NCBI RefSeq assembly: GCF_029626035.1
Contig: NZ_JARUBE010000003.1
Coordinates: forward strand, 4,774,001 to 4,838,000
Direction of reading: 5' to 3'
Source of the DNA: Micromonospora sp. WMMD980
GTDB taxonomy: Bacteria > Actinomycetota > Actinomycetes > Mycobacteriales > Micromonosporaceae
Length of the DNA: 64,000 nucleotides
Position numbers and translations under genes: made by a program. Below are positions 1 through 64,000 of this stretch, piece by piece; positions within the stretch are counted from its first letter, which is position 1; each line of letters begins with the position of its first letter. The notes under the pieces are model-generated. The model had not been told where the DNA came from. It made no database searches and was given only the letters and a program-made list of their open reading frames with translations.

Positions 1-310
1 GCGTGCCCGCGTCGTACCCCTGGAAGGTGAAGGTGAACGGCCCGCCGGTGGCCCACGTCGCCACCGCGGGCCGCGACGCCGCCGCACCGGCCGGGGCCGG
101 GGCGGCCGGGGTGTTCCGCCCGCCGCCCAGGGCCGGCAGCACGAACGCGCCGGTGACCGCGACCGCGACGAGGCCGGCCGCGCCGGCCGACGCGAACCCG
201 GCGCGGCGACGCCGCTCGGCGCGCCGCCCGGCCGCGACGATGTCGTCGGCGGTACGGGTCAGCGGCGGCTCGTCGCCGGTCACCGCGTCCACCAGTTCAC
301 GCAACTGCAT
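1..310 (-). CDS. Membrane protein encoded with a SigE-type sigma factor, C-terminus outside window
   Basis: Only the first 103 codons lie in the window. The protein starts MQLRELVDAV, has an Arg-rich stretch (residues about 28-36), then one hydrophobic segment (about 37-62) and an Ala/Pro-rich extracytoplasmic part. The ATG at 308-310 follows a GGAG ribosome site and overlaps the end of the sigma gene by 14 bases, so the two are probably translationally coupled. Position and topology fit the membrane partner, often an anti-sigma or sensor protein, of a SigE-family sigma factor. No zinc-binding anti-sigma motif is visible, so that role is inferred from context only. Confidence 0.75.
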   Translation of the reverse strand, partial: MQLRELVDAVTGDEPPLTRTADDIVAAGRRAERRRRAGFASAGAAGLVAVAVTGAFVLPALGGGRNTPAAPAPAGAAASRPAVATWATGGPFTFTFQGYDAGT

Positions 311-830
311 TGGTCCGCTCCTCCATCGGCTGTGCGGTGAGGTTGATGCGGTCGCCGCCGAGTGACTCGCGCAGCTTCGCCAGGCCACGGGAGACCTGGC
401 TCTTGGCCGTGCCCACCGTGCAGTCGAGGACGCGGGCGGTGTCCTCCAGGCTCAGGTCCAGGTAGTGCCGCAACACCACGGCGGCCCGTTGCCCGGCCGG
501 CACCGCGTCGAGCGCCGCCCGCAGGCGCAACCGTTCGTCGGTCGTGCCGGCCGGGTCGCGGAACGCGACGTCGGGCATGGCGTCGCCGGCGGACCGCTCA
601 CGCCGCCAGGGGCGACGGGTCTCGTCCACGGCCGCCCGGTAGACCATGGTCTTCACGTAGAGATCGGGCCGGTCCAGCTTTCGCCAGCGGGGATAGAGCT
701 TGACCAGCGCGTTGGCCACGGCGTCCTCCGCCGCGTGCCAGTCGCCGCAGGTCATGTACGCCAGCTTCCGCAGCGACGCCATCTGTGACGTCACGAACTC
801 GCGGAATGCTTGCTCGTCTTCGGCTTTCAC
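297..830 (-). CDS. SigE-family RNA polymerase sigma factor
   Basis: A 177-residue ECF-size sigma factor. Region 2 spans about residues 12-80, with the AYMTCGDWHAAEDAV segment typical of the actinomycete SigE (SigE70) family, and region 4 about 105-160, with a helix-turn-helix around DLSLEDTARVLDCTVGTAKSQ. The GTG start at 828-830 was chosen because GAGGAGG lies about 8 bases upstream; longer in-frame extensions lack a ribosome site and family similarity. It should direct RNA polymerase to a small stress regulon. The downstream membrane gene overlaps it and probably modulates it. Confidence 0.9.
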   Translation of the reverse strand: MKAEDEQAFREFVTSQMASLRKLAYMTCGDWHAAEDAVANALVKLYPRWRKLDRPDLYVKTMVYRAAVDETRRPWRRERSAGDAMPDVAFRDPAGTTDERLRLRAALDAVPAGQRAAVVLRHYLDLSLEDTARVLDCTVGTAKSQVSRGLAKLRESLGGDRINLTAQPMEERTNAVA

Positions 831-938
831 GTCGACTGCCTCCTCGTGACGGAGGTAGAACGGAGCCACGTGCCCGGAACGTTGCACCGACCGGGGAAGT
901 GGTTCGCCGCGGTCGTCAGCGGGCGGGGCGGCACCACC

Positions 939-1301
939 ATGCGCACCGACCACCCCGCACCGCGGATCGTCACGGTCAAGCCCGTCCCGGTTCCCACCAC
1001 CGGACGCGACCTCGAACTGGCGGTCAAGGTCACCGCCCCGGCAACCGGCGACCACCTCCCCGTGATCGTCTTCTCGCACGGCAACGCCTGGTCGGTGGAC
1101 GGCTACGAGCCGCTCGTCGACAGGTGGGCCGCCGCCGGGTTCGCCGTCGTCCAGCCGACCCGCCTCGACTCCCGTCGCCACGGCATCGGGTTCGACGACC
1201 CGAGGTTCGGCACCATCTGGCGGGTCGACGACAGCGCCTGGACCGCCCTCGGTGAGCGCGCCGCGACCGGCGACGGGAGCTGCCGCGTCACGTCCAGGTA
1301 G
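939..1301 (+). pseudogene. Truncated chlorophyllase/PET-hydrolase-like alpha/beta hydrolase
   Basis: The first 85 or so residues look like the N-terminus of actinomycete chlorophyllase-like alpha/beta hydrolases: a VIVFSHGN oxyanion-hole strand, then GYEPLVDRWAAAGF and PTRLDSRRHG. After TIWRVDD the similarity stops and the frame closes at 1301. The nucleophile elbow (GHSxGG) and the catalytic Asp and His are missing, so it cannot be an active hydrolase. The start used is the ATG at 939. Family members are usually near 300 residues, so well over half the gene is gone. The break point lies near 1230-1260. Confidence 0.65.
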
Positions 1302-1432
1302 CGCTGTTCGGCCATTTCCCCGCGCGCCGCGTCGCACACCACAAGCGCCGGCGGCCCGAACCGGGCCCCGGTGTGCCGAACGGTGGCCAGCACCAGCAGG
1401 ACGACGAGCAGTGCGGCGAGCAGGCGCGTGCC
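1302..1432 (-). other. Coding-like remnant next to the broken hydrolase
   Basis: On the minus strand, in the same frame as the 48-residue membrane protein and directly after its TAG stop, a further hydrophobic stretch (LLAALLVVLLVLATV) and a soluble-looking run (RYLDVTRQLPS) can be read. No credible start codon or ribosome site precedes it. It may be the remnant of a second small membrane protein that has lost its ends. The hydrolase fragment breaks off in the same place, so a deletion junction is likely near 1250. Confidence 0.3.
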
Positions 1433-1579
1433 CTACCCGGTGATCACCGGCCAGGCGTAGGCCAGCAGGGCGCAGGCCGCCCCGAGCAGCGCGAGCGAGA
1501 TGCCCCGGGTGCGCACGGGCAACGCGGCGAGCGCGAGCAGGATGACCGCGACCAGGTAGAGAAACGCTTGCACCGACAC
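1433..1579 (-). CDS. 48-residue hydrophobic membrane protein
   Basis: A very small protein that is almost entirely two transmembrane helices (about residues 3-20 and 27-45), separated by PVRTRG. GTG at 1577-1579 is preceded by GAGGAG at a suitable distance. Similar tiny two-helix proteins are common in actinomycete genomes without known function. It ends with TAG, and a further hydrophobic reading continues in the same frame beyond the stop, which is odd and is noted separately. Confidence 0.55.
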   Translation of the reverse strand: MSVQAFLYLVAVILLALAALPVRTRGISLALLGAACALLAYAWPVITG

Positions 1580-1700
1580 GGCAGTCTCCTCGGCTCGGCT
1601 GACGGACGGTGTGACCTCTACCCCCGCCGGTCCGCCCGCGAAACCCGATCCTCGTGCCGGGTGAGGCCGTCGACGTGCTCGCGGTGGGAGGATCGGGCGC

Positions 1701-2468
1701 ATGAAGCGGAGATCTTTGATTATCGGTGCGGCCGCCGGCGCCGTCGCTCCCGTCGTCGCCGGCGCGGCACCGGCCGCGGCGGCCCTCGGTGCCGGCACCG
1801 GCCCGACCCGCCCGCGGCCAGGGGCGTCGCTGGCAGGCAACAAGGCGAGCCGGCTCACCACACTGCCGGCGGCCACCCGACAGGTCGTGGTGGTGACGGC
1901 GACCAGTTGGAAGACCAGTTACGCCACACTGGAGACGTTCGCCAAGGTGAGCGGGCGGTGGACCCCGGTGTCGGCGGCGCTGTCCGCCCGGATCGGGTCG
2001 AAGTTCTTCAGCGACCACCACGTCGAGGGTGTCCCGACCACACCGACCGGTGTCTACGCGTTCGGCCCGACGATCTACGGCATCGCCGCGAACCCGGGCG
2101 TCAGATACCCCTACCACCGGCTCGTGACGAACGACTGGTGGAACGAGAACCCGAAATCGTCCGCCTACAACACGTTTCAGCACCGGGCGACCAACCCCGG
2201 CGGCTACAGCGAGGCACTGTGGAAGGAGAAGCCGGCCTACACGCACTTCGCGGTGCTCACCTACAACATGGCGCCGAACGTGCCGAAGCCGGTCCCGAAC
2301 GCGGGCAGCGGGATCTTCCTGCACGAGTTCAGCAGGACGCCCTCCGGTCCCACCGCCGGCTGCGTCAGCCTGGCGCACGCCGACCTGGTCCGCGTGCTCC
2401 GGTGGCTCGACCCGGCGGCCCAGCCGCGGATCGTGATGTGCCCGCTGGACAGCCTCGGCCGTTACTGA
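1701..2468 (+). CDS. Secreted L,D-transpeptidase (YkuD-type) family protein
   Basis: A 255-residue exported protein. Residues 1-28 form a signal peptide with an RR motif (KRRSLIIGA) compatible with Tat export. The C-terminal half carries an L,D-transpeptidase-like catalytic signature: IFLHEF followed by TAGCVSL, with the Cys as nucleophile and the upstream His as partner. Such enzymes cross-link or modify peptidoglycan outside the membrane. ATG 1701 follows GGGAGGATC. It is convergent with the cellulase gene, with a strong hairpin between. The catalytic domain is of the short, divergent type, so the substrate is uncertain. Confidence 0.8.
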   Translation: MKRRSLIIGAAAGAVAPVVAGAAPAAAALGAGTGPTRPRPGASLAGNKASRLTTLPAATRQVVVVTATSWKTSYATLETFAKVSGRWTPVSAALSARIGSKFFSDHHVEGVPTTPTGVYAFGPTIYGIAANPGVRYPYHRLVTNDWWNENPKSSAYNTFQHRATNPGGYSEALWKEKPAYTHFAVLTYNMAPNVPKPVPNAGSGIFLHEFSRTPSGPTAGCVSLAHADLVRVLRWLDPAAQPRIVMCPLDSLGRY

Positions 2469-2473
2469 CCGGT

Positions 2474-2509
2474 CGGCCCGGCGCGGAGCTGGTCCTCCGC
2501 GCCGGGCCG
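2474..2509. terminator. Bidirectional hairpin terminator
   Basis: Perfect 15-bp inverted repeat (arms 2474-2488 and 2495-2509) with a 6-base loop, lying between the convergent L,D-transpeptidase and GH6 genes. No U-tract follows, as is usual in high-GC actinomycetes. Confidence 0.75.
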
Positions 2510-2528
2510 CTGGTGCGGTCGGGCGAGG

Positions 2529-3938
2529 TCAGCCGGCGGTGCAGCTGGCGGTCGCGCCTGGGCCGGTACCGGTGCCCTGGAAGCCGAAATTGGTCGACTG
2601 ACCGGCGCCGACGCTTCCGTTGTAGCTCACGTTGCTGAACCGGACGGTTCCGCTGGTGCCGCTGGCCTGCGCGCTCCAGACGCCGGTGACCGCGGCGCCG
2701 CCGGGCAGCGTGAGGGTCACGCTCCAGCCGTTCAGGGCGGCCGAGCCGGCGGTGACCGTCACGCTCGCGGTGAAGCCGCCGGACCACTGGTTGAGCGACA
2801 CCGACGCGGAGCAGCCGTTACCGGTCGGCGGCGGCGTCGTGGTCGGCGGGGTCGTCGTCGGCGGGGTCGTCGTCGGCGGAGTGGTGGTCGGCGGCGCCGT
2901 GGTCGGCGGCGCCGTGGTGGGCGGGGTGGTGGTCGGCGGCGCGGTGGTGGGCGGGTTGGGCGCGCCGTTGGCCAGGCTGAAGGCCAGGTCCGGCTGGAAC
3001 GAACCGGCCGTGTAGCGGCAGCCGTCCGCCTCGCCCGGCGGCTTCACCCAGAGGTACGCGTCGATGTTGGCGTCGCCGGTGTTCGTCGTCGGGTACGTCC
3101 CGATGCGCCGGTCGGTGTTGTCGTCCGCGCACCAGTCACCGCTGGCGCCGCCGTTGCGGCTGGTGTCGATGACCTGGCGCTTGCCGGAGATGCCCATGCC
3201 GTTGAGCGCGGAGATGACCGCCCGGCCGAAGTTCGCCTCGCTGGAGGTGGGGTTGAAGTTCGACACGTTGGTGAAGAAGCCGTCGGCGTACTGCACGCCG
3301 GCGTTCCGGAGCCGGTTGGCCGTCTCGTTGGCGCTGTTCCAGGTGGAGTGACCGCCGTCGAGGTAGACCTTGGCGTTGGGGTTGCCCGCCTTGATGGTCC
3401 GGGTGGCCGTCGAGATCGCCTGGTTGCGCGCGTTCAACTCGGCGCCGCCCAGGCAGGTCTGCAGGGCGAGCGAGTCGGTCTCCAGGATGATCAGGACGGT
3501 CTGGTTGCCCAGCCCACGGGCGAAGTTGGACACCCAGGTCTGGTACTGGTTGAGGTCCGGCGCCCCACCGGCGCTGGCCCCGCCGCAGTCCCGGTTGGTG
3601 ATCTCGTAGACCGACAGCACCGGGATCTGCTGGGCCGCGTTGGCCGCGCCCACGAAGCTGGAGACCTCGGACTGGATGGTCGAGGGGTTGAAGTTGGCGT
3701 ACCAGCGGGCCTGCGGCTGGCTCGCGATCTTGTCGCGGATGGCGGCGGCGCGCGAGTCGCCGGGGTTGGCGGCGACCCAGCGGACGACTGCCGAACTCGG
3801 GTCGCGGTAGAGCGAGCCGGACACCGTGCCGGCGGACGCGCCGCCGACGGTGAGGCAGATCCCGGCGGCGGTGAGCCCGGCGACGGCCGCCGCACCGAGA
3901 GCCGCCGATCTGCGACGCCGGAAGGAGAGGATAGCCAC
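2529..3938 (-). CDS. Secreted GH6 cellulase (endoglucanase/cellobiohydrolase) with CBM2
   Basis: A 469-residue secreted beta-1,4-glucanase. Residues 1-37 are a signal peptide with an Arg-rich start. The GH6 catalytic domain (about 45-325) shows EITNRDCGG around the catalytic Asp, IILETDSLALQTC and VIDTSRNG. A PT-rich linker (about 326-372) made of PPTT repeats leads to a family 2 cellulose-binding module (about 373-469) with NGWSVTLTLPGG and flanking cysteines. The GTG start at 3936-3938 lies 9 bases after AGGAGG. A CebR-like operator sits about 40 bases upstream, so expression should be induced by cello-oligosaccharides. Confidence 0.93.
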   Translation of the reverse strand: MAILSFRRRRSAALGAAAVAGLTAAGICLTVGGASAGTVSGSLYRDPSSAVVRWVAANPGDSRAAAIRDKIASQPQARWYANFNPSTIQSEVSSFVGAANAAQQIPVLSVYEITNRDCGGASAGGAPDLNQYQTWVSNFARGLGNQTVLIILETDSLALQTCLGGAELNARNQAISTATRTIKAGNPNAKVYLDGGHSTWNSANETANRLRNAGVQYADGFFTNVSNFNPTSSEANFGRAVISALNGMGISGKRQVIDTSRNGGASGDWCADDNTDRRIGTYPTTNTGDANIDAYLWVKPPGEADGCRYTAGSFQPDLAFSLANGAPNPPTTAPPTTTPPTTAPPTTAPPTTTPPTTTPPTTTPPTTTPPPTGNGCSASVSLNQWSGGFTASVTVTAGSAALNGWSVTLTLPGGAAVTGVWSAQASGTSGTVRFSNVSYNGSVGAGQSTNFGFQGTGTGPGATASCTAG

Positions 3939-3974
3939 GACGTGTTTCCTCCTGATCACATAGATGTATCTAAG

Positions 3975-3996
3975 TTCATGGGAGCGTTCCCATGAA
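3975..3996. promoter_or_regulatory. CebR-type operator of the GH6 cellulase
   Basis: The core TGGGAGCGTTCCCA at 3979-3992 matches the known actinomycete CebR site TGGGAGCGCTCCCA except for one central base. The dyad extends outward to 22 bp with only the central pair not matching. It lies just upstream of the cellulase start, where a LacI-family repressor relieved by cellobiose would block transcription. CebR itself is not in the window. Confidence 0.8.
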
Positions 3997-4040
3997 CGTA
4001 GCGGAGTGCGGCACCGCTGCCAAGACGGGAAAACGTCGAA

Positions 4041-4071
4041 GGGCGGGCCCGCGACGCTCGCGGACCCGCCC
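4041..4071 (-). terminator. Hairpin terminator downstream of the DUF4913 gene
   Basis: Arms 4041-4054 and 4058-4071 pair over 14 bp with one mismatch and a 3-base loop. On the minus strand it follows the DUF4913 stop, and a T-rich stretch (ACGTTTTC) comes a few bases after the stem. Confidence 0.65.
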
Positions 4072-4083
4072 ACAGCGGCTGCC

Positions 4084-4518
4084 TCACTCGGCGAAGTAGT
4101 CCTCCACCTCCGGACCGTCCTTGGCGCGGTGCACCCCGGTCTTGCACCCGGCGAACGGGCCCGCCGGGTCGCGCAGCGACGTCATCACCGGGTTGAGGTG
4201 GTCGCGGTGCCAGGACGCCGGGCCGGAGAGCCCGCCCCCCGGCCCGGTCAGCTCCTGCCAGGCCAGCCAGAGGCCGTGCAGGACGGCGATCGCCTCGGCG
4301 TGCTCCCACCAGCGCGGGCACCAGGGCGTCCCCGAAGTGACCTCCCGCCCGTAGATCGGCAGCAGCAGGTGCTGGACCCAGACGGCCAGCCCGGCCAGCG
4401 CGGCGTCGTACTCGTCGCCGTCCAGGTGCACGATGAACGGCGACCGGCGGGCCGGCGGGGCCGGCGGTGGCGGCGGCAGCTCCGGCACGCGGTCGGCGTC
4501 GACGACCGTGTCGGTCAT
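4084..4518 (-). CDS. DUF4913 family protein
   Basis: A 144-residue cytoplasmic protein with a Pro-rich N-terminus and then the DUF4913 core: VHLDGDEYDAALAGLAVWVQ, a Trp-rich stretch (TPWCPRWWEHAEAI) and a C-terminal region (GPASWHRDHLNPVM). ATG 4516-4518 has an AAGGGG ribosome site. The family is actinomycete-specific, of unknown function, and to my knowledge is often found with mobile or conjugative genes. It sits 26 bases downstream of the interrupted gene at 4545-5348, so they were probably one operon. Confidence 0.8.
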   Translation of the reverse strand: MTDTVVDADRVPELPPPPPAPPARRSPFIVHLDGDEYDAALAGLAVWVQHLLLPIYGREVTSGTPWCPRWWEHAEAIAVLHGLWLAWQELTGPGGGLSGPASWHRDHLNPVMTSLRDPAGPFAGCKTGVHRAKDGPEVEDYFAE

Positions 4519-4544
4519 GTGGTCCCCTTCCGCTCCGCCCGGGC

Positions 4545-5348
4545 TCACTTGCCCCGCGCCGCTCCCTTCCCCTTCGCCTCGGTGTTGGTGTAGGCCGACG
4601 TCCGGGTGGAGGCGGTCGCCTGGACCGGACCGATCCGGGCCACCTCACCGCCGGACACGCGCCGGGCGGACGCCTCGTTGTAGATCGCCCGGAGCTGGTT
4701 GGTGACCGGCCCCTGGAGCCGGGCGCTGTTCAACGTGCCGATCATCTCGGCGGCGACGCTCTCGTTGTGCTGGTGCGGCGTCGCCTGGACGTACTGCACC
4801 CGCTGTTCGACGTACGCCGACCAGCGGGGATCGCTCTGGATGCCCCGGTCACGGGCGGACGCCGAACGCACCTCGTCCCAGTTCGCGGAGATGGTGTCCG
4901 CCTGCCGGCCATAGGACTGGGCGAGCGCCGGCGCGTTGGCGTCGTTGCCGGGCAGGTGGAAGTTGGCCCCGTGGAGGTCACGGTCGACCGGGTGCTGATA
5001 GACCCGTTCCGCGTCCTGGTGGTGCAGCTCGTGGTCGAACGTCGCCTGCGAGGTGTAGCCGGGCGTCCCGGACTGCGGGTATTAGGAGTAGTTGGGGTCG
5101 TAGGTGATCGTGCCCGACCCGGCCTGGCCCGGTGCCCACTGGGCCGACTGGCCGTCGTTCTGCGCCTGGAACTGGACCCCGCCGACGTTCTGCGCGGCAG
5201 TGTCGCGGATGCGTGACGTCTCCGAGTCCGAACTGGACCGGCTCGACGACGCCCGGCCCCCGCTCACCTCCCGCAACCGCCGCTCGTACTCCACCCGGCT
5301 CATCTTGACGCTCTCGCCGTTGTCGTGCTTCTTGTCCTTCTTCCCCAT
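4545..5348 (-). pseudogene. Hypothetical protein gene interrupted by an in-frame TAA
   Basis: From ATG 5346-5348 (with GAGGAAC upstream) the frame reads MGKKDKKHDNGES through ITYDPNYS, meets TAA at 5082-5084, then continues without a break as YPQSGTPGYTSQ, FDHELHHQDAERVYQHP, GANFHLPGNDANAP and on to a Lys/Gly-rich end at 4545. Both halves have coding character in the same frame, so this is one 267-codon gene with a nonsense codon. TAA is rare in such GC-rich genomes. The second half contains a His-rich HELHHQ segment of unknown role. I do not recognise the family. A sequencing error is the alternative. Confidence 0.7.
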
Positions 5349-5503
5349 CGCACCGTTCCTCATCCACTCGGGTCCGGCCCGCCTTGCCCGGCGCCGGACG
5401 ATCGACACACCCCCACGACGTGGCGGTACCGGCTCCGGTTCACCGGCGCCGCCGGGAAACCGGACGGGACCGGCGCGAGCGCCGCTGAACTACCCTCGCC
5501 GCC

Positions 5504-7078
5504 GTGGACACCGCAGAGATCGAGGCGCCCGTCGTCGGCGTCACCGTCTATCCGGACCGCGCGCGGGTCACCCGCCGCGGCGGCCTCCGGCTCACCGCCG
5601 GTGAACATCGGGTACGCGTCGGGCCGCTCCCCGTCGGCCTCCGGCGCGACTCGATCCGGGTCGGTGGGCGGGGCGCGGCCATCGTGCTCGGCGTGGACGT
5701 CACCACCCGGCGCCTGCCACGCAGCACCGACACGCAGGTGGTCGACCTGGAGCAGCGACGCCGCGAACTGACCGACGAGCTGGCCGAGATCGGGGACGCG
5801 GACGGGATCGAGGAGCAGCGCGGCGAGTTCCTCGCCCGGCTGGCCGAGCGCGCCGGCGGCACGTACGCCCGGGCGCTCGCCGCCGGCGACGCGGCGCCGA
5901 CGGACGTGGCCGCCTTCGCCGACTCGGTCGCCGGCCAGCTCGCCGACTCCCGAAGCCGACGGCGCGGGCTGGCCCGGCGGCGCACCGAGCTGGCCGAGGT
6001 GCTCGCCGCGGTCGAGCGCGACCTCGGCGACGCGTCCGGCAAGCGCGAACCGGACCACCTGGCCGCCGAGGTGACAGTCGCGGTGCAGGCCGACGACGCC
6101 GAGGTCGAGCTGGAACTGACCTACCTGGTGGACGGCGCCCGCTGGCAGCCCTCCTACGACCTGCGGCTGGTCGACGAGACCGTGACCGTGACCTGGTTCG
6201 GGCTGGTCAGCCAGAGCACCGGCGAGGACTGGCCGGAGTGCGAGCTGAAGCTCTCCACCGCCCGGCCGGCGGCGACGGCGGGCGTACCCGACCTGTCGCC
6301 CTGGTATCTCGACCGGGTCGCGCCGGCGATCCCGCGCGCGGCCACCGCGGACATGCCGCTCGGGATGCCGGCGCCGGCGGCGCCGGCCGGCGGCGGCCTC
6401 GCCCGGTCCGCGGCGTCCCTGCCCCGGCTGCGGAAGAGCGTCGCCGAGGTCGAGCCGGGGGTCAGCGCGGCCACCTACCGGCCGGCGCGGCCGGTGGCGG
6501 TACCGGCCGACGGCAGCGCGCACCGGGCCACGATCGCGGTGCTGGAACTGCCGGCCCGGCTGGACCACGTGACCGCGCCGGTCCGCGCCGCCGACGCCCA
6601 CCTGCGGGCCACGGTCCGCAACGACTCGGACCACACGTTGCCCGCCGGCCCGGCGGCGGTGTTCCACGGCGCGGACTTCGTGACGTCGACCCGGCTGCCG
6701 GTCTGGGCGCCGGGCGAGGAGGTCGAGCTGGCGCTCGGGGTGGACGACCGGTTGCGGGTGGAACGCAAGCTGCACCGGCGCACCGAGACCAAGGCGACGC
6801 TCGGCTCGACCCGGCGGCGGGAGGTGGAGTATCGGATCACCGTCGCCAACCACACGCCGCGCCCGGCGGCGGTGGAGGTGCGCGACCAACTACCGGTGTC
6901 GCGCCACGAAGCGGTGGTGGTGCGGGAGACGGCGCTGACGCCGCCGCCGGCGGAGCGTACCGAGCTGGGCGAGGTGACCTGGCGGCTGGCGCTCGCCCCC
7001 GGCGAGAGCGGCGAGGTCACGCTGGGCTTCCGGGTGGAGCTGGCCAAGGGCGTCGAGGTGACCGGCTGGCGGGAGTAG
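5504..7078 (+). CDS. DUF4139/DUF4140 (mucoidy inhibitor MuiA-like) protein
   Basis: A 524-residue protein of the DUF4139 family. An N-terminal DUF4140 domain (about 7-100, VYPDRARVTRRG) leads through an Arg/Glu-rich coiled-coil region (about 75-180) to the C-terminal DUF4139 beta-rich domain (about 200-520), with LTYLVDGARWQPSYDLRL and STGEDWPECELKLSTARP near its start. No signal peptide is seen. The biochemical function is unknown; the name comes from a Rhizobium screen. GTG 5504 was chosen because family similarity begins at MDTAEIEAPV. It converges on the GlsB-like gene across a repeated hairpin. Confidence 0.85.
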   Translation: MDTAEIEAPVVGVTVYPDRARVTRRGGLRLTAGEHRVRVGPLPVGLRRDSIRVGGRGAAIVLGVDVTTRRLPRSTDTQVVDLEQRRRELTDELAEIGDADGIEEQRGEFLARLAERAGGTYARALAAGDAAPTDVAAFADSVAGQLADSRSRRRGLARRRTELAEVLAAVERDLGDASGKREPDHLAAEVTVAVQADDAEVELELTYLVDGARWQPSYDLRLVDETVTVTWFGLVSQSTGEDWPECELKLSTARPAATAGVPDLSPWYLDRVAPAIPRAATADMPLGMPAPAAPAGGGLARSAASLPRLRKSVAEVEPGVSAATYRPARPVAVPADGSAHRATIAVLELPARLDHVTAPVRAADAHLRATVRNDSDHTLPAGPAAVFHGADFVTSTRLPVWAPGEEVELALGVDDRLRVERKLHRRTETKATLGSTRRREVEYRITVANHTPRPAAVEVRDQLPVSRHEAVVVRETALTPPPAERTELGEVTWRLALAPGESGEVTLGFRVELAKGVEVTGWRE

Positions 7079-7081
7079 GAC

Positions 7082-7135
7082 GTTAGCAGGGGCCCCTTTT
7101 TATGCAGAATGCGTTAAGAAGGGGCCCCTGCTGAC
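7082..7135. repeat. Intergenic hairpin repeat, copy 1 (probable bidirectional terminator)
   Basis: A 14-bp perfect stem (7085-7098 with 7119-7132), extendable to 17 bp with one wobble, around GGGGCCCC cores and a 20-base loop that contains GAATGCGTTAA. The same loop sequence and GGGGCCCC flanks recur at 58275-58326. Both copies lie between convergent genes, so they likely act as terminators that have spread as a repeat family. Confidence 0.75.
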
Positions 7136-7141
7136 AAGGCG

Positions 7142-7411
7142 TCAGTGGCGACGGCGCCCGTAAGCCCCGGCGGCGATGTAGACACCGGCCGCGGCGAAGA
7201 TGACCTGCAGCAGCAGCTCGATCCAGTCGATGCCGGCGGTGTCGTCCACACCGAACAGGCCGGCGACGAGCGTGCCCAGGATCGCGGCGACCACACCGAT
7301 GACCAGCGTGAGCCAGATCGGGATGTTCTGCTTGCCCGGCACCACGAGGCGGCCGAGCGCGCCGATGACGAGACCGATGATGATCGCGGTGAGGAAACCG
7401 GTAACTTCCAC
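7142..7411 (-). CDS. GlsB/YeaQ/YmgE family stress-associated membrane protein
   Basis: An 89-residue protein with three hydrophobic helices and the family signature IIIGLVIGALGRLVVPGKQ near the N-terminus, followed by IPIWLTLVIGVVAAILGTL. These transglycosylase-associated (GlsB/YmgE) membrane proteins are induced by stress; their molecular role is not settled. The start is GTG 7409-7411. The gene stands alone, convergent with the DUF4139 gene. Confidence 0.9.
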   Translation of the reverse strand: MEVTGFLTAIIIGLVIGALGRLVVPGKQNIPIWLTLVIGVVAAILGTLVAGLFGVDDTAGIDWIELLLQVIFAAAGVYIAAGAYGRRRH

Positions 7412-7568
7412 GAGAGCCGTCCTGTTCTTCCGACTGAACTGTCGTCTCGTCCGGTGCCCCGATCGGGCTGCCGCCCAAACGCGAGGCGCTTTTCTTCACA
7501 GAACTGTCATGGCCCGGTGAAGAGCGGGATCAGGCCCGGAACAGGGCGCACGGCGACGCCGCCGCGCC

Positions 7569-8489
7569 TCAGCGCCGTGGCACGTCCTCCCGGTCGATCC
7601 GCAGCTCCCGTTCCAGCTCGGCGACCACCGTACGCAGGTCGTCCAGGCGTTGGCTGATGGCGATCCGGTCCACCTCGTCCGGCACCCCGTCGCCGTCGGA
7701 GTCGTAGTCCGGGGACAGCCCCTCGGTCATCTCCAGGCGGCGCGCCTCCTCCATCGAGTTGACGATGACGGCGATGAGGATGTTCAGCAGCAGGTTGACC
7801 GCGATCATCACGAAGCTGATGTAGTAGAGCAGCGTCCACGACGACACTTCGAGGCCCTGTTCGAGCAGGTCGGGCAGCGTCTCCAGGGAGAGCAGCACGA
7901 ACAGCGTGACGAGCGAGCGGCCGATGTCGCCGTACTGCTCCGGATAGCGGTCACCGAAGATGAGCCAGCCGGCCATGCCGTAGACGTAGAGGGTGACGCC
8001 GGCCAGCGCCAGGAACGCCGCCACGCCGGGCAGGCTGCGCCACAGCGCCGTGACGATGGTGCGCAGGCCGGGCGAGAAGCGCACCAGCCGCAACACCCGG
8101 GCCACCCGGACGAACCGCAGCACGGCCGAGTCGCCGTGCAGCCCCGGTACGAAGATCGCGACGGTCACCAGCAGGTCGAAGACGTTCCAGCCGTGCCGGA
8201 AGAAATCCTGCGGCCGGCGGCCGTGGGCGAGCACCCGGATGGTGATCTCCACGACGAAGACCACCCGGAACATCCACTCGGTCCCGCGCAGCACCGACGC
8301 CGTGGTGCCCGCGTGCGGGTACGTCTCGATGCCCAGCACCGCCCCGTTGGCCATGATGAGCACGACGATCGCGACCTCGAACGGCCGGGACCGGACCATC
8401 CGGGCGCACCGGTCCGCCAGTCCCCGTCGCGCGCCGTCCGGACGACGCTCCCCCCGCTGGGCCGGCACCTCACCTCGCCGGTCAACCAT
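7569..8489 (-). CDS. Voltage-gated cation channel (NaChBac-like ion transporter family)
   Basis: A 306-residue six-helix channel subunit. S1 begins near residue 38 (VAIVVLIMANGAVLG). S4 is a clear voltage sensor with Arg at every third position (RFVRVARVLRLVRFSPGLR, about 125-143). The pore loop reads LSLETLPDLL in place of the usual TLESW. S6 (about 225-247) ends in NSMEEARRLE. The cytoplasmic tail holds an Asp-rich loop (DYDSDGDGVPDEVD), which resembles a calcium-binding repeat, and a coiled coil that could tetramerise the channel. Ion selectivity cannot be predicted confidently because of the unusual filter. Confidence 0.88.
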   Translation of the reverse strand: MVDRRGEVPAQRGERRPDGARRGLADRCARMVRSRPFEVAIVVLIMANGAVLGIETYPHAGTTASVLRGTEWMFRVVFVVEITIRVLAHGRRPQDFFRHGWNVFDLLVTVAIFVPGLHGDSAVLRFVRVARVLRLVRFSPGLRTIVTALWRSLPGVAAFLALAGVTLYVYGMAGWLIFGDRYPEQYGDIGRSLVTLFVLLSLETLPDLLEQGLEVSSWTLLYYISFVMIAVNLLLNILIAVIVNSMEEARRLEMTEGLSPDYDSDGDGVPDEVDRIAISQRLDDLRTVVAELERELRIDREDVPRR

Positions 8490-9825
8490 CCCGACACCCT
8501 ATTGGGTTACCGTCGGCGGGTGATCCCGACGGCGACGTACGCGCAGTGGATCACGCCTGCCCTCCCGCTCTACGGCGACGACCACGAGCGGGCCGACTTC
8601 GCTCCCTGAGGCGCGCGACGCACCGACGCCCTCCACCCGAACCCCATCTCCGGGAGCGATGCCCCATGTCCGTCGACACCTCCATCCGGGCGGTGCTGCG
8701 CACGCCGCAGGTCGTCCGGGTGCTGCTGGGCAGCCAGATCGGTCGGCTGCCCACCGCCAGCGGCCCGCTGGCGTTGCTGCTCTTCGCCCGCCAGTCGCTG
8801 AGCCTGGCCGCCGCCGGGTTGCTGGTCGCCGCCTACACGGCCGGCATGGCGGTGGGCACGCCGCTGCTGGCCCGGGCGGTGGACCGGTGGCGGCAACCAC
8901 CTGTGCTCTGGGCCGCGGCGGTCGTCTCCGGCCTGGGCTTCGGCGCGGTGACGCTCAGCGGCGGGCGCCTGACCGGCGCGGCGACCGGCGCGGTGGTCGC
9001 CGGACTCGGCACGCCGCCGCTGGAGGCGTGCCTGCGGACGCTCTGGCCGGCCCTGCTGCCGTCGGCCGCGGTGCCCACCGCCTACACGCTCGACATCGCG
9101 CTGCAAGAAATGATCTTCGTGGTAGGACCGCTCGTCACGCTGCTCGCGGTGACCCTCGGCGGGCCGTCCGCCGGGCTGCTCGCCGCCGCCGTGGTGCAGC
9201 TCGCCGGCACCGCGATGTACGCGCTCAGCCCGGCCGCCCGGGTCTGGCGCGGGGTGGCCGCGGTGCGGCACTGGGCCGGGCCGCTGCGCGTACCCCGGTT
9301 CACGGTGATGATGCTCGGCGTCGTCGGCGTCGGTGCGGCCGTCGGCAGCATCGCGGTGGCGGTGACCGGCTACGCCGAGGCGGCCGGCGACCGGCGGCTC
9401 AGCGGCTGGCTACTGGCGGCGCAGGCGGTCGGCGCGCTGGTCGGCGGCCTGGCCTGGACCCGGGTCCGGCCGGGCGGGCCCGGCCGGCTGCCGCTGCTCG
9501 CCGCCGCGCTCACCGTCGGTTTCCTGCCGCTGCTGCTGGCGCCCGGCCCGGTCCCGATGGCCGGCCTGCTGGCGGTGAGCGGGCTGGCGCTGCCGCCGGT
9601 GCTGACCGCCGTCTTCCTCACCGCCGAGCGGCTGGCCGAGCCGGGCACGGTGGCCGAGGCGTTCGCCTGGGTGAGCACCGCGTTCGTGGTGGGCAGCGCC
9701 GCCGGCTCCGCGCTCGCCGGCGTGTCGACCGGCCTCCGGTACGGGCTGGTCGTCGCCCCGGCGGCCGCGCTGCTCGGCACCGCGGCGCTGGCGACGGTCG
9801 CGGCAGGGCACCCCCGCGGCCGGGC

Positions 9826-10944
<1,119 letters not shown>

Positions 10945-11001
10945 GCCCCTCCCCGCTGCTCGGCCGGCTCGCCGAGTCCCCCACGGCGGGCGGCGCAAAC
11001 G

Positions 11002-11682
11002 TCAGGGGCGGTAGCGGTAGCCCATGCCCGGCTCGGTGATCAGGTGCCGGGGTCGGGCCGGGTCGTCCTTCAGCTTGCGCCGGAGCTGGGCCATGTACTG
11101 CCGGAGGTAGTTGGTCTCCTGCTCGTAGCCCGGCCCCCACACGTCGAGCAGCAGTTGCCGCTGGCTGACCAGCTTGCCGGGATTGCGCAGCAGCTTCTCC
11201 AGCATGGCCCACTGGGTGGGGGTGAGCTTGACCTCCGTGCCGTCGTCCCGGGTGACGCTCCGGTCGGACAGGTCGACGCTGTGCCGGCCGACCCGCAGCG
11301 CCGGGACGGTCGGCGTGGTCGGGGCCAGCCGGCGGGTCACCGCGCGGATCCGGGCGAGCAGTTCGTCCACCCCGAACGGCTTGGTCACGTAGTCGTCGGC
11401 GCCGGCGTCCAGCGCGGCGACCTTGTCCTCGCTGCCGGCCCGGCCGGAGAGCACGATGATCGGCACGGCGGTCCAACCGCGCAACCCGCGAATCACCTCG
11501 GTGCCGTCCAGGTCGGGCAGCCCGAGGTCGAGCACCACCAGGTCCGGCGGGTGGCCGGCGGCGGCCTTCAGCGCGGCCGCGCCGCTGTCGGCGACCTCGA
11601 CCTCGTATCCACGGGCCCGCAGGTTGATCCGCAGGGCGCGCAGGATCTGCGGCTCGTCGTCCACGACCAGGACGCGGGTCAT
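11002..11682 (-). CDS. kdpE: KdpE-like response regulator
   Basis: A 226-residue OmpR-type regulator. The receiver domain (1-118) has VLVVDDEPQ, phosphoacceptor Asp in [10 protein letters not shown] and Lys in [17 protein letters not shown]. The winged-helix DNA-binding domain (about 130-226) has [19 protein letters not shown] and the KdpE-typical ending [13 protein letters not shown]. It overlaps the upstream kdpD-derived frame by ATGA. KdpE normally activates kdpFABC under potassium limitation. Here the transporter genes are lost, so it is either orphaned or serves other promoters. Confidence 0.93.
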
Positions 11683-13618
11683 CGCTGCGGTCCTCCCGAC
11701 TCGGTGGCGGCGGGCAGCCGCAGCACCATGGTGAGCCCGCCACCGGGCGTGGTCTCCGGGGTGATGCTGCCACCCATCGCCTCGGCCAGCCCCCGCGACA
11801 GCGCCAGCCCGAGCCCCACCCCGGTCTGGTTGTCCCGGTCGCCGAGGCGCTGGAACGGCAGGAACACGTGTTCCCACTGGTCCTCCGGGATGCCCGGACC
11901 GGTGTCGATCGCCCGCAGCTCGACCTGGCCGGCGTGCGCGCTGCCGGTGATCGTCGGCGGCCGGCCGGGTGGGCTGTGCCGCAGCGCGTTGGCGACGATG
12001 TTCACCAGCACCCGCTCCAGCAGGCCGGGGTCGGCCAGCGCGGCCGGCAGGTCCGGCGCGATGTCCGTGGTGACCTCCGCCGCCGCGGCGCCCAGTTCGT
12101 CCAGGGCCCGGGGTACGGCGTCCTCCAGCCCGATCGCGGTCGCGGTGACGCCCAGCGCGCCGGCCTGCAACCGGCTCATGTCCAGCAGGTTCGCCACCAG
12201 CCGGCCCAGCCGGTCGAGCGACTCGTCGGCGGTGGCCAGCAGCTCCTCGGAGTCGTCGGCGTCGAACTCGACGTCGTGGCTGCGCAGGCTGCTCACCGCG
12301 GCCTTGGCCGAGGCCAGCGGCGTCCGCAGGTCGTGGCTGACGGCGGCGAGCAGCGCGGTCCGCATCCGGTCGGCGGCGGCGAGCGGACGGGCGGTGGCGG
12401 CCTCCTCGGCCAGCCGCTCCTGGCGCAGTGCGACGGCGGCCTGGGCGGCGAACGCCTCGACCACCCGGCGGTCGGCGGCCTCCAACCGCCGGCCGGCGAG
12501 CACCACGCTGAGCCGGTCGTCGACCGGCACCACCGTCTCGCCCGCGCTCGGGCTGCCGGGCGGCCGGTCGCCGACGCTGGCGACCACCCGCCAGGCGGCC
12601 TCCTCGGCGGACCGGCCCGGCCGCCGCTCCGCCTCGGCGGCCAACTCCAGCACGCTCACCGCGCGCACCCCGAACGTCTCCCGCAGCCGGTCCAGCAGGG
12701 CGGGCAGGGGACACGCCCCGCGCAGCACGCTGCCCGCGACGGTGGCCAGGGTCTGCGCGTCGGCGGACGCCCGCGCCGCCTCCCGGGTACGCCGGGCCGC
12801 CACGTCGACCACTCCGCTCACCGCGACCGCGACGCCGACGAACACGCCGGCGCCGACGCCGCCCGGCGCGACCTCGCCGAGCATCATGTTGCCGAGCGTC
12901 ATCATTCCGCCCAGCGCGGTGTACGAGTCGTGGAACGAGTTGACCGCGCCGGTCGAGGTGAGCGTGGTGGCCGCCGCGAAGGTGGCCGAGTTCGACACGT
13001 CGAAGCGCACCTCCTTGCCCTCCATCGCCGCGCCGACGGCCTGCGGCACCGTGCCGTGCCCGGTCAGCTCGAAGACGTTGGTCAGGGTGATGCTGGCGAG
13101 CGCCAGGATCGCCATCACCGCGGCGATCGCGTGGCCCTGCCGGGTCTGCCCGACCATCCGGCCGAAGACCACGGCCACCGCGACGGCGATACCGACCGCG
13201 GCGGAGACGAAGTTCTGCACCGCCAGGCCGGCCATCTGCACCAGGTGACCCATTGTCGACTCACCCGAGTACCACTGCCAGTTCGTGTTGGTCGTGAACG
13301 ACACGGCCGTGTTCCACGCGCCGTGCGGCACCACCGGGTCGAAGCCCAGCGAGAGCCACAGGTGGTTCTGCAGGCGCTGGAACGCGTAGAGGAAGAGGAC
13401 GGAGACAGCCGAGAAGGCGAGCACGCTGCGGACGTAGACGCCCCAGGTCTGCTCGGCGGCCGGGTTGACCCCGACCAGGCGGTAGATCCCCCGTTCGACA
13501 GGGAGGACCGGGTGCCGGAGACCGCCCGGTACATGTGGTCGCCGAACGGCCGGTGCACCGCGACCAGCGCCACCACCAGGGACAACACGAACAGCACGCC
13601 GGCTGTGGTCATGCTCAT
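11679..13618 (-). pseudogene. kdpA-kdpD chimera with internal deletions and a frameshift
   Basis: The start ATG (13616-13618) begins a true KdpA N-terminus ([20 protein letters not shown]). A one-base frameshift near 13500-13525 moves to the frame [19 protein letters not shown]. From GTG 13424 that frame runs 581 residues. Residues 1-86 are KdpA helices; about 87-193 are a later KdpA part ([33 protein letters not shown]), with the intervening stretch lost, including the GTNGGGFF filter. From about 194 onward it is KdpD: its last transmembrane helix, a GAF-like region, [11 protein letters not shown] with His364, [11 protein letters not shown] and DTGPGIP. The rest of kdpA, all of kdpB and kdpC and the KdpD N-terminus are missing. 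Both deletion joints are in frame. Confidence 0.85.
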
Positions 13619-13707
13619 CAGAAGCGCTCCGGGAACAGCAGGGCGACGACCAGAAACACGCCCAGCCCGATCGCCAGCACCAGGCCGACGGCGTTGACGG
13701 CGCTCAC
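13618..13707 (-). CDS. kdpF: KdpF, small subunit of the K+-transporting ATPase
   Basis: A 29-residue single-helix peptide, [20 protein letters not shown] followed by a VALLFPERF end, the typical KdpF ending. In intact operons KdpF stabilises the KdpABC complex in the membrane. The GTG start overlaps the upstream small gene by GTGA and its TGA overlaps the kdpA ATG by one base, so the operon architecture is preserved although its partners are lost. It is too short to be found by ordinary length filters. Confidence 0.85.
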
Positions 13708-13787
13708 AGCTTCTCCACACCCCTCACCACGAGGGCGAGAGCCGCGAACAGCCCCACCGTCAGCAACACGAACAGCACGTCAGACAC
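13704..13787 (-). CDS. 27-residue membrane peptide leading the kdp operon
   Basis: GTG 13785-13787, with GGAGAG upstream, opens a single-helix peptide (VLFVLLTVGLFAALALVVRG, then VEKL). It overlaps kdpF by four bases. Similar tiny ORFs ending in a basic VEKL/VERL tail precede kdpF in other actinomycetes, as far as I recall. Function unknown; an accessory peptide of the Kdp pump or of its assembly is a reasonable guess. Confidence 0.6.
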   Translation of the reverse strand: MSDVLFVLLTVGLFAALALVVRGVEKL

Positions 13788-13923
13788 GGCTGGTCTCTCC
13801 TAGCGGAAGATGTCCTCGCGACCGCCTGCCGGCCGCGCCGGGCAATCAAAACGCCAGGTCGCGCGAACGGACAGGGGCTATAACGCGACCATCACGCCGG
13901 GCGGCGGTTTCTTCACGCGCCTT

Positions 13924-15081
13924 TCACGCCGGCCGGTCGAGCGGCCCGAACGCGCTGCGCACCAACCGGTTCGCCTCGTCCTGGTCGACGTCGGTGGCGA
14001 CCAGGAGGTCGCTGGCCGTGGTGCGTACCTGGGCCACCACCACCGCGCCGGAGAAGTCCACCCCGGCCCGGTAGGCGCGGCCGGCCTCGGCGACCGCCCG
14101 CAGCGCGGACTCCCGGCACCGGGTCGGTTCCGCCGCGCCACGGGCGAACTCCTTGCGCAGCTTCCGGGCCGCCTCGGCCAACGCGGAGACCGCGGCCGGC
14201 ATGGCGTCCGGCACCCGCTCGCCGTCGGCGAGCAGGGTGACCGCACGCCGGATCAGCGTGCCGCTGTTGCGCATGGCCCGGTCCACCGGCTCCACGGACT
14301 TGGCGTACCGGCCGAGCGGCCCCTCCCGGGCGCTCCAGTAGACCGGCGACAGCGTGGCGGCCTCCCGGGCACCCTGCGCCGCCTCGCCGAAGGAGCCCAT
14401 CTCCGCCTTGTTGTCCCGCAGCCGGTCACGGGCGACGCGGGCCTTCTCCGCGTCCCGCTCGCGCAGCGCCTCGGCGGCGCTGTCCAACTGGTCGGCGAGA
14501 AGGTCGAGCGCCGGGCCGGCCGCCCGGTTGATGATCCGCAGCGGGTTCAGCGGCAGCAGCACGGCGGTGACCAGCAGCGTGGCACCGCCGCCGATCAGCG
14601 CGTCGACCACCCGGGGCACCTCGAGGTTCGGCACGGACGGCGTCAACGTGCCGATCAGCACGGCTGTCGCGCCGGCCTGCACCACCAGCGCCGGGCTCCG
14701 GCCGACGAACGCCGCCACCACCACGGCGAACGCCACGATGACGCCGAGCTGCCACGCGCCGACCCCGACCAGACGGATCAGCAGGTCACCGATCAGGATG
14801 CCGACGGCGACCCCGATCACCAGCTCGATGGTACGGCGCAGGCGTTGGCCGACCGACGCGGCGAGCGCCACCACCGCCGAGATCGGGGCGAAGACCGGTT
14901 GGGCGATGTGCAGCAGCGAGTCCGCGACCCACCAGGAGAGGCCGGCGGCGAGCCCGGCCTGTGCCGCCAGCCCGGCGCCCGCGCGTACCCGACGGAACCG
15001 GTCGGCCGCCAGCGCCGGCACGGCACGCAGTCGGCCGGCGAGCGCCTGTCCGCCCCGCCCGCCCGTCTCCGCACCGGCCAC
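13924..15081 (-). CDS. FUSC family (aromatic acid exporter-like) membrane protein
   Basis: A 385-residue protein with an N-terminal block of about six transmembrane helices (roughly 35-190), including FAPISAVVALAASVGQRLRRT, typical of the FUSC/ArAE domain, and a long cytoplasmic helical C-terminus (about 200-385). Relatives export small aromatic acids, but the substrate here is unknown. GTG 15079-15081 is the first start preceding the conserved region. The kdp remnant lies upstream in coordinates on the same strand, separated by 136 bases with no further gene seen. Confidence 0.85.
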   Translation of the reverse strand: MAGAETGGRGGQALAGRLRAVPALAADRFRRVRAGAGLAAQAGLAAGLSWWVADSLLHIAQPVFAPISAVVALAASVGQRLRRTIELVIGVAVGILIGDLLIRLVGVGAWQLGVIVAFAVVVAAFVGRSPALVVQAGATAVLIGTLTPSVPNLEVPRVVDALIGGGATLLVTAVLLPLNPLRIINRAAGPALDLLADQLDSAAEALRERDAEKARVARDRLRDNKAEMGSFGEAAQGAREAATLSPVYWSAREGPLGRYAKSVEPVDRAMRNSGTLIRRAVTLLADGERVPDAMPAAVSALAEAARKLRKEFARGAAEPTRCRESALRAVAEAGRAYRAGVDFSGAVVVAQVRTTASDLLVATDVDQDEANRLVRSAFGPLDRPA

Positions 15082-15175
15082 GGCCCCGCGTACCCGTTTG
15101 CCGGCGGGTCAATCCGCGCCGCCGCGAGTCAGCGGGCGACGGCGACGGCGGCCGGGACCGACCGCCGGGCCGGGT

Positions 15176-15394
15176 TCAGCGGGGCATCTCCCGCCAGCCG
15201 GTGCCGCTCGACCGCCAGGCGCCGGCGAGGATGCTCGCCGAGACGCGGCTCGGGCACTGCTGGACCTTCGACCGGCCGGCGGCGCCACCGATCTGGGCTT
15301 GGACCTGCCACTGCTGTCCGTCGGTGCAGATGTAGACGTCGCGGCGCCCGCGAGGGATGCTGACGCCGTTCCACCAGTGTTCCTCCACGACCAT
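15176..15394 (-). CDS. Hypothetical 72-residue protein
   Basis: A small soluble protein beginning MVVEEHWWNGVSIPRGRRD and continuing VYICTDGQQWQVQAQIGG, with two Cys residues and many Trp/Arg. It reads as a genuine coding sequence with balanced composition, but I do not recognise the family. ATG 15392-15394 has only a weak ribosome site. It is on the same strand as the FUSC gene but 94 bases upstream of it. Confidence 0.6.
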   Translation of the reverse strand: MVVEEHWWNGVSIPRGRRDVYICTDGQQWQVQAQIGGAAGRSKVQQCPSRVSASILAGAWRSSGTGWREMPR

Positions 15395-15461
15395 GGGGTG
15401 ACCGTACCGTAGGCGACCCGGTCCGGCCCAGACCCGCAGGTCGGGGCCGGACCCAGCCGGT

Positions 15462-16496
15462 TCAGCCGTCGAGCCGGCGGACCATATTCATGATCGTCTC
15501 AACCTGCGGGCCGCCCTTGATCGGGTAGTTCGTGAAGCCGAGGTAGCCCCACCAGTCCCAGCAGCCGTTCGGGTTCACCGCGGTGGCGGTCGCCTGCGGA
15601 TAGAGCACGATCAGCCGGTTGGTGTCGGCGTACTGGTTGAGGTTGGCACGGTCGACGAAGGCGGTGCCGACCTTCGCGTACCCCTGGGCGCAGCCGTGCA
15701 GCGCGACGAGCAGCCGGCAGGTGCTGCCGGCGGCGCAGGCGCTCGGCACGTACGCGAACCCGTTGGCGTCCATGCTCAGTCCGTTCGCCCAGCCGTTGAC
15801 CGCGAAGCTGTCCTGGCTGAATCGGATCAGCGTGCCGCCGAGCGGGCCGGTGTTCGGGGCGGAGACCGAGCCGAGCAGGTGCCCGAGGAACGCGCCCTGT
15901 GGATCGGTGCCGCAGTCGGCGAGGTACGGCGAGGCGGTGGCGGTGCAGCCGACCGTGCCGTAGGGGGTGACCCAGGAGTGCCCGGCCGCGCTGCCGGAGT
16001 CGTACCGGACCCGCGCGCCGAAGTCCTGGTAGTACCGGACCAGGTCGTCGCTGACCGATTTCTTCACGGTGGCGTCGCCGTTGCCGTGGTAGACGTACAC
16101 CGGCTGGCCGGAGAGGTTGCCGGTGCCGTCGATCCACCCGTACCCGGCCCAGGTCCGGGTGTACGCCTCCAGGCTGCTCACGTGCGTGGGGTAGAGGTTG
16201 TCGCCGCAGCCGTAGAGCGCCTGCGGGATGCTGTTCTGCGCGCAGTAGTACGGCCCGGCCGCGAAGATCGCCGCGCCCCGGATCCGGGACGAGTAGGCGA
16301 CCTGGAGCTGGGTGGCCAGGTAGCCGCCGGAGGAGACCCCGGCGACGTAGACGGCGGAGACGGGATACGCGCGCAGCGTGCCGGCGACCGGCGGCTTGGT
16401 GGACGGCGTGCCCGCGGCCCGGGCGGCGACGCCGCCGGGCAGGATCAGCAGGAGCGCGGCGGCGAGGGTGGTGACGGCTTTCCACGGTGTTGTCAT
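15462..16496 (-). CDS. Secreted polyhydroxyalkanoate depolymerase-like esterase
   Basis: A 344-residue secreted esterase. Residues 1-28 are a signal peptide. The nucleophile Ser sits in VAGVSSGGYLATQLQV (lipase-box-like GVSSGG). Downstream are CAQNSIPQALYGCGDN, VYHGNGDATVKK (acid/His region), LLVALHGCAQGY (oxyanion region) and a Trp-rich end NGCWDWWGYLG. This pattern matches extracellular short-chain PHA depolymerases of catalytic type 2. No separate substrate-binding domain is present. ATG 16494-16496 was chosen for the GGGAG about 10 bases upstream. It would hydrolyse poly-hydroxybutyrate or related polyesters outside the cell. Confidence 0.85.
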   Translation of the reverse strand: MTTPWKAVTTLAAALLLILPGGVAARAAGTPSTKPPVAGTLRAYPVSAVYVAGVSSGGYLATQLQVAYSSRIRGAAIFAAGPYYCAQNSIPQALYGCGDNLYPTHVSSLEAYTRTWAGYGWIDGTGNLSGQPVYVYHGNGDATVKKSVSDDLVRYYQDFGARVRYDSGSAAGHSWVTPYGTVGCTATASPYLADCGTDPQGAFLGHLLGSVSAPNTGPLGGTLIRFSQDSFAVNGWANGLSMDANGFAYVPSACAAGSTCRLLVALHGCAQGYAKVGTAFVDRANLNQYADTNRLIVLYPQATATAVNPNGCWDWWGYLGFTNYPIKGGPQVETIMNMVRRLDG

Positions 16497-16656
16497 GGCA
16501 TGCTCCCGTCGGAGCGCCGGCGGGACGGCCGGCGTGCCGGCACCGTAGCGTGACATCGACCACAGCAGATATCCGTGCGGTCGACACGTCACCGGTCACC
16601 GCGGTGTGGGTCACCCACCGGGCTTAGCCGATCGCTACGGAGGGTAAAGGCAGATC

Positions 16657-17082
16657 ATGGGACAGCTGCGCACGTCGCCGCCGCCGCCGCAGGCCACCGA
16701 GCTGGAGCGGTGGGTGCTCGACACCCCCGAGGAGCTGCGCGACGTGCGGGCCTCGCTGCGCGACGCGTTGAACCGGCACGGGCTGGTGCAGGGCGAGGAC
16801 CTGGACGAGGTGCCGCACATGGTCCTGCTGGTCGCCACCGAGCTGTCCAGCAACGCGCTGCGGCACGGCCGGCCGCCCACCATCGTCACGCTGCTGGCGA
16901 GCGACGACTGTTTCCTGCTCGACGTGGCCGACCACGACGTCAGCTCGGTGCCCGAACTGACCGACATCCACCCGATGGACTCCGGCGGACGCGGGCTGTT
17001 CCTGGCCCAGTCGATCTCACTGGACGTCGGCTGGTACGCCACCGAGACCACCAAGCACATCTGGGCCTCGTTCTCCCGGTGA
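16657..17082 (+). CDS. RsbW/SpoIIAB-like anti-sigma factor ATPase
   Basis: A 141-residue GHKL-fold protein: LLVATELSSNALRHG (N box, about 66-80), DVADHDVSSVPEL (G1-like box) and DSGGRGLFLAQSISLDVGW (G2 region). These are serine-kinase anti-sigma factors acting on anti-sigma antagonists, or stand-alone ATP-binding regulators common in actinomycetes. ATG 16657 has GGAGGG about 12 bases upstream. It lies 26 bases before a damaged SpoIIE/RsbU-type phosphatase gene, its natural partner in a partner-switching module. Confidence 0.85.
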   Translation: MGQLRTSPPPPQATELERWVLDTPEELRDVRASLRDALNRHGLVQGEDLDEVPHMVLLVATELSSNALRHGRPPTIVTLLASDDCFLLDVADHDVSSVPELTDIHPMDSGGRGLFLAQSISLDVGWYATETTKHIWASFSR

Positions 17083-17108
17083 CACGGCCGATCGACGGAA
17101 GGGCGGGG

Positions 17109-17920
17109 ATGAGCGCACGCGACGCCCTGAACGACCTGCTGCGGCACGCCCGGCACGCCCGGCCGGAGGATCTGCCGCTGATGGCGCGCCGGGCCGCCGA
17201 GCGGCTCGGCGCCACCGACATGCTCCTCTACCTGGTCGACCACGAGCAGCGGGAACTACTGCCGATGCCCGCGCCCGACTCGCCGCACCGGGAACCGCTG
17301 GCCGTCGAGGGCACGCTCGCCGGCCGGGCTCGCAGGGCGGCCTGCGTGCCGTCACGCTGGCCAGCCTGGCGCTGGCCGCCTATCGCAACGCCCGACGGGC
17401 CCGCCTCGACCTCGTCGACACCTACCACCACATCGACTCCGCCGTCCGGGAGCACGACAGGCGTGGTCTGATCACCGGGGTGCTGGCCGAACTCGACCAG
17501 CGCACCGGCCGGCTCCGGGTGATCTCCGCCGGGCACCCGAACGGGCTGGTGCTGCGCCAGGGCCGGCTCGCCACGATGCTGCCCACCCCGACCGCGCTGC
17601 CGGTCACGCTCGGCGACCAACGCCCGCCCGTCGTGGTCGAGGAGGTGCTGGAACCCGGCGACGACCTGCTCCTCTACACCGACGGGATCATCGAGGCCCG
17701 GTCCGCCACCGGTGAGCTGTTCGGCACGGACCGGCTGATCGACTTCGCCGCCCGGGCTCTCGCCGACGATGTGCCGCTGCCGGAGACGGCGCGCCGGCTC
17801 GTGCACGCGATCCTCGCCTGGCAGGACGACAGGCTCGCCGACGACGCGACCGTGCTGCTGGTCCGGTGGCTGGGCCCGCCAGCGGCGGACCCGGAGCCGC
17901 CGGCAGACCCGCCGATCTAG
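17109..17920 (+). pseudogene. RsbU/SpoIIE-type PP2C phosphatase with internal deletion
   Basis: The ATG frame reads the N-terminal sensor-like part (LLRHARHARPEDLPLMARRA, LVDHEQRELLPMP, VEGTLAGRA) to about 17325. The rest of the protein continues in another frame from GGLRAVTLASLALAAYR through GLITGVLAELDQRTGRLRVI, SAGHPNGLVLR, LLYTDGIIEAR and DDATVLLVRW to the stop at 17918-17920. The join lacks the remainder of the sensor domain and the first PP2C metal-binding Asp motif, and it shifts the frame, so no active phosphatase can be made. The TAG stop overlaps the convergent aldo/keto reductase gene by four bases. Confidence 0.85.
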
Positions 17921-18894
17921 AAACCGGACACCGGGTGCGGGACGTACGGCGCCTCCAGCTCCGCCACCTCCGCGTCGGTCAGCTCCAACTCCAGCGCGGC
18001 GACCGCGTCGGTCAGGTGGTGCGGCTTCGTCGCGCCGACGATCAGCGCGGTCACCGCCGGGTGGCGCGCCACCCAGGCCAGCGCCACCTGCGCGCGCGGC
18101 ACGCCCCGCTGCGCGGCCACCCGCCCGACCGCGTCGATGACGGCCCGGTCGTGCTCCTCGGTGCGCGCGTAGAGCTTGCGGCCGAACTCGTCGGTGTCCG
18201 CCCGCGCGGTCCGCTCCCCCGGATCCCGGGTCAGCAGGCCCCGGGCCAGCGGGCTCCACGGGATCACCGCGACGCCCTCGTCGAGGCAGAGCGGCAGCAT
18301 CTCCCGCTCCTCCTCGCGGTAGAGCAGATTGTAGTGGTTCTGCATGGCGGCGAACCGGGTCCAGCCGTGCCGCTCGGCGGTCCAGAGCGCCTTGGCGAAC
18401 TGCCACGCGTACATCGACGAGGCGCCGAGGTAGCGGACCTTGCCGGCCCGGACCAGGTCGTGCAGCGCCTCCAGCGTCTCCTCGATCGGCGTGGCCGGGT
18501 CGAGGCGGTGGATCTGGTAGAGGTCGACGTAGTCGGTGCCGAGCCGGCGCAGGCTCGCGTCGATCTCGCTCATGATGTGCTTGCGGGACAACCCGCCCCG
18601 GTTCGGTCCCGCGCCCATCCGACCGTGCACCTTGGTCGCGATCACCACGTCCTCGCGGTCGGCGAAGTCCTTCAGCGCCCGGCCGACGATCTCCTCGCTG
18701 GTGCCGTCGGAGTAGACGTTGGCGGTGTCGAAGAAGTTCACCCCCAGCTCCAGCGCCTGCCGGATGAAGGGGCGGGCGGCGTCCTCCGGCAGCGACCAGG
18801 GATGCGTGCCCCGCCCGGGCTCGCCGTAGCTCATGCACCCCAGGCAGAGCCGGGACACCTGAAGGCCGGTGGAGCCGAACGTCACGTAGTCCAT
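17917..18894 (-). CDS. Aldo/keto reductase
   Basis: A 325-residue NADPH-dependent aldo/keto reductase. The TIM-barrel signatures are present: [22 protein letters not shown] with catalytic Asp and Tyr, VIATKVHG with catalytic Lys, and DLYQIHRLD with the His. The C-terminal cofactor-binding region reads [21 protein letters not shown]. It resembles the YajO/yhdN-type reductases acting on sugar-derived or xenobiotic aldehydes; the natural substrate is unknown. ATG 18892-18894. It appears monocistronic. Confidence 0.92.
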
Positions 18895-18939
18895 GCGTCC
18901 ATCACACCACCGGCCGGCGAGGGTCGCAGTCCCGGCGGA

Positions 18940-19431
18940 TCAGTCGCCGTGCTCCGCGGTGGCCGCCGGGACGTCGCCCCAGACCGCCTTCGCGCCGGAG
19001 TCCCCCACCCGGTAGACCTGCACCAGGTTCGCCGCCGCCACCACCACCGCGAGCACGGCCACCACCACGCCCAGCGCGCCCGCCCCGGCGTTCGGCCCGT
19101 CACCGGCCGGCCGTTCCGCGCGGCGGTGCAGCCAGACCAGCGCGAGCGCGACGACCAGCAACGGCAGCGCGAACCAGATCAACTGGTCGCCCAACTCGGC
19201 GTGTCGGCCCGCGTCGCCCACCCGGCGCTCCAGGCCCTCGCCGCTCTCCGTGGCCAGCGGGATCGCGGCCGTGGCCACCGCGGCGACCAGCACCACGAGC
19301 CAGCCGAAGCGTCCCCGCCAGACGGGGCGTACGGCCAGCGCGACCACGCCCAGGGCGGCCAGCGGCAGCAGCACCACCACGGCGTGCACCACAAGCGGGT
19401 GCAACGGCAGTCCGTTCACGGAGTCGGGCAC
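18940..19431 (-). CDS. DUF2231 membrane protein
   Basis: A 163-residue protein with four transmembrane helices and the DUF2231 opening LPLHPLVVHAVVVLLPLAALG. His residues at the start of helix 1 and in a later loop (RHAELGDQLIW) are typical of this family, which has been proposed to bind haem or metals, but its function is unknown. The start is GTG 19429-19431. It stands between the aldo/keto reductase and the damaged sensor kinase. Confidence 0.85.
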   Translation of the reverse strand: MPDSVNGLPLHPLVVHAVVVLLPLAALGVVALAVRPVWRGRFGWLVVLVAAVATAAIPLATESGEGLERRVGDAGRHAELGDQLIWFALPLLVVALALVWLHRRAERPAGDGPNAGAGALGVVVAVLAVVVAAANLVQVYRVGDSGAKAVWGDVPAATAEHGD

Positions 19432-19518
19432 GGTGATCTCCTCGGCGGTCGGGTTCCGATCCGGCTCCCACAGTGCCCGGTACTTCTTGTGAAGTTCTTG
19501 CGCCGCCCGCGGGACCGC

Positions 19519-20453
19519 TCAGGCCGGCGGCAGCGACACGGTGAAGGTGGCGCCGCGCCCCGGCGAGCCGGTCACCTCCACGGTCCCCCGGTGTGCCGAC
19601 GCCACGTGCTGCACCAGGGCGAGCCCGAGACCGAACCGCCGGCCGTCCACCCCAGCTCCACCTGCCGCTCCGCGGCGTACGCGGACATGCTCGCCACCAC
19701 CTCGCGGGCCACCTCGGCCAGGTCCACCTCGGTGTCCGGCAGCGGCTGGTGCTCGGCGGCGGCCGACACCAGCAGGTCCTCGACCACCTCGCCGAGCGCC
19801 CGGGTGTCCGCCACGAGCTGGTCGAGCTGCCCGGCCAGCCGCTCCGCCGGCCGGTCCCGGGCGCGCCGGGCCAGCAGCTGCGCCCGGGTGTGCAGCACGG
19901 TCAGCGGGGCCCGCAGCTCGTGCGAGGCGTCCGCCACGAACCGGCGCTGCATGCCCAGCGCGGTGGCCAGCGGGGCGACCGCCCGCCGGGCCAGCAGCGT
20001 GGCCGTGACCAGCGCGCCGGCCAGCCCGGCCAGCTCGGCGACCAGCAGCGCGAGACCGAGCTGCCCCTGTCGTCGACGCAGCGGGGCCAGGTCGGCGGCG
20101 ACCGCCCAGCGGGTGCCGTCCGGCCGGCGCTCCGTCGCCACCCGGACCGGCCGGTCGTCGCCGGCCGTCGCGTCGAGACGGCCGGGCGTGCCCCGTACCG
20201 CCCGGCCGAGCACCCGGGTCAGCTCCGGCGACGCGCCCGGGGTCACCTCGACCGCCTGGTCGCCGGGGCGCTGCCGGGCCAGGAACTGCCGGGGCGGCGG
20301 GTCGTCCACGTCCTCGGCGGCGGCCAGCACCCGGCTCAGCTCGCCGTCCAGCGCCCGCGACTCCTGCCGGCTGGTCAACACGTACATCAGCGCGCCGACC
20401 AGCAGCAGCACCAGCCCGATGGCGCCGGCCGACCACCATGACCTGGTAGTCAC
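19519..20453 (-). pseudogene. Sensor histidine kinase, C-terminal catalytic part deleted and frameshifted
   Basis: From about 20435 the frame reads a transmembrane helix ([17 protein letters not shown]), an extracytoplasmic sensor region, a second helix ([20 protein letters not shown]), a HAMP-like linker and the dimerisation box [20 protein letters not shown] with the phospho-His. After QVELGW near 19650 the frame is lost. The next kinase sequence, [14 protein letters not shown] followed by [12 protein letters not shown] and the end FTVSLPPA, lies in another frame. The N and G1 ATP-binding boxes are missing. The true start is also lost, because the 5' end is fused to the response-regulator fragment. 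Confidence 0.85.
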
Positions 20454-20592
20454 GGGTCAACGCCCGGTGCAGACCGAGGTGCCCGTCGCCGGCCACCTCG
20501 ACCTCGTACCCCTCGTCGGCGAGCAGGTCGGCGAGCACACCGGAGAGGGCCCGGTCGTCCTCGACCAGCAGCAGGCGGGGGTGGCTCTCCAC
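20431..20592 (-). pseudogene. Response regulator fragment fused to the kinase remnant
   Basis: GTG 20590-20592 opens [20 protein letters not shown] and continues to DYQVMVV, the first 54 residues of an OmpR-type receiver with its acidic DD pair. The sequence stops exactly where the phosphoacceptor Asp should follow (about 20431). Receiver remainder and DNA-binding domain are missing, and the DNA runs straight into the kinase N-terminus. One deletion has therefore removed most of the regulator and the kinase start. Confidence 0.85.
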
Positions 20593-20623
20593 CGGCCCAG
20601 TATCTATCCACCGACGCGGCGGC

Positions 20624-21466
20624 TCACCGGTCCCCGGACGGGATCGGGTCGTCGTACTGGCCGGACGGCCCGGCCAGCGGCTCGCCGCCGACCAGCGGCC
20701 AGGCGTTCGGCGCGCAGCCGTGCAGGCCGAGCGTCTGCTGCACCATCACCGGGGCCGGGCCGCCGGAGCGGGGGCAGCGCTCGTGGCCCCGGCCCAGCCG
20801 GTGGCCCACCTCGTGGTTGAGCAGGTACTGCCGGTAGAGATCCAGGTCGGGCACGTGCGGCACGCCGTACACCCAGCGGGCCACGTCGATCACGACCCGG
20901 TCGCCGTTGCGGCACGAGGTGTAGCGGTCGCTCGGGTCGCCGCACAGGTCGCCCCGGGTCGCCGGCGTGGTCAGCAGCACGGTGAAGTCGGCCGGCCCGT
21001 CCTGGCCCACCCGTTGCAGCCGCCACCGGCCGTCGCCGGTCCAGCCCCGCCGGTCGGCGAGCGTCGCCGCGACCTGCCGGGCGAAGCGCTCCACGTCCAC
21101 GTTGCGGATGCCGTCCTCCACCGCGACCCGGTATCGCAGCAGCTCACCGGAGCGCCCGGCCACCGCGCCGACCGTGTCGGCGGTCCGGAAGCCGCCACCG
21201 CCGCGCGCGGGGTAGCTGATGCCGGGTGGGACCCGGCCGGCCACCGGGACCGGCGAGGGCGCGGCCGTCGCCGGCGGGCGCGCGGACGGCACCGCCGCCG
21301 GCACGGTCCGCTCCACGCCGCCCGAGGCCAGCAGGTCGGGTCGGGCACGCACGGCGTACCCTCCGCCGGCCGTGAGGCCGGTCACGACGAGGACCGCGAC
21401 CAGCGCGCGGACGCCGGCCCGCGACCTCCGTCGCCGTCGATGCACGCCCCGGTCCCGCCCGCCCAC
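20624..21466 (-). CDS. DUF3152 putative secreted zinc metalloprotease
   Basis: A 280-residue protein with an Arg-rich N-terminus, a transmembrane/signal helix (about 20-42), a Pro/Ala-rich linker and a C-terminal DUF3152 domain. The metzincin-like motif [15 protein letters not shown] (HExxHxxGxxH) offers three zinc ligands and a catalytic Glu. Cys residues ([16 protein letters not shown]) could form disulfides in an exported domain. GTG 21464-21466 was chosen for the GGAGAG upstream and the Arg-rich start. Its substrate is unknown. Confidence 0.8.
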
Positions 21467-21606
21467 GTCGCTCTCCGTCCGTCGTCCCGCCCGCGCTCCG
21501 CAGGAGAGTACGGGCGGCGGGGCCGGTCGGTTGAACCGATGGGCCGGGTACCGTCGAGTGCGGGGTGGGCGACCTGCCGCCTGTCGGAGTCCAGGGAGAG
21601 CCACCC

Positions 21607-22797
21607 GTGTCATCAGCCGAGCCGCTGCTCGACGCCGCCCTCGTGGCGGCGCGCGGCACCGACGTACGCGCCGCCGAGCGGGCCCTCGACGCGCTGGTGG
21701 TGCGCGACGGCGCGGCGGTGGACGCGGCGCTGCTCACCCGCCTGTGCCGCACGCTGGGCCGGCTCTGGCCGCGCGGCTGGCAACCGGTCGACCTGGACCG
21801 GCTCGCCGCCCGGCGACTCACGTCGCGCGGCGCCCGGCTGCTGCGTGACGCGCTGGCCGCCCAGCGGCGCACGCTGCCCGACCCGGTCCCGGCCTGGTTC
21901 GACGACCAGCTCGCCGACCTGGGCACCCGCTGGGACACCGACGCGGGTTGGCTGGACCGTCGCGCGGACGGCGACCGGATCACCGCGCTGCGCGACGCGG
22001 TCGACGCGCTCGTCCTGATCGAGGGGCTGCCCCCGATCGCGCTGCTCCGCCCGCCGCCCGGTGCCGCCGCCGTCCCGCTCGCCGCCGTCCCGGCCACCGG
22101 CTCCCGGATGCTCGACCGGGTACGCGCGCTGCTGGCCAAGGCCGAGTCGACCGCCTACCCGGCCGAGGCGGAGGCGTTCACCGCGAAGGCGCAGGAGCTG
22201 ATGGCCCGGCACAGCATCGACACGGCGCTGCTCGACGCCACCGCGGCCCGCCCGGATCGGCCGGGCGGCATCCGCCTGGGCACCGACGCCCCGTACGCGG
22301 CGGCGAAGGCGCTGCTGATCCAGGAGGTGGCGGGCGCGAACCGGTGCGAGTCGGTGTGGTCCGACGACCTGGGTTTCGCCACCGTGCTCGGCTTTCCGGC
22401 CGACCTGGCCGCGGTGGAGCTGCTGCACACGTCGTTGCTGGTGCAGGCCACCGCCGCGATGCTGCGCGGGCGCGCCGCCCGGGGCCGGACCAGCGGGCGG
22501 CGCACCAAGGGCTACGATGAGTCGTTCCTCAACGCGTTCGCGCTGCGCATCGGGGAGCGGCTGCGGGCGACCAGCACGGCGGCGGCCGAGGAGCACGCCG
22601 ACGGCCGGTTGCTGCCGGTGCTCGCGGCTCGCACGGACGCGGTCCGGGAACGCACCGAGCAGCTCTTCCCCGGCACCACCCGGCACCGGCTCCAGGTCCG
22701 CGACTCCGAGGGCTGGAGTTCCGGCACCACCGCCGCCGACCGCGCCTCCCTCGACGCCAACCACCCGACACCGCGCCCATTGCGCGGAGCCCGCTGA
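21607..22797 (+). CDS. DUF2786 domain protein
   Basis: A 396-residue cytoplasmic protein. The recognisable element is a DUF2786 motif in the middle (DRVRALLAKAESTAYPAEAE, then AFTAKAQELMARHSID), followed by a domain with Leu/Ala-rich helices (DLAAVELLHTSLLVQATAAM) and a basic segment (RGRTSGRRTKGYDESFLNAF). The family is widespread in actinomycetes and phages without assigned function. GTG 21607 is preceded by GGGAGAG. It is divergent from the DUF3152 gene and shares a 140-base promoter region with it. Confidence 0.8.
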   Translation: MSSAEPLLDAALVAARGTDVRAAERALDALVVRDGAAVDAALLTRLCRTLGRLWPRGWQPVDLDRLAARRLTSRGARLLRDALAAQRRTLPDPVPAWFDDQLADLGTRWDTDAGWLDRRADGDRITALRDAVDALVLIEGLPPIALLRPPPGAAAVPLAAVPATGSRMLDRVRALLAKAESTAYPAEAEAFTAKAQELMARHSIDTALLDATAARPDRPGGIRLGTDAPYAAAKALLIQEVAGANRCESVWSDDLGFATVLGFPADLAAVELLHTSLLVQATAAMLRGRAARGRTSGRRTKGYDESFLNAFALRIGERLRATSTAAAEEHADGRLLPVLAARTDAVRERTEQLFPGTTRHRLQVRDSEGWSSGTTAADRASLDANHPTPRPLRGAR

Positions 22798-22905
22798 ACC
22801 AGGCCCGCCTCGTCCTGCGGCGATCACGAGTGGTGGGCCCGTGTTTGAACCATGCGGGCAATCACCAGGCGTGACAGCGACGTCGGGGCCAGAGGTGACC
22901 GATCC

Positions 22906-23037
22906 GCGCCTTTGCTCTGCAGCCATCCGCGCAGCGGTGACGGATCGTCACCGAACCGGGCCATCACCGGTATCGGCGACTCTGACGTCAGCACAGGTCA
23001 ACCGCCCGGTGCGGATATGGCTGCAGAGCAAAGGCGC
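22906..23037. repeat. 132-bp element with perfect 21-bp terminal inverted repeats
   Basis: The arm at 22906-22926 (GCGCCTTTGCTCTGCAGCCAT) is the exact reverse complement of 23017-23037. Inside is another dyad, CGGTGAC (22935-22941) with GTCACCG (22947-22953). There is no gene within the 90-base interior, and its base composition is slightly less GC-rich than its neighbours. The structure is like a miniature inverted-repeat element or a large stem-loop. No transposase is nearby and no target-site duplication was identified with confidence. Confidence 0.6.
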
Positions 23038-23159
23038 CCAGATGCTCGGGCCACTCCCGGGCGATGCCATTACTCTCCGCACCCACCCGAACCGATCGCG
23101 CTGCGTAACCGACCGCTGGATCAGCTCAAGCCGAGCAGGAGCAGCGGAAGACCTTCAGG

Positions 23160-23278
23160 TCATCGCTTCTGCAAGGTGATCGACGCGTAATGGGCGAACC
23201 GCTCCACCGCCCAGTCGAACTGCGCACAGGCGTACCATTCCTGGCACTGCAGGCAGCCGCGCCTCGGCCCGAGCGATC
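23160..23278 (-). pseudogene. 3' fragment of a hypothetical protein gene
   Basis: The minus frame ending with TGA at 23160-23162 reads GCLQCQEWYACAQFDWAVER and then FAHYASITLQKR, a convincing protein C-terminus with two Cys-x-x-Cys-like positions. Upstream the frame closes within 15 codons and no start codon or ribosome site exists, so the 5' end is missing. The loss coincides with the 14-bp direct repeat at 23273-23286. The family is not recognised. Confidence 0.5.
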
Positions 23279-23445
23279 ACGAGTGGACCGCCGCAGGGGG
23301 CAGAGTCTGCACGTCGTGCTCCCCCACGGCGGGGCGGACGGAGCCCTCGGATTGCTGAAGTCCAGGAGCGCCCGACCGCTGTCTCACTGTCTCCACTTTG
23401 CCGCGCTGCCCGATGAGATCCGCCACCGGAGGTGGTCCACCAGGC

Positions 23446-23739
23446 ATGGGAGATGTCTTCAGTCAACTGTCGGTGTCGCTGGACGGCTACGTGGCCGCGC
23501 CGGGTCAGAGCGTCCAGGATCCGCTCGGCCGGGGCGGCCTGCGGCTGCACGAGTGGGCCTTCGCCACCGAGAGTTGGCGCGCGCAGCACGGTCTCGCCGA
23601 CGGGGAGCGCACCGTCGACGCCGAGGTGATCGGCGGCGGCACGCCGCTGTTCGACGGGCCGCTGGACGTCGCCCTGGCGCCGGAAAAGGTGGTGGCGGCA
23701 CCCGGCGTCACCCACCTCCGCTACCGGGTACGCCACTGA
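23446..23739 (+). pseudogene. RibD C-terminal/dihydrofolate reductase-like gene with in-frame internal deletion
   Basis: The N-terminus (GDVFSQLSVSLDGYVAAPG, DPLGRGGLRLHEWAFAT) and C-terminus (GGTPLFDGPLDVALAP, VTHLRYRVRH) both belong to the RibD-C reductase family, usually about 200-215 residues. Here only 97 residues remain. VDAEVI joins directly to GGGTPLFDG, removing the NADPH-binding centre with its GRRMF-type motif. The frame is kept, so a short protein may be made, but it should not be a working reductase. The ATG is at 23446, with GGAGG rather far upstream. Confidence 0.75.
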
Positions 23740-23753
23740 CCACAACACGCACG

Positions 23754-23779
23754 CCGGGCCGGCCCGAAGGCCGGCCCGG
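23754..23779. terminator. Bidirectional hairpin terminator
   Basis: Perfect 11-bp stem (23754-23764 and 23769-23779, CCGGGCCGGCC core) with a CGAA tetraloop between the convergent RibD-like remnant and the CsbD gene. Confidence 0.7.
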
Positions 23780-23799
23780 TGGGTTGTGCAAGTCGTACG

Positions 23800-23973
23800 T
23801 CAGCTCTTGAAGGCGTCCTTGATCTTCTCGCCGGCCTGCTTGAGCTTGGCGCCGGCCTGGTCGTTGCGGCCCTCGGCCTCGAGGCGCTCGTCGTCGGTCG
23901 CCCGGCCGACGCCCTCCTTGACCTTGCCCGCGGTGTCCTGGGAAGCGTTGTCGATCTTGTCGTCGAGACCCAT
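23800..23973 (-). CDS. CsbD family stress-response protein
   Basis: A 57-residue hydrophilic, highly charged protein: MGLDDKIDNASQDTAGKVKE and then GVGRATDDERLEAEGRNDQA. This is the CsbD signature. Members are induced by general stress and starvation; their action is unknown. ATG 23971-23973 follows GGAGG. Usually expressed from a stress sigma-dependent promoter, not identified here. Confidence 0.92.
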   Translation of the reverse strand: MGLDDKIDNASQDTAGKVKEGVGRATDDERLEAEGRNDQAGAKLKQAGEKIKDAFKS

Positions 23974-24042
23974 GGGAACCTCCACCTCAGCTGTTGCGTG
24001 ACGACAACTGGTTACCCCGGCGGTCGCCGGCCCAATCCCACG

Positions 24043-26298
24043 TCACCCGATCGGGCGAAACCGCCGCAGCCGGAGGCTGTTCGCCACCACGAAGACCGAC
24101 GAGAAGGCCATCGCCGCGCCGGCGAGCATCGGGTTGAGCAGCCCGGCGGCCGCCAGCGGCAGCGCGGCCACGTTGTAGGCGAACGCCCAGAACAGGTTGC
24201 CCTTGATGATCGCCAGGGTGCGGCGGGAGAGCCGGATGGCGTCCGCCGCGGCCAGCAGGTCACCGCGGACCAGGGTCAGGTCGGCGGCCTCGATCGCCAC
24301 GTCGGTGCCCGTGCCCATGGCCAGGCCGAGGTCGGCCCGGGCCAACGCGGCGGCGTCGTTGACCCCGTCGCCGACCATCGCCACCACCCGGCCCTCGCGT
24401 TGGAGCCGCTCGACCACCGCCACCTTGTCGGCCGGCAGCACCTCGGCGATCACCTCGTCGATGCCCACCTCGGCGGCCACCGCCGTCGCCACCGTGGTGT
24501 TGTCGCCGGTGAGCAGCACCGGGGTGAGCCCCAGGCCGCGCAGCCGGTCGACCGCCGCCCGGCTGGTCGACCTCACCGCGTCGGCCACCGCGAGCACCCC
24601 GCGGGCCCGCCCGTCCCAGCCGACCAGGACCGCCGTCCGACCGGCCGCCTCCGCGCCGGTCACGGCCCGCGCCACCTCGTCGGGTACGTCGAGACCGCGC
24701 TCCCGCAGCAGCCGGAGCCGCCCGACCAGCACGGCCCGGCCGTCGACCGTGCCGGCCACGCCCAGCCCCTCGGTGTTGGCGAAGTCGGCGACCGCCGGCA
24801 GCGGGCCGGCAGCCGTCGCTGCCTCGGCCACCGCCCGGGCGATCGGGTGCTCGGAGGCCGCCTCCAACGCGCCGGCCAGCCGGAGCAGCTCGCCGGCATC
24901 CTCGCCGGGCGCGGGCCGCACCTCGGCCAGCGCCATCCGGCCGGTGGTGACGGTGCCGGTCTTGTCCAGCACCACGGTGTCGACCCGGCGGGTGGACTCC
25001 AGCACCTCCGGCCCCTTGATCAGCACACCGAGCTGGGCGCCGCGCCCGGTGCCGACCAGCAGCGCGGTCGGCGTCGCCAGGCCCAGCGCGCACGGGCAGG
25101 CGATGATCAGCACCGCCACGGCGGCGGTGAACGCGGCGGTCGGCCCGCCGCCGGTGCCGAGCCACCAGCCGAGCGTGGCGGCGGCCAGGGCGATCACGAT
25201 CGGCACGAAGACGCCGGAGATGCGGTCGGCGAGCCGCTGCACCGCCGCCTTGCCGGTCTGCGCCGCCTCCACCAGCCGCGCCATCTGGGCGAGCTGGGTG
25301 TCCCCGCCGATCCGGGTGGCCCGGACCACGAGCCGGCCGCCGGCGTTCACGGTCGCGCCCACCACGGCGTCGCCCGGCCCCACCTCGACCGGCACCGATT
25401 CGCCGGTGAGCATGCCGGCGTCGACCGCCGAGGTGCCCTCCTCGACCATGCCGTCGGTGGCGATCTTCTCGCCCGGCCGGACCACGAACCGGTCGCCGAC
25501 CGCGAGCTGGTCGACCGGGACCCGCACCTCCTGCCCGCCGCGCCGCACCGCGACGTCCTTCGCGCCCAGTTCGAGCAGGGCCCGCAGCGCGGAACCGGCG
25601 GTGCGCTTGGCGCGGGCCTCGAAGTAGCGCCCGGCCAGGATGAAGACCGTGACGCCGGCGGCGGCCTCCAGGTAGATGTTGCCGGCGCCGTCGCCTCTTG
25701 TGATGTCGAACCGGAACGGGTGCGTCATCCCCGGCATCCCGGCATCGCCGAGGAAGAGCGCCCAGAGCGACCAGCCGAACGCGGCAAGCGTGCCGAGCGA
25801 GACCAGGGTGTCCATGGTCGCCGCGCCGTGCCGCAGGTTGACCAGCGCGGCCCGGTGGAACGGCAGCCCGCCCCAGACCACCACCGGCGCGGCCAGCGTG
25901 AGCGAGGCCCACTGCCAGTGGTCGAACTGCCAGGCCGGCACCATGGCCAGCACGATCACCGGCAGGGTCAGCACGGCGGAGACCCACAACCGGGTACGCG
26001 CGCCGCGCAGCTCGTTCACCGGCTCACCGGCCGTGGTCGCCTCGGTCCGGGTGGGCGGGGGCGGCACCACTGCCGTGTAGCCGGTCTTCTCCACGGTGGC
26101 GATCAGGTCGTCCGGCGCGACCTCGTCGGCGTACCGGACGGTGGCCTTCTCGGTGGCGTAGTTCACCGTGGCCTCGACGCCGTCCATCCGGTTGAGCTTC
26201 TTCTCGATCCGGGCCGCGCAGGACGCGCAGGTCATGCCACCGATCGTGAGTTCGATCTGGTTCGGCGCGGTCGGCAGCGCCTTTCCCGTGGTGGTCAT
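24043..26298 (-). CDS. copA: Copper-translocating P-type ATPase (P1B)
   Basis: A 751-residue heavy-metal exporter. The N-terminal metal-binding domain (15-80) has [12 protein letters not shown]. Then follow eight membrane helices, the actuator motif LTGESVPV, the transmembrane ion site [14 protein letters not shown], the phosphorylation site [11 protein letters not shown] in [12 protein letters not shown] and the hinge [16 protein letters not shown] with an N-terminal CxxC is typical of Cu(I) pumps. ATG 26296-26298 overlaps the upstream gene by ATGA. With copZ, the secreted protein and CsoR this is a copper-detoxification operon driven from the site at 27463-27509. Confidence 0.95.
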
Positions 26299-27203
26299 CG
26301 CGGCACCTCCCCGGTGGGGTCGCCGGCCACGACGGTGAACTCGGCGGTGTGCACCGCGTCGCCGTGCCGGAAGTCCAGGTAGAGACGGTACGCCCCGGCG
26401 GAGGGCACCTCGGCCGCGAACGTGACCGCCGGTCCGGCCGGGGTCCGCCCGTCACCGAGCTCGCCCTCCGGGTGCACGTGCAGGTAGGCCAGGTCGCCCT
26501 GACGCAGCGCCACCAGGTGCCCGTACGCCCCGAGGTAGGGCTGGAGGTCGGTGACCGGGCGGCCGCCCCGGCTGACCGAGAGCGTGAGCCGGCTGGTGCG
26601 ACCCGGCTCCGGCGTGCCGGTGAGCGTCACCGTGTAGCCGTCGACCGTCGTGCTGGTCGCCGGGGACGGCAGCGGCCGGGCGGCCAACAGGCCGGGAACG
26701 GTGACGTCGACCCCGAGGGTCAGCGCCTCCCCGCCGGTGGGGGTGAAGTCGGCGAACGCCCGCCAGACGCCGGGCGCGGCGAGCGGCGAGGCGACCCGCC
26801 AGGTGCCGTCGTCGGCCAGCTCCGGGTGCACGTGCCGGAAGCCGGACAGGTCGCGTCGGGCGACGATCAGGTGCATGCGCCTGTCGTGGGCCACCTCGTA
26901 GCGGGTGACCGGCTTCCCGTCCGGGCCGGTGATCCGGAACGCGAACTCGCCGGCCGGGGCGGTGACCGGCTGGAGCGTGTAGCCACGCTCGGCGACGAGC
27001 AGCCCGCCGGGCAGGTGCGCGGCGTCGCCGGAGCCCCGGTCGCCGTGTCCGGCGGCGCCGGTCCCGTGGTCGGTGTCGGTGGGGTCGTGGCTGGTCTCGG
27101 CGGCCGGGGCGACGGGACCGGCCAGGTGACCGATCCCGTACGCCCCGCCGAACACCGCCGCGAGGCCGAGGGCGAAGCCGCTCAGCTTCGTCGCCGTGTT
27201 CAT
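26295..27203 (-). CDS. Secreted His-rich protein of the copper operon
   Basis: A 302-residue protein with an N-terminal signal/anchor helix (about 5-32), a His/Asp-rich linker ([28 protein letters not shown]) and two beta-rich domains. Repeated His motifs ([20 protein letters not shown] and [20 protein letters not shown]) suggest extracytoplasmic metal binding. It is encoded between copZ and copA, overlapping copA by four bases. I infer a role in periphery copper binding or delivery; no enzyme family was recognised. Confidence 0.8.
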
Positions 27204-27238
27204 GGTGCCTCCTCCGGTTGACGGATGCGTTGGGCCCG

Positions 27239-27445
27239 TCAGGCCTCGGCGAGGTCGTAGCCGGCCTCGTCCACCGCGGCGTGGACGGCGTCGGCGTCCA
27301 TCGGGCCCTGGCTGGTGACGGTGACCCGGCCGGTGGCCAGGTCGACCTTGACGTCGGTGACGCCCGGCAGCGCGGTCAGTTCGGCGCTGACCGCGTTGAC
27401 GCAGTGGCCGCAGGTCATGCCGGTCACCCGGTAGGTGGTCTCCAT
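27239..27445 (-). CDS. copZ: Copper chaperone (heavy-metal-associated domain), CopZ-like
   Basis: A 68-residue HMA-fold protein with the metal site GMTCGHCVNAV near its N-terminus and the beta-alpha-beta pattern VTDVKVDLATGRVTVTSQ. It binds Cu(I) in the cytoplasm and passes it to CopA or CsoR. ATG 27443-27445 has GGAGGGCGAG directly before it. It is first gene of the copper operon, 35 bases before the secreted protein gene, and is transcribed divergently from csoR across twin operators. Confidence 0.92.
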   Translation of the reverse strand: METTYRVTGMTCGHCVNAVSAELTALPGVTDVKVDLATGRVTVTSQGPMDADAVHAAVDEAGYDLAEA

Positions 27446-27462
27446 CTCGCCCTCCGATCTGA

Positions 27463-27509
27463 TACCCCCTAGGGGTACATGGTGAACCTTACCATACCCC
27501 CGAGGGGTA
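27463..27509. promoter_or_regulatory. Twin CsoR operators between copZ and csoR
   Basis: Two sites share the geometry TACCCC-N3-GGGGTA: 27463-27477 (spacer CTA) and 27495-27509 (spacer CGA). Their starts are 32 bp apart, about three helical turns. This is the G/C-tract dyad bound by CsoR-family repressors. The second site lies just upstream of the csoR start, the first near the copZ promoter, so both genes should be repressed together and derepressed by Cu(I). Confidence 0.85.
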
Positions 27510-27524
27510 CGGTATCCTCGGCAC

Positions 27525-27824
27525 ATGACCACCCCGTCCACCCCGACCCGGGGCTACACCGCCAGCAAGGACCAGCTCCTCGCCCGGCTCCGTCGCGTCG
27601 AGGGGCAGGTCCGGGGCATCGAGAAGATGGTCGAGGACGACCGCTACTGCATCGACGTGCTGACCCAGATCTCGGCCATCCAGGCCGCGCTGGACAAGGT
27701 CGCCCTGGGCCTGCTCGACGGCCACGCCCGGCACTGCATGCACGAGGGCGCCGCCGAAGGCCGTGCCGACGAGATGGCGACCGAGATGATGGCCGCCGTG
27801 GGCCGCCTCATGAAGCGCGGCTGA
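27525..27824 (+). CDS. csoR: CsoR-family copper-sensing transcriptional repressor
   Basis: A 99-residue all-helical repressor: LLARLRRVEGQVRGIEKMVE is the family hallmark, and the Cu(I) ligands Cys-His-Cys are found at DRYCIDVL and HARHCMHEG. It represses the divergent copZ operon and itself through the adjacent dyads. No ribosome site precedes ATG 27525, and a TATCCT hexamer ends six bases upstream, which suggests a leaderless transcript. There are also typical basic residues for DNA binding in helix 1. Confidence 0.94.
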   Translation: MTTPSTPTRGYTASKDQLLARLRRVEGQVRGIEKMVEDDRYCIDVLTQISAIQAALDKVALGLLDGHARHCMHEGAAEGRADEMATEMMAAVGRLMKRG

Positions 27825-27951
27825 CCCCCTCCCCCCGTGGGGCTGGCTACCATGGCCCGGCGACGAACGGGCGTGGCCAGCACGCGCCCGCGCCGGCCGA
27901 GGACCAGTCGGGCCGGCGACCGGGTCGCGCCGTCGACAGTTGGGAGACGCC

Positions 27952-29253
27952 GTGGGCGCCGACCACAGCCGTCCCGCCCCCGCGCCGCCGCGCGTACGCC
28001 GGCTCCTCGTCGCGACAGTGGTGCCGCTCTTCGTGCTCACCGTCGTCGCGGCGCTGGCGCTCTGGCCCCGGCAGGGGCCGGAACCGGCGGGCGGCGAGAA
28101 CGTGCCGCGCCACCACGGCACGGTGACCCGGGTGGTGACCGAGCCCTGCCCGCCGACCCCGGAGGCGCCGACGGGCGCCGCGGGACGGTGCGGCACCGTG
28201 ACCGTCGCCGTGGAGCAGGGCCCTGACGCGGGCCGGCAGGTCGAGACGCCGATCCCGGACGGCCCCGGCGCGCCCCGGGTCGAGGTCGGCGACAAGGTGA
28301 TCCTGGTCGAGCTGACCGACCCGGCCGATCCGACGGTGAAGACCTACAACATCGCCGAGCATCAACGCGGGACGTCGCTGATCTGGCTGGTGGCGCTCTT
28401 CGCGGCCGCGATCGTGGCGTTCGGCCGCTGGCGCGGGCTGGCCGCGCTCGGCGGGCTGGTGGCCAGTTTCGCCATCCTGCTCGGCTTCGTGCTGCCGGGG
28501 ATCGGCGCCGGCCGGTCCCCGCTGCCGGTGGCGATCGTCGGCGCCGCGCTCATCATGTTCGTGGTGCTCTACCTGACGCACGGGATCAGCGCGCAGACCT
28601 CGGTGGCCGTGCTCGGCACACTCGGCAGCCTGGTGGTCACCGGCGTGCTCGGCACGCTCGCCACCGGCGCCACCCACCTGACCGGCTTCGGCAGCGAGGA
28701 CGCCACCACACTGTCCATGTTCCAGGGTGACGTGGACCTGCACGGGCTGCTGCTGGCCGGCATCATCATCGGCTCGCTGGGCGTGCTGGACGACGTGACG
28801 GTCACCCAGTCGGCGACCGTCACCGAGCTGGCGCGGGCCAACCCGGGGCTGTCCCGGCGGCAGCTCTACCGGGCGGCCACCCGGGTCGGCCGGGCACACA
28901 TCGCGTCCACCGTCAACACCATCGTGCTCGCCTACGCGGGCGCCTCGCTGCCGCTGCTACTCCTCCTGGTCGCCGACTCCCGCCCGGTCGGCGAGATCCT
29001 CACCAGCGAGTTCCTCGCCCAGGAGATCGTCCGCAGCGCGGTGGCCACGCTCGGCCTGATCGCCGCCGTACCGCTGACCACCGCGCTGGCCGCGGTCGTC
29101 ACCACCGCCGGGCGGCGCGGGCCGGACGCGGACGCCGCGTCGCCGCCCACGGCCCGGCCGCCGCGCGGGCCGAACGAGGCGCTGGAGGCGCTCGGCGGCG
29201 GGTCCGCCGCGCGACGGCCCGGCGAACCGAGGAGTACGGAGGCCACATGGTGA
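27952..29253 (+). CDS. YibE/F family membrane protein
   Basis: A 433-residue multispanning protein. An N-terminal helix (about 18-38) and a beta-rich extracytoplasmic region with Cys (EPCPPTP, GRCGTVTV) are followed by eight or so helices. Family motifs include YNIAEHQRGTSLIWLVALF, LGVLDDVTVTQSATVTELAR and RVGRAHIASTVNTIVLAYAG. The function of YibE/F is unknown; transport is assumed. GTG 27952 was chosen for the GGGAG before it; TTG 27940 is an in-frame alternative. The Pro/Gly-rich tail is cytoplasmic. Confidence 0.88.
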   Translation: MGADHSRPAPAPPRVRRLLVATVVPLFVLTVVAALALWPRQGPEPAGGENVPRHHGTVTRVVTEPCPPTPEAPTGAAGRCGTVTVAVEQGPDAGRQVETPIPDGPGAPRVEVGDKVILVELTDPADPTVKTYNIAEHQRGTSLIWLVALFAAAIVAFGRWRGLAALGGLVASFAILLGFVLPGIGAGRSPLPVAIVGAALIMFVVLYLTHGISAQTSVAVLGTLGSLVVTGVLGTLATGATHLTGFGSEDATTLSMFQGDVDLHGLLLAGIIIGSLGVLDDVTVTQSATVTELARANPGLSRRQLYRAATRVGRAHIASTVNTIVLAYAGASLPLLLLLVADSRPVGEILTSEFLAQEIVRSAVATLGLIAAVPLTTALAAVVTTAGRRGPDADAASPPTARPPRGPNEALEALGGGSAARRPGEPRSTEATW

Positions 29254-29374
29254 CACTCCGCAGCGTGACGGCCGACGTCAAACGCGATCCTGCTCACGCT
29301 GGGCAATGTCGAATTCTCGCGATTGGTCGGCTTCCGGACGTAGATCCCCGGTCGGGATCTCGGGTAACCTCGCC

Positions 29375-29536
29375 CCCGGTCACCGCCGAAGGCGCGCACC
29401 GGCGCCTGCGGTGCCGCCGCCCAATCGCCTCCGGGCGAACCGGGGAACCAGGTACATGGGGTGAATCCGCGCGAGCGGTAGGGGCCGCTTCCGTCCCGAA
29501 CCCGTCAGCTAACCCGGTCGGCGGTCGACGGAAGGG
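29375..29536 (+). ncRNA. Cyclic di-AMP riboswitch (ydaO/yuaA class)
   Basis: The leader of the secreted coiled-coil gene carries the conserved blocks of this class in order: CGAACCGGGGAACCA (29436-29450), GGGGTGAATCCG (29458-29469), TAGGGG (29479-29484) and CCCGAACCCGTCAGCTAACC (29495-29514). A stem pairs CTTCCGTC (29488-29495) with GACGGAAG (29527-29534). The latter overlaps the GAAGGGA ribosome site of the GTG at 29543, so ligand-dependent folding could block translation. In actinomycetes such switches often control cell-wall hydrolases. Outer limits are approximate. Confidence 0.88.
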
Positions 29537-29542
29537 AACACT

Positions 29543-30568
29543 GTGACGGCACCCCTGCGCCGCTGGTCGACACCCGTGGTGGCCGTGCTCGCCGCGTTCG
29601 CCGTGCTGGTCGGGCCGACCTCGGCGACGGCCGCCCCGCACGCCGCCGCTCCCAAACCCTCCGGGCACGCGGAGGACGACGAACCGCCGCTCATCACCGA
29701 GGCGATCGACTCCGCCAACCGGTCCTACCTCCAGGCGAAGTCGAAGCTCGCCAAGTCGCAGGAGCGCCAGAAGCGGCTGACCGCCGAGAAGGCGGCGGCC
29801 GAGGCCGAGCTTGCGGCGCTCAGCCCGCAGGTCAACCAGATCGCCGCGCAGTCCTACCGGACCGGTCGGATGGGCGCGATGGCGATGCTGCTGGAGAGCC
29901 GGTCGCCCGACTCGTTCGTCGAACGCGCCAGCGCCCTGGACGAGCTCAACCTCTTCAACGCGCAGCGGCTCGCCGCCATCAACGCCGCCAAGACCCGCGC
30001 CGAGCAGGCCCAGATCGCCGCCGACGCCGAGGTGCGCGAGCAGGAGAAGCAGACGAACGCGATGGCCCGCGAACGGACCGCGGCGCAGAAGGCGCTGAAG
30101 CTGGTCGGCGGCCTGGGCTTCACCGGCGGTCTGGTCTCGGCGACCTCGCCGGTCGCCAGGATCGGTCCCGGCCGCACCGCCGACGGCGGCTGGAAGGCGG
30201 AGTCGTGCAGCGAGAACGACCCGACCACGTCCGGTTGCGTCACGCCGCGCACGCTGCACGCCTACAAGGAGGTCAAGCGCGCCGGCTTCGACCGCTTCGT
30301 GGGTTGCTACCGACCGGGCGGGCCGTGGGAGCACCCCAAGGGCAGGGCCTGCGACTGGTCGCTGCAGAACAGCGGCTTCTCGCCGTGGCACAACAACGAC
30401 ACCCGCAGGTACGGCAACGAGGTGGCCGCCTTCCTCATCCGCAACGCGGACCGGTTGGGCATCTACTACGTGATCTGGAACCGGCAGATCTGGTTCCCGG
30501 CGACCGGCTGGAGTTCCTACAGCGGGCCCTCCAACCACACCGACCACGTGCACATGTCGCTGCTCTGA
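29543..30568 (+). CDS. Secreted coiled-coil cell-wall-associated protein
   Basis: A 341-residue exported protein. Signal peptide 1-31, then a long coiled coil (about 50-190) resembling the N-termini of NlpC/P60 and RipA-like hydrolases, then a C-terminal domain (about 225-341) like the actinomycete ARB-07466 type: CVTPRTLHAYKEVKRAGF, RACDWSLQN, NHTDHVHMSLL. His and Asp residues in DHVHMS and ACDWS could bind metal as in LAS-type peptidases. Control by the c-di-AMP riboswitch links it to cell-wall or turgor homeostasis. Start GTG 29543. Confidence 0.85.
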   Translation: MTAPLRRWSTPVVAVLAAFAVLVGPTSATAAPHAAAPKPSGHAEDDEPPLITEAIDSANRSYLQAKSKLAKSQERQKRLTAEKAAAEAELAALSPQVNQIAAQSYRTGRMGAMAMLLESRSPDSFVERASALDELNLFNAQRLAAINAAKTRAEQAQIAADAEVREQEKQTNAMARERTAAQKALKLVGGLGFTGGLVSATSPVARIGPGRTADGGWKAESCSENDPTTSGCVTPRTLHAYKEVKRAGFDRFVGCYRPGGPWEHPKGRACDWSLQNSGFSPWHNNDTRRYGNEVAAFLIRNADRLGIYYVIWNRQIWFPATGWSSYSGPSNHTDHVHMSLL

Positions 30569-30583
30569 CCCGACCGGCACGAA

Positions 30584-30615
30584 GAAAAGGGGCCGCCCGA
30601 GGGCGGCTCCTTTTC
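30584..30615. terminator. Bidirectional hairpin terminator with A/T flanks
   Basis: GAAAAGG-GCCGCCC pairs with GGGCGGC-CCTTTTC around a GA loop, with one mismatch. Its TTTT on the plus strand follows the coiled-coil gene and its complement serves the convergent carbonic anhydrase. It is the most classical terminator in the window. Confidence 0.85.
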
Positions 30616-30628
30616 GGGTTTCCGCGAC

Positions 30629-31282
30629 TCAGCCGGCGAGCGCCGGGTCCGCCGGCGCGGCCGGCGCGGGCAGCGCGGCCGGGGACTGCGCCACCGTCCG
30701 CACCTCGCCGCCGCTGAGCCGGTACGACATGCCGACCACCGCGCACGACCCGCCGGCCACCCGCTCGGCGAGCACCGTCGAACGGGCCAGCAGGGTCTCC
30801 ACGATCTGCGCGATGTGGACGTCGACGATCCCGTCCAGATCCTCGATGCCCTGCCGGGCGGCGCGGAGCAGGCTGGGCGACACGGCGTCCACCACCGCGC
30901 CCAGGTGCCCGGCCGGGGCGGAGCCGGTGCGGACCGCCTCACGGGCCGCCTGGACCGCGCCGCAGGAGTCGTGACCGAGCACCACCACGAGCGGCGTGCC
31001 GAGCACGGTCACCGCGTATTCCACGCTGCCGAGCACCTCGGGGCCGGCGGTGTGGCCGGCGGTGCGCACCACGAAGAGGTCACCGAGACCCCGGTCGAAG
31101 ATGATCTCGGCGGCGAGCCGGGAGTCGGAGCAGCCGACCACCACCGCGAACGGGTGCTGGCCCTCGGCGACCGCCGTCCGGCGTCCGGCGTCCTGGTTCG
31201 GGTGCTGCGGCACACCGGTGACGAACCGGTGGTTACCGGCACGCAGTTCGCCGAGTGCCTCGTCGGGGGTGGCCGGGATCAT
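30629..31282 (-). CDS. Beta-class carbonic anhydrase
   Basis: A 217-residue cytoplasmic enzyme interconverting CO2 and bicarbonate. The zinc ligands are seen as Cys in VVGCSDSRLAAEII, His and Cys in LGHDSCGAV; the catalytic Asp-Arg dyad is in CSDSR. A substrate-pocket run VVRTAGHTAGPEVLGSVEYA is typical. The C-terminal Pro/Ala tail is variable. ATG 31280-31282 is the only sensible start. It is divergent from the winged-helix regulator. Confidence 0.94.
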   Translation of the reverse strand: MIPATPDEALGELRAGNHRFVTGVPQHPNQDAGRRTAVAEGQHPFAVVVGCSDSRLAAEIIFDRGLGDLFVVRTAGHTAGPEVLGSVEYAVTVLGTPLVVVLGHDSCGAVQAAREAVRTGSAPAGHLGAVVDAVSPSLLRAARQGIEDLDGIVDVHIAQIVETLLARSTVLAERVAGGSCAVVGMSYRLSGGEVRTVAQSPAALPAPAAPADPALAG

Positions 31283-31449
31283 CGCTGCTCACCTCGTTCT
31301 CGCGCGGAACGACCAGGCCGGCGGCGGTGTCGGCCACGCGACCCACAGTCACACGCGGCCGAAGGCACGTCAAGATTTCGTGATCCGCATTTCATACGTC
31401 GCCGTTCGGACTCCCGCCGGGTCCGGGCACCGGCCGGGGACGCCATACG

Positions 31450-31791
31450 ATGACCACCATGGCGACCACACCAGGCGAGGACGGGAGCCGCCGCAACTGG
31501 ACCTTCCTCACCAACCACGGGCACGTGCTGCTGGCCATCGCGCGCAACCCCACCGCGCGCCTGCGGGACGTGGCCGACGAGGTCGGCGTCACCGAGCGGG
31601 CCGCCCAGGCCATCGTCGCCGACCTGGAGAGCGGCGGCTATCTCCACCGCACCCGGGTGGGCCGCCGCAACGAATACACCATCAACCCCAGCGGTCGCTT
31701 CCGGCACCCGGCCGAGGCCGACCAGCAGGTGGGCGCGTTGCTCGACCTCTTCGCCAGCGAGCCGGTCAAGGACGACACCGGCGACGCGTGA
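31450..31791 (+). CDS. Winged-helix transcriptional regulator (MarR/ArsR-like)
   Basis: A 113-residue protein with a single winged-helix domain: NHGHVLLAIARNPTARLRDV, helix-turn-helix VGVTERAAQAIVADLESGGY and the wing LHRTRVGRRNEYTINPSG. No effector-binding domain or Cys-metal site is seen. Start ATG 31450 (ATG 31459 is an alternative). Its target is unknown. The divergent carbonic anhydrase and the downstream mycosin gene are candidates by position. Confidence 0.85.
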   Translation: MTTMATTPGEDGSRRNWTFLTNHGHVLLAIARNPTARLRDVADEVGVTERAAQAIVADLESGGYLHRTRVGRRNEYTINPSGRFRHPAEADQQVGALLDLFASEPVKDDTGDA

Positions 31792-31851
31792 CAGCGGCCG
31801 GGCGGCCCGCCCGTGCCCGCGCGCCGACGCTCGCGACGGTAATCTCACCGC

Positions 31852-33090
31852 GTGCGCGACAGCTTGCGGCCGAACGGGACGACGGGGCGCGTCCCCACCG
31901 GGCACCGGATCAGGTCCGTCCTCTCCGGAGCGGCGGTGACCGCGCTGCTCGGCGCGGCGCTGGCGGCACCCGCGCCCGCCGCGGCCGCGCCGGCCTGCGG
32001 CCCCACCGGCGGCCCGGCTCCCACCGAAGTGCCCTGGGCGCTGAGCCGGCTCGACCCGGCGGCCGCCTGGCGGGTCGGCAAGGGAGCGGGCGTCACGGTC
32101 GCGGTCGTCGACTCCGGCGTCTCGCCGAGCCACCCGCTGCTGCGCGGCCGGGTGCTCCCCGGTGAGGACTTCAACCAGTTGGTCCACCTCAAGGGGCAGT
32201 GCGACCTGGTCGGCCACGGCACCATGGTGGCGGGCATCATCGCCGGCCGAGAGGGCAGCGGCTCGCCCTACACCGGCATCGCGCCGGAGGCGCGAATCCT
32301 GCCACTGCGGGTGCTCGCCGAGAACAAGGAGAACTTCGACCCGGACGTGCCGGGCGAGATCGGGCGGGCGATCCGCTGGGCCGTCGACCACGACGCCGAC
32401 GTGGTCAACCTATCCCTGGTCACGCTCGACGACCCGGCGCTGAAGTCGGCCGTCGACTACGCGCTCGGCAAGGGCGTGGTCGTGGTGGCGTCCGCCGGCA
32501 ACCGGCAGGAGAACCGGGAGGACCGGCCGGCCTACCCGGCGGCCTATCCCGGGGTCATCGCGGTCGCCGGCATCGACGAGCAGGGCGGCCACGTCGGCAG
32601 CTCGGTCAGCGCCGACTACGTGGACATCGCCGGCCCCGGCCTGAACATCGTCGGCCCGGCCCCGCGGGGGTCCGGCTACCGCGCCGAGCCGCAGGGTGGG
32701 ACGAGCTTCGCCACCGCGTACGTCTCGGGCGCCGCCGCGCTGGTGCGGGCGGCGCACCCGGACATCAGCCCGCAAGAGGTGGCCTACCGGCTGACGCGCA
32801 CGGCCGACAACCCGCCCGAGGGGCACAACGCCCAGGTCGGGTACGGGATGGTCAACCCCTACCGGGCGGTGACCGGGCTGCTGGGCACGCGGACGGATCC
32901 GCCGCTCGGCGCGATGCCGGCCCCCGCGCCGCACGCCGACCCGCTGGCCTGGCAACGCACCGTCGCGGTCTGGGTCGCCGTCGTCGGCGCGCTGCTGGCC
33001 GGCGTCCTGCTGACGTTGCGGCCGATCCTGGTGCGCGGGCGGCGGCGCGGCTGGCGCCCCGGCCGGCGCGACCTGCCCCGGGGCGCCTGA
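31852..33090 (+). CDS. mycP: Type VII secretion mycosin (S8 serine protease) MycP
   Basis: A 412-residue subtilisin-like protease: signal peptide (about 20-47), catalytic Asp in VAVVDSGVSPSHP, His in GHGTMVAGIIAG, Ser in GGTSFATAYVSGAAALV, and a C-terminal transmembrane helix (about 372-394) with an Arg-rich cytoplasmic tail. Cys pairs near the start (PACGPTG) and before the His (KGQCDLVGHG) fit the mycosin fold. In type VII systems it sits on the outer face and is needed for secretion and for processing of substrates. GTG 31852 start. It marks one edge of the locus. Confidence 0.93.
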   Translation: MRDSLRPNGTTGRVPTGHRIRSVLSGAAVTALLGAALAAPAPAAAAPACGPTGGPAPTEVPWALSRLDPAAAWRVGKGAGVTVAVVDSGVSPSHPLLRGRVLPGEDFNQLVHLKGQCDLVGHGTMVAGIIAGREGSGSPYTGIAPEARILPLRVLAENKENFDPDVPGEIGRAIRWAVDHDADVVNLSLVTLDDPALKSAVDYALGKGVVVVASAGNRQENREDRPAYPAAYPGVIAVAGIDEQGGHVGSSVSADYVDIAGPGLNIVGPAPRGSGYRAEPQGGTSFATAYVSGAAALVRAAHPDISPQEVAYRLTRTADNPPEGHNAQVGYGMVNPYRAVTGLLGTRTDPPLGAMPAPAPHADPLAWQRTVAVWVAVVGALLAGVLLTLRPILVRGRRRGWRPGRRDLPRGA

Positions 33091-33172
33091 CCGGACGGGT
33101 TCCGGGGCCGGACAGGCGCCGCGGCCCCGCCCGGCGCGAGCCGGAACGGAGCCGCGGCGGACCCGTCGAGGG

Positions 33173-33454
33173 TCAGTTGCCCCAGACCTTGGAGTTGCTC
33201 ATCTCCGTGGTCATGTAGTTCTCGCGGGCGATGCCCACCGCGCCGCCGATCTCGTTGAGGACCTTGTTGATGTCCCGCACGGCGGCGTCCCACTGGGCCT
33301 GGTGCTGCTGGTAGGCGACCCGGTCCTGGCCCTCCCACTCGAGCTTCGTCAGCATGGCCCGCAGCGTGTCCAGCTTCTCGTCGAGGGTCCGCGAGATGGC
33401 CTGCATCTGCTGGTTGCTGCTCTCGAGGACAGCGTAGTCAACCTTGATGCTCAT
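33173..33454 (-). CDS. WXG100 family type VII secretion protein (EsxA-like)
   Basis: A 93-residue helix-turn-helix hairpin protein with the turn motif WEGQ (about residue 40) and flanking heptad helices: VLESSNQQMQAISRTLDEKL and VAYQQHQAQWDAAVRDINKV. It ends SKVWGN. Such proteins are secreted as heterodimers by EccC and are needed for the export of other substrates. ATG 33452-33454. It is located 28 bases after its WKG partner gene and is the last gene of the eccC operon. Confidence 0.92.
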   Translation of the reverse strand: MSIKVDYAVLESSNQQMQAISRTLDEKLDTLRAMLTKLEWEGQDRVAYQQHQAQWDAAVRDINKVLNEIGGAVGIARENYMTTEMSNSKVWGN

Positions 33455-33482
33455 CGATTCCTCCTCTGCCTGTCTTCGCGGA

Positions 33483-33791
33483 TCACGGGTTGAGCGCAGC
33501 GTGGAACTTGTCCAGCATCTGCTGCTGCTCCTCGTCGTTGACCTGGTGAGTCGTGCCGGACTTGTCGAGCAGGTCCGCGATGTTGTCCATCGCGGTCAGC
33601 AGCTTGGCAGTGTCCTCGGTCCAGCGGTTCATCAGGCTCTGGAAGCCCGTGGAAGCCTGGCCCTTCCAGGCCATGGCCAGGTCGTCGACCACATTCCACA
33701 GCTTCTTGAGCTCGCCGTCGACATCGCTGCGCGTGGACCGCACGTCACTCGCGGCGGTGTGCAGAGTCGCTGCACTGACCTCGAACGCCAT
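33483..33791 (-). CDS. WXG100 family type VII secretion protein (EsxB-like)
   Basis: A 102-residue WXG100 protein: helix 1 LHTAASDVRSTRSDVDGELK, turn WKGQ (about residue 42), helix 2 STGFQSLMNRWTEDTAKLLT. The extended C-terminal tail (VNDEEQQQMLDKFHAALNP) could carry the YxxxD/E-like export signal, though a clear Tyr is absent. It should pair with the adjacent EsxA-like protein. ATG 33789-33791 is followed 3' by the esxA-like gene and preceded by eccC, 206 bases upstream. Confidence 0.92.
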   Translation of the reverse strand: MAFEVSAATLHTAASDVRSTRSDVDGELKKLWNVVDDLAMAWKGQASTGFQSLMNRWTEDTAKLLTAMDNIADLLDKSGTTHQVNDEEQQQMLDKFHAALNP

Positions 33792-33997
33792 GCTTCACAC
33801 CCTTCCGTCATGTTGTGGCGGCGGATCCGCCGCGCCCCTCCCCCGCGGCAAGGCGAACACACCCCACCGACGGACACTTCATCCGAACCGTAGCGGACGA
33901 CGTCCAGCCCGCGCAGCCCTGCCGTCCCATCGTCGAATTCCGACAGGACAACGCGATCCGGCCGGCACCGTACGAGTTGGACGGTGCCTCACCGAGG

Positions 33998-36900
33998 TCA
34001 GGCCGGCTCGGCCCACGCGGTCTGGATCAACTGCTGGCCGTCGCGGCGGCGCACGAGCGTGCCCCGCCCCGGCGGCTGCGGGCTGGGTCGCAGATTGCCG
34101 AAGACCGCGCCCTCCTCCCGGCTGCCGGACATCAGCAGGCCCGGCGAGTCCAGCTCGCGCAACCGTTGCAGCACCGGCTCGTAGAGGGCCCGGGCCACAC
34201 CACCCACCCGCCGCGTGACGATCAGGTGCAGGCCGATGTCCCGCGCCTGCGGCAGCAGCTCGTGCAGGGCGCTGAGCGGGTTGTTGCCGCCGGAGGCGAC
34301 CAGGTCGTAGTCGTCCACCAGGATGTAGAGCTCCGGCCCCTTCCACCAGCTCCGGTCGCGCAGCTGGGCGGTCGTCACGTCCGGACCCGGCAGCCGGTTC
34401 TGCAGGGCGCTGCGGATCGAGCCGAGCCCCTGACTGAACACCTGGTTGGACGGCGCGTAGTCGAGCAGGTGGTCGCCCTCGACCGCGCCCAGCAGGCCAC
34501 GCCGGTAGTCGGCGATGACCAGCCGCGCCTGGGCCGGCGTGTAGCGCTCGGCGATCCCCCGGGCGATCAGCCGCAACAGGTTGGTCTTGCCGCACTCGGC
34601 GTCGCCGAAGACGGTCAGGTGCGGCTCGCTCGAAAGGTCGAGGTGGACCGGGGCCAGCGCCGACTCGTTCACCCCGACCGGGATGCCCGGGGCCGCCCGG
34701 TCGACCACCCGGGCCAGCTCGTCGACGGTCAGTCTGCGCGGCAGCAGCCGCACCTTCGGCGCCGGCCGGCCCGGCCAGTTCGTCGCCACGTGCCCGGCCA
34801 GCGCGACCGACGCCTCGGTCAGGTCCTCGATGTCGCGCCGGCCGTCGATCCGCGAGATCGCGGTTAGGAAGTGCAGCTTGTCGCGGGTCAGGCCGCGCCC
34901 GGGCGCGCCGACCGGCACGTTCTGCGCGGCCCGCCGGTCGATCTCCGACTCGGACGCGTCGCCGAGCCGCAGCTCCAGCTTGGTGCCGAGCAGGTCCCGC
35001 ATGTTGATCCTGATCTCCGCCCAGCGCACCGCCGTGATCACCACGTGCACGCCGAAGCCCAGGCCCCGGTTGGCCAGGTTGGTGACGGTCTGCTCCAGCT
35101 CCTCGTACTCCTGGCGCAGCGTGTTCCAGCCGTCGACCACGAGGAAGACGTCACCGAACGGGTCGTCGGCGAACTCGCCGGCGGCGCGCCGCCGGCGGTA
35201 GCTGGCCACCGAGTCGATGCCGTGCTGGGTGAACCGGTTCTCCCGCTCGTCGATCACGGCGACCACCTCGGCCACCGTGCGGCGGACCGCCTCGGTGTCG
35301 CGCCGGCCGGCCACCCCGGAGGTGTGCGGCAGCCCCTCCAGGCTGCGCAGCGCGCCGCCGCCGAAGTCGAGACAGAAGAACTGCACCTCGCGCGGGGTGT
35401 GGGTGAGGGCCAGGGCCGCCAGCATCGAGCGCAGCATGGTGCTCTTGCCGCTCAGTGACGCGCCCACGATCACCACGTTGCCGCCGGCGCCGGCGAGGTC
35501 GACCATCATCGGGTCGCGGCGCTGCTCGTAGGGTCGGTCCACGATGCCCACCGGGACGGCCAGCCGACCGCGACCCGGCCAGTCGGCGGTGGTCAGGCCG
35601 AACGTCGGGTGCACGCTCAACGGGGGCAGCAACTCGGCCAGCCCGGACGGCTCGGCCAACGGCGGCAGCCAGACCTGGTACGCCGGCCGGCCCCGGCCGT
35701 TGAGCTGCGCGATCAGCACGTCCAGCATGGACAGCGCCTTGCCGTCGCCGGCCCGGTCCGGCTCCGGCGCGGCCTCGGCCGGCGTGGGCAGCGCCGGCAC
35801 CGGCACGTAGTCGATGCCGTACGGCACGATCCGGCGCTGCACCTGCGCCCGGGCGGAGCGCTGCGCCTGCCCCGGCGCCCGGTACGGACCGGACACGTAG
35901 GCGGCCCGGAACCGCAGCATGGTGGCCGTGTCGGTCTTCAGGTAGCCGTGCCCCGGCGCGCTCGGCAGCTCGTACGCGTCCGGCACACCGAGCACGATCC
36001 GGCTCTCCACCGCCGAGAAGGTGCGCAGGCCGATCCGGTAGGACAGGTGGGTGTCCAGCCCGCGCAGCTTGCCCTCCTCCAGGCGCTGGGAGGCGAGCAG
36101 CAGGTGCACGCCGAGCGACCGGCCGAGCCGGCCGATCATCACGAACAGGTCGATGAAGTCCGGCTTGGCGGCCAGCAGCTCGGAGAACTCGTCGCAGATG
36201 ATGAGCAGGCTGGGCATCGGCTCCAGCGGTTCGCCGGCCGCCCGCGCCTTCTCGTAGTCGTAGCGGGAGACGTAGTTGCCGGCCGCCCGCAGCACCTCCT
36301 GCCGGCGGGTCATCTCGCCGGCCAGCGCGTCGCGCATCCGGTCGACCAGCGGCAGCTCGTCGGACAGGTTGGTGATCACAGCGCTGGTGTGCGGCAACGC
36401 GTCGAGCGAGGCGAACGTGGCGCCACCCTTGAAGTCGACCAAGACGAAGTTGAGCTCCTCCGAGGAGTGCGTCACGGCCAGCGCGCCGACCACCGTGCGC
36501 AGCAGTTCGCTCTTGCCGGAGCCGGTCGCGCCGATGACCAGACCGTGCGGGCCCATGCCCTCGTGCGCGGACTCCTTGAAGTCGAGCTCGACCACGTTGC
36601 CGTCCGGCCCCAGGCCCAGCGGGATGCGCAACCGGTCGCGCTGGCTGCGCGGGCGCCACGTCGACCGGGTGTCCACGGTGGCCGCGTCGCCGACCCCGAG
36701 CAGGTCGGGCAGCTCCATGCTGCGGGCCAGCGGCTCGTCGGTGCTGGCGCCCTGCTGCTGGGAGAGCCGGAACGGGGCGATCTGCCGGGCCAACCCCTCC
36801 GCCGCGGTCAGGGTCAGCCGGTCCGGCCGGCCCAGCCGGGAGGACGTGGCGCCGCGTACCAGGTCGAGCCCGTTGCCGTCCCCGGCGTCCAGGCAGAGCA

Positions 36901-37963
36901 GCCAGCGGCCGGCGTCGCGCGGCACCGCGCCGGACAGGTCCACCACTGTGGTGCCGAGCAGTCCCGGCCCGGTCAGCGCGCAGGTCGCCGACACCTCGCC
37001 GCCGTCGAGCACCACCACCAGGTGCGCCGCGCTGGTGAGCGGCTTCGCCTCGGGCGCGAACCGGGGGCGGCCGCCCAGCTCGTTGGCGAGCGCCGACTCC
37101 GCCTCACTGAGGCCGGCGAAGACCATCCGGCGCGCGCCGGCCGCGTCCGTCCGACCCGGGTGCTGGGCGTGCGGCAGCCACTTGACCCAGTCCCAGGCCG
37201 GCTGCCGGTCCGGCGCGGCCACCACGACCACCAGCAGGTCCTCCGGCGCGTGGAACGTGACCAACTGGCCCAGCGCGGCCCGGGCCAGGTCGAGCACCGC
37301 CTCCCGGTCACCGCGCAGCGCGATCCGGCTGAACGCGCGCAGCGACAGCGCGGTGGGCAGGTCCGGCACGCTGGAGTGGGCCCGGACGAACCGGCGCAGC
37401 GCGATCGCGCTCATCGGCTCCAGGTCCTCCACCGGTTTGGTCTCCGGCGGCACGATCTCCACCGCCAGCCGCTGCGGGCCGAGCGCGATCCGCACCTCGC
37501 CGAAGTCGTCCTCGGTGATCCGCCGCTCCCACAGCCGGCGCGACGCGGCGATCGACCAGAGCGCGTCCGGCTCCGGGTGCCGCCAGGTCATCGCCGCGCG
37601 CTGCTGCTCGGCCGCCCGCCGGGTGCGCCTGCGCATCTGCGCGAGGTAGCGCATGTAGTCGCGTCGCTGGGCGTTCAGCTCGGCCTTGTCGTTGCCGCCG
37701 TTGCCCAGCGTGCCGAGCGCCATGCCCAGCATCGAGACCCCGAACAGGCCACCGGCCACATAGGTCATCATGCCGCCGCCGCGGCCGGCGTAGAGGAAGG
37801 CCATCGCGCCGACGCCGCAGAGCATCGGCAGGATCATCAACACCTGGCCCATGCCCTTGGCCTGCGGCTCGGGCAGCTCGGGTGGGGACTCCAGCAGCAC
37901 CTCGCCGCGTGGCAGCGCCGGCCCCGGTTGACGCGGCAGTCGGCGGAACACCACCGTACTCAC
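33998..37963 (-). CDS. eccC: Type VII secretion FtsK/SpoIIIE ATPase EccC
   Basis: A 1321-residue motor of the secretion system with EccCa and EccCb parts fused in one chain. Two transmembrane helices (about 40-85) follow the cytoplasmic N-terminus. Three FtsK-type ATPase domains follow: Walker [10 protein letters not shown] (about 480) with Walker [22 protein letters not shown] (about 833) with FLVVDGWN; and GDAECGKTN (about 1119) with ILVDDYD. Only the first has the classic Asp-Glu pair; the others look regulatory and bind substrate. GTG 37961-37963 follows GGAGGGGAG. Its operon continues with the two WXG100 genes. Confidence 0.95.
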
Positions 37964-38118
37964 GGCTCTCCCCTCCCCAGAAGGTCTGCCACCGCCGGCG
38001 AGCGTCGGGTGGGCAACCTGTGCGAGGGCCATCGTAGGTAATCTCCCGGAGGCGTCGTGGACCCGTGGGGGCGACGTCGACGGCCGGGTGGAGCGTAGGC
38101 GAGCACGAGGAGGCCACT

Positions 38119-39516
38119 GTGGCGACGAAGACGGCGACCGGCGGCCTGAGCCGGATCACCATCGTGGCGCCGCGCACCAGGATGGACCTGGCGTTGCCGT
38201 CCGACGTGCCGCTGGCCGACCTGCTGCCCACGCTGCTGCGCTACGCGGGTGAGGATCTCGCCGACGAGGGTGTGCGGCACGGCGGCTGGAGCCTCTCCCG
38301 GCTCGGCGGGCAGCCGCTCGACGGCGGGCGCACCGCCGCGCAGCTCGGCGTCCGCGACGGCGAGGTGCTCTACTTCAACCCCCGGGCCGCCACTGCACCC
38401 GAGATCGTCTTCGACGACGTGGTGGACGCCGTCGCCACCTCCACCACCCAGCGCCCCGGCGCCTGGCAGGTGGGCACCACCCGGGCGTACGCGGTGCTGC
38501 TCGCCTCCTCGGCACTGGCCGCCGGCGCGGTCGCGACGCTGTTCACCGGGCCGCCGCACCTGCCCGGCGCGGTGGCCGCCCTGGTGGTCGCGGTCGCGCT
38601 GCTGGTCGGCGCCGCGGTGCTGTCCCGGGCGGCCGGCGACAGCCGCACCGGCGCGGTGCTGGCCCTGGTCGGGGTGGGCTACGCGGCGGTCGGCGGCCTG
38701 CTGGTGCTCGCCGGGGACCGGCCGCTCGCCGAGCTGGCCAGCCCACACGTGCTGCTCTCCGGCACCGCCGTGGTGCTCGTCGCGGCGATCGCCGCGCTCG
38801 CCGTCGGGGACCGGTTGCCGCTGTTCCTCGGCGCCGTCGGTGTGGGCGCGGCGGTCAGCCTGGGCGCGGTGCTCAGCCTGGCGTTCGGCATCGGCGCGGC
38901 CGCGTCGGCGGCGGTGGTCTCCGCGGTGGCGTTCGGTGCGCTGCCGGCGCTGCCGATGCTCGCCTACCGGCTCGCCCGGCTGCCGGTGCCGTCGATCCCC
39001 ACCGGCCCGGAGGACCTGAAGACCGACACCGAGTCGGTGGACGGGCCGTCGGTGCTGCGTGACAGCGAGCGCGCCGACGGGTTCCTCACCGGTCTGCTCT
39101 GGACCGTCTCCCTGCTGGTGCTCGGTGGTGAGGTGGTGCTCGCCGCCGAAGGCCGGCTGCCGGCGATCCTGCTCTGTCTGGTGCTGGCGCTGCTGTCGAT
39201 GCTGCGGGCCCGCCCGTTTCTCGGCCGGGGCCAGCGCGTCCCGGTGCTGCTCGCCGGCAGCGCCGGTCTCGGGTTGACCGCCTGGGCGGTCTTCGACGCC
39301 GGGTCGCTGGCGGTCCGGTTGGGGCTGATCCTCGGCGGCCTGACCGTGCTGGCGGTGATCAGCCTGGTCTACGGGCTGACCGTGGCCGGCAAGCGCATCT
39401 CCCCGGTCTGGGGACGGACCCTGGACATCGTCGAGATCCTGCTGATCATCGCCTTGGTGCCGCTGGCCGTGTGGGTCTGCGGCATGTACGGCTGGATCGT
39501 CAACCTTCGACCGTGA
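38119..39516 (+). CDS. eccD: Type VII secretion membrane channel subunit EccD
   Basis: A 465-residue protein: a ubiquitin-like N-terminal domain (about 10-95, with [20 protein letters not shown]), then eleven predicted transmembrane helices (about 120-465), which in known structures form the membrane vestibule of the complex. GTG 38119 was chosen for GAGGAGG upstream and similarity from ATKTATGG. Divergent from eccC across a 155-base region that must hold both promoters. Its 3' end overlaps eccE by 17 bases. Confidence 0.92.
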
Positions 39517-40675
39517 CGGTGCCCATCGCGGTGCCGACCGGCGCGGTGGCGTAGACGCCGGGGCCGTGCTGGCCGTCCAGCGGTCGGGCCGGCACCCCGG
39601 CCCGCCGGGCCGTCTCCCGGACCACCTTCACCAGCGCCTCGGCATGCCCGTCCATGGCCGCGACCCGCAGCAGCGGCGGGACCCGCCGGCCGCCGGGGAG
39701 CACCACGGCGGCGACGGTGTGCGAGGGCGCGGAGGTCGCGGTGACGGCGTCCACCAGCGCGCCCAGCGAGCCGTTGGGGCGGACCCGCAACGCGAGGCAC
39801 CGCTGGGTCCAGCCGCCCCCGCGCAGGCTGGTCCAGGACTCGACGGGCGGCTCCGGCGCCAGATCGAGCCCGGCGCCGGAGACCACCGCCGCGTGCAGCT
39901 CGTCGCGGCCGAGCACCCGGTGGCCGAGCCCGGCGGCGTTGAGCGCCTTGCCGAGCCGGCCGACCCCGGCCGCCACGGTCCGGTGCACGCCGTGCAGACC
40001 ACCGCCGCGGCTCACCGTCTCGGCGCGGGCGTCGCTCACCGACAGGCGCAGCGCCACCCACACCGTGCGGTGCGCCGCGGGTGGCGCGCCGGGCGCGGGA
40101 TACCAGACCAGCGTGTGCGAGACGACCTGCGTCTGGGTGACCGGGCCGGCGAAGTCGGCGAGCACCGCGAGCGCCCGGTCCACGGTCGCCGCCTCGACCG
40201 GTCCGGCGGGGGTGCCGGGCCGGCCGGCCAGCGCCACCGCGGCGAACCAGCCGCGGTCGTCCTGGCCGATGCCGAGCCGGGTCCCGCGCTCGGTCAGCTC
40301 CACCACGGTCAGCTCGGGGGCGAGCGCGGCCAGCCGGGGGTCGCCGCCGGGCACCGCGCCCCGGGCCCGCCCGCGGCGGCGACCCAGCCGGCGGCGGAGC
40401 ATCAGGTCCTCGTACCACCAGCGGCCGCCCCGCCTGGTGAACGCGAGCACCACGGCCAGCAGCGCCACCGTCGCGACGGTGGCGAGCAGCCAGACCGGGC
40501 CGGCGGTGGCGAACCAGACGGCGAGCGCCGCGCACTCGACCACGACGAGCTGACCGACGACGACCGGGCCGAGCCGGCCCCGCCGCCGCCCGTCGGCCGG
40601 GGTGACCGACCGGTCCGCCGGCGTCGCGGCGGACGCGGTGGCGGTACGACCGGGTGGCGCCTGGAGCTGCGTCAT
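39500..40675 (-). CDS. eccE: Type VII secretion subunit EccE
   Basis: A 391-residue protein: two N-terminal transmembrane helices (about 38-78, VVVGQLVVVECAALAVWF and VWLLATVATVALLAVV) followed by a large soluble domain with VVELTERGTRLGIGQDDRGW and QTQVVSHTLVWYPAPG. This architecture and the neighbouring eccD identify EccE, the peripheral subunit of the core complex. ATG 40673-40675. It converges on eccD with a 17-base overlap and is divergent from eccB. Confidence 0.85.
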   Translation of the reverse strand: MTQLQAPPGRTATASAATPADRSVTPADGRRRGRLGPVVVGQLVVVECAALAVWFATAGPVWLLATVATVALLAVVLAFTRRGGRWWYEDLMLRRRLGRRRGRARGAVPGGDPRLAALAPELTVVELTERGTRLGIGQDDRGWFAAVALAGRPGTPAGPVEAATVDRALAVLADFAGPVTQTQVVSHTLVWYPAPGAPPAAHRTVWVALRLSVSDARAETVSRGGGLHGVHRTVAAGVGRLGKALNAAGLGHRVLGRDELHAAVVSGAGLDLAPEPPVESWTSLRGGGWTQRCLALRVRPNGSLGALVDAVTATSAPSHTVAAVVLPGGRRVPPLLRVAAMDGHAEALVKVVRETARRAGVPARPLDGQHGPGVYATAPVGTAMGTVTVEG

Positions 40676-40818
40676 CGGTGAGCGTCCCTTCTGGACATGC
40701 TGGGGAGCCGGGGGCGGACGGGGTCCGGCACACCCCCGACAGCCCCTTATCGTAGGGAAGCCCGCGGCGCTGTTCGGACCTGATCGCCGCGTGGACCCAC
40801 CCCTGTCGGAGGTTAGTC

Positions 40819-42288
40819 ATGCGGACCCGCCGCGATCAGGTGCAGGCGTACCGCTTCGTCACCCGCCGCATCGTCTCGGCGCTGCTCTCCGGCGACCCGG
40901 AGACGAACGACCTGCCGATGCGCCGCCTCGGCATGGCGGTGTTCGGCAGCGTCATCGCGGCGGCGGTGGTGCTCGGCGGCGTGGGCGCGTACGGGCAGTT
41001 GACCAGCAACTCCGCACCGCTCGCGGCGAACACGGTGGTGATCGAGCGAGAAACCGGCGCCACCTACTACTTCGGCGACGACCAGGTGTTGCACCCGACG
41101 CTCAACTACGCCTCGGCCCGACTCGTCGTCAACGACGCCTCGGCCGAGGTGCGCACCATGTCGCAGGCGTCGATCAAGGACCGGCCGCGCGGCCGGATGG
41201 TCGGGATCATGGGCGCGCCGGACGACCTGCCGGACCGTGGGTCACTCGTCGGGCTCCCCTGGTCGGTCTGCGACGTGCCGGACCCGAACGACCCGCGGCG
41301 CTCGACCACCCGGCTGCTGGTCGACCGGCCGTTGCCCGGCGGCACGCCGCTCACCGACCGGGCCGTGCTGGTCCGCACGAGCGACGCCCGCTACCTGCTC
41401 ACCGGCGGTGCCCGGCTGCGGGTGGCCGGCGACGAGCAGGCGCTCGTCGCGTTGCGGATGGCCGGCGCGACGAACCTCACCGTCGGGCAGCAGTTGCTGA
41501 ACGCGGTACCGGTGGGTCCGGTGCTGCGCAAGCCCACGATCGATTCCGACGGTCGGCCGAGCGGGCTCACCGTGGCCGGCCGGCCGGCCCGGATCGGGCA
41601 GGTCTACCAGGCCGCCGGCCAGTACTACGTCCTCACCCGGCAGGGTCTGGCCACGGTGCGCGAGGTGACCGCGCTGCTGCTCCAGGGCGGTGGCGGCGGG
41701 GTGACCCCGATCACCCCGGACGAGGCCGGGCGGCTCTACACCGACCAGCGGTTGGAGCCGGAGGGGTTGCCGGCCCGGATGCCCACGTTGCACGAGGTGC
41801 GCCCGGGCCGCACCGTCCTCTGTGCCACCTACCGGTCCGGTCCGCCCGGCCAGCCGCCGACCACCACGCTCGAGGTCTTCGACGCGCCGCCGGCGGAGCT
41901 GACCGCCTCGACCGCGGTGCCGGCCCGGCAGGGCGCGCGGGACGCGGTCCGCACGGCCGAGAGCGTGCTGCTGCCCGGCGGCAAGGGTGTGCTGGTGCAG
42001 GCCACCGCCGGCGAGAGCGGCAAGCCGGCGGCCGGCGCCACGGTCTACCTGATCACCGCGCAGGGGATCCGCTACCCGCTCGGCGCCGACGGCGGCGGCG
42101 CCCGCAGCGCACTCGGCTACGGCGACGTGCCGCCGGTGGCGGTGCCCGCCTCGCTGCTGGCGCTGGTGCCGACCGGGCCGACCCTGGACCGGGCGGGCGC
42201 GCTGGCCTACTTCGATGCCGGGGCGGTGCCGACGGGCGCCTCGCCACCCCCGGCCGGTGGGGAGGCGGCCCAGGTCCAGGGCGGTTGA
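40819..42288 (+). CDS. eccB: Type VII secretion subunit EccB
   Basis: A 489-residue protein with a cytoplasmic start MRTRRDQVQAYRFVTRRIVS, one transmembrane helix (about 42-62) and a long extracytoplasmic repeat domain. This is the EccB arrangement: the N-terminal RDQVQAYRF motif is diagnostic, and Cys residues at LPWSVCDVPD and RTVLCATY may form the structural disulfide. EccB carries an ATPase-like activity in some reports and connects to the mycosin. ATG 40819 follows GGAGG. Divergent from eccE. Confidence 0.94.
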   Translation: MRTRRDQVQAYRFVTRRIVSALLSGDPETNDLPMRRLGMAVFGSVIAAAVVLGGVGAYGQLTSNSAPLAANTVVIERETGATYYFGDDQVLHPTLNYASARLVVNDASAEVRTMSQASIKDRPRGRMVGIMGAPDDLPDRGSLVGLPWSVCDVPDPNDPRRSTTRLLVDRPLPGGTPLTDRAVLVRTSDARYLLTGGARLRVAGDEQALVALRMAGATNLTVGQQLLNAVPVGPVLRKPTIDSDGRPSGLTVAGRPARIGQVYQAAGQYYVLTRQGLATVREVTALLLQGGGGGVTPITPDEAGRLYTDQRLEPEGLPARMPTLHEVRPGRTVLCATYRSGPPGQPPTTTLEVFDAPPAELTASTAVPARQGARDAVRTAESVLLPGGKGVLVQATAGESGKPAAGATVYLITAQGIRYPLGADGGGARSALGYGDVPPVAVPASLLALVPTGPTLDRAGALAYFDAGAVPTGASPPPAGGEAAQVQGG

Positions 42289-42404
42289 CCGGCACGCGTC
42301 GGTCCGACGTGGAGCACCACGCCGACGGGTCGCCCGGGTTGGCGCGGTTCGACTAACCTGAGCGTGGCTCCAACGCTCTCGACGATGACAACGGGGATTC
42401 AGCG

Positions 42405-42776
42405 ATGACCGGGCGCACGACAGTTGACGTACTGTCCCTGGAGGACTTCCACGGGCGACTTGAGCGGCGTCTGCACGAGGCGGAGTCGGTGCTGCGCAAG
42501 CTCAACACCGAGATGCAGTGCCGGCCGCCCGCGCTCGGCACCTTCACCGACGCCACCGACAACTCGCGTCGCTACTCCGAGATCCACCAGAGCTACGTCG
42601 ACCACGTCGACCGGCTGCGCCGGGCGATCCTGGCCGCCCGTGACGCGACCGCGACGATCATGGCGAACTACAAGACCGCCGAGGCCCGCAACGCCGCCGC
42701 GGCGGCCGACATCGCCGCCGCCCTCGCCGGGCTCGACGAGGCGATGAAGCAGCCGAAGGAGGATCCTCGTGTCTGA
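42405..42776 (+). CDS. Small helical protein encoded with an ESX substrate
   Basis: A 123-residue, mostly helical protein (LEDFHGRLERRLHEAESVLR, then YVDHVDRLRRAILAARDATA) of WXG100-like size but without a WXG motif. The start is ATG 42405. It overlaps the next gene by eight bases, so the two are a translationally coupled pair. I infer a chaperone or dimer partner for the 427-residue putative substrate, as in PE/PPE or Esx pairs. Confidence 0.75.
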   Translation: MTGRTTVDVLSLEDFHGRLERRLHEAESVLRKLNTEMQCRPPALGTFTDATDNSRRYSEIHQSYVDHVDRLRRAILAARDATATIMANYKTAEARNAAAAADIAAALAGLDEAMKQPKEDPRV

Positions 42777-44052
42777 ATACACCCAGCGCTACCAGCACGT
42801 CAGCCACGAGGAGCTCTACCAGGGCGTCAACGCCGGCGACCCGACCCAGATCGAGGGGCTGAGCGCCCAGTGGACGTCCCTCAAGGGCACGCTCGACGAC
42901 CTCACCCGTGATCTCACCGCCGATCTGGACGGGTTGACGAAGACCTGGTCCGGCGACGCGGCACGCGAGTTCCAGCGCCGGCTCACCATGGTCTCCGGCT
43001 ACTCGGGCAACCTGGCCGAGGGCATGACCGGCATCCGGCAGGCGCTGGACATGATGGCCGGCGACCTGCGTGCCGCCCAGACCACTGCCGAGAGCCCGGA
43101 GAAGACCGACGACAACGACAAGCTGCTCTCCGGAGCCGGCAAGGGTTTCCTGCTCGGCGGCGCGCCGGGCGCGGTGATCGGCGGCATCATCGGCCACCAG
43201 CAGGACGAGGCCGAGCAGGAGAAGGCGCACCAGCGGATGGTGCAGGTCGTGGCGAAGCTGGCCGAGGGCTACGACTTCTCGGCCTACGGCCGGATCGTGG
43301 TGCCGGAGCCGCCGGAGAGCGAGTTGCCCGGCCACCACGACCGCACCGGTCCGACGCTGCACGACGGCCCGTCGGTCAAGACGCCGTCGTCCGGCCCGAG
43401 CCTGGGCAGCTTCGGTCCCGGGGCGAACGGCACCGCGACCACGTCGGGCGTGCACCACACGGCCCCCACCAGCGGCACGCCGGGCGACGGCGGTCCGGGC
43501 GGCGGCGACCCGGGCGGCCAGACCGGCGCGGGCGCTCCGGGTTCGGTCACAACCGGCGGCACGGTCGACCCGACCGGCACCTCGCTGGCCGGCGCCGGCC
43601 CGCTGACCGGCGGCACGGGCGGCCCGACGGTCGGTGGCGGCCCGGGCTTCGGGTCCGGCGCCGGCAACCCGCCGACGGTGACGGCCGGCGGTGGTGGCGG
43701 CGGGCTCTTCGGCGGGCCCGGCGTGCTCAGCACCGGCTCGCTCGCCGGCACCGGCCCGAACGCGACGTCCTCGGCCCGGCTTGGTGGCGTGCCCGGTGCG
43801 GAGAGCAGGTCGGCGGCCGGCACCGGGCGGCTCACCTCGGGCCGTGGCCTGACCGTCGAGACGGAGGGCAGGTCGAGCGGTCGCGGCAACGCCGCCGGGC
43901 GGCCCGCGATGGCCGGTCGCAACGGGGTGCTGGGTTCGCGCGGCCACCACGACGACGACGAGTCGGAGGGCCGGCTGACCTGGCTCACCGAGGACGAGAT
44001 GGTCTGGGGTGACGGCAGGGCCGTCCCGCCGCCGGTGCTCGGCGGCAACTGA
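42769..44052 (+). CDS. Large WXG100-domain protein, putative type VII secretion substrate
   Basis: A 427-residue protein. The N-terminal domain (about 25-105) is WXG100-like with TWSGDAAREFQRRLTMVSGY. A glycine-zipper region follows (GKGFLLGGAPGAVIGGIIG, about 124-142), then a long low-complexity Gly/Pro/Thr-rich part (about 190-345) and a charged end (HHDDDESEGRLTWLTEDEMV). The C-terminal acidic tail ending WGDGRAVPPPVLGG is reminiscent of actinomycete PPE-like/ESX substrates. Start GTG 42769. The pattern suggests a secreted or surface protein of the system. Confidence 0.85.
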   Translation: MSEYTQRYQHVSHEELYQGVNAGDPTQIEGLSAQWTSLKGTLDDLTRDLTADLDGLTKTWSGDAAREFQRRLTMVSGYSGNLAEGMTGIRQALDMMAGDLRAAQTTAESPEKTDDNDKLLSGAGKGFLLGGAPGAVIGGIIGHQQDEAEQEKAHQRMVQVVAKLAEGYDFSAYGRIVVPEPPESELPGHHDRTGPTLHDGPSVKTPSSGPSLGSFGPGANGTATTSGVHHTAPTSGTPGDGGPGGGDPGGQTGAGAPGSVTTGGTVDPTGTSLAGAGPLTGGTGGPTVGGGPGFGSGAGNPPTVTAGGGGGGLFGGPGVLSTGSLAGTGPNATSSARLGGVPGAESRSAAGTGRLTSGRGLTVETEGRSSGRGNAAGRPAMAGRNGVLGSRGHHDDDESEGRLTWLTEDEMVWGDGRAVPPPVLGGN

Positions 44053-44160
44053 CACCGCCGTCCCGCCGTCACATGGTCCGTCCACAGCGATCCGTGGGGC
44101 GGCTCACGCAACCGGCAAGATCGTCGAGCTGCGCGATCGAGCGTTGACCGATAGGTTGAT

Positions 44161-44583
44161 GTGGTGCTGCCCGTAGCGTTCGCCTCGTCCACCTGGACGG
44201 CGATGCTGCGCCGGATCGCCCGCACCGCCGTGACCACGCTGGCGTTGATCGCCGGGTTGCAGGGCCTGGCGGCCGCACCCGCCGACGACGCGACGACGAC
44301 GCGCGCCACGGTCGCGGTGGCCGACGTCGGCAGGGCGGCCACGACGGTGGCCTCCGACGGTGTCGACGCCGCGCCGCGCCGGCCGGTCTTCACCGCACGG
44401 GCGGCCGTCGTCGCACCGTCCACGGCGTCCGCGACCCACACGGCCGGGTCGGTCTCCACCGGGCCGACCGTCCCCGCCCGCACCGATGCCGGCGGCACCG
44501 AGCCGATTCCCGGCGTCGAGGTCGCCGCCGCCGCCGATCCGCTCCGGGCGACCATCTCCCGCCGCGGGCCGCCGCGCGCCTGA
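44161..44583 (+). CDS. Small putative secreted protein
   Basis: A 140-residue protein with an N-terminal hydrophobic signal (about 14-40, MLRRIARTAVTTLALIAGLQ) and an Ala/Thr/Val-rich remainder with few features. The start is uncertain: GTG 44161, or ATG 44203 immediately before the signal. A TTGACC hexamer at 44143 may belong to its promoter. It follows the ESX substrate gene by 108 bases. No family recognised. Confidence 0.5.
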   Translation: MVLPVAFASSTWTAMLRRIARTAVTTLALIAGLQGLAAAPADDATTTRATVAVADVGRAATTVASDGVDAAPRRPVFTARAAVVAPSTASATHTAGSVSTGPTVPARTDAGGTEPIPGVEVAAAADPLRATISRRGPPRA

Positions 44584-44710
44584 CGGGCCGCCTTTCCGGC
44601 ACGCCCCGGCGCGACCGCGCCGCCGCGCATCCCGTCGCGCCCCCGCGCACACCGCCCGCCAGCCGGGCCGAATCCTCGATCGACAATCGTTCCACCGTGA
44701 GGTGCCGCAG

Positions 44711-45535
44711 ATGCAGACCGTCTTCTCCACCGTCCTGCCGGACGTCCCCGCCGCCGCCGTGATCTGGCTGGCCCTGCTCGCCCTCGCGGCGGTGGTGGTC
44801 GCCGCGCTCGTGGTCCGCCCGACCCGGTTCCGCGCGGTGTTCGGCGAACGGATCAGCGAGGCCGCGCGCCCGAGCAGCATCGACCTGGCCGAGCAGTCCC
44901 GCGAGCGGGCCCGGGAACGCAGCCGGTACGCCGACGAGGTGTCGGTGGCCGCGTCCCGCGCCGCGGTGACCGCCGAGCGGCGCCGGGCCGACTGGTCGAC
45001 GGCCCAGGACGAGGCCGAGGAGACCTGGCTGGCCTACCAGGCGGCGGAGGAGGACGTGCGGCGGTTGGCCGCCGCTGCGGCGCTTCCGCTGCCCCGGACC
45101 GCCCGGACCCCCGCCGAGTACGCGGACCGGGAGCGCTGGCTGCACCGGGCGGCGCTCGACGCCCAGTGGCGCAAGGAGATCACCGTGCAGCAGCTCAGCG
45201 ACATCCTCGGCGGGCGTGGCTGGGACCCGAGCCGGCACCCGGTGGAGCAGGAGCTGCTGCTGCGCCGGCTGGTGCGGGACAATCTCCGGGCCCGGCACCA
45301 CGCCGCCGCGGAGCGGGAGCAGGCCGCGTGGCGGGCCGCCGAGACGGCCGCCTCGGCGGCGCGGAGCCTCCGCGAGGAGGCGTTCGCGGCGCTGCACCCG
45401 GTGGTCGAGCCGCAGGCGGCGCTCGCCGTCGTGGGCCTCGCGGGCCCGGAGAGCACCCGGGAGCTGTCGACCGGTGAGATCACCCGCGAGCTGGCGCCGG
45501 TGGCCCGGGGCCGGGCCGCGGTGGCGGCCTACTGA
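44711..45535 (+). CDS. Membrane-anchored coiled-coil protein near the ESX locus
   Basis: A 274-residue protein: one N-terminal transmembrane helix (about 15-37, AAVIWLALLALAAVVVAALV), an RF...ERI linker and long Arg/Glu/Ala helices with coiled-coil character, including VEQELLLRRLVRDNLRARHH. Start ATG 44711, with a GAGGTG nearby. Function unknown. It is in the same direction as the ESX substrate genes, 127 bases after the small secreted protein. Confidence 0.75.
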   Translation: MQTVFSTVLPDVPAAAVIWLALLALAAVVVAALVVRPTRFRAVFGERISEAARPSSIDLAEQSRERARERSRYADEVSVAASRAAVTAERRRADWSTAQDEAEETWLAYQAAEEDVRRLAAAAALPLPRTARTPAEYADRERWLHRAALDAQWRKEITVQQLSDILGGRGWDPSRHPVEQELLLRRLVRDNLRARHHAAAEREQAAWRAAETAASAARSLREEAFAALHPVVEPQAALAVVGLAGPESTRELSTGEITRELAPVARGRAAVAAY

Positions 45536-45575
45536 TCGTCCGGCGGCGATGGCCCGGCTGGGCTAGCGTGATGCC

Positions 45576-45920
45576 GTGTCCCGTGAATCCTGGTTGCTGG
45601 TCGGCCTGGCCGTCGTCGTCGCGGCGGCGACGCTTGTCGGAGCGGTGCTGCTCGCGATCCGGGTGGTCCGCACCCGCCGCATGCTCGGGGCGCTCGGCGC
45701 CGGTGGCAAGGTCGCGTTCTACGGCGCGCTGATCTACACGATCCTGCCGATCGACCTGCTGCCCGACCCGATCTACCTGGACGACATGGGCGTGCTGGCC
45801 GGCGCGCTGTTCTATCTGGGCCGGCTGGCCGCCAAGCACCGGGCGGCGCAGCGGGTAACCCACGATGCCCCGACCACGTCGCTGCCCGCCGCCCCGCCGG
45901 GCGACGTGTCGCGTCGATGA
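45576..45920 (+). CDS. YkvA-like DUF1232 membrane protein
   Basis: A 114-residue protein with a helix at 6-27, then the DUF1232 motif GGKVAFYGALIYTILPIDLL, then PDPIYLDDMGVLAGALFYLG. The DUF1232 family is widespread and of unknown function. The start is GTG 45576. The Pro-rich C-terminal tail is variable. Confidence 0.85.
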   Translation: MSRESWLLVGLAVVVAAATLVGAVLLAIRVVRTRRMLGALGAGGKVAFYGALIYTILPIDLLPDPIYLDDMGVLAGALFYLGRLAAKHRAAQRVTHDAPTTSLPAAPPGDVSRR

Positions 45921-45963
45921 CCGATCATCAGCTCGACGGCCAGGCAGCGAGCGAGGAGACGGC

Positions 45964-46377
45964 ATGCCCGGGGATCACCGGTTGGACCCGCACGACGGGC
46001 GGGTCACCCGCTTCTTCGCCGATCGGCACCTCGCCACGCTCACCACGTTGCGCGCCGACGGCACCCCGCACGTCGTACCGGTCGGGGTGACCTTCGACCC
46101 GGAGGCCGGGCTGGCCCGGGTGATCACCTCGGGTGGGTCGACCAAGGCCCGGCACGTGGCCGCCGCCGGGTCGGCGGGCACGCCGGTCGCGGTGTGTCAG
46201 GTCGACGGCCGCTGGTGGCTGACCGTGGAGGGCCGGGCGGTGCTGCGTCGTGACCCGGAATCGGTGGCCGAGGCCGAGCGGCGGTACGCCGCCCGCTATC
46301 GCCGGCCGCGTCCGAACCCGGAGCGGGTGGTCCTGGAGATCAGCGTGACCCGCCTGTTGGGGAATCTGCCCGACTGA
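45964..46377 (+). CDS. PPOX-class (F420/FMN-dependent) oxidoreductase
   Basis: A 137-residue split-barrel protein of the pyridoxamine-5'-phosphate-oxidase-like superfamily. Characteristic sequences: RFFADRHLATLTTLRADGTP, HVVPVGVTFDP, STKARHVAAAG and CQVDGRWWLTVEGRAVL. In actinomycetes such proteins often use deazaflavin F420H2 to reduce diverse substrates. ATG 45964 is preceded by GAGGAGACGGC. No operon partner is evident. Confidence 0.85.
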   Translation: MPGDHRLDPHDGRVTRFFADRHLATLTTLRADGTPHVVPVGVTFDPEAGLARVITSGGSTKARHVAAAGSAGTPVAVCQVDGRWWLTVEGRAVLRRDPESVAEAERRYAARYRRPRPNPERVVLEISVTRLLGNLPD

Positions 46378-46518
46378 GGCGTGCGTCCGGTTCTCCGGTG
46401 GCCGCGCTCACCCCCGGAATGGGGGCACCACCAGGGCCGTTGCACTCTGGCGTACGCCGAGCGCCACTGAAGGTGCCGCGTCTCCCCGTGGAGCGTCGAC
46501 CCCCGAATGGAGCCCTGC

Positions 46519-47130
46519 ATGAACCCGATCGTTCGTAGGTGCCTGCTCTCCGTCGCCGGCCTGGCCGCCGCCGGCAGCGCCGTCGCCGGCCCGGCCGCGG
46601 CCGCGCACGCCGCCCCGGTCAAGGGCAAGGGTGACCGCAGCGCCGACTACGAGTACCAGGCGCAGCCGAACTTCTTCTACTGCGGGCCGGCCTCGGCCCG
46701 GATCGCGCTCTCGGCCGAGGACAAGGATGTCAGCCAGGACGAGTTGGCCGCCAAGCTGGGCACCACCGAGAGCGGCACCGACTCCGCGATCGACATCACC
46801 CGGGTGCTCAACGAGTACACCGGCGGCAAGTACAGGACCACCGAGATTCGCGACGACGTGGCCACCCGCGAGCAGGTCGAGCGGCTGCGCGCGGACGTTC
46901 GCGCCGCGGTGGACGCGGACCGGCCGGTGGTGGCGAACATCCTGGGTGGCGCCCGGGACGTCGACGGGGTGGAGCACTACTACCCCGGCCACTACCTGAC
47001 CGTGGTGCGGTACGAGGACGACGGGAACCGGGTGCTGATCGCCGACCCGGCCCGTCCGGACGAGCCGACGTACTGGATGAGCGTGACCGAGCTGGCCAAC
47101 TGGATCGCCGGTCGCGGCTACAGCTCCTGA
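46519..47130 (+). CDS. Secreted C39-like papain-fold peptidase
   Basis: A 203-residue exported protein: signal peptide (1-31), then the C39-like domain with catalytic Cys in NFFYCGPASARIALSAED, a His in GHYLTVVRYEDD and Asp in LIADPARPDEPTYW. Bacteriocin-processing peptidases of ABC exporters use this fold, but here it is free and secreted. ATG 46519 has a GGAG at suitable distance; ATG 46507 is an upstream alternative without one. A hairpin terminator follows directly. Confidence 0.85.
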   Translation: MNPIVRRCLLSVAGLAAAGSAVAGPAAAAHAAPVKGKGDRSADYEYQAQPNFFYCGPASARIALSAEDKDVSQDELAAKLGTTESGTDSAIDITRVLNEYTGGKYRTTEIRDDVATREQVERLRADVRAAVDADRPVVANILGGARDVDGVEHYYPGHYLTVVRYEDDGNRVLIADPARPDEPTYWMSVTELANWIAGRGYSS

Positions 47131-47148
47131 CCCACCGACCGATCGTCG

Positions 47149-47183
47149 CGGCGGCCACGCTCCCCACCGGAGCGTGGCCGCCG
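47149..47183. terminator. Bidirectional hairpin terminator
   Basis: A perfect 13-bp stem (47149-47161 with 47171-47183, CGGCGGCCACGCT) and a 9-base loop between the convergent C39 peptidase and Rv0909-like genes. Confidence 0.75.
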
Positions 47184-47208
47184 TCGCATGTGGTGCCCTG
47201 AGGGGTGG

Positions 47209-47391
47209 TCAGCGTGCGGTGTCGCCCTGACCGGTGCGCTGCTGCGCCATGTCGACGCCCTTGTCGATCTGCTGGTCGTACTTGCCGCCGGTGCGCTGGT
47301 CGGCCATGTCGCCGGCCTTGTCGAGACCCTTGTCGACCTGCTCGTCGTGCTTGTCGGCGAAGTCCTTGGCCTTGTCCATGAAGTCACTCAT
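47209..47391 (-). CDS. Rv0909-like small antitoxin-family protein
   Basis: A 60-residue, highly charged helical protein with internal repeats: DKAKDFADKHDEQVDKGLDK and DMADQRTGGKYDQQIDKGVD. It matches the Rv0909 antitoxin family in composition and pattern. No adjacent toxin gene is present, so it may act alone. ATG 47389-47391 has GGGAGA upstream. Confidence 0.8.
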   Translation of the reverse strand: MSDFMDKAKDFADKHDEQVDKGLDKAGDMADQRTGGKYDQQIDKGVDMAQQRTGQGDTAR

Positions 47392-47465
47392 GTCGCAATC
47401 TCCCTTCGGTACCTTGAAAACCTTCCCTGAGGCCGGGGGCGCAAACACCGGGCGGTCAGGCCCGG

Positions 47466-48737
47466 GTGTCGGATTCACCCGTGTCGGGTACCAACGGCCA
47501 CGATCGAGGAGGCGACGTGGACGCTGGCAGGCCCGACCCGGCCCAGGTTGACCCGGCCCGGCAGGAGCCGGCCCGGCCGGACGACGCGCGGGCCGCCGAG
47601 GCGCGGGCCGGTGCGACGCAGCCGGGCGAGACGCGGCCGGCGGACGCGCCGTCGCAGGCGCGGGTCGGCGTGGCGCAGCCCGGGCCGCGACAGACCTGGA
47701 CGGGGTTGCCCTGGCCGGTGCGGACGGCGGTCACCTGGAGCGCCTGCCTGCTGGTGGTGGCGGCCGGCCTGTGGCTGCTCGGGAGGGTCGCGGTGCTGCT
47801 GGCCCCGCTGGCGGTGGCGCTGGCCGGCACGCTGTTCCTCACCGCGCTGCTCGACCCGGTGCTGGTGCGGTTGCGCCGGCTGCGCGTGCCGGCCGCGCTC
47901 GCCGCGTTGCTCTCCCTCCTGCTGCTGCTCGGCGTTCTCGTCGGTGCCGGGGTGCTGGTCTGGAACCTCACCGCGAGCCAGTTCGGCGAGTTGAGTCAGC
48001 AACTCGACCAGGGCCTGCAACGCGGCCGCGAGTTCGTCACCTCCACCCTGCCGGTGTCCGACCAGCAGCTCGACGAGCTGATCGAGCAGATCCGCCAGGG
48101 GGTCAGCGCCGGCGCCCCCGACCCGGTGGCCGGCGCGCGGAAGGCGGCCGAGGTGGCCGGGGCGCTCCTGCTCGGTCTGGTGTTGCTCTTCTTCCTGCTC
48201 AAGGACGGCCGGTCGATGTGGCACTGGGTGCTGCGGCGGCTGACCGGGCCGCGTCGCGAGGTGACCGCCGCGGCCGGCCGGGCGGGTTGGCGGACGCTCG
48301 GGGCATACAGCCGGGGCACGATGATCATTGCGGCGATCGACGCGATCGGCATCGGGTTGGCGCTCGTCGTGCTGCGTGTCCCGCTGGCCCTGCCGCTCGC
48401 CCTGATCACCTTCGTCGGCGGGTTCGTGCCGATCATCGGCGCCACCGTCGCCGGCGCGGTGGCGGTGCTCGTCGCGCTGGCCGCGAACGGCCCCACCACC
48501 GCCCTGCTCACGCTCGCCGCGGTGATCGCCGTGCAGCAGATCGAGGGCAACCTGTTGGAGCCGCTCGTGATGCGCCGCCAGGTCCAACTGCACCCGGCGG
48601 TCATCCTGGTGGTGGTCACCGCCGGCACGCTGGTGGCCGGCGTCGCCGGCGCGTTCGTCTCGGTGCCGATCGCCGCGGTGCTCTGGCGGGTGCTGGACAC
48701 CGTGCAGCGGCACCGGTCCGCCGAGGCCGCCGGCTGA
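47466..48737 (+). CDS. AI-2E (PerM/TqsA-like) family transporter
   Basis: A 423-residue protein with a long Pro/Ala/Arg-rich N-terminal tail and eight transmembrane helices. Family marks are LLGLVLLFFLLKDGRSMW, RAGWRTLGAYSRGTMII, FVGGFVPIIGATVAG and QQIEGNLLEPLVMRRQV. Some members export autoinducer-2, others act as Na+/H+ antiporters. GTG 47466 is the longest start; GTG 47517, preceded by GAGGAGG, gives a better ribosome site and a shorter tail. Confidence 0.9.
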   Translation: MSDSPVSGTNGHDRGGDVDAGRPDPAQVDPARQEPARPDDARAAEARAGATQPGETRPADAPSQARVGVAQPGPRQTWTGLPWPVRTAVTWSACLLVVAAGLWLLGRVAVLLAPLAVALAGTLFLTALLDPVLVRLRRLRVPAALAALLSLLLLLGVLVGAGVLVWNLTASQFGELSQQLDQGLQRGREFVTSTLPVSDQQLDELIEQIRQGVSAGAPDPVAGARKAAEVAGALLLGLVLLFFLLKDGRSMWHWVLRRLTGPRREVTAAAGRAGWRTLGAYSRGTMIIAAIDAIGIGLALVVLRVPLALPLALITFVGGFVPIIGATVAGAVAVLVALAANGPTTALLTLAAVIAVQQIEGNLLEPLVMRRQVQLHPAVILVVVTAGTLVAGVAGAFVSVPIAAVLWRVLDTVQRHRSAEAAG

Positions 48738-48785
48738 GCCGGCCGGCCCACGGACGCCCAGCTCAAGGGCCGTCCGCGCCCCCGC

Positions 48786-49463
48786 TCAGGCTGGGTGCGG
48801 CTGGCGCAGGTGGCTGACGAACCAGGCACCGGCCTGGTCGGCCACCTGCTCCAGTGTGCCGGGCTCCTCGAAGAGGTGGGTGGCGCCGGGCACGATCCGC
48901 AGCTCGGCCACCTCGCCCAGCGCGTCGCGGGCCTGCTCGTTCAGCGTGATCACCTCCTCGTCCAGGCCACCGACGAGCAGCAGCGTCGGTGCGCGTACCG
49001 CCGTCAGTGAGCTGCCGGCCAGGTCCGGACGCCCGCCCCGGGACACCACCGCGCCCACCTGCTCGGGCCGGGTCGCGGCGGCGACCAGCGCGGCGGCCGC
49101 GCCGGTGCTGGCGCCGAAGAGCCCGACCGGCACCCGGCCCAGCTCCGGGTCGGCGCCCATCCAGTCGACGATGCCGGCGAGCCGCTCGGCCAGCATCCCG
49201 ATGTCGAAGCGCAGCTCGGCGGTGACCTGGTCGCGGGCCTCCTCGTCGACGGTCAGCAGGTCGACGAGCACCGTTCCCAGCCCGCGTGCGGTGAGCGCCC
49301 GCGCCACGGCCACGTTGCGCGGGCTGTGCCGTGAGCTGCCGCTCCCGTGCGCGAACAACACCACGCCGACCGCTCCCGGCGGCACGACCACGTCCCCGAC
49401 CAACCCGCCGTCCACCACCGGCACCGAAACCTCACGCACGCCCCTCACCTCCGCCACCCGCAT
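48786..49463 (-). CDS. Dienelactone hydrolase-like alpha/beta hydrolase
   Basis: A 225-residue enzyme. GVVLFAHGSGSSRHSPRN starts the alpha/beta core; the nucleophile elbow is VGLFGASTGAAAALVAA (GASTG); the acid is in LLVGGLDEEV and the His in PGATHLFEEPGTL. These proteins hydrolyse esters or lactones and in some bacteria are fused to phosphoribosyltransferases. ATG 49461-49463. It is divergent from the MerR gene. Confidence 0.88.
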   Translation of the reverse strand: MRVAEVRGVREVSVPVVDGGLVGDVVVPPGAVGVVLFAHGSGSSRHSPRNVAVARALTARGLGTVLVDLLTVDEEARDQVTAELRFDIGMLAERLAGIVDWMGADPELGRVPVGLFGASTGAAAALVAAATRPEQVGAVVSRGGRPDLAGSSLTAVRAPTLLLVGGLDEEVITLNEQARDALGEVAELRIVPGATHLFEEPGTLEQVADQAGAWFVSHLRQPHPA

Positions 49464-49478
49464 ACCCCCCACCCCGCC

Positions 49479-49534
49479 GATCATGAAGTTGGCCGCCGGG
49501 AGAGCGCTTCCCCAGCCGGCCGACCTTCATGATC
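49479..49534. repeat. Inverted repeat upstream of the hydrolase and merR genes
   Basis: GATCATGAAG (49479-49488) and CTTCATGATC (49525-49534) are exact complements; the stem extends with one gap into GGCCG/CGGCC. The 36-base loop holds no gene. The pair lies in the divergent promoter region and could be an operator or an extragenic repeat. Confidence 0.5.
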
Positions 49535-49630
49535 GCCCCAGAGGGGTGCGGGGGGCGCGGGGTTGCGTTGACGTCGGCGGCAAGGTTTAGCGTCGAGCTG
49601 GAACGGGGGCGGGCGGGGCTGGAGGCGTGG

Positions 49631-50023
49631 ATGCGGATCGGGGAGTTGGCGCGGCGGGCCGGCACGAGCACCCGCACGCTGCGCTACTACGAGACCCACG
49701 GGCTGGTCCGGCCGGGCCGGTCCGCCAACGGCTACCGGGTCTACGACGAGGCGGAGTTGCGCGTCGTGCACGAGATCCGGTCGCTGCTGGCGATCGGCTT
49801 CGGGCTGGACGACATCCGCCCGTTCGTCGCCTGCCTGCGGGCCGGGCACGACTCCGGCGACGTCTGCCCCGACTCCGTGGCGGTGCTGCGGCGCAAGCTC
49901 GCCGAGGTGGACGACTACCTCGACCGGCTCGGTTCGGTCCGCCGCCGACTGCACGACCAACTCGCCCGCGCGATCGCCCAACGGGAGGAAACATGCCTCA
50001 GGACACGCGGACCGGCACGCTGA
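49631..50023 (+). CDS. MerR-family transcriptional regulator
   Basis: A 130-residue regulator: helix-turn-helix MRIGELARRAGTSTRTLRYY, wing ETHGLVRPGRSANGYRVYDE and a dimerisation helix with FVACLRAGHDSGDVCPDSVA containing two Cys. SoxR-like or metal sensing is possible but not proven; the two Cys are separated by about 13 residues. ATG 49631 follows GGAGG. It overlaps the thioredoxin start by 31 bases, so it likely controls a redox gene in its own operon. Confidence 0.9.
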   Translation: MRIGELARRAGTSTRTLRYYETHGLVRPGRSANGYRVYDEAELRVVHEIRSLLAIGFGLDDIRPFVACLRAGHDSGDVCPDSVAVLRRKLAEVDDYLDRLGSVRRRLHDQLARAIAQREETCLRTRGPAR

Positions 50024-50340
50024 GCCCGGTCACCGACGCCACGTTCGCGGCCGAGGTGCTGGCCGCCGACCGGCCGGTCGTTGTCGACTTCTGGGCCGAG
50101 TGGTGCCCGCCCTGCCGGGTGGTGTCGACGCACCTGGCCGAGCTGGCCGGGGAGTTCGGCGACGCGATCCGCTTCGTCACGCTGAACACCGACGAGAACC
50201 CGGCGACCACCCGCGCCTACCAGGTCATGTCCGCGCCGACGCTGCTCGTGTTCAAGGGCGGCGCGGTGGTCGGCTCGACCGTCGGCTCCCGGCCCAAGAA
50301 CCACCTGCGGCAGAGCTTCGCCGGCCACCTGGACGGTTGA
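49993..50340 (+). CDS. Thioredoxin
   Basis: A 115-residue thioredoxin-fold protein with the active site VVDFWAEWCPPCRVVSTHLA. CPPC replaces the classic CGPC, so its redox potential may differ. cis-Pro is in VMSAPTLLVFKGG. ATG 49993 follows GGAGGAAAC. Co-transcribed with, and overlapping, the MerR gene. Confidence 0.92.
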   Translation: MPQDTRTGTLSPVTDATFAAEVLAADRPVVVDFWAEWCPPCRVVSTHLAELAGEFGDAIRFVTLNTDENPATTRAYQVMSAPTLLVFKGGAVVGSTVGSRPKNHLRQSFAGHLDG

Positions 50341-50404
50341 GCCACACCTCCGACGGGAACGCGCGGGGTGACCACGGACCCCGACCGATCGCGAGGTTCT
50401 GACG

Positions 50405-50584
50405 ATGGCGAAGAAGGACAGGACGCGGGAGCAGGAACCGACCGACCAGAAACGGCGCGAACAGGAGTTGGAACGCTCGCCGGACTGGGCCGACCGCGCC
50501 GCGTCGGCGCGTACCCCCGAGGACCCGCGGGCGGTCGCGCCGCGCGACACGGGCGGACGTCCGTCCAACGGACCCCAGTTCTGA
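50405..50584 (+). CDS. Small charged hypothetical protein
   Basis: A 59-residue hydrophilic protein (MAKKDRTREQEPTDQKRREQ... ending GRPSNGPQF) starting at ATG 50405. Lys/Arg/Glu-rich and probably disordered. It is followed immediately by a hairpin terminator and lies 64 bases after thioredoxin, so it may be the third gene of that operon. No family recognised. Confidence 0.55.
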   Translation: MAKKDRTREQEPTDQKRREQELERSPDWADRAASARTPEDPRAVAPRDTGGRPSNGPQF

Positions 50585-50598
50585 GGTACGCGGACCGC

Positions 50599-50626
50599 GC
50601 GGTCCCGCCCTCCGGGGCGGGACCGC
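50599..50626. terminator. Bidirectional hairpin terminator
   Basis: Perfect 12-bp stem GCGGTCCCGCCC/GGGCGGGACCGC (50599-50610 and 50615-50626) with a TCCG loop, between the small protein gene and the convergent GH65 gene. Confidence 0.8.
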
Positions 50627-50632
50627 CCGGCC

Positions 50633-53005
50633 TCAGCCGGCGTGCTCCGGCAGGTGCATCAGCGGTGCCCGGCCCGGCGGCTGCTCCGGCTGCGGCCCGG
50701 ACGGGTGCGCCTGCGGCACCGGCACGGTGACCGGCCGGGCGCAGGTGACCCGCAGTGGCTCGCCGTGGTGCAGCAGGTCCAGCACCGTGTCCGGCCCGCC
50801 GTTGCGCAGCGAATATGTCGTCTGGTGCGGCCGGACGTCGACGCGCAGCCGCATCGACCGCCACTGCAACGAGAACTCCAGACGGCTGAGCCGGCTGGAG
50901 AGCCGGGGCGCGAAGGACAACGTCCCGTCGTGGTCGCGCAGCCCGCCGAAGCCCGCGACCAGCGCGATCCAGGCGCCGGCCAGCGACGCCATGTGCACGC
51001 CGTCGCGGGTGTTCTCGTTGAGGTCGTGCAGGTCCATCAACGCGGCCTCGCGCAGATAGCGGTGGGCCAACTCGGGGAACCCCACCTCGGCCGCGAGCAC
51101 TGCCTGGGTGCAGGCGCTCAGCGACGAGTCGCGGACGGTGCGCCGCTCGTAGTAGGTGAAGTTGCGCAGCTTCTCGGCGGCGCTGAACGCGTCCCCGCGC
51201 CAGTGCATGGCGAGCACCAGGTCGGACTGCTTCACCACCTGCTTGCGATAGAGGTCGAAGTAGGGGTAGTGCAGCAGCAGCGGGTACTTCTCCGGCGGCG
51301 TGTGCTCGAAGTCCCACTCCTGCAACCGGGTGAAGCCCTCCACCTGCTCGTGCACGTCGATCTCGGAGTCGTACGGGACGTGCATGTCCTGTGCGGCGTC
51401 CCGCCAGGCGGCGGCCTCCTCCTCGGTGACGCCGAGTTGGAGCGCCTGGTCGCGGTAGCGCATCGCGCAGTCGGCGGCGGTGAACAGGTTCCGCTGCGCC
51501 ATCAGGTTGGTGTAGACGTTGTCGTTCTTCACCGCGGTGTATTCGTCCGGCCCGGTCACCCCGTCGATGTGGAACCGGCCGGCGCGGTCGTGGTGGCCGA
51601 GCGAGCGCCACAGCCGGGCGGTCTCGACCAGCAGTTCCAGCCCGATCTCCCGCTCCAGCGCCTCGTCGCCGGTGACCAGCACGTAGCGGCGCAGGGCGTC
51701 GGCGACGTCGGCGGCGATGTGGAACGCGGCGGTGCCGGCCGGCCAGTAGGCCGACGACTCGGGTCCTTCGATGGTGCGCCACGGGAACGCGGCGCCCTCC
51801 AGGTTCAGGGTGCGGGCCCGTTCCTGCGCCTGGGCCATCGTGTCGTAGCGCCACTGCAACGCGTCGCGCACCGCGCCGGGCTGGGTGTAGGTCAGCACCG
51901 GCAGCACGAACATCTCGGTGTCCCAGAACGCGTGCCCGTCGTACCCGGGGCCGGAGAGGCCCTTGGCGGAGATGGGCCGCCGTTCCGCGCGGGCGCCGGC
52001 CTGGAGCACGTGGTACAGCCCGAACCGGACCGCCTGCTGCACCTCCGGGTCGCCCTCGACGCGCACGTCGGCGGCGTCCCAGAAGGTGTCCAGGTATTCG
52101 CGTTGCGCGCGGCGCATCCCGTCCCAGCCGTCCAGGCGGGCGGAGGACAACGCGGCGCCGACCTGGTCGCGCAGCGCCGGCAGCGACCGGCGGCTGGACC
52201 AGCCGTACGTCAGGAACTTGACCACGCGCAGCTTCTCGCCGGGCTTGAGCACGCAGCCGATGGTGGTGCGGACCCAGTCCTGGAAGCCCTCGGACTCGAT
52301 GGTGGTGTGTTCCGGGCCGTGCACGTCGTGGCCCATCGCGGCGGCGACCCGCAGGCCGCTGACCTTCGTGCGGTGGATGAGCAGGCCGCCGTCGTCGGTG
52401 GTCAGCTCCTCCTCGGCCTGCAACGGCGACTCGAGGACGGCGGCGACCCGGGGGTCGCGGCTCTGCGGGGGCAGCGACTCGTTCGCCACCAGCTCGGACT
52501 GGAGGATCAGCCGTAGGGGTCCGTCGACCGCCTCCACCTCATAGTTGATCATCGCGACCGAGCGGTGGGTGAACGACACCAGCCGGGTGCTGCGCACCTT
52601 GACCTCGCGGCCGGCCGGGGAACGCCAGTGCACCTCCCGCTGAAGCGTGCCGGCCCGCAGGTCGAGGACCCGTTCGTGGTCGAGCAGCTCGCCGTAGCGG
52701 ACGTCGAGCGGTTCGTCGTCGACGAGCAGCCGGATCAGCTTGCCGTTGGTGACGTTGACGATGGTCTGCCCGGACTCGGGGAAGCCGAAGCCGGCCTCCG
52801 CGTAGGGCAGCGGGCGCAGCTCGTAGAACGAGTTCAGGTAGGTGCCGGGCAGGCCGTGCGGCTCACCCTCGTCGAGGTTGCCACGCAGCCCGATGTGACC
52901 GTTGGACAGCGCGAAGACCGACTCGGACTGGGCCAGCACGTCCATGTCGAGCCGCACCTCGCGGACGTGCCAGGGCTCGACCGGGTAGGACCGTTCCCGG
53001 ATCAT
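50633..53005 (-). CDS. GH65 family disaccharide phosphorylase
   Basis: A 790-residue cytoplasmic enzyme of family GH65 (maltose/trehalose/kojibiose phosphorylases). An N-terminal beta-sandwich (about 1-270; [20 protein letters not shown]), an (alpha/alpha)6 barrel (about 320-690) and a C-terminal domain are present. The catalytic acid Glu is in [20 protein letters not shown] (about 490), and [20 protein letters not shown] is a barrel signature. It uses phosphate to split a glucose disaccharide, giving beta-glucose-1-phosphate. Its ATG overlaps the HAD gene by ATGA. Exact disaccharide unknown. Confidence 0.92.
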
Positions 53006-53754
53006 GCGGCGGGCTCCGTGGTGAGCAGCTCGGCGAGATCGGTGACCACCACGTCGGCGCCGTGCGCGCGCAGCTCGTCGGCCTGGCCGACCCGGTCGAC
53101 GCCGATCACGTAGCCGAAGCCGCCGGCCTTCCCGGCGGCCACCCCGGCGAGCGCGTCCTCGAAGACGGCGGCGTTCGCCGGGTCGACGCCGAGCACCCGG
53201 GCACCCTCCAGGAACGTGTCCGGGTGTGGTTTGCCCTGGAGCTTGCGGTGGCGGGCGACCACGCCGTCGACCCGCGCCTCCAACCAGCGGTCCAGCCCGG
53301 CGGCGCGCACCACGGCCTCGCAGTTGGCGCTGGCGGAGACCACCGCCCGGCGCAGCCCGGCCCGGGTCGCCGCCTCCAGGTAGCGCACCGAGCCGTCGTA
53401 GACCTCGACGCCGTCGTGCGCGATCCGCTGGAGCAGGACGACGTTCTTGCGGTTGCCGACGCCGTTGACGGTGTCCGCGTCCGGCGGGTCGTCGGGGGTG
53501 CCCTCGGGCAGCGTGATGCCGCGCGAGGCGAGGAACGAGCGCACCCCGTCGGCGCGTGGTTTTCCGTCCACGTACCGGTTGTAGTCCGGTCCGGGGTCGA
53601 ACGGGCGGAACGGCTCGCCGGTCTCGGCCGACCGGTGCCGGAGGAACGCGTCGAACGTTTCGGCCCAGGCGGCGTTGTGCACCTTGGCGGTCTGCGTCAG
53701 GACGCCGTCCAGATCGAAGAGACACGCGGTCACGTGCGCGGGTAGGCCCAGCAT
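53002..53754 (-). CDS. HAD-family beta-phosphoglucomutase-like hydrolase
   Basis: A 250-residue HAD protein: nucleophile motif [20 protein letters not shown], motif [11 protein letters not shown], Lys in [18 protein letters not shown] and motif [19 protein letters not shown]. The sequence fits beta-phosphoglucomutase, converting beta-glucose-1-phosphate to glucose-6-phosphate. It is the first gene of an operon with the GH65 phosphorylase, whose product it would use, and the two overlap by four bases. Confidence 0.92.
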
Positions 53755-53801
53755 TGCCTGAATCTATCCAGGCGGGTCACCGGGCAAACCCGATTCGGAT
53801 G

Positions 53802-54269
53802 TCAGCGGTTCGGGCGCAGCGTCCAGGTGACGGTGAGTGTCGAGGTGACGACGCCGTCCTCGGTGCCGATCTCCACCTCGACGCCGAACTCGGGCCGCTG
53901 CCCGGCGTCCAGCTCGGCCAGCACGTCGGCCGGCGGACGGCCGAGCCGCGCGGTGGCCAGCACCGGCCCCATCGCCACCTTGCGGTAGCCGATGGTCGCG
54001 GTCACGGCCAGCGGTACGGCCCGGTCGAGCACCTGCCCGAACGCGGCGAGCACCACCGCGCCGGAGGCGGTCTCGCCGAGCGTGAACATGGCGCCGGCGT
54101 GCGGGCCGCCGACGTGGTTGTGGTGCGCCGGGTCGTCGGGGAGCCGGACCACGGCCCGGACGCCGCCGGCGGCCTCGGGCGCGACCTCGAGGATCTCGAT
54201 GCCGAGGGTACGGGCGAACGGCACCGCTTCGAGGAGACCGGCCGCCACCTGCCGAGAGTCGATGGACAT
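53802..54269 (-). CDS. DUF4442 hot-dog fold (thioesterase-like) protein
   Basis: A 155-residue protein with a PaaI/DUF4442-like hot-dog core: HHNHVGGPHAGAMFTLGETA, then SGAVVLAAFGQVLDRAVPLA. Most relatives are acyl-CoA thioesterases or inactive acyl binders. ATG 54267-54269. Divergent from the helical-repeat gene downstream in coordinates. Confidence 0.82.
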   Translation of the reverse strand: MSIDSRQVAAGLLEAVPFARTLGIEILEVAPEAAGGVRAVVRLPDDPAHHNHVGGPHAGAMFTLGETASGAVVLAAFGQVLDRAVPLAVTATIGYRKVAMGPVLATARLGRPPADVLAELDAGQRPEFGVEVEIGTEDGVVTSTLTVTWTLRPNR

Positions 54270-54351
54270 GCCCGAACGCTACTCGCCGGTAACTTCCTGG
54301 GCAAGCGGCCGGGCGTTTCGCCGGCCCTCGCCTCCGGGTAGCGGACGGCCC

Positions 54352-54873
54352 ATGAACCGCAATCTCGTCACCGGTCTGCGGGTTGCGTGGGAGTCGCCGG
54401 AGTTCCGCGACGGGCTGCGACACCTCATCGACCTCGACGAGATAACGGTGCTTCTGGCCACGCTGGCCGACCCGGATCACGAGCGCGAGGTCGAGCGCAG
54501 CCTGCTGGGCCTGCTGCGGTCCGGCCTGGACACGGTGGAGATCCGGGAAGCCGTGTTGCTGCTGCTGGAGCGGGACGCGGTCCGCCGGCCACTCGTCGCG
54601 GCGGCGGTGGAGCCACTCGCGGACCGCCCGGGCCGGGCCGCCGCGATCACCTCGGCGACCGAGGACCCGGAGGTACGCCGTGAGGTGCGGAGGACGCTCG
54701 ACAGCGCCGACGTGCGCGAGTTGATCTGGCGGGCGGTCGACGACCAGTTGAGCGAGAACCGGTTCGGCCTGATCCGTCGCGCGGCGGTGCTGTTCGTGCG
54801 GCATCCGAGCGCCCGGCGTCTCGCCTGGGCGCTGCGCCGGCACGGCGTGCTCCGCGAGCTACGCCGGACGTGA
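54352..54873 (+). CDS. Helical-repeat-like hypothetical protein
   Basis: A 173-residue helical protein with amphipathic helices of about 20 residues (VERSLLGLLRSGLDTVEIRE, AVLLLLERDAVRRPLVAAAV, EDPEVRREVRRTLDSADVRE), suggesting HEAT-like repeats. No membrane segment or known motif. ATG 54352; ribosome site weak. It stops 18 bases before the convergent kinase gene ends. Confidence 0.65.
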   Translation: MNRNLVTGLRVAWESPEFRDGLRHLIDLDEITVLLATLADPDHEREVERSLLGLLRSGLDTVEIREAVLLLLERDAVRRPLVAAAVEPLADRPGRAAAITSATEDPEVRREVRRTLDSADVRELIWRAVDDQLSENRFGLIRRAAVLFVRHPSARRLAWALRRHGVLRELRRT

Positions 54874-54891
54874 TCCCGACACACGTCTGCG

Positions 54892-55740
54892 TCAGTGGCC
54901 GCGCACGAGGAGCCGGGCCCGGGACTGGGGCCAGGTCGTCCGGAGATAGAAGTCCTCGGCGGCACGCCACCGCGTGATCCACTCTTCGCTGTGCTCGCCA
55001 CGCGCCCGCATCCGGCGCAGGCAGATCTCACGCGGCGTGTCGACATAGACGGTGAGGTGGTAGTAAGGGCTCAGCTCCGGCCGGGCGGAGTAGACGCCCT
55101 CCACGATGACCGGGGCTCCTGGGGTGACCTCCGTCCAGCCGGCGAGTCGCCCGGTGTTCCAGTCGTAGCTCTGGTAGCGCGCCGTCCGATCGGCGCGCAG
55201 CGGCACCAGGACCTGGTCGCGGAGCCGCTGCCAGTCGAAGTGCCGCTGGTAGCCCTGCTGCGGGTCGAGTTGGGCACGTTCGTGGTCGGGCATGGGTCGA
55301 CAGAAGTCGTCGCCGTGGACGATCGTCGCGCCGTCGAGCAGTTCCGCGACGGTCTCCGCCAGCGTCGTCTTGCCCGATGCGCTCGGGCCGTCGACGGCGA
55401 TGACTGTCGTCCGGTCGGCACCGATGACGACCTGTACGGCTTCGGCGACGTCCTGCGCGCGTTCGAGGGTGTCCACGAGCTGCTGGTGTGATCGCCGGAC
55501 ATCATCACGGGCGGGGCTGCTGAGCACGATCGCCTTGGCCTCACCGAGATCGCCCGCGCGGGCGCCCAGCAGTTCCCGCGTGATCAGGATCGCGTCGAAG
55601 ACGCCGACGTCCCGGTCCCGCAGTAGCCGCTGGACGACCTCCCTGCCGTCGTCCTGGTCCCACAGCGGCAGGCATTCCCGGACCAGTGCGGTGAGCCGCG
55701 CGGCCCGCTCCGGATCGACACCAGGAGTCGGGTCGAACAT
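54892..55740 (-). CDS. Uridine-kinase-like P-loop kinase with extra N-terminal domain
   Basis: A 282-residue protein. Residues about 1-95 form a small helical domain (ALVRECLPLWDQDDGREVVQ, LLRDRDVGVFDAILITRELL) that resembles stand-alone actinomycete proteins. Residues about 108-282 form a P-loop kinase: Walker A VDGPSASGKTTLAETV, HGDDFCRPMPDHERAQLDPQ, VIVEGVYSARPELSPYY and a lid with RMRARGEHSEEWITRW. Uridine kinase/phosphoribulokinase-like, but the phosphoryl acceptor is unknown. ATG 55738-55740 at the start of the extra domain. Confidence 0.82.
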   Translation of the reverse strand: MFDPTPGVDPERAARLTALVRECLPLWDQDDGREVVQRLLRDRDVGVFDAILITRELLGARAGDLGEAKAIVLSSPARDDVRRSHQQLVDTLERAQDVAEAVQVVIGADRTTVIAVDGPSASGKTTLAETVAELLDGATIVHGDDFCRPMPDHERAQLDPQQGYQRHFDWQRLRDQVLVPLRADRTARYQSYDWNTGRLAGWTEVTPGAPVIVEGVYSARPELSPYYHLTVYVDTPREICLRRMRARGEHSEEWITRWRAAEDFYLRTTWPQSRARLLVRGH

Positions 55741-55930
55741 CGGAACTCCTCGGGGGAACCGGTCACCACAGGTGGGACATCACGGCCGCCGCGCTGGCGG
55801 CCGGGCGGCCACCGGTACCCGCCCGGGCGAGCCGACGACCCGGAAGAACGCGCTCGGACGATGATAGATGCTCCTCAGCAGGTCACCGAGCCGGCGGGGT
55901 GAACCCACAAGGCACTTAGAATCGACGTCC

Positions 55931-56564
55931 ATGCCGGACAGGATGTGGTCGCTTGCCGAGTCTCGCTTCGACGAGGGGATCGAGGCTGCCGAGGTCTACC
56001 TCGACAGCGGTTCGGGCCTGGCGCTGACGCCCCGAGACGAGGCGATCGCGTTCGCCCACGAGCGGGGGGCCAATCTCGTCGCCTGGTGGCCGTCCACCGT
56101 CGACGCGGAGGTTCCCTCGTGCGTCGTGGCGAAGGTGAGCCTGCCGCTGCGTTGGGAGCGGGCACCGCTCGACGAGCCCGCGGTCGACGAGCGGCTGTGG
56201 TTCGACGCCAACTGCGGCGGGCGCGATTTCCTCGTCGGGAACGGCCACACCTTCGTCGGTCGGATGGCCGCGTGGTGTCCCCACACCGGCGTGGGCTACA
56301 ACGTCTCACGCGCCGGGATGGGGGCGATGTCGGAGGAGGCCCGCTATTTCGTCGCCGGTTTCCTGGCCGGCAGTGAGCCCGGGTGCCCGGAGGTCGACGG
56401 CGAGACTGACAAGGTCGACCTGGCCGCCTGGCGGGGCCGCCCTCGCCCGATTCCGCCGTACCGGGTCCTGGTACGGCCGCTGGGGAACCTGCCACGTGTG
56501 CGGGTGCGTCCTCCTGCCGGACACCACCGGCGACCGGTGCCACGAGCACCTGAGCACGGGTTGA
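55931..56564 (+). pseudogene. Hypothetical protein with zinc-ribbon-like C-terminus, frameshifted
   Basis: From ATG 55931 the frame is plausible up to DKVDLAAWRG (about 56435). The natural continuation FRRTGSWYGRWGTCHVCGCV, then LLPDTTGDRCHEHLSTG to TGA at 56562-56564, lies in another frame. The likely slip is in the run GGCGGGGCCGCC. The C-terminus has CxxC and CHEH, a zinc-ribbon-like pattern. Beyond the TGA the same frame goes on as ADQEWRELWIMRFAEDGRC, so a second lesion or a downstream gene is possible. Family not recognised. Confidence 0.6.
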
Positions 56565-56808
56565 GCCGACCAGGAGTGGCGGGAGCTGTGGATCATGCGA
56601 TTCGCCGAGGACGGTCGGTGCAGGCCGGGTGAGGAGCCGCCGTTCTCGCCGGAACAGTCGACCGCCGACGCCGGGTGAGGCCGACACCGCGGCCCGGCCG
56701 GGTCATCCCCAGGCGCGGATACGCGCTGGTGCGAAGCGGCGCGCCGGGCGGAAGCCGCCTCGTCCCTCGCTGACCCCGATCATCACAGCGATGACGGCGA
56801 CACACATG

Positions 56809-56997
56809 TCAAACCCGCTTGGTGTACGCGACGAACGCCGCCCAACTCGCCGGCGTGAACGCCAGCGCCGGCCCCCGCCGGTCCTTGCTGTCGCGGACCC
56901 CGACCACGCCGGGCAGGTTGTCCGCCACCTCGACGCAGTTACCGGAGTTGCCGCTGCTGCGGGTGCTCTTACGCCAGGTCGCGCCGGTCAGCTCCAT
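56809..56997 (-). CDS. DUF397 domain protein
   Basis: A 62-residue protein with the DUF397 core: WRKSTRSSGNSGNCVEVADN, VGVRDSKDRRGPALAFTP, ASWAAFVAYTKR. In actinomycetes these proteins are encoded beside Scr1/DUF5753 helix-turn-helix regulators and are thought to form regulator/antagonist pairs. ATG 56995-56997 overlaps the upstream regulator gene by 10 bases. Confidence 0.95.
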   Translation of the reverse strand: MELTGATWRKSTRSSGNSGNCVEVADNLPGVVGVRDSKDRRGPALAFTPASWAAFVAYTKRV

Positions 56998-57788
56998 CGT
57001 TTCGCCGCCTCCGAGATCGCCGCCAGGGTCGCCCCGTGCGGCATCGCCTCCGCGCGGACCGACTCCCAGGTCTGCCGCAGCGAGTTTATGTCCACCGTCC
57101 GCTCCACGATGGAACCGTGCAACTGGTTATCCAGATAGCCGACGTCATCCCCGTCCGCCGGGGTGGCGAGCACGAACGCGCCGTTGAGCCCCGGATAGGC
57201 ACCGACCGTTTCCGGCACCAGATGCAGGTGCACCCGAGGCCGCCGCCCCATCTCGACCAGGTGCGCCAACTGCTCGCGCATCACCTTCGGCCCGCCGACC
57301 GGACGGGTCAGCACCGAGTGGTCGAGCACCGCCACGAACTGCGGCGGCGCCGGCCGGTCCAGCACCGCCTGCCGGGCGAGTCGGGCACCCACCTGCTGTT
57401 CCAGCGCCTCGCCGACGAGCGGGCTCGCGCCCTCGTGCAGTGCGCGGACGTACTCCTCGGTCTGCATCAGGCCGGGGACCACCAATGGCTCGAAGCTTCG
57501 CAGCGCGGCTGCCTCCTGCTCGATGCCCACCCACTCGCGGAACCACGGCATCAGCGCCTCCTGCACCAGCGCGTCCCGGATGCGGACCAGCAGGCCGCCG
57601 CCGTCGAGCACCTCGTCACAGCGCTCGGTGAACTCGGCGCGCGGCGCGCGGCGGCACTGCTCGACGGCCGCCACCAGCGAGGCCGAATAGCTCACCCGCT
57701 CGGCCAGCGCCTCCTGGGTCAGCCCGGCCTCGGTGCGAAGTCGCCGCAGCTCACCGGCGAAGAGTTCCCACAACGGCACACGGATCAT
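56988..57788 (-). CDS. Scr1-like (DUF5753) helix-turn-helix regulator
   Basis: A 266-residue regulator: an XRE helix-turn-helix (about 10-65, RRLRTEAGLTQEALAERVSY and SASLVAAVEQCRRAP) and a DUF5753 domain (about 75-266) with PWFREWVGIEQEAAALRSFE, LVVPGLMQTEEYVRALHEGA and LHLVPETVGAYPGLNGAFVL. Such proteins control morphological differentiation or secondary metabolism with their DUF397 partner. ATG 57786-57788; a longer start in MFRPHR lacks domain similarity. Confidence 0.93.
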   Translation of the reverse strand: MIRVPLWELFAGELRRLRTEAGLTQEALAERVSYSASLVAAVEQCRRAPRAEFTERCDEVLDGGGLLVRIRDALVQEALMPWFREWVGIEQEAAALRSFEPLVVPGLMQTEEYVRALHEGASPLVGEALEQQVGARLARQAVLDRPAPPQFVAVLDHSVLTRPVGGPKVMREQLAHLVEMGRRPRVHLHLVPETVGAYPGLNGAFVLATPADGDDVGYLDNQLHGSIVERTVDINSLRQTWESVRAEAMPHGATLAAISEAAKRWS

Positions 57789-57943
57789 CTGCACACCTCT
57801 GCACACGGCTGCACACGGAAGTCGGCCGGTCGGACGGCCCGGACGGTGGGGGCGGAACACCTTCCGACCCTAGCCACGCCGTGACGACACTGTCACGCAG
57901 TGAAGCCGAATTCGTCCGTTACCCGCCAACGACAGGAGCACCC

Positions 57944-58279
57944 GTGAGAAGCCAACCGCCGGACGGGCCGGCGGCGAACCGCCCGCGGCCGTACCCCGGT
58001 CACGCCGCGCCGCACACGCCGCTGCGTCCGATGTGGTGCTGCCGGGCGTGCGGCCAGCGGTGGCCCTGCCCGAGCGCCCGCCTGCTGCTCCGCGCCGAGT
58101 ACGAGGACAACCCGGTCAGCCTCTCCATCTACCTGTGCGGGCTGCTCTACGAGGCGACGCGGGACCTCTACCGCCTGAACCCGGCCGGCGCTCCGTCGCC
58201 CACCGACATGTTCACCCGCTTCGTCGCCTGGGGGCCGTACCGCCGGCCACCGGTCGCGTCACCGCCCGACGAGCGTTAA
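57944..58279 (+). CDS. Hypothetical protein with Cys motif, divergent from the Scr1-like regulator
   Basis: A 111-residue protein with the pattern MWCCRACGQRWPCPSARLLL near its middle, a CxxC plus further Cys that could bind zinc, then EYEDNPVSLSIYLCGLLYEA. Similar proteins are often found next to DUF5753/DUF397 pairs in actinomycetes. GTG 57944 was chosen for AGGAG; GTG 57881 is a longer in-frame alternative. Function unknown. Confidence 0.7.
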   Translation: MRSQPPDGPAANRPRPYPGHAAPHTPLRPMWCCRACGQRWPCPSARLLLRAEYEDNPVSLSIYLCGLLYEATRDLYRLNPAGAPSPTDMFTRFVAWGPYRRPPVASPPDER

Positions 58280-58326
58280 CAGGGGCCCCCGCCTATGCGG
58301 AATGCGTTAACAGGGGGCCCCTCCTT
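58275..58326. repeat. Intergenic hairpin repeat, copy 2 (probable bidirectional terminator)
   Basis: AGGGGCCCCC (58281-58290) pairs with GGGGGCCCCT (58313-58322) around a loop with TATGCGGAATGCGTTAA, nearly the same loop as copy 1 at 7082-7135. It is flanked by GTTAAC on both arms and lies between convergent genes. Confidence 0.75.
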
Positions 58327-59649
58327 TCATCTCCAGCCGACGTCGATGCGGTCGCCGCGCTCGTCGAAGAAATGCAGCGCGTCCATCCGCACCTGCACCG
58401 CCAGCGGGTGCCCGGCCGACACCTGCGGGTAGGGCGCCAGCCGCACCGCCAGCTCGGCCGGGCGGCGGTGGTGCCGGCCCGGGTCGGGCAGCACGCTGGT
58501 GCGGTTGCCACCTCCCCCGTTGCCGTTGGACGACGGCGCGGCGGCGGCGTCGGGCGAGCCGGACCGGCCGGTGAGCCGCTGCACCACCTGGCCGAAGCGG
58601 CGCAGGCTGCGCTGGCCGGGGGCGGTCCGCTCGACCGGGGTGCCCATCTCGTCGACCACGATCGCGGTGGCGCCGATGTCGAGGAAGGCCAGCGACTCGT
58701 GGCCGTGGTGCTCCAGATAGCGGATCCGACCGTGCAGCACGTCACCGGCGGTGTCCGGGGCGACCGGGGTGAGCGCCTCGGCGCGCAGCCCGACCACGAT
58801 CCGCTCGCCGTGGTAGTGCGCCACCGCGCGGCTGCGGATGTCGTCCCAGGGCAGATAGAGCGCCTGCTCACCGAGGTTCAGCGCGACGTAGCGGTCGAGG
58901 TGGACGTAGACCGACGCCTCCAGCAGGTTCATCCGGGGGCTGCCCAGGAACGCGGCGACGTAGAGCGTCGCCGGTCGCCCGTACACCTGGGTGGGGGTGC
59001 CCACGTCCTGGAGCACGCCCTTGCGCATGATGGCCACCCGGTCGGCCATGGTGAGCGCCTCGGCCTGGTCGTGGGTGACGTAGATGGTGGTGACGCCCAG
59101 CTCCCGGGTGAGCGCGGAGATCTCCGCCCGCAGCTCGGCGCGCAGCCCGCTGTCCAGGTTGGAGAGCGGCTCGTCCATCAGGAACAGGCCGGGCCGGCGG
59201 ACTATCGCCCGGCCCATGGCCACCCGCTGCCGCTGACCGCCGGAGAGCTGGCTCGGCTTGCGCGCCAGCACGTCCCCGATGCCCAGCGCGCCGGCCACGT
59301 CCTGGATCCGCTCGCCGCGCGGCCCGGACTCGATGCCGGAGAGCCGCAGCGGGAAGCCGATGTTGTCGCCGACGGTCATGTGCGGATAGAGCGCGAAATC
59401 CTGGAAGACCATGGCGATCTTCCGGTCCCGCGGCGGCAGGTCGTTGGCCAGCTCACCGCCGAGCATGACCGCGCCGGAGGTCGGATCCTCCAGCCCGGCC
59501 ACCATCCGCAGCACGGTGGATTTGCCGCAGCCCGACGGCCCCAGCAGCACCATGAACTCGCCGTCGTTGACGTCCAGATTTATGGTGTCGACCGCGATGG
59601 TTCCGTCCTGGAACACCTTGGTGACATCCTTGAGCGCGACGGTGGTCAC
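58327..59649 (-). CDS. MsmK/UgpC-type sugar ABC transporter ATPase
   Basis: A 440-residue ATPase: Walker A LLGPSGCGKSTVLRMVAGLE, Q-loop MVFQDFALYPHMTV, signature LSGGQRQRVAMGRAIVRRP, Walker B LFLMDEPLSNLDSGLRAE and H-switch VTHDQAEALTMADRV. The C-terminal TOBE/regulatory domain has an atypical Gly/Asn/Ser-rich insertion (SSNGNGGGGNRTS). Such orphan ATPases serve several carbohydrate importers. GTG 59647-59649 (GGGGAGG upstream) gives the canonical MTTVALKDVTKVF start. Confidence 0.93.
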   Translation of the reverse strand: MTTVALKDVTKVFQDGTIAVDTINLDVNDGEFMVLLGPSGCGKSTVLRMVAGLEDPTSGAVMLGGELANDLPPRDRKIAMVFQDFALYPHMTVGDNIGFPLRLSGIESGPRGERIQDVAGALGIGDVLARKPSQLSGGQRQRVAMGRAIVRRPGLFLMDEPLSNLDSGLRAELRAEISALTRELGVTTIYVTHDQAEALTMADRVAIMRKGVLQDVGTPTQVYGRPATLYVAAFLGSPRMNLLEASVYVHLDRYVALNLGEQALYLPWDDIRSRAVAHYHGERIVVGLRAEALTPVAPDTAGDVLHGRIRYLEHHGHESLAFLDIGATAIVVDEMGTPVERTAPGQRSLRRFGQVVQRLTGRSGSPDAAAAPSSNGNGGGGNRTSVLPDPGRHHRRPAELAVRLAPYPQVSAGHPLAVQVRMDALHFFDERGDRIDVGWR

Positions 59650-59805
59650 CGTCACCTCCCCAGTCGCTTGCCCGAACTCGGGAATGACTGTGACCAGGAT
59701 CATTGGATTCGCACATCGGGTAAACGTGCCATGTTCGGCTCGTGACAGTCCTATTAAGCGGTATTCGCCGGGCACCACGGTTAAGTGACCAACCAGTAAC
59801 CCCTT

Positions 59806-61989
59806 TCAGGGGTTTTCGCCGAGGAACACCCGGCGCACCACCCGCTCGGCGGCGTACCCGTCGTCGAGCGCGCAGAACCGCGCCCGGAACGCGGCGCGCG
59901 CCCGACCTGCCGCCTCGCCGGCGACCGCGCCGGAGCGGAACAGGTCCAGCAGCCCCGGGAAGTCGACCGCAACCGCCCCCGGCGGCTCCGCCAGCAGGTC
60001 GAAGTAGACGCCCCGCGCCACCCGGTAGGCGTCCCAGTCCGGCGCGTAGACGACGATCGGCCGGTCCAGCACCGCATAGTCGAACATCGCCGACGAATAG
60101 TCGGTGACCAGCACGTCCGCGGCCAGGTAGAGATCCTCCACCCGCTCGTACGCGCTGACGTCGAGCACGCCGCCCGCCGCCGGCCCGCGCGGTCGGCGGT
60201 CCCGGTCGTGGAAGTAGTGGCTGCGCATCAGCAGCCGCCCGGCCGGGCCCAGCACGTCGCGCATCCGGTCCGGGTCGAACGGGGGTCGCCAGCCGGGCAG
60301 GTGCTCCCGGTGGGTCGGCGCGTAGAGCACCACGTACTCGTCGGGCCCGATGCCCAGCGCGGCGCGGACCTGGCGGCCCTCGTCGGCGGTGGCCCGGGCC
60401 AGCCGGTCGTTGCGCGGATAGCCGACCTCCAGCGTGACGTGGTCGGCCGGGTACGCCCGCTCCCACATCTGGGTGGAGAAGCTGTTCGAGGTGATGCTGT
60501 AGTCCCAGCGGTCCACCCGGCGCAGCAGGCCGGCGAAGTTCATCCCCATCGCGCCCCCCGGGTAGCGCTGCTGGTCCAGCCCCATCACCTTCACCGGCGT
60601 GCCGTGGTGGGTCTGCACGTGCACCGAGCCGGGGCGCTTGCGCACGAAGTCCGGGAAGTTCACGTTGTTGACCAGCCAGTGCGCCCGGGCCAGCACCCGG
60701 TGGTACTCGCGGGTGCCGGCGACGACGTACTCCACGCCCGGCGGCAGCGTGCCCACCCGGTCGCGGCGGACGATCCAGACGCCGCGCACCTGCGGGGCGA
60801 GCCGCCGGGCGGCCTCGTAGATCGCCGCCGGGTTGCAGGAGTAGCCCCGGTACCAGTAGGCCGCGTAGACCGCCAGCGTCGGGTCGATCGGGCGACGCAA
60901 CTCGGCCCGGTAGTACTCGCGCAACGCGGTGTCCCGGGCCCGCCGGGCGGTCCGGCGCACCACCGGCGCCACCCGCCGCCGGGCCCGGCCGGCCGTCCCC
61001 CGCGCGGCGTCGCGCACCTGGTGGACCTCGCGCAACGCGCTGAACGTCCGCCACCGGCCGGCCGCCACCAGCCGGTGCTTCACCCCCTCCGCGCCGGGCG
61101 GGACCGGATAGCCGCCGGGCGGCAGGAAGTGGACGTAGTCGGCGTGCATCTGGGCGAAGAACGGCGCCCGCAGCTCCGGCGCGATCCGCTCGCCGTTGCC
61201 GAGCACGGTCAGGTAGTGCCAGATCATCCGCTCGAAGACCGCCGGCCGCAGCCCGTCCGCGCCCCACCGGTCCATCAGCCGGAACACCCGGTGCCACTGG
61301 GCGAAGACCTCGAAGTGCCGGTCGCCCCGGGTCCGGGTGATCGCCCCGGTGCGGCGCTGCCGGTAGTTGAGGCAGACCCGGTCCAGCACGCCGATCCGGT
61401 CGGCCGCCATCAGCGCCGGATAGCTGAACGAGACGTCCTCGTACCAGCCGGGCGCGAAGCGGAGCCCGTGCTCGGCGAGGAACTCCCGGCGGATCAGCCG
61501 GTTCCAGGCGGTGTGCAGCAGCTTCAGCGTCTCCGGCCGGTCCCGCAGCGCGAACGTCTCCGGGCCGGGCGGCTCGGGGAACACGTCGCGCATGGCGCTG
61601 CGGGTGCCGACGTTGTTCCAGTGCGCCCGCACGTGGTCCACGATCAGCACGTCCGGGCGGGTGTCCCGGAGCCGGTCGGCGACGTGCGGCAGGCAGCCGG
61701 ACACCAGCCAGTCGTCCCCGTCGACGAACCACACGTACTCGCCGACGGCCCGGTCCAGCCCGATGTTGCGGGCCGGACCGAGCCCGACGTTCTCGGCGAG
61801 CCGGACCGGGCGCACCCGGGGGTCGCGGGCCGCGTACTCGGCCAGGATCTCGCCGCTGTCGTCCGGTGAGGCGTCGTCCACCCCGATCACCTCGACGTCG
61901 GCGAACGGCTGGTCGAGGATCGAGTCGAGGCATTCCCGCAGGTAGCCCTGCACCCGGTAGGCCGGCACGACGAAACTGATCAGCGTCAT
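59806..61989 (-). CDS. Bifunctional GT2 glycosyltransferase / CDP-glycerol glycerophosphotransferase-like protein
   Basis: A 727-residue protein. Residues about 1-320 form a GT2 domain (FVVPAYRVQGYLRECLDSIL, VDDASPDDSG, VWFVDGDDWLV). Residues about 390-727 match CDP-glycerol:poly(glycerophosphate) glycerophosphotransferases (VHVQTHHGTPVKVMGLDQQR, YSITSNSFSTQMWERAYP, VLYAPTHREH, DVLVTDYSSAMFDYAVLDRP). The fusion is common in actinomycetes and builds teichoic-acid-like polymers. ATG 61987-61989. The TGA stop lies within a small hairpin at 59797-59815. Confidence 0.9.
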   Translation of the reverse strand: MTLISFVVPAYRVQGYLRECLDSILDQPFADVEVIGVDDASPDDSGEILAEYAARDPRVRPVRLAENVGLGPARNIGLDRAVGEYVWFVDGDDWLVSGCLPHVADRLRDTRPDVLIVDHVRAHWNNVGTRSAMRDVFPEPPGPETFALRDRPETLKLLHTAWNRLIRREFLAEHGLRFAPGWYEDVSFSYPALMAADRIGVLDRVCLNYRQRRTGAITRTRGDRHFEVFAQWHRVFRLMDRWGADGLRPAVFERMIWHYLTVLGNGERIAPELRAPFFAQMHADYVHFLPPGGYPVPPGAEGVKHRLVAAGRWRTFSALREVHQVRDAARGTAGRARRRVAPVVRRTARRARDTALREYYRAELRRPIDPTLAVYAAYWYRGYSCNPAAIYEAARRLAPQVRGVWIVRRDRVGTLPPGVEYVVAGTREYHRVLARAHWLVNNVNFPDFVRKRPGSVHVQTHHGTPVKVMGLDQQRYPGGAMGMNFAGLLRRVDRWDYSITSNSFSTQMWERAYPADHVTLEVGYPRNDRLARATADEGRQVRAALGIGPDEYVVLYAPTHREHLPGWRPPFDPDRMRDVLGPAGRLLMRSHYFHDRDRRPRGPAAGGVLDVSAYERVEDLYLAADVLVTDYSSAMFDYAVLDRPIVVYAPDWDAYRVARGVYFDLLAEPPGAVAVDFPGLLDLFRSGAVAGEAAGRARAAFRARFCALDDGYAAERVVRRVFLGENP

Positions 61990-62005
61990 CCCGGCCCGCC
62001 CTCCG

Positions 62006-64000
62006 TCAGCCCGGCGAGGTGGCACCCCCACGGGCGCGGGCCGGCAGGACCACCCAGGCGAGGACCACGCTCGCGACGAAAACCACAAAAAGGTACGCTG
62101 TCATTGTAGTCAGAGCGAAGCTCACAACTCCGGCAGTTGCCGCTGCTGCCAGCAGCAGCGAGCGCCCCTCCCAGCCCAGCGTGGCGGCGTGCAGCGGCGG
62201 GACCGCCTGCCGCTTCTCCAGCCGCGCGGTCAGGTCGTAGTGGTGCAGCGTCAGCACCAGGACGTAGGCGAAGATCAGCCAGGCCGGCGCCCGCCCGGCC
62301 ACCCCGACCGCGATCGCGAACAGATACTCGGCGGCCCGCAACGCGGCCGGCACCAGCCAGTCCAACGCCCCGGCGTGCGGCGCCCGGGAACCCTGCGCCG
62401 CGCCCAGCAGCAGCACCATCGCGACGATCACGCCCCAGCCGGGCAGGTCGCGCCCGTCGTGCACCGCCCACAGCGCCCAGACCAACAGCGCCGCCGCCGC
62501 GAACGCGCCCACCAACGCCGTCACCAGCGGCCGGCGGGTCGTCGGCAGCGTCCCGGTCAGCAGGCCGTCGTCGCGGTGCAGGTCGGCATCGACAGTGGTC
62601 AGCACCGGCACCCGCATCCAGCGCGCCCGCAGCGTCCGCAACGCCCCGGTGTACGCGAACGCCGACGTGCCCCAGACCAGCACCGCGCAGAGCGCCACCA
62701 GCGGCCCGAACAGCGCGGCGGCCACCGCGATCAACGCCCACCGCTCACCGATCGGGAACACCACGGTCCGCTTCAGCCAGTACGACACCGAGCCGGTGTC
62801 CGCCTGCACCCGCGTCGACGCGGCGTTCAGCTTGCCGCCCAGCCCGCCCACGTCGCCGGTCACCACCTTCGGCCGGCGCGCGGCCTCGTCGTGCAGCGCG
62901 CCGTACCAGGTGTCGGTCATGTGCCGCACGGTCTGCAACGTCATCGCGGCCAGCGCCAGCGCCCACCCGTAGCGGAACCCGGCGTGCGTCGCCCCGAAGC
63001 CGAGCCCGGCGTAGACGACGTACTCCTTGAACCGGTCCGCCATCGTGTCCAGCCAGCCGCCCCAGGCGCTGAAGTGCCGGGTGTAGCGGGCCACCTGCCC
63101 GTCCACGCAGTCGAGCACGAACCCCAGGTAGAGCAGCACCGCGCCGGCCACCAGCGCGGGCCGGCCACCGACGCCGAACAGCACCGCCGCCGCCACCGCG
63201 AACAGCACCGAGAACAGCGTCACCCCGCTCGGGCCCAACCCGATCCGGGCGGCGGCCTTCGCGACGTACGGGGACCAGGTGCTGACGAAGAACGTGGTGA
63301 AGAAGTCGTCCCGCTCCTTCACCGACAGCTTCAGCTCGGCCCGGTCCTCGTCGACCGCCGCCACCGCCGCCTCGGCGGCGGCCCGCCCGGCCGCGTCACC
63401 GACCCGGTGCGCAACCAGGAGGCGTACCCGATGGGCGAAGATCAGCGACCCCCGGGCGGCGAGTTCGGCCACCAGCCGGTCCACCGCGCCCAGCGGCCCG
63501 CCGGTCGCCGGCCCGGTCGCCGCGGCGCCGAACTCCGCCGCCTCGACCGACGCGGTGGCGACCGACGCCGGTCCGGCCGCCGCGCGGGCGGCGTCGACGA
63601 GCGCCGGCAGGTCGGCCGCGCCGACCCGCAGCGCGCCGCCGAACACGCCGGTCGCGTCCGCGTCGTCGCCGACCGCGACCACCTGGCCGCGTTCCTCCCG
63701 CACCGTCGCCTGCCCGGCGGCCGGCGGATCGGTGAGCACCAGCGCCACCGTCGGCCCCACCGGGCTGGTCGCGAGATGCCGGAGTACGGCCGTGTGCGCC
63801 ACCAGGTCGACGCCGCCGACCAGCACCGGACCGGTCGCGCCGGCCACCAGGTCGGCCAGCTCGGCCAGGTCGGCGGCGACACGCACGTCGTCCGCCCCGG
63901 CCCGACGCCACTGCGCGGCCAGGCGTTCGGTGGGCGGTTCCCCGTCGGGTCGACCCGGAGCCGGCTCGGCCGGCGGGCTCGACGGCTCGGTGAGCCGGCC
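62006..64000 (-). CDS. CDP-alcohol phosphatidyltransferase with DUF5941, N-terminus outside window
   Basis: At least 664 codons, open to the window edge. The upstream part (Pro-rich then ERLAAQWRRAGADDVRVAAD) resembles a nucleotidyltransferase-like N-terminal region. The CDP-alcohol transferase motif appears as DCVDGQVARYTRHFSAWGGW and LDTMADR (DGx2ARx8Gx3Dx3D). Six or so helices follow, and a C-terminal DUF5941 region. It would transfer a phospho-alcohol from CDP to an acceptor in the membrane. It is 16 bases upstream of the glycerophosphotransferase gene, implying one pathway for a surface polymer or lipid. Confidence 0.88.
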   Translation of the reverse strand, partial: GRLTEPSSPPAEPAPGRPDGEPPTERLAAQWRRAGADDVRVAADLAELADLVAGATGPVLVGGVDLVAHTAVLRHLATSPVGPTVALVLTDPPAAGQATVREERGQVVAVGDDADATGVFGGALRVGAADLPALVDAARAAAGPASVATASVEAAEFGAAATGPATGGPLGAVDRLVAELAARGSLIFAHRVRLLVAHRVGDAAGRAAAEAAVAAVDEDRAELKLSVKERDDFFTTFFVSTWSPYVAKAAARIGLGPSGVTLFSVLFAVAAAVLFGVGGRPALVAGAVLLYLGFVLDCVDGQVARYTRHFSAWGGWLDTMADRFKEYVVYAGLGFGATHAGFRYGWALALAAMTLQTVRHMTDTWYGALHDEAARRPKVVTGDVGGLGGKLNAASTRVQADTGSVSYWLKRTVVFPIGERWALIAVAAALFGPLVALCAVLVWGTSAFAYTGALRTLRARWMRVPVLTTVDADLHRDDGLLTGTLPTTRRPLVTALVGAFAAAALLVWALWAVHDGRDLPGWGVIVAMVLLLGAAQGSRAPHAGALDWLVPAALRAAEYLFAIAVGVAGRAPAWLIFAYVLVLTLHHYDLTARLEKRQAVPPLHAATLGWEGRSLLLAAAATAGVVSFALTTMTAYLFVVFVASVVLAWVVLPARARGGATSPG

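Follow-up and report, generated by a model that had tools for sequence, protein, structure and literature searches.

A continuous KdpA-KdpD reading frame in Micromonospora sp. WMMD980, probably the remnant of a recently decayed kdpFABCDE operon

When the gene for a potassium pump subunit reads in one frame into the gene for a sensor kinase, is the locus a broken operon or the origin of a new kinase? This question is raised by the kdp locus of the soil bacterium Micromonospora sp. WMMD980, which lies within the 64,000-nucleotide stretch of DNA analysed here (the window). An earlier note on this DNA had described a continuous 581-codon KdpA-KdpD frame, and such a frame is indeed present: on the minus strand, positions 13424–11679 form a single open frame that runs from a GTG at 13424 to a stop at 11679 and encodes 581 amino acids, with the frame open from stop to stop from 13703. 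It consists of two KdpA pieces followed by the C-terminal kinase of KdpD; Pfam reports two stretches of KdpA along with HisKA and HATPase_c. The frame ends in a stop that overlaps the kdpE start, and kdpE, directly downstream, is intact (11682–11002, minus strand). Pfam searches place a CorA protein downstream of the kdp remnant, and a FUSC-type protein upstream. The locus contains the following features:

13618–13707, minus strand: kdpF-like small open reading frame (29 aa), the stop of which overlaps the kdpA start (read from the sequence; the same stretch aligns in M. humi)
13504–13618, minus strand: 5' piece of kdpA ahead of a one-base slip, with a frame that continues to the TGA at 13117–13115 (frame reading and the relatives' alignment)
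13167–13503, minus strand: kdpA piece 1, read in the chimera frame and covering repeat D1 (helix, pore loop, helix) (PF03814 positions 33–147; E. coli KdpA 102–153; hydropathy)
13167–13170, no strand: joint 1, where 351 bp of kdpA are gone, with a 4-bp overlap, GGTC (alignment to relatives)
12847–13166, minus strand: kdpA piece 2, from repeat D3, with its first helix and its pore loop (PF03814 positions 260–378; E. coli KdpA about 269–377)
12846–12853, no strand: joint 2, a kdpA-to-kdpD loss of 5068 bp (versus M. humi) or 5057 bp (versus a second relative, G108)
11679–12845, minus strand: 3' piece of kdpD, encoding the last membrane helix, an arginine-rich linker, HisKA and HATPase_c (M. humi KdpD 460–847; Pfam)
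11002–11682, minus strand: kdpE, an intact response regulator of 226 aa (Response_reg and Trans_reg_C in Pfam, where it is given as 11002–11676; frame read)

The first of these we take to be kdpF, from its position. Just 5' of it lies another small, hydrophobic open reading frame (27 aa; 13704–13787, minus strand), which is retained in M. humi except for the stop region. The kinase part of the chimera carries the H, N and G boxes. An Rfam search of 13400–14200 gave no matches up to an E-value of 0.1, and a consensus scan of 11600–14100 gave no promoter-like sites and one terminator-like site (mean of 0.7 in shuffled sequences). Two alignments of the chimera with KdpA and KdpD fragments were discarded: identities fell far short of what the same fragments gave when aligned by themselves, and the KdpA pieces were misplaced.

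The closest relative, M. humi, and G108 both carry an intact kdpFABCDE between the same neighbours. Compared with M. humi, the window shows (i) a 351-bp deletion inside kdpA, (ii) a deletion of ~5.06 kb that begins in kdpA and ends in kdpD, and (iii) the loss of one base. Alignment to relatives bears out the in-frame joints that had been reported near 13166 and 12845, placing them at 13167–13170 and 12846–12853. The one-base slip, reported near 13510, is placed near 13503 (CCC-TG), close to kdpA codon 38; the base is present in 17 of the 17 relatives aligned there. A sequencing error is possible, although the site falls outside any homopolymer run. Since this base is missing, the kdpA start at 13618 is out of the chimera frame. 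Translation from that start ends at the TGA at 13117–13115, which overlaps a chimera-frame ATG at 13115; re-initiation at this ATG is conceivable, and would give a 478-codon product. By eye, no Shine-Dalgarno-like stretch is visible before the internal starts of the chimera frame.

How much of the pump and of the sensor remains? In a profile search, the KdpA profile PF03814 covers only positions 33–147 and 260–378 of 548 in the chimera. PMC6255902 describes KdpA as a ten-helix protein whose filter is formed by four helix-pore-helix repeats; the chimera does not have this ten-helix, four-repeat architecture. The filter had been described as lost, but against that layout the loss is partial: of the four pore-loop repeats, D2 and D4 are gone, D1 is kept and D3 is kept in its first half, with the last KdpD helix occupying the place of KdpA D3M2. 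Joint 1 takes out one helix-pore-helix repeat, and joint 2 swaps the next KdpA helix for the last KdpD helix; both joints look topologically sensible as well as in frame. The topology reading rests on assumed helix directions.

On the KdpD side, the reported loss of the N-terminus is confirmed, with residues 1–459 of the M. humi protein having no counterpart in the chimera. In Pfam searches of the chimera frame, neither the KdpD domain (PF02702) nor the four-helix DUF4118 domain gave a match; only the last KdpD helix is retained. The chimera thus resembles a KdpD sensor kinase in its last membrane helix, its linker, its HisKA and HATPase_c core and the kdpE directly downstream, but differs from one in the absence of the KdpD and Usp domains and of three of the four helices, and in the KdpA pieces in front. 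Truncated forms of E. coli KdpD react to K+ limitation yet cannot repress at higher K+ (PMC2714519), and the KdpD N-terminal domain—missing in the chimera—is described in PMC11018627 as a serine kinase that inhibits KdpB.

The host assembly, four contigs totalling 6.83 Mb, has a completeness score of 99.99%, and the window lies within a 6.78-Mb contig. The losses of kdpB and kdpC reported from the window extend to the whole genome: profile searches found no KdpC and no KdpB above the family cut-off (five weaker, sub-cutoff P-type ATPase matches only), and the only KdpA matches are the two chimera pieces. A kdpFABC elsewhere in the genome, which the earlier note had considered, was not found. 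The KdpD sensor domain gave a single sub-cutoff match genome-wide; Kup was not found genome-wide, and TrkH has two matches. With the pump gone and two TrkH matches present, host K+ uptake probably relies on a Trk-type system.

Loss of KdpA is common in the genus, with KdpA present in 119 of 160 Micromonospora genomes and absent in 41. Besides the window, kdpA is broken (truncated or split) in G053, G089 and G121, and in a second copy in G084; these resemble the window in their broken kdpA, but no fusion to kdpD was seen in them. In G053 (L226, 2680–3992), an independent decay, kdpA stops after the first D3 helix and is joined directly to a kdpE fragment. In G121 (L230), exactly 55 bp are missing in kdpA and also in kdpD, a pairing that looks like an assembly artefact. 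G095 (L225, 5019–10551) keeps complete KdpD and KdpE although its genome has no KdpA, and the two adjoin a K_trans (Kup family) gene; KdpDE has possibly been rewired there to another potassium transporter. Among the matches listed for the other 159 Micromonospora genomes, where a row spanning the whole query would be expected to rank high, no such row was found, and a protein search gave no second copy of the fusion in the best 120 of 7999 matches. A separate KdpA-KdpD fusion of 779 aa, with a different joint, was found in Nonomuraea sp. NPDC049400 (P0113). Like the chimera, it joins an N-terminal part of KdpA in frame to KdpD through loss of the intervening stretch; unlike the chimera, it keeps about 215 KdpA residues together with the last part of the Usp-like region and a whole DUF4118, and uses the normal kdpA start. 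P0113 is a singleton: a search made with it listed 120 proteins, none of the others with KdpA. In the literature, the titles and opening lines of the abstracts listed gave no natural KdpA-KdpD fusion.

Deletions of this kind are not confined to kdp. A 400-kb stretch of the host (contig C3, 4762001–5162000) was compared with M. humi and G108. The host shows 25 deletions of at least 60 bp versus M. humi, 18 of which are also seen versus G108 at the same place; for three of the 18 (27126, 283051 and 299892, host coordinates) the sizes clearly differ between the two references. The corresponding counts of deletions supported by both other genomes are 4 of 14 for M. humi and 3 of 15 for G108. Pairwise identities among the three genomes are so similar (94.1, 93.0 and 93.3%) that branch lengths do not account for the host excess, which may stem from a genuinely deletion-prone lineage or from the way the genome was assembled. 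The host deletions are often clustered, with islands of about 125–345 bases between them. Under 17 of the 18 lie 16 open reading frames, three of them kdp. Pfam searches of ten of the deletion-hit frames gave a kinase, a regulator, a TetR protein, a hydrolase, a pectate lyase, a CBM96 phosphoesterase, a PLP enzyme, an AraC protein, an MDMPI_N protein and one without a family; another frame, outside these ten, also has no family. We judge the named genes, from their families, to be accessory. Genes that are intact in both other genomes but missing number 15 of 172 in the host, 2 of 149 in M. humi and 3 of 155 in G108; of the host's 15, five fall in one cluster and three, sited at the edges of the 400-kb stretch, may be edge effects. 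The host has 20 partial or split genes, many of them cosmetic only. Within the window, a second two-component pair (19531–20607), which in M. humi comprises a HisKA/HATPase_c kinase and an OmpR-type regulator, is broken by two deletions (229 and 553 bp), each of which loses the frame. The frame can be followed across five joints inside genes: the two kdp joints are in frame, and three (229, 553 and 395 bp) are out. Two in-frame joints are a 1-in-9 chance event, for which selection is not needed.

Sequence change in the retained pieces bears on when the locus was damaged. Changes found only in the window number 6 nonsynonymous and 18 synonymous across the three retained pieces, against an expectation without constraint of 2.24:1 (P = 1e-5). 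The corresponding nonsynonymous:synonymous counts for the neighbours are 6:8 in kdpE, 0:8 in corA and 12:13 in the FUSC gene. The 6:18 pattern indicates that the pieces were constrained for most of the branch rather than in long neutral decay, and hence that the loss is recent, that the kinase part is used, or that the gene is really whole; we take recent loss as the simplest of these. At positions invariant in 57 to 60 relatives, the window alone carries, for example, R42C in the KdpD piece (57 of 57 relatives have R) and E205K in KdpE (60 of 60 have E). The window is not unusual in this test: among the KdpD rows, 22 of 56 have as many such changes, and among the KdpE rows 12 of 59, the window counted in both.

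Of the two possibilities raised by the earlier note, it is the broken operon that fits these observations: pump genes were not found elsewhere, the operon is intact in relatives at the same place, and similar deletions lie in nearby genes. We therefore consider, with a probability of roughly 80%, that the locus is a recently decayed kdpFABCDE remnant whose joints are in frame by chance; its orthologues at this place are intact and it is disrupted, which is the appearance of a decayed operon. Under this reading, (i) a 351-bp deletion would have removed KdpA repeat D2, (ii) a ~5.06-kb deletion would have run from KdpA D3 to the last KdpD membrane helix, and (iii) together with the one-base loss these would have eliminated both the pump and the sensor of KdpD. 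The leftover ends would read as one frame by chance, with the upstream stretch and kdpE carried along. Were translation to begin at an internal start, or to re-initiate at the 13115 ATG, the resulting protein would be a KdpD kinase stripped of its N-terminal regulatory domains; it would probably be deregulated, and the pump known as its target is gone. We infer that decay rather than selection lies behind the frame, that the deletions are real, and that they arose by end joining; a Ku protein is encoded by the host.

The principal alternative is that the full operon is present in the genome, and that parts of it were skipped in assembly by joining at short overlaps. Both joints do show short overlaps, many deletions are crowded into the host lineage, some leaving the small islands described above, the retained pieces still look constrained, and similar artefacts seem to occur in the genus (the 55-bp gaps of G121). 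This reading is nevertheless unlikely: the window sits in the 6.78-Mb contig of a nearly complete four-contig genome, the deletion sizes are irregular, and random loss should strike housekeeping genes too, whereas the named genes hit look accessory. Real deletion is more likely than assembly collapse. More improbable still is that the fusion is translated into a working membrane kinase, with two pump pore-loop segments as its input and the last KdpD helix replacing D3M2, that signals to KdpE. The kept H, N and G boxes, the sensible topology of both joints (a repeat removed at the one, a KdpD helix exchanged for a KdpA helix at the other), the constraint on the retained pieces, and the overlap between the out-of-frame TGA and the in-frame ATG at 13115 are consistent with such a kinase, as are the KdpDE pair of G095, kept without KdpA beside a K_trans gene, and the response of truncated E. 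coli KdpD to K+ limitation (PMC2714519). Against these stand the out-of-frame normal kdpA start, the lack of visible Shine-Dalgarno-like stretches, the changes at otherwise invariant positions (such as R42C and E205K), the loss of the target pump, and the fact that, among the matches listed, no relative carries a homologue of the fusion. With the in-frame joints open to chance, nothing found here speaks directly for the new sensor kinase that had been proposed.

Read as a decayed operon, the locus is ordinary. It would nonetheless offer a clean snapshot of an operon made into a topologically plausible transporter-kinase fusion by two deletions, in a lineage where deletions are apparently in excess. 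Should the fusion work, it would mean that a sensor can gain a new input in nearly a single step, and the Nonomuraea fusion would represent a second pump-subunit kinase, independently born by deletion.
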